Assembly: GCA_001803415.1 (NCBI GenBank)
Contig: MHDC01000014.1
Coordinates: 42,703 to 80,925, forward strand
Reading direction: 5' to 3'
From: Microgenomates group bacterium RBG_16_45_19
GTDB lineage: Bacteria > Patescibacteriota > Microgenomatia > UBA1400 > RBG-16-45-19
Length of the DNA: 38,223 bases
Below the pieces are notes generated by a model, which was given only the letters and a program-made list of their open reading frames with translations, did no database searches and was not told the DNA's origin. The translations under genes and the position numbers were made by a program. This document shows positions 1 to 38,223 of this stretch, piece by piece. Each line of letters starts with the position of its first letter. Within the stretch, counting starts at the first letter, position 1.

Positions 1-11
1 GATAGGATTGT

Positions 12-160
12 CGCCCCGCCACCTGCCCGAATACTTGGAGGGCAGAACACCAAAGAAAAATGTTCTTTCCTTTTTAAAAGAAATTGGTCGCGCGCAAATC
101 CGAAAAGCAAGGAACATTTTTCTTTGGTGTCCGCCGAGTCCGCGAGGCGGTGGCGGGGCG
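12..160. repeat. Large nested inverted repeat, REP/MITE-like
   Basis: 47-65 (ACACCAAAGAAAAATGTTC) and 112-130 are perfect 19-bp reverse complements; outer arms 12-23 and 149-160 (CGCCCCGCCACC/GGTGGCGGGGCG) also pair; each flank holds its own small hairpin. Confidence 0.7.
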
Positions 161-384
161 TCCTCATTCGTGGGGGTTCTCCGCAAAATGGGTTCTGACT
201 TTTTCAAACAAACACCACCCTATGTCCACCACTCACTCTCAGCCCGAGAAAACGCCGCGCCATGACGACCGCGGCCGCCAGACAGGTGAAAATCTCCGGT
301 CATGCCGCTTTAAACTGATCAGCTCTAATCTGACCTTGGGTGAAATCGAGGTCAGAAATGATAGCTTTAAGCACTATCGCCAAC

Positions 385-1362
385 TCAAGTTTTGGGTGGA
401 CCGTAAATAATGATTTCGTGAGACTGCTTGATGTGATTATCGCCTTTCCGAATGCGATTGGCCCCGATTCTGGTTTCGCCCTGGCCCATGGTATATTGCC
501 AGCTGGGGAAAAATTGCTCAAAATCCTGATAGTAATGCCTGATGGTCTCACAATTATTGTAAGACAGGATAAAACCACCCCGATGTTTGATTAGCAACTC
601 CCGCAGGGCTTTATGAGGAAAACCTTTATGGTGTACCGGGACATTGCGCATTGGGTAAATCCCTTTAAACATTTTCGAATCCTGACCGATATAATACGGC
701 GGATCGCAATAAAGAAAGTCATGGGGATGGTTTTTGATCACCTCCCTAAAATCAGCGCAGCCGACTGTTAACTGACCCGGTTCAAAATCTCGAATGCGTT
801 CGATCATCCGTTGATACCTAGTGTCATCTAAATAAATCTTTGACGCCCAACCCATAAATCCGGGTCCGTAAGACAAATTAAAATTATAAACAAAATAGAC
901 CGCTAAGGTTTCCGAATCGAGTTTGACTTTTTGCCACCAGACATCATTCAAGATCAACCTGATTTTTTCAAAGGTGGTTTTATTCGGTTTTAACTTCCTG
1001 AGTTTAGCATAGAGCCACCGCGGTTTTTCGATTTGAAATTTCCAATAGTTACCGAGAATGTTAAAAATATCATAGCCGATGACTTCCAATCCCAGTTCTT
1101 TAGTTAAGGCAATTTCCACTGACCCACCGCCAAAAAAAGGTGAGATCACTTTGGTGATCTGCTCCGGCAGTAATTCCACCACGTAGCCTACGGCTAAACT
1201 CTTACCCCCCGCATACCGAATCGGTGATAAAGCCACCCGTTTATATTTATTTTGACTATGGGGATTTTGGCTTTTGATCCGCTTTAAAAAATCCGCTTTT
1301 CGAGAGCCCATATACCACCCAAGAATATACGAAAATAGCTTGCAATGCCACTGCTGCCCCAT
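385..1362 (-). CDS. D12-class N6-adenine DNA methyltransferase
   Basis: ORF 385..1416; SPIRYAGGKS, PFFGGGSVEIAL and CDPPYY motifs. Start trimmed because the longest ORF overlaps the divergent gene at 1375. Confidence 0.85.
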   Translation of the reverse strand: MGQQWHCKLFSYILGWYMGSRKADFLKRIKSQNPHSQNKYKRVALSPIRYAGGKSLAVGYVVELLPEQITKVISPFFGGGSVEIALTKELGLEVIGYDIFNILGNYWKFQIEKPRWLYAKLRKLKPNKTTFEKIRLILNDVWWQKVKLDSETLAVYFVYNFNLSYGPGFMGWASKIYLDDTRYQRMIERIRDFEPGQLTVGCADFREVIKNHPHDFLYCDPPYYIGQDSKMFKGIYPMRNVPVHHKGFPHKALRELLIKHRGGFILSYNNCETIRHYYQDFEQFFPSWQYTMGQGETRIGANRIRKGDNHIKQSHEIIIYGPPKT

Positions 1363-1374
1363 TAGACTCAACCT
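1340..1374 (+). promoter_or_regulatory. Sigma70-like promoter TTGCAA-17-TAGACT, 6 nt before ATG
   Basis: TTGCAA 1340-1345, TAGACT 1363-1368, ATG 1375; no SD. Confidence 0.6.
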
Positions 1375-1968
1375 ATGGAAACCACCGCCACTTTTCCCAC
1401 CACCAGCCCGGGTCAATCCCTGGCCGCTTTGGTTAAAGCCTTTACCATTGCCTTGTCCCTTTGCCTTTTAGTCACGGCCTTAGTCTGGACCTATACCCGC
1501 TTCGCCCATTCCCAAACCTTTTCGGCGGCTCTGCCCCCCCAGGTTGAACCGTTAGCTTCGATTCCCTACACCTCGGCCAAAAATCCGGACCTCGGCAGTT
1601 ACTTAGTCCCCTTAATCACTATGCCCGTCACCATCAATGGCTTTAACCAAAATGTCACTTTTCTTTTGGATACCGGGGCCATCATCACCACCCTGCCCTT
1701 AAGTTACGCTCAGGCAGCCAATCTCAATCTTAACGAACTCCCCCGTATGATCCTGGCTAGTTTAACTTCCCAAACTGTCTTTGGTTACTTGACCACCATG
1801 GAAGCCGATCTCAATCATCACTCCTTAAACCTCCCCGTCAGTTTCGCTTCCATCGATACCCCGGTCTTAGGCCGCCATGGCTTCCTCGACACTTACACCG
1901 TCGTTCTGGACCACGTTAATCAAACCGTCATCATCGCCGGCACCGCCTCGCCGCCTTTAGCCAATTAA
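1375..1968 (+). CDS. Membrane-anchored retropepsin-like aspartyl protease
   Basis: N-terminal TM segment, then VTFLLDTGAIITTLP (DTG catalytic motif) and LGRHGFLDTYTVVLDH. Confidence 0.7.
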   Translation: METTATFPTTSPGQSLAALVKAFTIALSLCLLVTALVWTYTRFAHSQTFSAALPPQVEPLASIPYTSAKNPDLGSYLVPLITMPVTINGFNQNVTFLLDTGAIITTLPLSYAQAANLNLNELPRMILASLTSQTVFGYLTTMEADLNHHSLNLPVSFASIDTPVLGRHGFLDTYTVVLDHVNQTVIIAGTASPPLAN

Positions 1969-1971
1969 GCT

Positions 1972-2709
1972 ATGCCCAATTTACTCCATCGTCTCTCTTG
2001 GCCTCAAGTTATCGTCATTAACCTCACCCTCTTGGTTTTCGCTGCCTATGTCTTTATCCAGGGTGCCTTAACCGAGTCCACTCGCACCACTTCCACCGCC
2101 GCCCCCAGCCTGCCGACGCCCTCGGCCACCCCGGTCTATCCCCTCCCGCCCCCCCAAATTACGGCCGTCGAATACTTTTATGCCAAACCCGGTGACCAAG
2201 TCCGCTTACGGGGTACCAATTTCGGCGCCGCCCCATGGGACAGCCAACTTCAGTTAGGTCCGATCATCATCCCTCGAGACTTAATCCTTAATTGGACTGA
2301 TAATCTCATCGATCTCATCGTCCCGGCTACCGGAGCCACCAATCCTATAAATTTAACCGTCAATCAACGCCAGGTGACCGGACCGATTCTCTCGGTTTAC
2401 TACGCTTTAAGCGACCCCCACCTAAGTTTCCAAACCAATCCAGCCGGCCATGCCCTCTACCTTAATAACGCTCCGGCCAACACCAGTCTTACTTTAAAAC
2501 TCAGTCCCACCCTTCGCCTCGAAACTATCGGTACCCCGGTTATTAGTCCCGCCGACACGGTTACCGTTTATCAGTTTTCGGTCAGTTCACCTCGCCAACC
2601 ACTGCTCAACGTTGCCCAAACCTTCATTCCCAGTGAAGCTTATCTTCAAGACACCGCTTCTCGGACCTTCTTACCCCTCTACCTGGACGCCCTTACCCTC
2701 ACGCCCTGA
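1972..2709 (+). CDS. TM-anchored protein with IPT/TIG-like domain
   Basis: N-terminal TM; PPQITAVEYFYAKPGDQVRLRGTNFG...LILNWTDNLIDLIVP resembles IPT/TIG. Confidence 0.55.
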   Translation: MPNLLHRLSWPQVIVINLTLLVFAAYVFIQGALTESTRTTSTAAPSLPTPSATPVYPLPPPQITAVEYFYAKPGDQVRLRGTNFGAAPWDSQLQLGPIIIPRDLILNWTDNLIDLIVPATGATNPINLTVNQRQVTGPILSVYYALSDPHLSFQTNPAGHALYLNNAPANTSLTLKLSPTLRLETIGTPVISPADTVTVYQFSVSSPRQPLLNVAQTFIPSEAYLQDTASRTFLPLYLDALTLTP

Positions 2710-3801
2710 TGCTTCAGTCACCACCTGGATTAATTTAGCCAGACCCTCATGAGTCACCGCCGAAATGGCAATCAAACTGATCCCCTTTGCCCTAAAATAA
2801 GCTTGAAGCTGGTTGCTTATATCTTGTAGCAAATCAACTTTATTCACCACCACTATCTCCGGCTTAGTCAATAACTTAGGGCTGTACTGCCCCAATTCTT
2901 GACGCACCGTCTGATAATTTTTCCACAATGTCTCTGCTAAAAAATCATCGTTTGCTATTTCCTGTTCATTGTTACCTGCCAGCACATGCACTAATACCCG
3001 ACATCGCTCAATATGCCGCAAAAAATCTGTCCCCAAACCCTTACCCCGATGGGCATCCTCGATTAGCCCGGGAATATCCGCTATGACTATGGGTTTTATT
3101 CCACCCCCGGGGTGAAAAGCACTCACACCCCGGGAGTGAGGATACCCCATGTTCATGACGCCTAAGTTGGGTGACAGAGTGGTAAACGGGTAATCGGCAA
3201 TTTCCGGCCTGGCCTTGGTCAACACCGAAAGCAGGGTACTTTTACCGACGTTCGGTAAACCGATCAAGCCGACATCGGCTAACAATTTCAACTCTAGCTT
3301 AATTCTTTTTACCTCACCCGGCGTCCCCGGTTCGGCTATTTTCGGTGTCGTCTCCAGCGAACTCTTAAAAGCCGCGTTCCCTCGACCGCCCTTTCCCCCC
3401 TGGGCTACTCTCACCCTCTGCCCTGATTCATGCAAATCCGCTAACTCCTCCCCCTTCACGGCCGTCTGTGCCTCAATCTTGATTCTTGATTCTTGATTCT
3501 TGATTCTAACCTGCGTGCCTACCGGCACCTTAATCACCAAATCTTCAGCGTTTTTGCCGTGTTTGTCCCGTGGTAAACCCCTGCCCCCGGCCTTGGCCTC
3601 AAATCTATCCTTACCGGAAAAAAACCTCAAAGTATTAAAGTTGTTATCCGCCTCTAACCAGATCGACCCACCCTGGCCGCCATCGCCACCGTCCGGTCCA
3701 CCTTTGCGTACTTGCCGATCCCGGTGAAAGGATATCGCTCCGACTCCACCCCGACCGGCTCTGACTTCAAACTCCGCCACATCGATCAGGTTTTGCTTCA
3801 T
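2671..3801 (-). CDS. obg: GTPase Obg/CgtA
   Basis: Gly-rich Obg fold, GLPNVGKSTLL, DIPGLIEDAH, NKVDLL. 3' end overlaps the convergent CDS by ~39 bp. Confidence 0.95.
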   Translation of the reverse strand: MKQNLIDVAEFEVRAGRGGVGAISFHRDRQVRKGGPDGGDGGQGGSIWLEADNNFNTLRFFSGKDRFEAKAGGRGLPRDKHGKNAEDLVIKVPVGTQVRIKNQESRIKIEAQTAVKGEELADLHESGQRVRVAQGGKGGRGNAAFKSSLETTPKIAEPGTPGEVKRIKLELKLLADVGLIGLPNVGKSTLLSVLTKARPEIADYPFTTLSPNLGVMNMGYPHSRGVSAFHPGGGIKPIVIADIPGLIEDAHRGKGLGTDFLRHIERCRVLVHVLAGNNEQEIANDDFLAETLWKNYQTVRQELGQYSPKLLTKPEIVVVNKVDLLQDISNQLQAYFRAKGISLIAISAVTHEGLAKLIQVVTEASGREGKGVQVEG

Positions 3802-3812
3802 GTGTCCAGTCA

Positions 3813-4925
3813 CTACTTTAGAAAATTCAAGGGATTTTGCAAGACGCCGCCAGCTCTAATCTCAAAATGTAGATGGACGCCGGTACTTCTCCCGGTCGAA
3901 CCCATCTGACCAATAACGTCGCCCCGATTAATTGTCTGACCGGACACGACCGACACTTTACTCATATGACCATACAGCGTCTGGTAGCCGTTGCCATGAT
4001 CAATCATCACTCGGTTGCCGTAACCATAGTTATCCGCCCAACCGGCGACGGTCACCCGACCGCTGTCGGCCGCCAAAATCGACCCACCAGCCTTGTTCGA
4101 AATATCAATCGCTTTATGATAGAACCGATAATTCTGGGAAATCCCACCCGACGCCGGCCAGACAAAACTCCCTAATGCTGACACTACCCCGGCATCCGGT
4201 GTCAGAATCTTCGCCAGCGACGACTGCGGCGATACCGGCACCACCTCGGGCATAACGCCGTCCGGCACCATCAAGACTTGACCGACAGCCAAGGCAAAAG
4301 TCTCATCATTGGTGAAAGTGTTAAAGGGGTAGTCCACCATTCCCTGAGGATTAGTCTCATATTTCTTGGCAATCGAGTACACCGTCTCACCCTTTTTGAC
4401 TTTATGAATCACCCCATCCACCGGCGGAATCTTTAAATTCTGCTCCGCTCGAATGGCTACCTTCTCGTTGTCCAATCCGTTCGCCCACAAAATGGTATCA
4501 ATGCTTAAATTAAACTTTTCGGCAATTTGGGATAACGTCTCACCTTCCTGCACCGAGTAATCCAAAATTTCGCCGCCTCGGTATTCTAAGACTCCTTCAC
4601 CCGATTGGGTGGTCATGCCCATCCCGTACATTTCCTCGGTACTCATGCCCAAAATCTGAGACCGAGGCAAGTCACTCTGAGAAATCGCATCTTCCTGAGC
4701 CCGGATAATGACCGGCCCCACCGTCACCCCGAAAAATAACAACCCCACCATGCCGGCGTGGACCACCGGCCGGGCGTATTTACCCCGACGCTGATACAAG
4801 ACATCGACTACTACCCCTTTACCCAACTCAAAATGTCGGTACCAGCGGTAGGTTTTACGATACAGGTAACTCCACCAGAAGTCCCAAAATTCCTGAAACT
4901 CGTCAACAAACTTCGGCCGTTTCAT
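3813..4925 (-). CDS. LysM-domain M23 metallopeptidase
   Basis: Two LysM repeats (YSVQEGETLSQIAEKF, HKVKKGETVYSIAKKY) and M23 motifs (HKAIDISN, HLHFEI). Confidence 0.93.
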   Translation of the reverse strand: MKRPKFVDEFQEFWDFWWSYLYRKTYRWYRHFELGKGVVVDVLYQRRGKYARPVVHAGMVGLLFFGVTVGPVIIRAQEDAISQSDLPRSQILGMSTEEMYGMGMTTQSGEGVLEYRGGEILDYSVQEGETLSQIAEKFNLSIDTILWANGLDNEKVAIRAEQNLKIPPVDGVIHKVKKGETVYSIAKKYETNPQGMVDYPFNTFTNDETFALAVGQVLMVPDGVMPEVVPVSPQSSLAKILTPDAGVVSALGSFVWPASGGISQNYRFYHKAIDISNKAGGSILAADSGRVTVAGWADNYGYGNRVMIDHGNGYQTLYGHMSKVSVVSGQTINRGDVIGQMGSTGRSTGVHLHFEIRAGGVLQNPLNFLK

Positions 4926-4997
4926 CGTCAATCTTATGGCAACTCTTCATCCTAGCAGACTACTCGGTTAAACACAACTCCGCCCCAACGACTACTA

Positions 4998-6323
4998 TTA
5001 CCCGTTCTTGAGAGTCGCTAAAAAGTCTTTATTCGACTTGGTCTTACGCAGCCGTTCGATCAACACCTCGGTCCGTTCTTCTTCGTTGAGCATGTCAAAC
5101 ATCCGGTGCATGAGGACTATTGATTGATAGGTGGTCGAATCGAATAACAGGTCATCCCGGCGCGTCCCCGATTTCTGCACCTCAATTGACGGAAACACCC
5201 GTCGATTGGCCAGTTTCCGCGACAAGTGCAGTTCTTGGTTACCGGTGCCCTTAAATTCCTCATAAATCAAATCATCCATCCGCGAGCCGGTCTCTACCAA
5301 AGCCGTACCCACAATCGTCAACGAGCCACCGACCTCAAAATTACGGGCAGCTCCAAAGAAACGTTTCGGTGGGTACAAAGCTGCCGGGTCAAAACCGCCG
5401 GACAGCGTCCGTCCCGAGGTCGGAATGGCTAAGTTATACGCCCGGGCTAACCTGGTAATTGAATCCATTAAGATGACTACTTCTCCACCCATTTCCACTA
5501 GGCGTTTAGCTCGTTCCAAAGCCAGCTCGGCGATCCTGGTTTGGTCTTGCGGAGGCTCATCGAAATTGGAGGCTGCCACTTCACCCTTGCTACCGGTCAC
5601 TGCCATAATATGCCTGGATATATCGGTTACTTCTTCCGGTCTCTCCCCGATTAACACGGCCATCAAATGACATTCCGGATGGTTCTTGGCCACTCCCGTG
5701 GCAATATCCTTTAAAACTGTTGTTTTGCCGGCTTTAGGAGGGGACACCACCATTGCCCGCTGCCCTTTACCGATTGGCGCCACCAGATCAATAATCCGAT
5801 TGGACATGGGTTCGGTTCCCAACTCCAAATTTAACCGCTCATTCGGATAGACCGGGGTTAGTCTGGTGAAATCAGGCCTTTTAGCCGCTTCTTCCACACT
5901 TTTACCATTAATGGAATCGACTCTGAGTAAACCCCAATAACGTTCGTTTTCTTTGGGGCGTCTGGCCGGTCCCTCCACCAAATCCCCCGGCCTTAGCCGG
6001 AATCGCCTTACTTGCGAACCCGAAATATAAGCGTCTTTATCGTTAGTCCGGTAATCACCCCTTAACACTCCTGAACCGTCCTGCCTTAAATCCAACATGC
6101 CTTTGATCGTCTCGGTCGGTAAACCGGCATCGGGAATGATCCGCCCATCAACCTGGCCATCAAAATGTTCCATCGGCCGGTCGTCATAGGTTACCCCCCG
6201 TCGCTGGGCTGCCCGCATTTTGGTGATGTTGACCACCCGCGGCCGGGGCCGATAGCCTTCATCCGGCAGTGGAGCTGGTGACAAATCTGAATAACTCGCT
6301 TGGCTCATTTTAGCCCGAACCAT
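4998..6323 (-). CDS. rho: Transcription termination factor Rho
   Basis: [47 protein letters not shown] upstream. Confidence 0.97.
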
Positions 6324-6422
6324 AATCGCCTCCTCGAGGAAAAATTAATATCTGCCACATCCAAAAAAGTCATTTCTTAACCTGAAAGTTTAACGGGAAA
6401 CCTTGCTTCAGAAAGCTACGCT

Positions 6423-6451
6423 ATTATCCTCGACTAAACTCTCCCTGTCAA
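6423..6451 (-). promoter_or_regulatory. Sigma70-like promoter TTGACA-17-GATAAT upstream of rho
   Basis: Exact 17-nt spacer read on the minus strand. Confidence 0.7.
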
Positions 6452-6463
6452 GTCGGCTAAATT

Positions 6464-6640
6464 TTATTCTCCCTTGACGACCGTCTGCCACGCTTGGGAG
6501 TTGACGCTGGTGTTCAGTCCCATACTGCCAATCACGGCGATCATTACCCCAATCAATAAAGCCAATATGGCTGCTTGCAAGGCAAACTGAAAATTCCGTT
6601 CCGACCCCATCTTCACTTTTCTCGACCGTTTCTTCGCCAT
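6464..6640 (-). CDS. 58-aa single-TM protein
   Basis: MAKKRSRKVKMGSERNFQFALQAAILALLIGVMIAVIGSMGLNTSVNSQAWQTVVKGE*. Absent from the ORF track; the listed ORF 6408..6647 is the wrong frame. Confidence 0.65.
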   Translation of the reverse strand: MAKKRSRKVKMGSERNFQFALQAAILALLIGVMIAVIGSMGLNTSVNSQAWQTVVKGE

Positions 6641-6655
6641 AAATCACTATCTAAG

Positions 6656-6685
6656 AGTATATTCAGGCAGGTGATCGCTTGTCAA
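6656..6685 (-). promoter_or_regulatory. Sigma70-like promoter TTGACA-18-TATACT
   Basis: Upstream of the 58-aa CDS. Confidence 0.65.
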
Positions 6686-6687
6686 TT

Positions 6688-7041
6688 CTAGTAGACATTT
6701 TCATAGTGAGTCAGACGCTCTAACTCCCCGCTTGCCTCCAACACCACCGCCACCACGTCAATCCGGCACGGTACATCTTTCCCCTCCAAATACCTCATTG
6801 CCATTTGTTGCACCTTCCCCAGTTTCCCCTGCCCCACCATCTCCTCCGGTGTGCCTAAGTTTGTCCCGGTTTTAGCTTTTACTTCCACAAACACCAAGGT
6901 TTTACCGTCTTGAGCGATAATATCTATTTCCCCAAACTTATTCCCCCAATTCTGTTCCAGGATTTTGTACCCTTTCTCCCGCAACACCGCCACAGCCAAA
7001 GCTTCCGCCTTTTTTCCCGTCTGCCGATTAAATTGCTTCAT
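6688..7041 (-). CDS. yraN: YraN/UPF0102 family endonuclease-like protein
   Basis: G(KK)AEALAVAVLREKGYKILEQNW..GEIDIIAQDG..LVFVEVKAK. Confidence 0.9.
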   Translation of the reverse strand: MKQFNRQTGKKAEALAVAVLREKGYKILEQNWGNKFGEIDIIAQDGKTLVFVEVKAKTGTNLGTPEEMVGQGKLGKVQQMAMRYLEGKDVPCRIDVVAVVLEASGELERLTHYENVY

Positions 7042-7050
7042 AAAATCATA

Positions 7051-7140
7051 TCGTGCAGGGCTGTCAAAGCGAACGCGCGCAGCCGGAGCCCGCCGTTACG
7101 GCAGGGAGTTCGAGCACGTGAGTCTGACAGCCCGAACGAT
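7051..7140. repeat. GC-rich palindromic element with terminal inverted repeats
   Basis: TCGTGCAGGGCTGTCA ... TGACAGCCCGAACGA with inner GC-rich hairpin. Confidence 0.6.
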
Positions 7141-7142
7141 GA

Positions 7143-8684
7143 CTAGGCAATTTGTTTATACTGCAGTGCCTCGGCCATATGCTGCGGCAAAATCTCTTTG
7201 ACCGCCGTTAAATCAGCGATCGTCCGAGCCACTTTGATCAAGCGAAAATAGCTTCTGGCCGAAAAATCGTACTTCTCCACTGCCATCTTCAACAAATTTT
7301 CCGCCTCGGGCGTCAGTTCAGCCAACTGCTTGACCTCTCGATTATGCATCTGTGAGTTAGTATAGATCTTCAAACCCTTAAACCGTTTCGTCTGAATCTC
7401 CCTAGCTTTCATCACCATCACTTTCGCCTCCTGAGAATTTACTCTGTTTCCTGTTTCCGGCTCATTGTTTACTGCTAGCTTCTCCACCTCCACCGCGGCC
7501 ACTTGCACCGTCAAATCAATCCGGTCCAAGATCGGCCCACTGATCCGGTGGCGATACTTGGCAATCATCTTATCCGTGCAGGTGCATGGCCGTCGCGGAT
7601 GACCCAGGTACCCGCAAGGACAAGGATTGATAGCCGCCAGCAGCGTAAAACTGGCCGGATACTTGACGTGACCCGATACCCGGACAATCTCAATCACTCC
7701 GTCTTCCATTGGCTGGCGCAAAGCTTCCAACACCGACCGGGGAAACTCCGGCATTTCGTCCAGGAACAATACCCCCAAATGGGCCAGCGACACCTCACCA
7801 GGCAGGGGATTAGTGCCTCCGCCGATCAAACCCGCCGCTGAAACGCCGTGATGGGGCGAACGAAACGGGCGTTTCTGGACTACCGCCTCCCCAGCCGTCA
7901 ATAAACCGGCAATCGAATAAACCCGGGTCACTTCCAAAGCTTCTTGAGGCGTCAATGGAGGTAGGATGCCCGGTAAAGCCCTGGCCAGCATCGTCTTACC
8001 TGTCCCTGGCGGCCCCCACATCAGTAAGTTGTGTCCTCCCGCTGCGGCAATGATTAACGCCCGCTTCGCCTGCTCCTGTCCGGCAATATCTCTCAAATCA
8101 AACTCCGGCTGGACTTGCTCCAAACTGGTTTCAATCGGCGTGTGCAGTAACGGCGTAATCGGCTTAACTTGGGTCAAATGCACCATTAACTCCGTCATCC
8201 GTTCCACCGGGATCACCTTGATTCCAGGCACGACTTTGGCTTCTTGAGCCGATTCTGCCGGTACCAGAATTAACGACCCCCGCCTTTTCTGGGCAAACAA
8301 GGCCAATAACAGAATCCCCCGCGTCGGCCGCAAACTCCCGTCCAATGATAGTTCGCCATAAAACCAACATTTCGTTAAATCCGTGTTTTTTATCTCTACC
8401 AACCCCCCAGCCACCAACACGCCTACCGCCATGGGTAAATCGTAAGCCGCCCCGTCTTTGGGCAAATCGGCCGGTGCCAGATTAACCGTAATTTTCTTAT
8501 TGGGGAAGGGGAAACCCGAATTGACTAAAGCCGTCTTCACCCGCTCTCGCGCTTCGCCCACCGCTTTACTGGGAAGACCCACAATGGTAAATCCGGGAAA
8601 GCCCTTCTCGGCCACGTCCACTTCCACCGTCACCGGCACCGTCTCCAATCCCAAATTCGCAATTGATTGAATTTTAGTCAGCAT
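7143..8684 (-). CDS. comM: YifB/ComM Mg-chelatase-like AAA ATPase
   Basis: MLTKIQSIANLGLETVPVTVEVDV; GPPGTGKTMLARALPGILPP; RRPCTCT. Start trimmed to SD-preceded ATG (GGAGGCAAAATG). Confidence 0.95.
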   Translation of the reverse strand: MLTKIQSIANLGLETVPVTVEVDVAEKGFPGFTIVGLPSKAVGEARERVKTALVNSGFPFPNKKITVNLAPADLPKDGAAYDLPMAVGVLVAGGLVEIKNTDLTKCWFYGELSLDGSLRPTRGILLLALFAQKRRGSLILVPAESAQEAKVVPGIKVIPVERMTELMVHLTQVKPITPLLHTPIETSLEQVQPEFDLRDIAGQEQAKRALIIAAAGGHNLLMWGPPGTGKTMLARALPGILPPLTPQEALEVTRVYSIAGLLTAGEAVVQKRPFRSPHHGVSAAGLIGGGTNPLPGEVSLAHLGVLFLDEMPEFPRSVLEALRQPMEDGVIEIVRVSGHVKYPASFTLLAAINPCPCGYLGHPRRPCTCTDKMIAKYRHRISGPILDRIDLTVQVAAVEVEKLAVNNEPETGNRVNSQEAKVMVMKAREIQTKRFKGLKIYTNSQMHNREVKQLAELTPEAENLLKMAVEKYDFSARSYFRLIKVARTIADLTAVKEILPQHMAEALQYKQIA

Positions 8685-8701
8685 TTTGCCTCCAAACATA
8701 C

Positions 8702-8815
8702 TCGTGCAGGCATCCAAGCATTTGCGCGCGCAATCATGCCCCCCGAAGCCTGCCGAGAAGATCTCGACATGGCGAGGGAGCGCGTGAGCACGCAAAATAC
8801 TGATGCCGAACAATA
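8702..8815. repeat. GC-rich palindromic element, same family as 7051-7140
   Basis: TCGTGCAGGCATC ... GATGCCGAACAA with inner CGCGCGC and GGCGAGGGAGCGCGTGAGCACG. Confidence 0.6.
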
Positions 8816-8819
8816 ATAT

Positions 8820-9632
8820 TTAAGAGGCATAATACTTCCCTTCTCTCTCCACCACTTCTCCCTTCAAAGCTAATAGCGACAACTGTGCTCCCACCTCCGC
8901 CACCGGCTGTTTGAGTACCCGTGCCAACTCACTTGCAGTCATCGCTTCCTCACGTACCTTTAAGATCAACGGATCCTTAGTCTGGCTCAACTGCGGTTGA
9001 TACGAGTGATCCAGCCACATTTCTGCCTGGCCGGTGGCGATCAACTGGTTAGTGCCCTGACTCACTTGACTATTTATCGGCCCGGGCACTGCCCACAATT
9101 TCCGCCCCAATTTTTCCGCCCAGGCCGCCGTGATCAGCGACCCGCTTTTCAAAGCTGCCTCCACCACGATTACTTCTTTTGATAAGGCCGTCACGATCCG
9201 GTTTCTTAAAGGAAAAGTCCACAGCATCGCTCTTTGTTCCTCCCACTCTGACAGCACCGAGCCTCCGGCTTTGATAATATCCCTGGCGAGTTGCTCGTCG
9301 CTAGCCTCAAGTCTCTCTTTGATTCCCCAACCCAAGACGGCGATGGTCTTACCACCCGATGCCAACGCGACCCGGTGGGCATATTGGTCCACCCCATACA
9401 TAAACCCGGAAATAATCGTTTTCCCCTCTAAAGCCAGCTTAGGTACGATCAGCTCGATTACCCGCCGGCCGTACTGGCTCATTCGTCTTGAACCCACTAT
9501 CGCTACGCCATGGTCAAAAAGAGTTTTGCGCCACCGTCCCCGGTAATACAATTCCTCCGGTTTTTGGGCCAAATCCAACAAACCTTTCAACTCCGCCCGC
9601 TCCCGCCACTTATCCAGTCTTTTGTACTCCAT
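8820..9632 (-). CDS. dprA: DNA processing protein DprA/Smf
   Basis: AIVGSRRMSQYGRRVIE, SGFMYGVDQYAHRVAL, ALSKEVIVVEAALKSGSLITAAWA. Confidence 0.93.
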   Translation of the reverse strand: MEYKRLDKWRERAELKGLLDLAQKPEELYYRGRWRKTLFDHGVAIVGSRRMSQYGRRVIELIVPKLALEGKTIISGFMYGVDQYAHRVALASGGKTIAVLGWGIKERLEASDEQLARDIIKAGGSVLSEWEEQRAMLWTFPLRNRIVTALSKEVIVVEAALKSGSLITAAWAEKLGRKLWAVPGPINSQVSQGTNQLIATGQAEMWLDHSYQPQLSQTKDPLILKVREEAMTASELARVLKQPVAEVGAQLSLLALKGEVVEREGKYYAS

Positions 9633-9705
9633 GCTTTAAAGATAACACTCCCAGCCCTCCTATGACCAAGACCAATAATCTTTCCTTACCTAGAACATTT
9701 CCCGC

Positions 9706-9717
9706 TATAATATCCCC
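9706..9717 (+). promoter_or_regulatory. -10 box TATAAT exactly 6 nt before ATG
   Basis: TATAAT 9706-9711, ATCCCC, ATG 9718; no SD. Confidence 0.6.
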
Positions 9718-12700
9718 ATGAAATCATTTCTCACTAAATATTGGGCTTTACTCGTCCTAGGTTTAACCCCCATTATTATCACCGTCACCACCCTTACTCC
9801 CACCCAATACTTTGCGGGCTGGGACAACTTCACCACCTACTTTAATCTTAAATCCAATCTTTTCCGCACCTTTTTTGCTACTTGGCGAGCTTACCGTGGT
9901 CTAGGTGTCGCCAGTGATACTGAAGTAGTCGATCTCTCCCGCCAACTATTCTATCTCATTCTTTCCTTCATTCCCCTAAACCTTATCGATCAAATCTATA
10001 CCCTCTTAACCCTTGCTCTTGGGGTATTCGGTGTCTATTTCCTCACCCATAGTCTTATCCCCACCAAAAAACCTTCTTTTGGGAATTCCTTCGCTGCTCT
10101 GATTGCTAGTTTCTTCTATTTCCTAAATCTCAACACTTTGGCTGTTTACTACTACCCTATGCCGATGTATATCGCCCGTTTCGCCTGGTTTCCTTGGGTG
10201 CTTTACAGCTTTATCCGCTACATCCGCCACCCTAAACCTAAAAACTTGCTCCTCGTCGCAATCGTTTGTTTTCTGGCTTCCAGCGCTTACCTTACCGCTA
10301 CCGTCTTTTTCACTTTACTTATCCCGTTAGTCTTTATTCTTCTTTGCTATCATCCTCCTGATAAAACCGCCCTAAAATTGATTTCAGTTTTTCTTTGCAT
10401 CAACGCCTTCTGGCTTTTGCCCTTCACTGACTATGCCGTCAGGAAATCCGCTTTAATCCCCCAAGCTACCATTCTTACTCAAGTTAATGAAAGCCAATTC
10501 AATCAAGCCCCCAATCATTTTAATTGGTCTAAATTATTATCCTTATACCCTAGCTTTTTCTACATCGACTCCGCCAAAGATCTAGATTCCCAAACCTCTA
10601 TTTCACTCTATCCTAATCAAGACCAATTCAATCCCGCTACCCACCCATTTTTACTCTTATTTGTTAGCTTAGGTTTAATTGGCAGCCTCCTCATTCTCAT
10701 CAAAAAACCTCACCTTACCCATATCTGGATCCCGGCAACTTTAATTACCAGCCTCTTCCTTTTACGTCAGAATTACCCCCCCTTAAACCAGCTTTATGCC
10801 TGGCTCAGTACCTATATACCCTATTTCAATGTGGTTTTCCGCTTTGGTGACGCTAAATTTAACAATTTAATAGCTCTAACCGCTAGTTTAGCCATCGGCA
10901 TTTTAATATATTATTGCCTCACCGCTTTTCCTAAATCCAAGACCGCTAGATTAACTATCATTTCCATTTTTCCCATCATCTTGATACTCACTCTCAAACA
11001 ATACCTCACCTTTTTGACCGGCAATTTTATCAGCTCCTTGTCAAAGGTTAGTTTCCCTAAAGCGTATCAAGATATTGCCGCCATCATTAATCAAAACCCT
11101 GACCAAGCCCGGGTTTTACACCTCCCTAACGATTCTCTATCGTACTTCAAAAGCCATCGTTGGGGTTATTTTGGTTCCACTTTCATGGCTTTCAAACTCA
11201 ACCAACCTTTATTCGACCAGGCTTTCGCCCCAGCCAGCCCGGAAAACGACCAAATTGACCAACAAATCCAAAGATTAGCCCACAACAGCGCTAACCTCAA
11301 GAATCTAAACGACTTCACCGATAAACTCCGAGAATTGCAAACCCTTTTATCGCTCACCAACACCCGTTATCTTATCCATGACCAAACTGTTGGTCGGCAT
11401 AACCTGGAAGAAAATGTCACTTATTGGGGTGAATTTCATGAAGAAGACTATACCGCCCTGATCCAAGCAGCGATCCAGGCAGGCATTATTAGTCCCGTCA
11501 AAACCTATACCTTACCTATTAATTCACCCGCCAACACCATCACCCTTTATCAAACCGTTTTTCCTGGCCTTAAGACCCAAACCTTAAGTTCAGCCGAACT
11601 GCTTAACCCTCACCAAGAACAAGTAGTTACTTTAAGCTTAACCAGTCCCCTAACTTACTACCAATCATCGGCCTTATCCGGTACCCTCTTTCCCTTTTAT
11701 CTTCAAAGCCCGGTTTATACCCCGTCAAACAACATCCTCAACGCCTCTCTCTCACCACCTATCCCCCCGGGACAAATCACTACTACCCCTGCCGTCAATG
11801 ACACTCACAATTACCAGATTTACCTCTCCGCTACTGATCAAGACCTGCTTATTTCTGTTAATTTCGTCCCTTATCCCTTTAAAACCAATGCCTCCCCGTC
11901 AATCTGGCAAGCCAGTCTTCCCTTAAATTCTCTCCCCCCTCTTGTGCCTCAAACTCTAGATAGTTACGCCGCCGATTGGCACATTTTGCCCTATACCAAT
12001 ATTAGCCAACTCCGTCTCAGTTTGGGTGAAACCGTCATCCCTCTGCCTTACCCCTTACCTCAAACCCCTACTTACTTAACCACGATTACCTCTTCTCAAA
12101 ATCCGCTGACTCTCACCCTGCTCGAACCGGAATCAACCCAAAGCCTCAACCCCACCCAATTCACCTATACCGACAAGCCTAATTGTTATCAAGACGCTCT
12201 TGAAGGTTACGCCCACAACCTAACTACTTCAGCCACAGACGTAAGTCTCACCACCTCCAAAGGGACTACTTGCCTTACCGCTCCGCTTACATCCACCAAC
12301 GAAGCGACTCCTTATTACGAAATCAATTTCACCTACCAACTTCAGACTACCGACTTAACCCCCAAACCGGTTATTGATAGCCCTAACCCCAATCATCAAC
12401 AAATACTTGAATCTGTTTCCACCTTACCATCTGCCAACTACTTTACCGGCTGCTTGATCCACCCCGAATCTAATCACTGTCTTAACAATCACCATACCTT
12501 TAACTCCCAAGGGAAAAATCTTACCCTACCCACCTCCCGCACTACCACCGCCCCGCCCCAACTGTTTATTACTCTACCCACGATTAACCAGCAAACCGCT
12601 AAATTAACCATTACTAATCCAGTTTTCACCACCTACCGCCCACTTTCAAATACCCCGCTTAACCTAAACACCTCATACCCCACTGCTCAAACAGATAACC

Positions 12701-13626
12701 TTGATTCTATCAATCTCCCTTACTCCCTGTCCCCTGAAAGCTATTATTTTAATCCCGATATTGACGCCTTGAGGGTCTATTACTCACCCTGTCTTGAGCC
12801 TGATAGTTACCACACGGCTAAAGTCACCGCCAATAACCAACTCCTCCTTTATCACCACAATTGCTCAGTGGGGGCTTATACCATCCTGCCTTATAATTCC
12901 GACCACTTCTACCTCTGGCAAACTGATTACCAGCTTCACTCCGGCAAATTCCCAACCTTCGAATTGATAGGGGATTATCAATACCTCAACCAATACTTGT
13001 CTTTAAGCCAAGGTTATCCTCAGAATCCGGGATACCGGTCTACCTCCACCTATATCTATCCTTATCCTGGCATTAACGATCAAAATAGCCGCCAATATAC
13101 CATCAGTGAAAACTCAAAAAACCAAGGTATCATCACCATCGGCGACGTCAACCTGATGCAATTACCCACTGCCTGGCAAAACCTGACCATTACGCCAAAC
13201 ACCATTGGTCCCAACCAGTTCGACCCAAATACTCAAGTTATCCAAACTCAATCTTTATTACCATCTTTATGGAAAATAGACCTGCAAACCACTAGCCGAG
13301 AACCCGCTAATCTTTCTACCTTCCTCCACTTTTCCCAAGCCTATGATGATCAATGGCACCTCTACCAAACTCACCATCCCCTATTCGCTCTCCTAGGCAT
13401 CGGCCAGGTCGACGCCGATCATGTCAAAGTGAACGGTCTCACCAATGGCTGGATTTTCAACCCCTCTGCCAATAACCCCAAATCCACCACTTACTATGCT
13501 CTATATACTCCCGAAAGATTAGCCATCTTAGGCTGGCTACTCACTCTCGGTACCTTCCTTATTATTATTTTGCCCAAGCTAAAGCGTACGAAAACTTCTC
13601 CCAAACCTGCCACAAAGACAAACTAA
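9718..13626 (+). CDS. Large polytopic membrane protein, GT-C/YfhO-like with long extracytoplasmic region
   Basis: 1302 aa; ~10 N-terminal TM segments, large soluble region, C-terminal TM. Family uncertain. Confidence 0.75.
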   Translation: MKSFLTKYWALLVLGLTPIIITVTTLTPTQYFAGWDNFTTYFNLKSNLFRTFFATWRAYRGLGVASDTEVVDLSRQLFYLILSFIPLNLIDQIYTLLTLALGVFGVYFLTHSLIPTKKPSFGNSFAALIASFFYFLNLNTLAVYYYPMPMYIARFAWFPWVLYSFIRYIRHPKPKNLLLVAIVCFLASSAYLTATVFFTLLIPLVFILLCYHPPDKTALKLISVFLCINAFWLLPFTDYAVRKSALIPQATILTQVNESQFNQAPNHFNWSKLLSLYPSFFYIDSAKDLDSQTSISLYPNQDQFNPATHPFLLLFVSLGLIGSLLILIKKPHLTHIWIPATLITSLFLLRQNYPPLNQLYAWLSTYIPYFNVVFRFGDAKFNNLIALTASLAIGILIYYCLTAFPKSKTARLTIISIFPIILILTLKQYLTFLTGNFISSLSKVSFPKAYQDIAAIINQNPDQARVLHLPNDSLSYFKSHRWGYFGSTFMAFKLNQPLFDQAFAPASPENDQIDQQIQRLAHNSANLKNLNDFTDKLRELQTLLSLTNTRYLIHDQTVGRHNLEENVTYWGEFHEEDYTALIQAAIQAGIISPVKTYTLPINSPANTITLYQTVFPGLKTQTLSSAELLNPHQEQVVTLSLTSPLTYYQSSALSGTLFPFYLQSPVYTPSNNILNASLSPPIPPGQITTTPAVNDTHNYQIYLSATDQDLLISVNFVPYPFKTNASPSIWQASLPLNSLPPLVPQTLDSYAADWHILPYTNISQLRLSLGETVIPLPYPLPQTPTYLTTITSSQNPLTLTLLEPESTQSLNPTQFTYTDKPNCYQDALEGYAHNLTTSATDVSLTTSKGTTCLTAPLTSTNEATPYYEINFTYQLQTTDLTPKPVIDSPNPNHQQILESVSTLPSANYFTGCLIHPESNHCLNNHHTFNSQGKNLTLPTSRTTTAPPQLFITLPTINQQTAKLTITNPVFTTYRPLSNTPLNLNTSYPTAQTDNLDSINLPYSLSPESYYFNPDIDALRVYYSPCLEPDSYHTAKVTANNQLLLYHHNCSVGAYTILPYNSDHFYLWQTDYQLHSGKFPTFELIGDYQYLNQYLSLSQGYPQNPGYRSTSTYIYPYPGINDQNSRQYTISENSKNQGIITIGDVNLMQLPTAWQNLTITPNTIGPNQFDPNTQVIQTQSLLPSLWKIDLQTTSREPANLSTFLHFSQAYDDQWHLYQTHHPLFALLGIGQVDADHVKVNGLTNGWIFNPSANNPKSTTYYALYTPERLAILGWLLTLGTFLIIILPKLKRTKTSPKPATKTN

Positions 13627-14455
13627 ATTGGCGTTTCTTCCATAATTTACGCATTAACCGGTACACAAACCAATTAAACCGGGGCGGAAAGACTAACCCG
13701 GCTGCATATTCAGCCGCCCAAAACGCATACTCACCCAATGACGGTTTGCGAATATTAATAGCCGCCCACTGGTGCACTTCCCAGGTTTTCTTCATCTGCA
13801 GTCTGTGGCTCATAATCGACCCGGCTTTGTTATGCCATCTCACCCGGGTTAATACTTGGGGGATATTGGCCAATTTCCCCAATTTCCCGAGCATGTACCA
13901 CATATGCACATCATCCGCCGGCCACATCACTTGACTATAACCATTAGTTTTCAAAAAAGCCGATTCACGATACATGACGGCGGGATCTGCAAACGGAGAC
14001 AAGGTCATCCAAATCGCTTTTAACGCTTTATCATCAAGTGGAAACTTGACCATATCAAAGTGTTTATTTGTAGCCGTAAACAACTCTATATAACTCCCTA
14101 CCACTACATGCTCGGGATGGTTTTCCAAGAAAGCGACTTGCTTTTCCAAACGACCCTTAACCATCAAGTCATCCTGATTAATCCGGGCAATATACTCACC
14201 TTTCGCTACCTTAATCCCCTCATTCAAACACCGGGTCATTCCCTTATTCTTGTTAAAATTTACAATACTGACTTGACCGTGATATTGCGCTGCCAAACTG
14301 CAGCAGCGCTTTTTACTGCCATCGGTACTGCCATCATCTACCAAAATCGCTTCCACCGGTAAATTGGTGCTCTCAAAAACCGAATGCACTGTTTCTTCAA
14401 GGTACTGGGCTCCGTTAAAAACCGGGATCAAGACACTAACTAAGGGTTTTTCCAT
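13565..14455 (-). CDS. Family 2 glycosyltransferase
   Basis: PLVSVLIPVFNGAQYLEETV, EAILVDDGSTDGS, ARINQDDLM. 3' overlap of 62 bp with convergent CDS. Confidence 0.93.
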   Translation of the reverse strand: MEKPLVSVLIPVFNGAQYLEETVHSVFESTNLPVEAILVDDGSTDGSKKRCCSLAAQYHGQVSIVNFNKNKGMTRCLNEGIKVAKGEYIARINQDDLMVKGRLEKQVAFLENHPEHVVVGSYIELFTATNKHFDMVKFPLDDKALKAIWMTLSPFADPAVMYRESAFLKTNGYSQVMWPADDVHMWYMLGKLGKLANIPQVLTRVRWHNKAGSIMSHRLQMKKTWEVHQWAAINIRKPSLGEYAFWAAEYAAGLVFPPRFNWFVYRLMRKLWKKRQFSLSLWQVWEKFSYALAWAK

Positions 14456-14691
14456 AAATACCCCTTATCTTTCAAGCACTGACGGTAAACATCTTCTACG
14501 GGTGTCGTTACCGTTCCATCTTTAACTGCCCGGGTGTAACTAACGCTTTGGGCACAAGTCTCATAAGCCCGGTTTCTGATTTCTTGTTCTCGCATGGTTA
14601 AATAATCCTGAGCCAGTACCCAAATCACCACCAAAAAAACCGCCATGATCAAGGCGGTTATGGTTAAAGTGATGTATTTTACGGTATTCAT
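14440..14691 (-). CDS. Small TM protein
   Basis: 83 aa with N-terminal TM; overlaps the GT2 start by 16 bp. Confidence 0.6.
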   Translation of the reverse strand: MNTVKYITLTITALIMAVFLVVIWVLAQDYLTMREQEIRNRAYETCAQSVSYTRAVKDGTVTTPVEDVYRQCLKDKGYLWKNP

Positions 14692-15030
14692 ACTTGTCTG
14701 TCTTTGAACTCACAAACTTTTAATTCGTCATTCCGGTAAAGGCATTAGCCTTATCCGGAATCTATAGAAATAAGTTTTTGAGCTCAAAACAAACAGGCAT
14801 GCAAGAGCAAAAGATATCCAAAAATCGGATAAATTTTAGCTCAGAGCAGCAATGCATGTTTGTTCGACCTATTGGTCTTATGTATCCGGAGGGATGGGTT
14901 GATTTGCTTAGTCGGCAAAGACGTTAGCAAACAATTGCCATCTCTGATCCCCAGAATTGTTTTTTCAAAAGCCAGATCCCGTTGGCTCTTGAGTTGGATT
15001 GACCTCTCCGGGTTGAGGTTGGCGGCCATC

Positions 15031-15828
15031 TTACTGGCAAGCCTTGACAGCGCGACCGCCGTTGGGAGCCACCACTTCCGCGGTAACAAACCATACGAAG
15101 CCGCTGCTGCCGACCATGGTGACACCGCTGGGAATAGCGGTCGAGGGGAAGGTGCCCAGAAAGTAGTACCCTGCCGGCACTTTACCGCCCTCAGCGATCG
15201 GCATCCCATAGGCATAGCCTGTGGACTCGAAGAAAGCATTGAATGCCACCGGGTCGCTTGCCGAACCAATGCCGGACATAGTCGCCATGCTAGCGCAGCC
15301 GCTCTGGGTGGTGACCTTAGGGGTCTCGCCGCCACAGATATTGGCAAAACGGCCACCGCCGTTGGGTAGCAGGATCTTATATGCCACGGTCGTGGTGTAA
15401 ATCCCCCAACCACCCTGAGTGCGAACTGCCTTGACGCCGGCCGGCAAGGTCTTGATATTGTCGAAGAGGTCGGTCCAGAAGGCCGACCCGGCGGGAACGG
15501 TGAATCCGTTCGTCGACTCCACCATCTCCTGGGTCCATGCTCCGCCGATCTTTGAATTCAAGTTGAAGTCGCGGTCCAACTCCGAAAGCAGTTCGCTCAC
15601 GGTTTTGGTGCTATTCACCTTGGCCTCGAAATCAGCTGCCGCAATGCAGGTGTTGCCAGTAGGGGCGTTCGCAGGCGCTTCAGTCACAGAAGGGGCCGGG
15701 GGGGCAACTGGAGCTTGGGTGGTCACGGGCTGAGCCGGGGCGGGGTTGGCAGGGCTGCCAACGCAGGCCGAAATGACCAGACTAAACAGGACAATCAGGT
15801 ACAGGGGGTAATACTGGTTTTTCTTCAC
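15031..15828 (-). CDS. Secreted lipoprotein with Pro/Ala-rich linker
   Basis: GTG start after SD; lipobox LVISACVG; PAPAQPVTTQAPVAPPAPSV linker. Confidence 0.75.
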   Translation of the reverse strand: MKKNQYYPLYLIVLFSLVISACVGSPANPAPAQPVTTQAPVAPPAPSVTEAPANAPTGNTCIAAADFEAKVNSTKTVSELLSELDRDFNLNSKIGGAWTQEMVESTNGFTVPAGSAFWTDLFDNIKTLPAGVKAVRTQGGWGIYTTTVAYKILLPNGGGRFANICGGETPKVTTQSGCASMATMSGIGSASDPVAFNAFFESTGYAYGMPIAEGGKVPAGYYFLGTFPSTAIPSGVTMVGSSGFVWFVTAEVVAPNGGRAVKACQ

Positions 15829-15840
15829 GTCAGACTCTCC

Positions 15841-16218
15841 TTATTTCATCTTGATCCACTCATAGACTTCGACGACGAGGTCGATAGTCACGATTACGCC
15901 GATAGTGCGCAGGATGTTCTCCAAGGTCATCCCCACTGGGAAAAAGATCAGCACCAGGGACAAGCCATTGAGAAACACTGAGATGCTGCGCGCGGCGCCA
16001 TCCCACCTCGACCGTTTCGGGTCTACATTCGGTGGGGTCAGAAAGAGTTTCGCCACCTCGGCAACGAGATCAATCGCGATGATTGCACCGGCCACTCTCA
16101 GGACATGGATCGTTTCCACACCGGTGCTTACGCCGACGATGACAAGGACAATAACGTTGAGAACCATACTCAACGCCTGTCCACTGTGCAACAACTTCAG
16201 CTTCCATTCATTCGACAT
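15841..16218 (-). CDS. Membrane protein with internal duplication
   Basis: GGAGG SD; two copies of S.xLN.(x)n..xLRxxGxIxxIDLVxEV. Confidence 0.75.
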   Translation of the reverse strand: MSNEWKLKLLHSGQALSMVLNVIVLVIVGVSTGVETIHVLRVAGAIIAIDLVAEVAKLFLTPPNVDPKRSRWDGAARSISVFLNGLSLVLIFFPVGMTLENILRTIGVIVTIDLVVEVYEWIKMK

Positions 16219-16539
16219 TGTTTTACCTCCGTTGAAAAAAATTGACTTTCAGGCTGCGCCCACTCTAAAACCTAACAAACTTAAGTCCCAGAGTGGGCGA
16301 GCCCAAAAAATTAGGAGGAATTTGTCAAACAAACATATTGTGCTCTATCCATACATAGCACTTTCGTGCGATGTAGGACTTGCATGCCTTGTTAAAGTGC
16401 CCTATGAAAAGCGCAGGGTAAACCCTTTTCGGGCTACCATGAGTAAGACAGCTATTGTCCTACCCGGCTTATCAAAGGGTGTCTCAAGCATTTCTGCCCG
16501 AAACACAACTATTTTCTGCTAGTCAAACAAGCTAATGCT

Positions 16540-16563
16540 TGGTAGCAGATAGATGCTACTTTT
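16540..16563 (+). terminator. Possible intrinsic terminator
   Basis: GTAGCA-GATAGA-TGCTAC followed by TTTTACT. Confidence 0.4.
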
Positions 16564-16597
16564 ACTAAAGAAACATCTACCTGCCAGCAATTCACTT

Positions 16598-16606
16598 TGT
16601 TATACT
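16598..16606 (+). promoter_or_regulatory. Extended -10 promoter TGTTATACT
   Basis: TG-n-TATACT placed ~7 nt upstream of the base of the structured RNA at 16614. Confidence 0.6.
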
Positions 16607-16612
16607 TTTTAA

Positions 16613-16806
16613 TGTCGTGGGCCTGCCGGGTTGGGAGATCAGCCTGTCAAGCTCGATCTCGGGGGCTCAACTCCCCCCAGGTCCACGACTCCTATAAAGT
16701 CGTTGACATTTATCAGCTGTCGTGTCATACTAAGCAAGCTTGACAGGCTGAATCTTCTGCTCGGCGAGATCGCTAAGTGAAGCCACTTTAACCGGTGGCT
16801 TTTTTA
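16613..16806 (+). ncRNA. Candidate structured RNA with tRNA/tmRNA-like domain
   Basis: 12-bp closing stem (16614-16625/16678-16689), T-arm-like GGGGG-CUCAACU-CCCCC (16661-16677), anticodon-like arm with 7-nt loop CUGUCAA (16635-16660), 3' segment complementary to that arm, own promoter and terminator. Confidence 0.6.
16781..16806 (+). terminator. Rho-independent terminator
   Basis: AGCCAC-N8-GTGGCT followed by TTTTT. Confidence 0.75.
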
Positions 16807-16898
16807 TTGTTATTTACTTGTTAATTAAGTTATTAAGTGGTTATTTCCCAAATTCTTGAGGAAAAATCATCTAATAACTTTTGATCTATTTTGTTGCC

Positions 16899-16927
16899 TT
16901 GCCTCTGCAAAACACTGGTGTTGTAAT
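16899..16927 (+). promoter_or_regulatory. Sigma70-like promoter TTGCCT-17-TGTAAT
   Basis: 35 nt before SD/ATG of the small CDS at 16962. Confidence 0.45.
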
Positions 16928-16961
16928 GATCGCCCTTACAAATTAGCGTTGGGAGGTATTT

Positions 16962-17129
16962 ATGGGCTTAACGATTCAATGCGATCTATGCAACCAAGAA
17001 GTTACCAATAGTAAATACATTTCGGTTAATGCCCCTTCAAAATTTGTCCGTGGCTACTATTGTGAAAAGTGTTGGTTAGGCCAAAAAAACTGGCCACGAA
17101 TCCACGGGCTTAGAAAGAAAGCTTCCTAG
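16962..17129 (+). CDS. 55-aa zinc-ribbon-like protein
   Basis: MGLTIQCDLCNQEVTNSKYISVNAPSKFVRGYYCEKCWLGQKNWPRIHGLRKKAS*; two CxxC pairs; SD GGGAGG. Absent from ORF track. Confidence 0.7.
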   Translation: MGLTIQCDLCNQEVTNSKYISVNAPSKFVRGYYCEKCWLGQKNWPRIHGLRKKAS

Positions 17130-17161
17130 TTATTTAATTTTCAAGGTGCAATTGCTGTCGT

Positions 17162-17218
17162 ATTGGCAGAAAGTCGGTTAGAGGTCTGCCCGTAGCCTCT
17201 AACCAACTTCCCGCCAAC
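17162..17218 (-). ncRNA. Long stable hairpin, orientation favours minus strand
   Basis: 23 consecutive pairs on minus RNA (four G-U), but four A-C mismatches on the plus strand; 11-nt loop; no U-tract. Confidence 0.45.
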
Positions 17219-17356
17219 TAGACTTCACACTTATTGACTTGTTAATTCATTATTTTTAATTCCCTATTCGTTATTCTTGTTCTAAGCTTGCCAAGTACCT
17301 CCCCTCTGGTTTCTGGGGTGACCCGGTTGGGGCAATTAAAGTAATGGGAAAGGGGA

Positions 17357-17614
17357 TTAATCTAAAAAGTAGACCCGGGCTGTCTTTTTGGCGATTAAAA
17401 GGAGAATCAAAGCACTACCGGCGACCATGGCAGAAAGAACCAAAAGATTGTCCCCCAAGCCGGCTTCGACCGTCTTGTGGACCACTTCTTCCTTGGGCTG
17501 TTCTTTGGTTTCTTCGCCACCACCTTGGCCATATTGGCCATCAGCTATAACCAAATTCACTCGGCTGGAAAAAATAGCGACTGCTAACGCGATTATTAGG
17601 GCGGTTTTTCGCAT
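17357..17614 (-). CDS. Small secreted protein with C-terminal TM
   Basis: Internal start MRKTALIIALAVAIFSS (signal peptide); C-terminal LLVLSAMVAGSALILLLIAKK. Confidence 0.6.
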   Translation of the reverse strand: MRKTALIIALAVAIFSSRVNLVIADGQYGQGGGEETKEQPKEEVVHKTVEAGLGDNLLVLSAMVAGSALILLLIAKKTARVYFLD

Positions 17615-17632
17615 AGCTAACTTTCTTTTTAC

Positions 17633-17656
17633 AAAAAAGAGTCTCTTATGAGACTC
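17633..17656 (-). terminator. Rho-independent terminator
   Basis: GAGTCTC-ATAA-GAGACTC followed by TTTTTT on minus strand. Confidence 0.7.
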
Positions 17657-17717
17657 ATCATTTATATTCCCGGGGATTCTACTACCCCAGCCCCACATTG
17701 TCAATAGCTATAGGATA

Positions 17718-18305
17718 TTATGGCCAGACAGGGTATTCCGTAATAACACCGTTACTATCAGTTGTCGTCACCTTCCCCCAATCACCAAATGGACCTGGGG
17801 CGATAAACACCACTTTTAATCTTCCCCTATCTCCTTTGAGCCATTCATCCACACCATACTTAGTCGGCCCATCACCCCTTCCACCTGGGTCACTAGATTG
17901 ACACGACACCACCGTTTCACCGGCAAATACCTGATTCCCTATTCCAAATCGAGCCGCCATTTCCATCGCTTCTCCAGATGAATAAAAAATCTCATTGACA
18001 GATTCACCGTTACCCTCATCTCTGATTTTGACAAACACTCTTTTACCATAACAATACTGTGCTACCCCGGCTAAGGTATCACCAAAACTTAATACATAAG
18101 TAAATCCGTCATCTATCGGAGTTGGTTCTGTATTAAAAACTGGTTGATAGGCCTCTAACTCAGTTGCTATTTCGAGAACAACTGCCGGTGCAGCTTGTGT
18201 CACCAAAGGTATCGCCTCTGGTGTTAGTCCATCAGCGCACGCCGATAACCATAGGCAAAAAACCACCAGCCAGATTATCCCCCGATGTTTTCTTTCTGGA
18301 TGCAT
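17718..18305 (-). CDS. Lipoprotein with LysM-like segment
   Basis: Lipobox LWLSACAD; TYVLSFGDTLAGVAQYCYG. Confidence 0.65.
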   Translation of the reverse strand: MHPERKHRGIIWLVVFCLWLSACADGLTPEAIPLVTQAAPAVVLEIATELEAYQPVFNTEPTPIDDGFTYVLSFGDTLAGVAQYCYGKRVFVKIRDEGNGESVNEIFYSSGEAMEMAARFGIGNQVFAGETVVSCQSSDPGGRGDGPTKYGVDEWLKGDRGRLKVVFIAPGPFGDWGKVTTTDSNGVITEYPVWP

Positions 18306-18343
18306 GTATCGATATTATAAATTTAAGTTCCAGCCAAATCCTA

Positions 18344-18652
18344 TTAGTGTACCTGCCACCCTACACAAACTTCATTGGGGAGATCAGGGACTCCATTGGA
18401 ATTAAGATCTTCAACCACTACTACCTCATCCATTCTAATCTCACCGCTGCCACCAACAGGTAATACCTCAAATTTACCAGTTTTGAGAATATGATCATCC
18501 ATACCCTCACAAACTATAGAGGTAGTGGGATCAGGTCCTTCATAAATTGGTCTTTTACTTATATCACCGCCGCAAGCAGAGGTTACAATAGCAATTGCCA
18601 GTATTCCAAACCCAACCCATTGACGAAATAGTCTTCTTTCAACTGGATTCAT
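18344..18652 (-). CDS. Small lipoprotein
   Basis: Internal start MNPVERRLFRQWVGFGILAIAIVTSACGGD; start trimmed because the promoter lies inside the longer ORF. Confidence 0.65.
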   Translation of the reverse strand: MNPVERRLFRQWVGFGILAIAIVTSACGGDISKRPIYEGPDPTTSIVCEGMDDHILKTGKFEVLPVGGSGEIRMDEVVVVEDLNSNGVPDLPNEVCVGWQVH

Positions 18653-18681
18653 AGATATATCTTGATCAATTATTGCCGGGA

Positions 18682-18709
18682 AGTATAACCGATAACCAGT
18701 ATTTGTCAA
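18682..18709 (-). promoter_or_regulatory. Sigma70-like promoter TTGACA-16-TATACT
   Basis: Upstream of the 18344-18652 lipoprotein gene. Confidence 0.65.
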
Positions 18710-18722
18710 TAGCTATAGGACG

Positions 18723-19427
18723 TTATATTTCCACTAACCTGGCGTATTTGAAGATTCTCACCGGTGACTCAAGGAACTTGCAGGTGTAAAGGATCAAGTC
18801 CGCCTGGTAATCGGTAATTTCCTCCCCCTCTCCTTCCCCATAAACCTTATACCCATACCGCCTCTGGTTCCAGATCACCTCGAGCCGGTCACCGACTTTT
18901 AACTTGGGTAAATTAAAAAACGAGTTTTCTCGGCGATACTGATTACTCCAGGCCAAGTAACCAAAGCGGTGGGCGGTTAAGATCGTCGGTTTCCCTCGGT
19001 TATACGGGTCACCCATGTCTGGTACTCGCCACACCCCTTGTCTTAAAGCCGCTTCATATTGATCACTTGGTTGCTCGATCAATGGTGTTGCCACTCCCAG
19101 GCTGGCAATTTCTAACCGGTTTTCCTTGGGTGAACTTGAGTTCACCTCTGGTTGATAAGCTGTCTCCGCCTGGAATTCAGCCACCGCCACTTCCCTGGTG
19201 ACCGGTCGCTTCAGGACCTGAGCTAAAACCTGGCTGGTTGAAGGCTGCAGTCGATACCAGACCAGCCAGACTACCGGAATCCCGGCCATAGTCAAGGCTC
19301 CACTTATCAAGATCAGGCCAAAAACCAGAAAAATGATTGATATGGTCGACGGTCGGGCTAACCAGATGACCCCTTGTCTCCGCTTACCGACGCGAACGCT
19401 CCCTTTGACGACCCGCTGTTTCTTCAT
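18723..19427 (-). CDS. Sortase
   Basis: LEIASLGVATPLIE, ILTAHRFG, LILYTCKFLESPVRIFKYARL (TC catalytic region); N-terminal TM; SD AAGGA. Confidence 0.85.
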   Translation of the reverse strand: MKKQRVVKGSVRVGKRRQGVIWLARPSTISIIFLVFGLILISGALTMAGIPVVWLVWYRLQPSTSQVLAQVLKRPVTREVAVAEFQAETAYQPEVNSSSPKENRLEIASLGVATPLIEQPSDQYEAALRQGVWRVPDMGDPYNRGKPTILTAHRFGYLAWSNQYRRENSFFNLPKLKVGDRLEVIWNQRRYGYKVYGEGEGEEITDYQADLILYTCKFLESPVRIFKYARLVEI

Positions 19428-19441
19428 TCCTTAATTGTACT

Positions 19442-19505
19442 AAAAAAACCTGCTGAGATAGAGGGTGGTGCGCCTGCCCTACACACCACCCCCAGTCTCA
19501 ACAGG
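19442..19505 (-). terminator. Strong intrinsic terminator
   Basis: Nested stems CCTGTTGAGA/TCTCAGCAGG and GGGTGGTG/CACCACCC followed by TTTTTTT on minus strand. Confidence 0.65.
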
Positions 19506-19663
19506 TCATTCCGCTTGGCAAAGAGTTTGATATATCAAGCTCTTTACTTATGTATTTTTAGTAACAAAAACCCTACTAGCACACCTAGTCTCTTGACTGC
19601 TAACTATAACCTTGCTATCTTGATGCCTTAGATCACGCGTTTCCTGTCCAAACGCCGATCATT

Positions 19664-19719
19664 CTTATAAAAAGCATCGCTATACGTGGGCCTCGAACCA
19701 GCGGTAGTGATGCTTTTTC
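19664..19719. terminator. Bidirectional terminator-like hairpin
   Basis: AAAAAGCATCGCTA ... TAGTGATGCTTTTT. Confidence 0.55.
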
Positions 19720-19720
19720 T

Positions 19721-19885
19721 TTACTTCCAGGCGGTTACCAGTGGTTGATTCAAGCGTAACATCACCTGTAATTGTCTTAAATAAAACTTCTGCCGCTGTT
19801 CTCCGTTCATCCAGTAAGATAAAACTTGTTCTCTGGTTTTTGACGGCTTGGCTTTCCGGTTGATTAAAGCGAATTGACGCGGCAT
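19721..19885 (-). CDS. Small basic protein, 54 aa
   Basis: MPRQFALINRKAKPSKTREQVLSYWMNGEQRQKFYLRQLQVMLRLNQPLVTAWK*; followed by the terminator hairpin. Absent from ORF track. Confidence 0.55.
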   Translation of the reverse strand: MPRQFALINRKAKPSKTREQVLSYWMNGEQRQKFYLRQLQVMLRLNQPLVTAWK

Positions 19886-20079
19886 TTCCCTGTTTCTCAC
19901 TCGACTAATTTGTTAACGTATTTTGATCGTAACACAGCTTGTCAACCGTTTCAATCCCATAAAAAAGAGAATCCGTCATCATCTATACCCTATAACATTA
20001 AATTGGTTTAAACTCCAGATCAAATCTTTAAAATAATCTCATTGTGGAAAACTATAAATGTCTGTGCACAACCGGTGCT

Positions 20080-21393
20080 TTACTTCAACCAGAGTTTGAC
20101 CGCCGCCGGCAACCTGGCTGCCGTTTCCGAACTTAAAATCTGCGCGTAACCTAATTTCTTGGCTTCTTTAATCCGTCTGGCCTGTTCCCGTACCCGTCTT
20201 ATCTCTCCCAGTAATCCAACCTCGCCGATCATGGCAGCCTTAAGCGGTAATGCCCTATTTAAATAACTGGAGGCGATGGCCATGGCGATACCCAGATCAG
20301 CCCCTGGCTCACCGATCTTAACGCCCCCGGCCACACTGACAAATAAATCATAATTCGATAAGGGTAAGCGGCAGTGCTTCTCGACTATGGCCGCCAAGAG
20401 TTGCACCTTGGCCAAGGGTATGCCCTGAGCCACTCGCCTGGGGACCGGTAAAAAACTTTTCACCGCCAATGCCTGGACTTCTACCAAGACCGGCCTGGTA
20501 CCCTCCAGTAAAACCACCACCGCGCTGCCAGGCATACCCGCCTGGGATTCTTCCAGAAAGGCACCTGAGGGGTTGGTGACCTCCACTAAACCGGTATCTT
20601 CCATGGCAAACACACCCACCTCATCGGTGGCTCCAAACCGGTTTTTCAGGGTCCTTAAGATCCTAAAACGACCGATGCGCTCACCTGTTAACTCCACTAC
20701 CACATCCACCATATGCTCCAGGACTTTAGGCCCGGCCACCGTCCCTTCCTTAGTCACATGCCCCACCAAAAAGACACTGATCCCTTCATCTTTCGCCAGG
20801 CGCATTAGCCTGGACGCGCACTCCCGCACTTGACCGACACTACCGGCCATCCCCATTAAATCGTCCGAAGTTAGCGTTTGTACCGAATCCACCACCATCA
20901 ACCCTGGTTTTTCCCGCCTGGCTGTCTCGACAATTAAGTCCACATCCGTCTCGGATAGTAATCCCAGGTTTTTAGCCTGGCCTAGTCGCTTCACCCGTAA
21001 GGCGACTTGATCTGGCGATTCCTCCCCACAGACATACAAAACCGGCACCCCTACATTCATCGATAATTGGGTTAATAAGGTTGATTTCCCGATCCCAGGT
21101 TCTCCCGCTACCAAGATCACACTCCCCGTTACAATCCCCCCACCTAAAACCCGATCAAATTCATGCATCCCCGTCGCCAACCTTTGCCCCTGTTCCTTCC
21201 TTATATTTAACTCCGCAATCTTGACTACTCTGCCGCCAGATGCTCTCTTTCTTGCTTCATGTCTCTTACCTCCTACCTCTTTTATTTCCTCCACCAGGCT
21301 ATTCCACGCCTTACATTGCCCGCACTGCCCCGCCCATTTGGGATTATCAAAGCCGCACTGCTGACACCGGTAAATTGTTATCAACTTAGTCAT
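20080..21393 (-). CDS. radA: DNA repair protein RadA
   Basis: C4 zinc finger CQQCGFDNPKWAGQCGQC, GEPGIGKSTLL, KNRFGATDEVGVF, C-terminal Lon-like domain. Confidence 0.96.
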   Translation of the reverse strand: MTKLITIYRCQQCGFDNPKWAGQCGQCKAWNSLVEEIKEVGGKRHEARKRASGGRVVKIAELNIRKEQGQRLATGMHEFDRVLGGGIVTGSVILVAGEPGIGKSTLLTQLSMNVGVPVLYVCGEESPDQVALRVKRLGQAKNLGLLSETDVDLIVETARREKPGLMVVDSVQTLTSDDLMGMAGSVGQVRECASRLMRLAKDEGISVFLVGHVTKEGTVAGPKVLEHMVDVVVELTGERIGRFRILRTLKNRFGATDEVGVFAMEDTGLVEVTNPSGAFLEESQAGMPGSAVVVLLEGTRPVLVEVQALAVKSFLPVPRRVAQGIPLAKVQLLAAIVEKHCRLPLSNYDLFVSVAGGVKIGEPGADLGIAMAIASSYLNRALPLKAAMIGEVGLLGEIRRVREQARRIKEAKKLGYAQILSSETAARLPAAVKLWLK

Positions 21394-21501
21394 CCACGCC
21401 CATCATAACACTAAAATGACGTCCAACATACCCACGTAGGGTACCCTCTATACCCCCTATATCCATCGATGTCGAAAACTAATCCCATTCAGCCACACAC
21501 G

Positions 21502-21984
21502 TCAATCAATGCTGTGAAGGCTTGGAAATAAAGATGAATGATGAACATTAATCTTTATATTACCTGCTTCATCTCGAACATAACCAAACGTATATACCAC
21601 CGGGGTTTCCTTCCCATCTGCACCAGAAAAATAATAAACTCCCTGGGCGAAAGCCTGATTCCCCTCAATGACTTGGTTGTTTTCAAATCTTACTTTCTGC
21701 CATTGGTTTAGCGCAAAACCATGATCTTCAGGGTATTTCTGATTTCCACCAATAAAATAGGCCACCGCTGATTCAGCTGTATCTCTAAATGGAACCTCCA
21801 CTGTCATCGTGGGTTTAAACAGAACTGGCCCAATATCGTACCCATACAATCCATTCACATGATCCCAAGCTGCCCGCTCACACTCTTCCCGTTTATCCAA
21901 AGTTTTACCAATTGCCACCACCCCATCACCCCATTGCCGCTGCACCGCCCCAATCTCTTCGCGAGTGATAATTTCACTACTCAC
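21502..21984 (-). CDS. Conserved hypothetical, probable NTF2-like/SnoaL fold
   Basis: YYFSGADGKETPVVYTFGYVRDEAGNIKINVHHSSLP-like C-terminus; SD AAGGAGG. Confidence 0.6.
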   Translation of the reverse strand: MSSEIITREEIGAVQRQWGDGVVAIGKTLDKREECERAAWDHVNGLYGYDIGPVLFKPTMTVEVPFRDTAESAVAYFIGGNQKYPEDHGFALNQWQKVRFENNQVIEGNQAFAQGVYYFSGADGKETPVVYTFGYVRDEAGNIKINVHHSSLFPSLHSID

Positions 21985-22048
21985 ATTGCCTCCTTCAACT
22001 GATGAATATTGTGCGCCCTCAACCCCTCCCCCACCCCGCTCAGCGTGG

Positions 22049-22216
22049 TTAAGGTTCGCTTAGCGGACCCACCATCCCCTGGATTGCCGCTAGGTACTCG
22101 CGCATTTCTGCCTCGACTTTTTGCCAATCACCGTTAGCTTCGCGGATAGCATTAAAAATAAGGTCCATATCGATTAGAAGCTGGTCATCATTGACAATCA
22201 TTCTTTGTTTCGCCAT
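22049..22216 (-). CDS. Small hypothetical protein
   Basis: Internal start MAKQRMIVNDDQLLIDMDLIF with SD; upstream part of the listed ORF is heptad-repeat DNA. Confidence 0.55.
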   Translation of the reverse strand: MAKQRMIVNDDQLLIDMDLIFNAIREANGDWQKVEAEMREYLAAIQGMVGPLSEP

Positions 22217-22224
22217 AAATCTCC

Positions 22225-22292
22225 TACTTTCGCAACTAGTGGTTAGCGACTTGGGCAAAAACCAGTCGCCAGTTGCTAATCTCTAATCGCTA
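22225..22292. repeat. Heptad-repeat hairpin
   Basis: GCGATTA GAGATTA GCAACTG GCGACTG ... GTCGCTAACCACTAGTTGCG on minus strand. Confidence 0.55.
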
Positions 22293-23567
22293 TTTATAAG
22301 CAACCGGTACTTCCGTCAGCACCATTCCCAGGCTCATCCGCCGGTGCTCTTGATCTACACTTTCGACGTAAACATCCACCATTTTGTCCACTTTCGGTTC
22401 ATTCCCTACCGGAATCTTAGAAATATGGATTAGGCCATCAATCCCCGGCTCCAAGGTCACGAAAGCTCCAAACGGTGCGATCCGGGTGACTTTGCCTTTG
22501 ACTTTGGCTCCTACCGGATATTTCTTAGCCACCGTACTCCAGGGATCCGCCGTTAACTGCTTAACTGACAGATTCAATTTACCGGCCCCCTCATCCACTC
22601 CTAGCACCTGCACTTTAACCCGATCTCCCAACTTAAAATAGTCATTTGGGTCATTCACCTTTTCCCAGGAAATCTCGCTGATGTGGACCAAGCCTTCCAC
22701 TTTACCCACATCCCCCTTCTTGATCGGGATTTCCACCCCCACAAACACCCCAAACGGCATAATCCCCGAAACCACCCCGTCATACTTATCCTTGGCTTTC
22801 ACAAATTTTAAAGCCTCCGCCTTCTTGGAAATTGCTTCGGCTTCCGAGACGTGCCGCTCCGAAAAAATCAACCGATTCTTCTCTTTATCGACTTCGATCA
22901 CTTTGACTCTAAACTTCTGGCTTAAAAGTCGATCCATCCGTCCCAAATACTCTTTACCAAATTGCGATGACGGGACAAAACCCCGGATCGAATCGGTGGC
23001 CACGATCATTCCCCCTTTGTTGACTTCCAGACCTGAGACTTCAACCGCTTCTCCGGTCTCCATATACTCGGCAAACTGGACCCAGCGTTTATCGACCAAA
23101 GCCCGTTTCAAAGATAAGAGAATTTGACCCCGATCATTTTCCGGGGAAACTACGTAAGCTGTGACTTCATCACCAACCGCCAACTCCTTGGCATAATCCC
23201 GGGCGGCTTCATATTCCCGATCCACCACCATACCTTCCGTCTTGGCTCCGATATCAATTAGGACCATGCGTTTCGATACATCCGTCACCACTCCCTTAAC
23301 GGTTTCGCCTGGCTTCGGTGCCTTCAATTCATACCCCGTGCTCGCCAGCAATTCCTCCATAGTCGTTGGTTTAGCCTCTTTCCCTCGTGGCACCGCCGGC
23401 ACTTTAACTTTTTTCACCACCATGGTTCTCTTCGTCGCTTTTTTCGTTACCGCAATAACTTTTGCTTTATTTGTCTCTTTTCCTTGTTTCTTGTTTCTTG
23501 TTTCTTGTTTCTTAACCGTCGCCTCCTTTTTGACTGGCTTCTTCTTAATGACTTTTGTCGCAGGCAT
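22290..23567 (-). CDS. rpsA: S1-domain RNA-binding protein, ribosomal protein S1-like
   Basis: Multiple S1 repeats (GETVKGVVTDVSKRMVLIDIGAKTEGMV; GAKVKGKVTRIAPFGAFVTLEPGIDGLIHIS); start trimmed to MPATKVIKKK. Confidence 0.9.
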   Translation of the reverse strand: MPATKVIKKKPVKKEATVKKQETRNKKQGKETNKAKVIAVTKKATKRTMVVKKVKVPAVPRGKEAKPTTMEELLASTGYELKAPKPGETVKGVVTDVSKRMVLIDIGAKTEGMVVDREYEAARDYAKELAVGDEVTAYVVSPENDRGQILLSLKRALVDKRWVQFAEYMETGEAVEVSGLEVNKGGMIVATDSIRGFVPSSQFGKEYLGRMDRLLSQKFRVKVIEVDKEKNRLIFSERHVSEAEAISKKAEALKFVKAKDKYDGVVSGIMPFGVFVGVEIPIKKGDVGKVEGLVHISEISWEKVNDPNDYFKLGDRVKVQVLGVDEGAGKLNLSVKQLTADPWSTVAKKYPVGAKVKGKVTRIAPFGAFVTLEPGIDGLIHISKIPVGNEPKVDKMVDVYVESVDQEHRRMSLGMVLTEVPVAYK

Positions 23568-23675
23568 ACATGATAAAATTCCTTTCTTTGATAGAGTTGT
23601 GGACCGCACTCCCACTAATTCCACTAACCATGTCCGGCGTACGTTCCAACACTGCATTCTACCAGGCATCACTGG

Positions 23676-23710
23676 TTAACTCAAGCCAACCCATCAGCTA
23701 AGATATATCT
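23676..23710 (+). promoter_or_regulatory. Promoter TTAACT-17-TAAGAT, 6 nt before ATG
   Basis: TAAGAT 23699-23704, ATATCT, ATG 23711. Confidence 0.55.
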
Positions 23711-24298
23711 ATGACTGACTCACAACTCCACGCTATAGTCAGCTATGTCACTCAACAATTCACCGCCCAAACCAACTCCTCTCACAATCTAGATCATCTT
23801 AATCGGGTTTGGCAAAACGCTCACCACCTAGCTCACCTCACTCATCACACCGATCCCCAATGTCTCAGACTCCTTAAAGCCGTCTGTTACCTCCACGATT
23901 TGAGTTATGCCACTCCTATACCTCTATTATTCCAATACTTCACCGAAGTCCGTCGGACTAATATCCTGGTGACTCCTCTGCTTCGACAGCTTCAGGTCCC
24001 CTCGTCAGATATTGTCCAAATAACTCATGCCATCACTCACCACCCTTGGTCAATTCCCTTTAGGCGCCTCAACCCTCATCAAGACTACCTCACCCAGATC
24101 CTTCAAGACGCCGACAGCATCGATTACTTTCACCCTCTCCGCCTCCGCGTTGCCCTTCAATGGACGGCTCAACATTACTTAACCTTTATGCATCCGCTCA
24201 TCAATTGGTTTGCCAAATCCGGTCAAGATCATATCCGTCTTTTTTTAAATTTACCCCAAGCCGTTGCTTATGCTCAAACACAATATTCTAAAAACTAA
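23711..24298 (+). CDS. HD-domain phosphohydrolase
   Basis: SHNLDHLNRVWQNA, CYLHDLSY, DADSIDYF. Confidence 0.85.
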   Translation: MTDSQLHAIVSYVTQQFTAQTNSSHNLDHLNRVWQNAHHLAHLTHHTDPQCLRLLKAVCYLHDLSYATPIPLLFQYFTEVRRTNILVTPLLRQLQVPSSDIVQITHAITHHPWSIPFRRLNPHQDYLTQILQDADSIDYFHPLRLRVALQWTAQHYLTFMHPLINWFAKSGQDHIRLFLNLPQAVAYAQTQYSKN

Positions 24299-25181
24299 AT
24301 CGGGTCCAGTATATTACCGGTTATTTAATCCCCAAGCCAAGGGGGTACCGCTGATATGTCTCCATGGTTACGCCGATGACAGCCAACAATTTACCCAGCT
24401 GGCTCAACTATTGCCCCATCACCCCCTCTATTGCCCCGACTTTCCCATGATCCACGACGATCAACCGGCTACCATTGATTCGTTAACTACCTTTATTACC
24501 GGTTTCATTGACGCTCTTGACCTTAACCACTTCACCCTCGTCGGTTTCTCTCTCGGCGGCTTAGTCGCTGTCCACATCGCGCAACACCACCCCCAACTCA
24601 TCAACCACACTTATCTCCTTAATACCCCTTCACGATTGCTGCTTTCCCCCATCCAAAAAATCTTCATTCCGACCCTGTTACCCATACTTTCCTATAAATC
24701 CACATGTTTTTGGCTTTCCCAGCTAATCACTCACCCCTTCCTTCGCCGGCTCATCCACCTCCCACCCTGCTCACCACTTACCAATCTCCACCTCAAACAT
24801 CACCCCTATGCCTTATTTAAAACTCTGGCACTGCTGCTAGCACACCAGGAGTTATTTAACCCCCACCTCCTCCCTACTCGCACTCTCATGATCTATACTC
24901 AAGACGACCTAGTCCTGCCTTATTACCGATATCAATCCCAAATCCAAAGCTTACCCAGACAAGTTTTCATTCTCCCCCAAGGTGGCCATGCTGCCCAATC
25001 CACCTACTGGCCCCAAATTGCCGACCTACTAAAAAACCACCCCTCAGGGTGGTTGGTAAAAGGGCAAAGTCCCGGCCATGAGCTATTTTCGCCTGCAGTT
25101 GCCCGCATACTATCGTCACCGCTGATGCGTTTCACGACTCTGTTCGGAATGGGAAGAGGTGGGACCACATCGCTCCAATGA
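24264..25181 (+). CDS. Alpha/beta hydrolase; ORF runs antisense through the 5S gene
   Basis: LICLHGYADDS, LVGFSLGGLVAVHIAQ, YTQDDLVLP, PQGGHAAQ. Confidence 0.8.
   Translation: MLMLKHNILKTKSGPVYYRLFNPQAKGVPLICLHGYADDSQQFTQLAQLLPHHPLYCPDFPMIHDDQPATIDSLTTFITGFIDALDLNHFTLVGFSLGGLVAVHIAQHHPQLINHTYLLNTPSRLLLSPIQKIFIPTLLPILSYKSTCFWLSQLITHPFLRRLIHLPPCSPLTNLHLKHHPYALFKTLALLLAHQELFNPHLLPTRTLMIYTQDDLVLPYYRYQSQIQSLPRQVFILPQGGHAAQSTYWPQIADLLKNHPSGWLVKGQSPGHELFSPAVARILSSPLMRFTTLFGMGRGGTTSLQ
25029..25056 (-). terminator. Intrinsic terminator of the rRNA unit
   Basis: ACCACCCTGAGGGGTGGTTTTTT on minus strand just after 5S. Confidence 0.8.
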
Positions 25182-25195
25182 CCAGGACTTTGCCC
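25062..25195 (-). rRNA. rrf: 5S rRNA, boundaries include extended stem
   Basis: CCCACCTCTTCCCATTCCGAACAGAGTCGTGAAACGC core; ends GGGCAAAGTCC/GGACTTTGCCC pair. Confidence 0.9.
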
Positions 25196-25500
25196 TCTCG
25201 GCAAAGTTGAAACTGTATCGACGCTATTAGAAGAGCCAGTAAATAAGTAATGCAATAAACTACTCTTTGACCATTAGTACGGGTAGGCTAAATGCCTTAC
25301 GGCACGTACACCGCCCGCCTATCAACCTGGTAGTCTCCCAGGGGTCTCTCCCCTCCAATGGAGGGCCGGAATCCTAATCTTGGGTGCGGTTTCCCGCTTA
25401 GATGCTTTCAGCGGTTATCCGACGGTAATGTAGCTACTCTGCGATGCCCCTGACGGGTACAACAGACACACTAGGGATTACCTCAACCTGGTCCTCTCGT

Positions 25501-25758
25501 CACATTCTCTTTTGTTACCAAAAGTGTAGACTATACCTTCATCCTCCAGTGGAGGAGCTTGCCGTGTTATGATCCCGCTAAGCGGAACCATCTTCACTCC
25601 GGTATCACACCGGAGATCCAGTCGTTACGGGTACGCCAATGGCGTATTCCCTCGGTATTATCCTTTACGACCCTAAGACCATGGTCATAAAAGTAAAGGG
25701 TTTCACCGATTTGAGCAAGTGTTACACCATTCCATTACTGGAATGGGCAGCAACTTTT
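25501..25758 (-). mobile_element. ORF-less group I intron in the sarcin-ricin loop (E. coli ~2656/2657)
   Basis: Exons ...CCTCAGT|ACGAGAGGACC; last intron base G; P1 CAGU/GCUG with U-G at splice site; core-like AAATCGGTGAAACC...GGTATAGTC. Confidence 0.8.
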
Positions 25759-25810
25759 ACTGAGGCCGAATTCCCTCAAGATTCCCACGCTGACAGCGGA
25801 TAGAGGCCGA

Positions 25811-26572
25811 CAAATAATTGTTAATCTCTAAGTCGCCTTAGAGTTCGGACTATATCTTGGAACAAGATATATGCTTTAGCATATATCTAATGTTTCTCTG
25901 ACGTATAGTCTCTGAGGATTCTATGAGCATGATATTTTCGTTTACCCGTATTCATTGTGTTGGTAATAGAGATTATTTCTTCAACACCTTCTCTTGTAAG
26001 ATGTTTCTTTTCTAAAACCAACTGAATTACTTGGCAAAACTTTTTAAAGTCTTCCCTTTTTATAATTAATTTTTCATTAAAAAAAGGTATCACTTTTTCT
26101 TTAATATCTCTTATGTTTCGGACAACATACGCTAATGATTTATCCGATGAAGTGGCAGAAGCATTATGTTTTATATATCCGCATTCCAATCTATTTTTCA
26201 AAGCTTCCAAAACCTCTATTCCTCGAGGATTTTGAGATACTTTAAAGAAATAGATTAATTGCCAACGCGACTTTGTTTCCTTTGATGGAACAAAGCTCAC
26301 ATAAAAACAACCTTCACCCTCAATAAATCCAATTAAATAATCATCCGATATCTGACTCATAGTCTTTCCTGCTGATTGTCTGCACTCAACACATTTTTAG
26401 TATAATTCCGAAGATTATCCGAAATCAACTAGTGTGAGATTCTCAGAGTTTCCAGCATATAGTCAGATTTATCTCCGGTACGATACCGGAGGTTGTATAT
26501 TTATAACAGGCTCGAATTGTTCAAAATCGTCTATCTACAACTGAGACAGTATGACCAAAAAACTTTCGTTTT
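25811..26572 (-). mobile_element. Group I intron with LAGLIDADG ORF (E. coli ~2604/2605)
   Basis: Exons ...GAGACAGC|TCGGCCTCTATC; omega-G; IGS CUGUCUC pairs with GAGACAG; core CAATCAGCAGGAAAGACTA and CAGAGACTATACG...AAGATATAGTCC. Confidence 0.85.
25887..26360 (-). CDS. Intron-encoded LAGLIDADG homing endonuclease
   Basis: YLIGFIEGEGCFYVSF; C-terminus RILRDYTSEKH overlaps the intron core. Confidence 0.92.
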   Translation of the reverse strand: MSQISDDYLIGFIEGEGCFYVSFVPSKETKSRWQLIYFFKVSQNPRGIEVLEALKNRLECGYIKHNASATSSDKSLAYVVRNIRDIKEKVIPFFNEKLIIKREDFKKFCQVIQLVLEKKHLTREGVEEIISITNTMNTGKRKYHAHRILRDYTSEKH

Positions 26573-27238
26573 GCTGTCTCACGACGCTCTGAACCCAGCT
26601 CACGTAGCGCTTTAACCGACGAACAGACGGACCCTTGGGAGCTTCTCCACCCCCGGGATGCGCTGAGCCGACATCGAGGTAGCGAACCGCGCCGTCGCTA
26701 GGGACGCTTAGGCGCGACTACTCTGTTATCCCCGGGGTAGCTTTTATCCGTTAAGCCCGGTGCCTTCCATAAAGCACACGAGGATCACTATGACCGGCTT
26801 TCGCCCCTGCTCGGGTTGTAACCCTCACAGTCAAGCACTCTTCTGCCATTGCACGTTCAAGCCCGATTTCCATCCGGGCTAAGAGTACCTTTGTGCGCTT
26901 GCGTTACTCTTTAGCAAGCAACCTCCCCAGTTAAACTACCCACCAAGCAGTGTCCCTCCCGATGTTTGCAATCGGGATAGGTGAGGTTTCTTAATCAAAA
27001 CGAGCGGTATTACACTGATGTATGCGAAATAAATCCGCACACTCCCGCCTATACTAGACAATTTTGGTTAAAAAACCAGTGCCAAGCTGTAGTAAAGCTC
27101 CACAGGGTCTTTTTGTCCAGCTGCCAGTAGGCCGCATCTTCACAGCCATTGCAATTTCGCCGGGTCTTTCCTCAAGACAGTGGCAGAGTGGTTACACCTT
27201 TCGTGCAGGTCGCTAATTAAGCGACTAGGGACTTCGCT

Positions 27239-27665
27239 CAAAAATCAATTTTATTGATTACGTCTTGTTATTTCGTGATCACGCTTTTAATCACTCTCAA
27301 GATCGCTCTTGAGTTCGGACTATATCTTGGGACAAGATATATGCTTTAGCATATATCTAAATAATGTCCCCTCTGCGTATAGTCTCTGAGGATTCTAAAA
27401 ACTTAGGTTTCTTTTGGTTATTAATTTGCCAAGACATTTTTGCCAACCCAATTTAGATGTTGAGTTCTGATGATAGAAAGGGTGAAACACCCTTCACCAT
27501 CCGTGAAACCCACAATCCAACCTTTCGTTTTTAGTCTTTCCTGCTGATTGTCCGCACTTGGAACATTTTTACCCATCTATGGTAACACGTTACCATAAAT
27601 ATGGTAGTTCAAGATACACGGATTTTCCAGCATATAGCAAAGTTTTACTATGGCAGCGATTATCT
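27239..27665 (-). mobile_element. Group I intron at E. coli ~1931/1932
   Basis: Exons ...CTGTTCTATGGT|AGCGAAGTCCC; omega-G; 7-bp P1 CUAUGGU/GCCAUAG with U-G at splice site. Confidence 0.87.
27421..27540 (-). pseudogene. Truncated LAGLIDADG endonuclease remnant
   Basis: Frame reads KTKGWIVGFTDGEGCFTLSIIRTQHLNWVGKNVLAN*; middle and C-terminal domain missing. Confidence 0.8.
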
Positions 27666-29687
27666 ACCATAGAACAGTTATAGTTACTGCTGCCGTTCAC
27701 CGGGGCTTCGATTGAAAGCAGGTACCTTGCGGTAACCACTCTCGCAATTAACCTTCCGGCACTGGGCAGGCCTCAGCCCGTATACTTCCTCTTTCGAGTT
27801 TGCACAGACCTGTGTTTTTGTTAAACAGTCCCTCCGCCAACTTTTGCTGTGATCCGGCTTACGCCGGATAGGGCATATTGCGAACGTACGCCCAGCTAAT
27901 TTGCCGAATTCCTTAAGGAAAGTTCTCCCGCTCGCCTGAGTCTACTCGACTCGTCCACCTGTGTCGGTTATCGGTACGGTTATTTATAGATCTGGTCGCG
28001 ACCATTTTCTCGTTTCCATGCGTCACTCAACTTCCCCGGTCAAAGACTAGGGTCGTCATCACGGCTCGGTTAAACATCATGACGGATTTTCCAATCACAA
28101 TTACCTCACCAGCTTTCACCCGGTAACTTCAGCACCAGGCCCAAGTTAGCCTAGAAAGTCCGGCCCCAACTCATAACGATCTACAAACAGGATGGGAATA
28201 TTAACCCATAATCCATCGGCTACGCCTTTGCGGCCTCACCTTAGGGTCGCCTAACCCTGAGTCGACGAACGTTGCTCAGGAACCCTTGGACATACGGCGA
28301 ACTGGATTCTCACCAGCTTCTCGCTACTCATTCCACCATTCTCACTTCTTGCCGCTCCACCATGCCTTACAGCACAGCTTCACTGCAACAAGAACGCTCC
28401 CCTACCCCGCCCCGCATAAATGCGGAGCAGCCATGTCTTCGGTCCTCTGTTTAAGCCTCGTAAATCTTCGGCGCCACTTCCCTCGGCCAGTGAGCTGTTA
28501 CGCTTTCTTTCAAGGATGGCTGCTTCTAAGCCGACCTCCTGGGTGTTTTAGGCAAATGACTTCCTTTCCCACTTAACAGAGAGTTAGAGACCTTAGACGA
28601 TGATCTGGGATGTTTCCCTTTTGCCCGCCAAGCTTAGCCCTGGCGTACTGAGTCCCACGCTGAACCTTACGGTATTCGGAGTTTGATTAGATATCTGCGG
28701 TTACCCACAAAATACCCATCCAGTGCTCTACCCCCGTAGGCAATCACGTGAGCCCATACCTAGATATGTTTCGGGGAGAACCAGCTAGCTCCAGACTCGA
28801 TTGGTATATTGCCGCTATCCACAGCTCATCCAAGCATCTTGCAACATACACTGGTGCGGGCTTCCACCCGCCTTTCGGCGGGCTTCACCCTGGCCATGGA
28901 TAGATCGTCTGGTTTCGGGTCTAATACTGACTACTATGGTCGCCCTATTCAGGCTCGCTTTCACTCCGCCTCCGTGATGACAATCACTTAAGCTTGCAGT
29001 CGGTATTAACTCGGTGGATCATTCTTCAATAGGCACGACATCATCCTGACCTTGCGGCCGGACTCTGTCTGTTTGTTAGCAAGCAGTTTCAGGTACTATT
29101 TCACTGGGTCTCTCACCCTTCTTTTCACCTTTCCCTCACGGTACTCGTTCACTATCGGTCATAGTGTGTATTTAGCCTTGGACCATGGTCGGCCCAGCTT
29201 CCTCCCGGAGTTTGCCGTCTCCGAAAGTACTTAGGAGTCTTTCTAAGGTTGGTTTGAATTTCGTCTACGGGACTATCACCCTCTTTGGTCAGACGTTCCA
29301 GACTATTTGACTATCCTTGCCAATCCTACATTGAAAGTCCTGCAACCCTCAAGGCTTGCGCCTCAAGTTTAGGCTGTTCCCTTTTCGCTCGTCGCTTACT
29401 CAGGGAATCTCATTCGATTTCTTTTCCTCCACTTACTGAGATATTTCAGTTCGGTGGCTTACCCCCCCGGTGTAACACCGGGGTCCGCTGGATTACTCCA
29501 GCAGGGATTCCTCCATTCGGACACCGCCGGCTCATTGCTTCTTAGCAGCTCCCCGACGACTATCGCGGCTATGTACGTCCTTCTTCGGCACACTATGCCA
29601 AGGCATCCACTGCCTGCATTATTAAAGTAGCTTTTTTAAAATTGCATTACAAAAAATAATGGCTCTTCTGATAATGCCTATACAGTT

Positions 29688-29707
29688 TCGTTAAATTGTT
29701 AAGGTGC
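29688..29707 (-). promoter_or_regulatory. boxA-like antitermination site
   Basis: TGCACCTTAACAATTTAACG versus E. coli rrn boxA TGCTCTTTAACAATTTA. Confidence 0.55.
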
Positions 29708-29792
29708 ATCAACACCAAAACCCTATAGTCACTCTCGTCCATCCTCGGGATAACTTCTAATGAGGATTCAGGGACAAGATCGTGCGTTCAAG

Positions 29793-29808
29793 ATGGTTTA
29801 AGGTGCCC
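29793..29808 (-). promoter_or_regulatory. boxA-like repeat
   Basis: GGGCACCTTAAACCAT. Confidence 0.4.
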
Positions 29809-29878
29809 TAATAGCGACTAGCTACTAGAGACTAGCGACTAGAATTTTCTAGTTGCCAATCTCCAGTTGCGAGTTGCC
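29809..29878. repeat. Heptad-repeat hairpin
   Basis: GCGACTA GCTACTA GAGACTA GCGACTA GAATTTT CTAGTTGCCAATCTCCAGTTGCGAGTTGCC. Confidence 0.6.
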
Positions 29879-29884
29879 GCCTTC

Positions 29885-29959
29885 TGGTGGACCCAGTCGG
29901 ACTCGAACCGACGACCTTCTCATTGCAAATGAGACGCGCTACCACTGCGCCATGGGCCC
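29885..29959 (-). tRNA. tRNA-Ala(UGC), CCA encoded
   Basis: GGGCCCATGGCGCAGTGGTAGCGCGTCTCATTTGCAATGAGAAGGTCGTCGGTTCGAGTCCGACTGGGTCCACCA. Confidence 0.95.
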
Positions 29960-29976
29960 TCGGTATTTCGCAGTCT

Positions 29977-29990
29977 TGGTTTAAGGTGCC
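29977..29990 (-). promoter_or_regulatory. boxA-like repeat
   Basis: GGCACCTTAAACCA upstream of tRNA-Ala. Confidence 0.4.
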
Positions 29991-29997
29991 TAAAATC

Positions 29998-30022
29998 AAA
30001 AAACCCCTCAGGTGAGGGGTCT
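29998..30022 (-). terminator. Rho-independent terminator
   Basis: GACCCCTCACCTGAGGGGTTTTTTG on minus strand. Confidence 0.75.
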
Positions 30023-30141
30023 CAGCCTGATAAAATATCTATTTATGAAGAAGGTTGTCGTCCCGAGCCTAAGCCAGGGGCATATATGAAGTAGTTTTTA
30101 TTTTGATGCATAAAAAACAGTTGCGTTTTTAGGCGCTAGCC

Positions 30142-30170
30142 ATCTTACCAAATGCTTCTGGTGCCGTCAA
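30142..30170 (-). promoter_or_regulatory. Sigma70-like promoter TTGACG-17-TAAGAT
   Basis: Exact 17-nt spacer just downstream of the HAD gene, pointing to the rRNA unit. Confidence 0.6.
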
Positions 30171-30174
30171 TAAC

Positions 30175-30828
30175 CTATAAAATTTTCCTCAGCTCCCCCA
30201 CTCGGTCAACCACTTTCCAAGCCACCTTTTCCATTTCCGCTTCATAAGCTGGAGTTTTGACCAATACTCCATGACCGGTATATTCCATCACCGCCCGGTC
30301 GTTACTGCTGTCCCCCACAAACACCGACTTATCTCGACTTCCCCCTACCCGCTTCAAATATGCTTTAAATTGTCTTAGTTTCTTCCCTGCCTGGTCTAAT
30401 TCATACTCCATCCCGATTAAATTATCCCCTTCCCAAAGCAATTTCGTGTTGGGAAAACTATCAGCCACACCTAACCGCCTGGCTATTGTCTTCACATACA
30501 AATCCACCCCACCCGAAATGATTACCACCCGATAGCCTTTCTTTTGTAAATATTGCACGGTTGGCAAAGAGTCAGGATAAATCTGATGTCGCATAAATAA
30601 TTTCGTTAAAAAACTCTTGCGGGCGTTACCACTCGCTTGCCACACTCTTATCAAGGCGTCTTGAGCGGCAGTCAAAGACATTTTCCCTTGCTTTAGCGCC
30701 TCGTATAACCTGATCAGCTCATCCACCGACGCGCCCATGCCCTTGGTCATCATCTGCCACGAGATCGACGGCGTAAACGTCTCATCTATATCAAATCCCA
30801 CCACTTCAAAACGTCTAGACTCCTTCAT
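30175..30828 (-). CDS. HAD-family phosphatase (SerB-like)
   Basis: VVGFDIDETFTPS, VVIISGGVDLYVK, VFVGDSSNDRAVMEYTG. Confidence 0.85.
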   Translation of the reverse strand: MKESRRFEVVGFDIDETFTPSISWQMMTKGMGASVDELIRLYEALKQGKMSLTAAQDALIRVWQASGNARKSFLTKLFMRHQIYPDSLPTVQYLQKKGYRVVIISGGVDLYVKTIARRLGVADSFPNTKLLWEGDNLIGMEYELDQAGKKLRQFKAYLKRVGGSRDKSVFVGDSSNDRAVMEYTGHGVLVKTPAYEAEMEKVAWKVVDRVGELRKIL

Positions 30829-30836
30829 GAAACGAA

Positions 30837-31238
30837 TTATACAACTACCTTCACTCCCGCCTGCCGGTAAAACTTGTCAAAGCTCAATATTCCATCCAGT
30901 TTCAATTCTTTTACCGCCACTACATTGGCACAATCAATAAAACTGGTGCCTTTCTTGGTTTGTCGACAAAACAATATCCAACTTAACTTCTCTAGTTTAC
31001 TCTCAAAATCAATCTGCTCCAAATTTATCGACCCCATCTTATCTACAAATTCAACGGCCTTTTGCTGACCCAATCGATGACTGATGACCGTAACTACCTC
31101 AAACAATACCAACTTCAATACCAAAAATTTTACCCCCTCCAATCTTAACAATCTGAAAGTGCTTACTGCCCTCTCATAATTTGGATCTAAAGCCGAAAAA
31201 GCCGCAAATAAGGCATCCGAATCAACTAAAACCCTCAT
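30837..31238 (-). CDS. PIN-domain toxin, VapC-like
   Basis: MRVLVDSDALFAAFSALDPNYERA; conserved acidic residues; overlaps antitoxin by 4 bp. Confidence 0.8.
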   Translation of the reverse strand: MRVLVDSDALFAAFSALDPNYERAVSTFRLLRLEGVKFLVLKLVLFEVVTVISHRLGQQKAVEFVDKMGSINLEQIDFESKLEKLSWILFCRQTKKGTSFIDCANVVAVKELKLDGILSFDKFYRQAGVKVVV

Positions 31239-31471
31239 ACGACATGATTTCGATAATAATCGTCAATATCCTCCACCGCGTTTGTCTTTATCGGCCCCTT
31301 ATACGCCCCAAAAAAACCTTCCCCAAACTTAATCTTTTTTCCACCTTTTTCCGCCAACACCCAACTCAACCCTTTTCGGATCACGTGAGACATAGGGATA
31401 TCTTTGAGCCTAGCGTACCGCTTCAACTCGACAAACATCTCATCCGGTAAATATACCTGCATTCTGGTCAT
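31235..31471 (-). CDS. Ribbon-helix-helix antitoxin
   Basis: MTRMQVYLPDEMFVELKRYARLKDIPMSHVIRKGL. Confidence 0.78.
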   Translation of the reverse strand: MTRMQVYLPDEMFVELKRYARLKDIPMSHVIRKGLSWVLAEKGGKKIKFGEGFFGAYKGPIKTNAVEDIDDYYRNHVV

Positions 31472-31496
31472 ACACTATACATCATACACTATACAC
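31469..31496. promoter_or_regulatory. Four tandem heptads at the antitoxin start, candidate operator
   Basis: CATACAC TATACAT CATACAC TATACAC; overlaps the antitoxin ATG. Confidence 0.5.
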
Positions 31497-31558
31497 CCCG
31501 TTTGACATATTCACACACACTAGACTAAGTCCAAACACAATTAACCACAAGGAACATT

Positions 31559-32152
31559 ATGACCGAAGATCAAAATAAACAACCATTTTATGACCAAGAT
31601 GGGCAAATCGCCAATCAGGATACTGCTCAAGAAGTTGCGAATATCGAAAACCTAGGTCAAACCCCCGCTCGCGCTCGTGAAGCCGAACTTAAGCGCCAAC
31701 ACGAAACCAACTTAACCAAAGATGAAGAATTTTACCTTGAAATTATGGCTGGTTTAGTCAAAAAATACCCGCTTGCTTTTACAGAGCGCTTCGATTCACA
31801 AGGGAGGAGTTACCTAATACTAAATAATGGTAGTGGTAAATTAAGAGATACCCTCATCATCTCCCAAGAAGGCGCTATCGTCACTTCAAGCAGACCACAT
31901 TGGATAAGGGATTATGACCTAACTCCAATTCTTAGTTGTAAAACCAACTTCGACACGACGATCAAGCCTATCGCTGGATTAAAAGACGCAAACCTTTTGA
32001 GAGATGTAAAGGGTGGTGTATTTGACCTGAAAGACGAGTCTACCCATTCCGGGCTTAAGCAAGCTCTTGAGGAAGAACAAGGATATCAAGAATCCCATCC
32101 TCAAACCGGAGTAGCTATACCGACAGCCAAGTCCATCTTAGAACGGCTCTAA
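31559..32152 (+). CDS. Hypothetical protein
   Basis: 197 aa, SD AAGGA, upstream TTGACA. Confidence 0.6.
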   Translation: MTEDQNKQPFYDQDGQIANQDTAQEVANIENLGQTPARAREAELKRQHETNLTKDEEFYLEIMAGLVKKYPLAFTERFDSQGRSYLILNNGSGKLRDTLIISQEGAIVTSSRPHWIRDYDLTPILSCKTNFDTTIKPIAGLKDANLLRDVKGGVFDLKDESTHSGLKQALEEEQGYQESHPQTGVAIPTAKSILERL

Positions 32153-32324
32153 ACCTTCCTCATTAAGACTTATTAATTGGTGGACTCTTTACGAAAAAAT
32201 ACGGACTGAGTTTCAAAGGTAGCGCGGCGAGTTGCCCCTACCCACTCGCAGCGCCATCTTCACGCTCGGCTTTCGGCCTCGCTTATGTTTCGCGCGCGCG
32301 ATTTTTGCTCGGCGGAGCCGAGCA

Positions 32325-33089
32325 TTACTTTATTTTTTTGGCAAATACTGGACCCAAAGACCTGGCAGATCCAATATTTTGAATTTGTTCTAATCCCATT
32401 ATTAGTACCATTTTAACAGAAGAAGAACTCCCACTATTATTTTTTCCTATTAAATCCATATTAAATGGTAGTTCATCTTTTGGCACGAATGTCCCCACTC
32501 CTCTTTCGGCAATAACTAATAACTCATTTCGTCGATCAAATGGGAATTGTCCTTGTGCAATTGCTTCCATCCACGTATTTTCAGGTGCATCCCCAACTAT
32601 TTGGGACATGGCATTTCGAAATGCTCGAAATCCTGGAACAGCGAAACGTAACAAGTATCTTGGAGTGACTTTAGTCCAAGCAGGAATTATCATATAGTCT
32701 GGCAAAATATTTCCACATATTGTTTCAAAGTTTCTTATACAAACTCCATTTTCTCTTCTCTCAAAATACAGTTGCTCTTCTATCCACTCTCTAGGGGCTA
32801 TAACCTGAGTCATTACCCCAACTGGTTCACCGCCTTCATAAAGCGCGGTTGCTTGACTTCTTACTTCTTTACTATCAAACGCCAAGCCTTCAAAAACAGG
32901 AGCAAAACCATTTTCCGGTTCAGTTTTTGCTCTATAGTCTACTCCTATTTCTGAAGCTTTTAATTGTTCTACAATATCGAGAAATGTCACAGGAACAACT
33001 CTAAGATTACTGCCGAAACTTACTCTCGTTATTGCGCCATAAATTTTTTGAGCAAGCAGATTATTATCATAGGGTTTAGCTTCGATCAT
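32325..33089 (-). CDS. Hypothetical protein
   Basis: 254 aa; extended -10 TGATATAAT exactly 6 nt before ATG. Confidence 0.65.
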   Translation of the reverse strand: MIEAKPYDNNLLAQKIYGAITRVSFGSNLRVVPVTFLDIVEQLKASEIGVDYRAKTEPENGFAPVFEGLAFDSKEVRSQATALYEGGEPVGVMTQVIAPREWIEEQLYFERRENGVCIRNFETICGNILPDYMIIPAWTKVTPRYLLRFAVPGFRAFRNAMSQIVGDAPENTWMEAIAQGQFPFDRRNELLVIAERGVGTFVPKDELPFNMDLIGKNNSGSSSSVKMVLIMGLEQIQNIGSARSLGPVFAKKIK

Positions 33090-33304
33090 AGTCAGATTAT
33101 ATCAAAAGATAGCTTGAGCAATCGAGTTGGCAACAACCAGAGGGGGCATTTAAGTTATTACAAAGTTCTTTAAAATTTTTGCGTTTTTCTTTTCTCTTTT
33201 ATTTGCGGCGGCTTTTTTGCGTATATAAACAGGGCTTTTCAGCGTTCGCCGCGCCCGCCCCCGCGGCGAGCGCCATCCCCAACGATCCTTTTTCTTCAAA
33301 ACTG

Positions 33305-33376
33305 TGGGCAGGGATGGGATCGAACCATCGACTTCTATCTTATCAGGATAGCGTTCTACCACTGAACTACCTGCCC
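33305..33376 (-). tRNA. tRNA-Ile(GAU), CCA not encoded
   Basis: GGGCAGGTAGTTCAGTGGTAGAACGCTATCCTGATAAGATAGAAGTCGATGGTTCGATCCCATCCCTGCCCA; loop CTGATAA. Confidence 0.93.
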
Positions 33377-33424
33377 GCGCTATCGATACGCCGAAATTCT
33401 ACCACAACTATCCTCCATTTAAAC

Positions 33425-34447
33425 CTAGTCTCCACCGGTCAGACTCATCTGTTCAGCCGTTGTCTTGGGAATAGTTATCCCTAAATGCCCGTAGGCTTTC
33501 TTGGTGACCACTCTCCCTTTGGGCGTCCGCTTCAGCATCCCAATCCGCAACAAAAACGGTTCATAAACATCTTCTATCGTCCCCACATCCTCTGCCGTAC
33601 TGGCCGCCAAAGTGTTTAAGCCCACCGGTCCGCCGTCAAATTTCTCCGCGATCGTCACCAATAGTTTTCTGTCTCCGGCATCCAACCCTAAATCATCCAC
33701 TTCCAACATGGCCAAAGCCTGCTCCACCTCGCCTCTTTCAATCCGGCCGTCACTCTGGACTTGAGCGTAATCCCGTACTCGTTTTAACAACTTCAACGCC
33801 ACCCGCGCCGTTTTCCGCGAACGCGACGCCAACATTACTGCCGCATCTTGGTCAATCTTTACTTGCAGTTTCACTGCTGCCTGTTGCACAATCCGGGCCA
33901 GTTCGGCATCACTATAAAAATCCAACCGGTAAACCATCCCGAATCGGTCCCTTAACGGGCCAGACAACTTACCCACTTGAGTCGTCGCCCCGATTAAAGT
34001 GAACTTCGGTAAATCCAGGCGTAAAGTCCGTGCTGCTGGCCCCTTACCTAACACCACGTCAATGCAGTAATCCTCCATCGCCGGATAAATCGTTTCCTCA
34101 ACTGTCCGGTTTAAGCGGTGGATCTCATCTACAAACAAAACGTCTCCGGCTTCTAAATTAGTCAAAATCGCCGCCATATCGCCCGCCCGCTCCAAAGCCG
34201 GCCCGCTGGTAATCCGGATATTCACGCCCATTTCCCGGGCAATGATATGGGCTAAAGTTGTTTTCCCCAACCCCGGCGGCCCGTAAAACAAAACGTGCTC
34301 CAAGACCTCTCCTCGTTTCTTGGCTGCCTTAATCGATAACCTCACACTCTGACGCACCTTCTCCTGCCCGATAAACTCCTGCCAACTTTCCGCCCGCAAA
34401 GACTGATACAACTTCTCTTCCTGCTCCTCATTTTCATTCGCTTTCAT
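33425..34447 (-). CDS. ruvB: Holliday junction helicase RuvB
   Basis: [48 protein letters not shown]. Confidence 0.97.
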
Positions 34448-34452
34448 AACCT

Positions 34453-35028
34453 TTATCTCCTGGCTTTGCCTAACCGCTTTAATCCCTCCCTGACCTTCTC
34501 TTCATCACTCAAACTGCCTTCAATCTGTCCCAGCACCTGTCTGATTTCTGCCGTTTTAAAGCCAAACTGCCTCAATGCCTGAGTCACATCATCATCCATA
34601 GCCTCACTCTGCAAATCCAGTTCTTTTAACGAACCGATTTTACCTTTCAGATCCACAATAATTCTTTGTGACCCTTTCCGCCCTAGTCCCGGGATCCGAG
34701 TGAAAAAATTCACATCGGCTTGTTGGATCGCCTGCTCTACCGCGGCCGGACTCTGGCTGCCAATAATCGCCAAAGCAATCTTCGGTCCGACCCCGGATAC
34801 GGTCAACAATAACTCAAATAAATCTAATTCTTCCCGATTATCAAAGCCATACAACTCTAAGGCGTCTTCTCGCACGTGGGTATGGATAAATAATTCCACT
34901 TCTTCCTGCAACTTGAGTCCCGTCACTTGTCGCTGACCAACCTTAATCCGATAACCCACGTTGTTGACCGTCAGTAGCACCTCTGACCGCCGTTTATCCT
35001 TCACTTCACCCTTAAGATATCCAATCAT
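34453..35028 (-). CDS. ruvA: Holliday junction protein RuvA
   Basis: [43 protein letters not shown]. Confidence 0.95.
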
Positions 35029-35104
35029 GGTCGCCCTTTCTCCCCAATCCTACCACACCACCCGAAACTTGCATTTATGCCTGACTTATGGTCATAATGA
35101 TTTA

Positions 35105-35578
35105 ATGCTCAAAACTGCCTTGGTCTTTATCAGCTTTTTTTGGCTGGCGGTCACGACTGCCTCGGCTTCTGGTTTCGTCCTGACGCACATCGGTAATTTA
35201 GATACCGGTGGTCGTCAATATCCTGAATGGTGGTATCAAGGTAACAACCCCACGCTCGCGGGTACCGCCGCTCCCTCGGCCGCAGTCGACGTTACCGTTG
35301 ACAGCTCCAGTCAATCCGTCACTGCTGACGCCTCGGGCAATTGGTCAGCCGCCACGGCCATTACCACCGGCGATCACTCGCTTAGCCTTGTTTCTGGTGG
35401 TAGTACCATCGCCTTCACTCTCCACCTCAATCAAACCATGCCGGCCAACGTCGGCACCCCCTCAGCTGCCACCCAACCGGTCGCTGGTAGCCTCACGCCG
35501 ACACTGGTCATCTTCCTCAGCGGCCTGACCGCTGCTACCCTTGGTCTTCTCTATAAACACCGGCTTGCCCATCATTAA
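35105..35578 (+). CDS. Secreted/membrane protein with Ig-like region
   Basis: Start trimmed to MLKTALVFISFFWLAVTTASA signal peptide; -10 CATAAT exactly 6 nt before ATG. Confidence 0.6.
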   Translation: MLKTALVFISFFWLAVTTASASGFVLTHIGNLDTGGRQYPEWWYQGNNPTLAGTAAPSAAVDVTVDSSSQSVTADASGNWSAATAITTGDHSLSLVSGGSTIAFTLHLNQTMPANVGTPSAATQPVAGSLTPTLVIFLSGLTAATLGLLYKHRLAHH

Positions 35579-35583
35579 ACTCT

Positions 35584-36984
35584 ATGGATCCCGCCGCTCC
35601 CGCTTTTCCCCCGCTCCATCCCACCACCCCTCCACCGCCTGAGACCACTCCGGAGCCAGAGTCACCGCCACCAAAGCCGGCCGCCATCAGCGGTCTCACC
35701 GCGGTCGTCTTGATGTTTAGCTTGGGCTTTTTCGGCTCCATCACCGCTTCTCGCTTCCTGGTCCCCCCGCCGTCTCCCCCGGCTCCCACCGGTCAGCTCT
35801 TGGGTGCAGTGGCTCCGACCGCCGTGCCCACTCCCATCCCCACCCCCGATCCTAATCTCTACCCGGAAACTCTTGACCAACCGTTCTCAGGTACTTTGGC
35901 TTACCTGCTCAATGGTCAAATCTATACCATCAAAGCCGACCGCACCAACCCCCTCCAAATCAGTCAAGATGGTTTGTACAAGAGCCATCTCGTCGCCAGC
36001 CCTGACCAAATCACCCTGGCTTATACCTACCAAGATACCGAAACCAGTGACACTCCCCGGCAAGGCATTAGCCTGGTCAACCGGCAAACCAAAGCGGTGA
36101 CTGAATTAGTTAAACCCCAAAGCGCCACCTACGCTTACCTGGCTTTCTCCGGCAGCGGCCGCTATCTCTCCGCCTGGAATACTAATGGGCAAGAAGCCAT
36201 CGTCATTGACACTCTGACCGCCCAAACCGCCGCCTCCTTCGGTACCGAATCGCAAGGTGGCATTTCCCCCATGGTTTGGCTACCTGGTTCCGAAACCGTT
36301 AGTTTCATTCTGGACAACGAACTGTTTACCCGGGATTTAGCTGATGAAGACCTCTTTTCCCTCGCCTCCAACGTGGTCGCCATTAAATCCACTGCCGACG
36401 ACCAGGACATCCCCTTGCCCCCGGTCTGGTCTGCTGATGGCACTTATGTCGCCTATGTCAAACCCAACGGCCTCTACCTCTTCCATCTCCCCACCGCCAA
36501 GGAAATAGCCGTGCTCACCAGTGACCAAGATTTCGAGCTGGACACTTTGCCCTATCGCGCGCTCGCCTTCAACCAACCGTTAACCCACTTGCTCTACGAA
36601 AGCCCAGCCAACGCTGAAAACCAAACCCTTTATGCTTACTCCGTTGCCGAAATTAAATCGGTCCCGATTGGTGTTTCATCCCCCTCTACCCTGATGGACA
36701 CCGCTACCAACCAAGTCTTAAACCTCATCAACACCAGTGGTGGCAGTCAATTAACTAAGTACTCTTTAACTTCCTGGAGTGAGGCTACTTGCACCGACCA
36801 ACTCCTCAGTTACCCCTTACCCCCTTCCACCTCCCTCCTCAATCCCCTCGATCAAGCTTTAGTCAGTCTGACTCACCAAGGTGACCTCTACACCCTTAAG
36901 TTAGTTGAAACCGAATCCTGCCAAGCTTATGACCTGGTCAAATCTTTAAGCCCTCTGGCTAACCCGATCTGGTTAACCAATTAA
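35584..36984 (+). CDS. TM-anchored TolB/WD-like beta-propeller protein
   Basis: Pro-rich N-terminus, TM, then repeats such as GTLAYLLNGQIYTIKADRTNPLQISQDG. Confidence 0.65.
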   Translation: MDPAAPAFPPLHPTTPPPPETTPEPESPPPKPAAISGLTAVVLMFSLGFFGSITASRFLVPPPSPPAPTGQLLGAVAPTAVPTPIPTPDPNLYPETLDQPFSGTLAYLLNGQIYTIKADRTNPLQISQDGLYKSHLVASPDQITLAYTYQDTETSDTPRQGISLVNRQTKAVTELVKPQSATYAYLAFSGSGRYLSAWNTNGQEAIVIDTLTAQTAASFGTESQGGISPMVWLPGSETVSFILDNELFTRDLADEDLFSLASNVVAIKSTADDQDIPLPPVWSADGTYVAYVKPNGLYLFHLPTAKEIAVLTSDQDFELDTLPYRALAFNQPLTHLLYESPANAENQTLYAYSVAEIKSVPIGVSSPSTLMDTATNQVLNLINTSGGSQLTKYSLTSWSEATCTDQLLSYPLPPSTSLLNPLDQALVSLTHQGDLYTLKLVETESCQAYDLVKSLSPLANPIWLTN

Positions 36985-37000
36985 CCCTTATCGCGCCGCT

Positions 37001-37177
37001 ATGGCCCGTGCCACCGCGCCTACTTCCCTTCCTGAATACGACCCCACCCATGATCCGGAGGTCCTGGCCGTCAAACAAAAATACGCCCGTATCATCCGCC
37101 AAGCTTTATTTGGCCTCCTCGGTTTCGGTTTCCTCTTAGCCCTGGCCACTCTTTTTCTCCTCCGGCAAGCTCGCTAG
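37001..37177 (+). CDS. 58-aa single-TM protein
   Basis: MARATAPTSLPEYDPTHDPEVLAVKQKYARIIRQALFGLLGFGFLLALATLFLLRQAR*; TAG 1 nt before next ATG. Absent from ORF track. Confidence 0.65.
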   Translation: MARATAPTSLPEYDPTHDPEVLAVKQKYARIIRQALFGLLGFGFLLALATLFLLRQAR

Positions 37178-37178
37178 T

Positions 37179-38171
37179 ATGACCGACCTCACCCCGTTAC
37201 CAGAACCAGACGAAGCCGCGATCAAATCCAAACCCCGCCTTGGAATAGCGATTCTCATTGGTGTCTTATGCTCTCTGTTCCTGACTTCCCTTGTCGCCAC
37301 CGGTTTCTTCTACCTTAGAAACAATACCCTTCAAATCGTTCTAAACCTCCCTACCATTCTTACCCCACCCAAACCAACCAACATACAACCAACAATTACC
37401 CCCGATCCGACTACCAATTGGCAAACATATCTGGATAAAAATCATGACTTTCAGATTCAATATCCCCCCAACACTCAAATTATCAGCAGCAATAAAATCT
37501 TTGAACTTTTCTACCCTACGCACCCACCCTTAGGGCTCCATCTTTATCTGGATATCATCCCCAACCCCAAAGGCAAACCATTAAAAGATATCGGTGACCA
37601 GTACTTTCCTCTCTCCTTTCCCAAAGCTGAACCAAATAACTGGAGTTGGTCATTTCAAGGCCGAGACCAGATTCTAACCACCACCCGCTATTACCCGGGG
37701 ATTATCGACCTCGAAAATATTTACCTTATTAATTATAACCATCAAGTTTATGCCATCCGAACTTCATTCTCTGACCAGCATGCACCCGAACTTGTCGCCC
37801 TCAAAAACCAAATGATTTCAACTTTCAAGTTTATTTACTTCGATAAAGTTAATTGGGACCTCCACCGAAATATCAATTCCTGGATATACTTTAACCTTTA
37901 TTATCAAGCCGATCCCCAAAGAAATTTCCGCTTCAAATATCCATCTATCCTTGAACTGAATAATAAAGATAGCGGCCCTGTCAATTTATCTCTTAAAGAG
38001 AACTCATATTTCGCCCTCATATCACTTGAAACAACTCAACCCTTATCTAGTCTTGATGGTATAAACTCAGACGAACAATTACAAAGTCTTTACCTCAATG
38101 ATAAATATTCACCCCTCCAAGACAATAACTATTCCCTAATTATTCACGAGTTTCGCACCTGGATTACTTAA
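37179..38171 (+). CDS. TM-anchored hypothetical protein
   Basis: 330 aa, N-terminal TM, extracytoplasmic region. Confidence 0.6.
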   Translation: MTDLTPLPEPDEAAIKSKPRLGIAILIGVLCSLFLTSLVATGFFYLRNNTLQIVLNLPTILTPPKPTNIQPTITPDPTTNWQTYLDKNHDFQIQYPPNTQIISSNKIFELFYPTHPPLGLHLYLDIIPNPKGKPLKDIGDQYFPLSFPKAEPNNWSWSFQGRDQILTTTRYYPGIIDLENIYLINYNHQVYAIRTSFSDQHAPELVALKNQMISTFKFIYFDKVNWDLHRNINSWIYFNLYYQADPQRNFRFKYPSILELNNKDSGPVNLSLKENSYFALISLETTQPLSSLDGINSDEQLQSLYLNDKYSPLQDNNYSLIIHEFRTWIT

Positions 38172-38223
38172 TGTAGACTCATAGTGTTACAAATTACTGC
38201 CCCACTATGAGCAAATTTAAATG

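Follow-up and report, generated by a model that had tools for sequence, protein, structure and literature searches.

A tRNA-like RNA of alanine identity and its antisense RNA: a candidate protein-free addiction module of Patescibacteria (CPR)

Two all-RNA (type VIII) toxin-antitoxin systems have been listed to date, creTA and SdsR-RyeA (PMC10767807, PMC9458426). They consist of two small RNAs without a protein, encoded on the same or on opposite strands, of which the second antagonises the first (PMC10767807); in creTA, a CRISPR effector represses the toxin gene, and sequestration of a rare tRNA is one way in which CreT can act (PMC9458426). In type I systems of the hok/sok or SR6/yonT type, an antisense RNA with its own promoter blocks its partner through pairing that starts at a loop, the partner being an mRNA for a small hydrophobic toxin protein. 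Dual-identity tRNAs are toxic to E. coli, although beneficial ones are also known, and tRNA-ProX of Streptomyces, which combines the body of one amino acid's tRNA with the anticodons of others, shows this toxicity (PMC10365949). Alanyl-tRNA synthetase (AlaRS) needs G3·U70 and A73 and charges minihelices too (PMC9976931).

We analysed a stretch of 38,223 nucleotides (the window), part of contig 14 of a CPR genome of 1.37 Mb that is 86.7% complete (G000), in which positions 16611-16806 are two RNA genes on the plus strand: RNA1 (16614-16689), a tRNA-like RNA with alanine identity, and RNA2 (16737-16805, both ends approximate, being a predicted start and a terminator), an antisense RNA against RNA1. 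As in type VIII systems, both partners are RNA, lie close together on the same or on opposite strands, and the second would antagonise the first. Unlike creTA, the module has no CRISPR partner, RNA1 itself mimics a tRNA, and its anticodon arm is what RNA2 pairs with; the toxicity of RNA1 is something we infer. RNA2 resembles the type I antisense RNAs in its own promoter and loop-started pairing, but its target is a structured tRNA-like RNA rather than an mRNA, contains no conserved ORF for a toxin and covaries in structure, and RNA2 itself is a separate, diverging inverted or direct repeat that does not lie on the exact opposite strand of RNA1. The proline body, normal cloverleaf and dedicated ProRSx neighbour of tRNA-ProX, for which no antisense RNA is described (PMC10365949), likewise set it apart; creTA, SdsR-RyeA and the dual-identity tRNAs are all built differently from the module. 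We consider this anatomy very probably correct, and assign a probability of about 50% to the reading that the two genes form a minimal, type VIII-like addiction element in which RNA1 is an alanine-identity tRNA mimic and RNA2 its antisense.

The case for RNA1 comes from its fold, its acceptor identity, covariation and a score of 73.4 bits with a covariance model (R3) built from 28 family members. Its acceptor (16619-16625 paired with 16678-16684, followed by A73 at 16685 and C74 at 16686) is joined to a vestigial D-arm (CCGGGUUGG, 16626-16634), an anticodon-like arm of 9 bp with one bulge (16635-16660) whose loop CUGUCAA (16644-16650) carries GUC, and a T-arm (16661-16677) with a CUCAACU loop, the T-loop being conserved across the family. 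In isolation, 16611-16692 folds into this tRNA-like form at −42.4 kcal/mol (z = −3.65). Where a tRNA has a D-stem of 3 to 4 bp and a normal D-loop, RNA1 has 9 nt with a 2-bp mini stem, and the family has a mini arm of 2 to 4 bp closed by an (N)GGU tetraloop. The GG is retained; in tRNAs, the GG of the D-loop contacts the T-loop. Upstream lies an extended −10 element (TGTTATACT, 16598-16606; P1) that has no good −35, and since P1 scores across the family barely exceed those of shuffled sequences, this promoter is a weak prediction. An ORF without leader that starts at 16612 and spans RNA1 (~44 codons, read by eye) was set aside because the RNA structure covaries.

A first-pass annotation had read the locus as one switch RNA. 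The extended −10, the 12-bp stem, the T-arm GGGGG-CUCAACU-CCCCC, the arm with the CUGUCAA loop and the terminator (16779-16802) are all where it placed them, and the loop that it called Asp(GUC)-type is identical to that of tRNA-Asp(GUC) in the source genome. The 12-bp stem is present in the window but its outer pairs are not kept in the family, where conservation is limited to the 7-bp acceptor together with U(−1):A73 and, in most cases, G(−2):C74. The variable-loop spacing of a tRNA, also claimed, is contradicted by the structure: neither RNA1 nor the family has a variable loop, and the anticodon arm directly abuts the T-arm. ACGA does stand in place of ACCA, as described, yet this is ordinary here, the tRNAs examined in the source genome encoding C74 and often lacking CCA.

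That the RNA is neither a normal tRNA nor a tmRNA and is undescribed in Rfam was borne out. RNA1 scored 21.3 bits against the Rfam tRNA model (RF00005), under the gathering cut-off of 29 bits, and this sub-threshold tRNA match apart Rfam gave nothing at the locus; ARAGORN called no tRNA there, and RF00005 gave a single borderline match (30.9 bits) among 17 homologous loci. The seven acceptor pairs are nevertheless those of tRNA-Ala(GGC) of the source genome, including G3·U70 and A73, and G1-C72, G2-C71, G3·U70 and A73, the identity set of tRNA-Ala, are shared by RNA1 and all three tRNA-Ala genes of that genome. What separates RNA1 from tRNA-Ala, besides the Rfam score, is the lack of a proper D-arm or a variable loop and a non-alanine anticodon loop.

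The G3·U70/A73 acceptor, the T-arm and the reduced D-arm are also found in tmRNA, to whose model (RF00023) the window RNA scored 28.6 bits against a gathering score of 47. A decayed tmRNA, or a piece of one, might thus be suspected, the more so as neither tmRNA nor SmpB was found in the source assembly. That assembly is incomplete, however, and a genome of the same order (G013) holds the module together with an ordinary tmRNA and SmpB; RNA1 further differs from tmRNA in its closed anticodon arm and in lacking pseudoknots and, as the first-pass annotation had said, a tag ORF, and it covaries strongly. Co-occurrence with tmRNA and SmpB largely refutes such an origin, which we regard as scarcely tenable.

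The element that the first-pass annotation had missed is a second promoter, P2 (16703-16731), composed of TTGACA (16703-16708), a 17-nt spacer and a TG-extended CATACT (16726-16731), with 10 of 12 bases matching the consensus. Its 3' end sits 5 nt upstream of a perfect complement of 16639-16653 that begins at the predicted first base of RNA2 and measures 15 nt (16737-16751); the 13-nt complement reported before is real but shorter than this match, which itself lies inside a duplex of ~30 bp (16624-16653 with 16737-16766). A second complement (CGAGAUCG, 16765-16772), to the 3' strand of the anticodon arm (16654-16661), is present as reported, and RNA2 ends in an intrinsic terminator (16779-16805; stem 16779-16802 plus T-run). 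Cofolding of RNA1 and RNA2 of the window gained 23.1 kcal/mol and opened the D and anticodon arms. When the best sigma-70-type promoter before the complement was sought in 78 modules of the family, 9 to 12 of the 12 consensus bases were matched in 72, whereas shuffled sequences centred on 7. The distance from the −10 box to the first complementary base was 6 to 7 nt in 56 of the 78, a spacing that puts the predicted start of RNA2 at about the first base of the complement, and 73 of 78 have a terminator 3' of RNA2 (median of 61 nt to the T-run).

The full 200 nt favour a long hairpin over the tRNA-like form (−90.5 kcal/mol, z = −7.18, with none of 200 shuffles as stable), and a single RNA that refolds between the two, the earlier proposal, would gain from both states being stable in the full transcript, in which the tRNA-like fold would form first and the hairpin is better by 15.8 kcal/mol. 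In the tandem arrangement, moreover, read-through from P1 would join RNA1 and RNA2, which counts against two separate RNAs. Against a single switch stands the gene order, which varies among loci while the pairing is conserved: RNA2 lies in tandem downstream of RNA1, on the opposite strand in convergent orientation, or upstream of it. In the 13 convergent loci (G177, G192, G458, G310 and others, plus L130 and L140), RNA1 is followed by a direct repeat of its anticodon arm with a reversed TATAAT-like box, and in three (L244, L160 and L158) RNA2 stands 5' of RNA1 with a promoter and terminator of its own. One transcript cannot refold in these 16 loci, from which we conclude that RNA2 acts in trans and that the function conserved is not that of an intramolecular switch. 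Riboswitches, T-boxes and other switch RNAs hold both states in one transcript that controls a downstream gene; here RNA2 is a separate unit with its own promoter at the complement, and no regulated gene follows. We judge the single switch very improbable.

Searches with the raw nucleotide sequence among relatives, phages and plasmids gave no homolog, the matches being fragments of the terminator or T-arm. Covariance models built from the single sequence, of the tRNA-like core (R1) and of the whole RNA (R2), found members in genomes of the same order (G070, G076, G045, G054, G063, G078 and G028), with two copies in G070 (54.8 and 54.6 bits), and each of these members has a downstream complement to its own, differing anticodon arm. 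A search pattern derived from them (TGGGCYNG...YCRAYTCYCNNCNRGTCCAC) had 98 matches among the GTDB genomes, most of them in Patescibacteria (Pacebacteria, Falkowbacteria, Daviesbacteria, Gottesmanbacteria, Woesebacteria, Shapirobacteria, Blackburnbacteria, Uhrbacteria, Nealsonbacteria, Doudnabacteria, Jorgensenbacteria, Taylorbacteria, WWE3 and others). Taken together, the searches by homology, pattern and covariance model yielded ~100 RNA1/RNA2 pairs across Patescibacteria/CPR. Upon re-searching with R3, many genomes held ~2 to 6 copies (five strong matches in G095, six in G103), and a short-form match was present in ~20 of 389 genomes (5%) sampled evenly across the phylum.

About half of the matches in this phylum survey, mostly of 78 to 80 nt, turned out to be normal tRNA genes, chiefly tRNA-Ala, and were removed on the basis of length and the lack of RNA2; matches in planctomycetes were likewise tRNA-Ala genes with a small D-arm, in tRNA arrays without RNA2. 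These arrays (L117:129-1194, L128:7541-8000 and L168:3229-4099) contain tRNA-Ala(UGC) with a very small D-arm. A few matches outside CPR (e.g., L100, L107 and L162) may be mis-binned contigs or chance. Acidimicrobiia carry orphan RNA1-like RNAs without RNA2 (L096:166-240, L108:2395-2469 and L188:1371-1445), with the loop NUUGACA, as in Parcubacteria, next to what we take to be the 3' end of a ribonucleotide reductase small-subunit gene. A viral collection gave 16 matches, only one a plausible module: L194:566-637, on a 37-kb contig, is a probable module (65.7 bits) whose near-complement is preceded by a TATGAT box.

None of the conservation, covariation and known-family checks that the first-pass annotation had proposed led to refutation: the family is conserved and covaries, and it has no strong match to a known one. 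In RNA1, 137 cells were changed on both sides of a pair compared with 48.7 after shuffling (0 of 500 shuffles as high), the covariation score was 0.459 compared with 0.07 to 0.14 for slid structures, and compensatory pairs occurred in the D-stem, the anticodon stem and the T-stem. When the anticodon region was compared with the 120 nt that follow it, Watson-Crick runs of at least 11 nt occurred in 49 of the 97 loci from the pattern search, as against 1 of 1,940 dinucleotide shuffles. Where a genome has several copies, cognate RNA1 and RNA2 paired on average over a 14.8-nt run at −36.6 kcal/mol, whereas non-cognate pairs from the same genome (n = 92) averaged 8.0 nt and −16.8 kcal/mol; the match of each copy is thus largely private.

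The bases of alanine identity were highly constant: G3·U70 was found in 76 of 78 modules, A73 and C74 in all 78, and G1-C72 and G2-C71 were almost invariant, counts that are partly biased since the search pattern itself fixed these bases. Members found by model only retain G3·U70 where pair 4:69 differs (L187:4584 and 4118, L270, L271 and L289). As AlaRS reads G3·U70 and A73 and ignores the anticodon, the anticodon arm would be free to diversify with charging kept, and each copy could evolve its private match; that such anticodon-blind charging permits orthogonal copies is a possible reason for the alanine identity.

On the mechanism we propose, AlaRS would alanylate RNA1, with its alanine-type acceptor (G3·U70, A73), shrunken D-arm and non-alanine anticodon loop, and free Ala-RNA1 would harm or alter translation by misreading codons or by tying up AlaRS, EF-Tu or ribosomes. 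RNA2 (~65 to 70 nt), transcribed from the stronger promoter, would keep RNA1 off or unfolded, its 5' end pairing with the anticodon loop and arm and then with the D-arm, which would destroy the tRNA fold. A cell that lost the module would be left with stable RNA1 but no RNA2, and this would account for the patchy, multi-copy persistence without a protein and the need for orthogonal copies. That an alanine-charged misfit tRNA, held off by an antisense RNA, serves in this way as an all-RNA addiction or controlled-mistranslation module is, to judge from sequence, close to an even bet. The wider proposal, a new class of protein-free addiction elements of ~230 bp that has spread through CPR and settled, antisense and in frame, even within inteins and an essential gene, with an alanine mis-identity tRNA mimic as toxin and, as antitoxin, an antisense RNA whose start falls exactly on the complement to the mimic's anticodon arm, is put forward tentatively. 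Presence in several copies, the lack of a constant neighbour and the antisense position in host ORFs (below) count for an addiction element; counting against are the few members without a recognisable RNA2, the weak consensus of P1 and C37 in many Parcubacterial loops, which is unusual for a decoding tRNA.

Some hosts may use the module for controlled mistranslation, with RNA1 a regulated missense tRNA (Ala at Asp, Ile, Arg, Leu and other codons) and RNA2 its off-switch, an anatomy identical to that of an addiction element without the selfishness. The Microgenomates-type loops CUGUCAA, CUGAUAA and CUAAGAA retain U33, A37 and A38, and beneficial dual-identity tRNAs offer a precedent (PMC10365949). 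U33 is present in 27 of 28 members, but 12 of 28, mostly Parcubacteria, have C37; decoding is therefore plausible in the Microgenomates type but doubtful in the Parcubacterial type. A service to the host is further at odds with a loop specificity that shifts between copies and species, with the patchy occurrence in the phylum sample and with the lack of a linked synthetase at most loci, and we hold it to be unlikely. A link to aminoacyl-tRNA synthetase or amidotransferase genes, at which gatC, gatA and leuS hinted, was rejected, most loci having unrelated neighbours.

The roles might also be reversed, RNA2 being the effector, for instance as an antisense RNA that acts on ordinary tRNAs with the same loop as well, and RNA1 a decoy or sponge. 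RNA2 is indeed complementary over ~9 nt to tRNA-Asp of the source genome, because the loops of RNA1 and tRNA-Asp are identical. The conserved part of the module, however, is the acceptor, T-arm and D-loop GG of RNA1, RNA2 being conserved mainly as the complement of its partner, and a sponge would not need alanine identity; we consider this reversal improbable.

Neighbouring genes were mostly unrelated between loci, a ligA-module-gatC locus being common to several genomes. The link to the zinc-ribbon gene at 16962 that had been suspected finds no backing in these varying neighbours, and few relatives of that gene were found. Its sole other relative found (L011:650-1376) lies directly 3' of a pair reading like HicB-HicA. 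Among the proteins neighbouring the module in the window, defence models had no match. Within host ORFs of at least 200 aa, 16 of 17 modules were antisense, the nearest downstream gene was antisense in 27 of 33, and the antisense strand of 30 out of 78 modules stayed open from end to end, compared with 9 expected from mononucleotide shuffles, an excess also seen, at 20, for the sense strand. Antisense placement would protect the host mRNA from being cut short by the module's terminator. A methionyl-tRNA formyltransferase (fmt) gene (L137:143-1207, minus strand) contains the module as an in-frame insertion of ~70 aa, Fmt residues ~69-139 having no counterpart in solved Fmt. One Blackburnbacteria contig (L187, 1-8000) bears four modules in 7.5 kb, on the minus strand at 323, 4118, 4584 and 7416. 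All four lie in frame and in antisense orientation within giant surface-protein ORFs; three share an ORF with a match to the intein splicing domain of Pfam (1.8e-47), and one falls between the halves of the Hint fold, at the usual position of the endonuclease.

Rickettsia palindromic elements are short elements that lie in frame in coding genes. The module shares this habit, but inserts two RNAs, along with two promoters, that are read in antisense orientation to the host gene. The in-frame insertions in fmt and intein domains, together with several copies per genome, would suit a mobile element of the SINE-like or palindromic kind, with RNAs that serve only its own spread and pairing that protects or processes the RNA. 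The copies are highly diverged, however, and the recurrence of ligA-module-gatC in several genomes points to slow spread; neither repeats nor a mobility enzyme were found, and alanine identity would be left unexplained, so we give little credence to mere mobility.

Searches of the open PMC literature found no description of such RNAs. To our knowledge, the module would be the first in which an antisense RNA targets a tRNA-like RNA, and the first all-RNA module to have a tRNA mimic for its active part. It defines a large RNA family absent from the catalogues, in a bacterial group that ranks among the biggest and least understood. As the tRNA part scores below the usual annotation cut-offs and many modules are located within annotated genes, the family has probably escaped notice and distorted gene models (Fmt, inteins). 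If our reading is true, it would offer a route to programmed mistranslation or be one of the smallest selfish elements.

The bin of the source genome is incomplete and perhaps mixed: besides the missing tmRNA and SmpB, no tRNA-Ser was found in a whole-genome look, and the tRNA-Thr and tRNA-Tyr genes are duplicated, on two contigs. Within the window, ~350 nt of intergenic DNA 5' of P1 (16240-16590) contain a strong inverted repeat (GCGCCCACTCT...AGAGTGGGCG). A 23S rRNA gene (26531-29632) is split by a match to a group I intron (27296-27725), and near this interrupted gene lies an ORF resembling a homing endonuclease (25887-26360).
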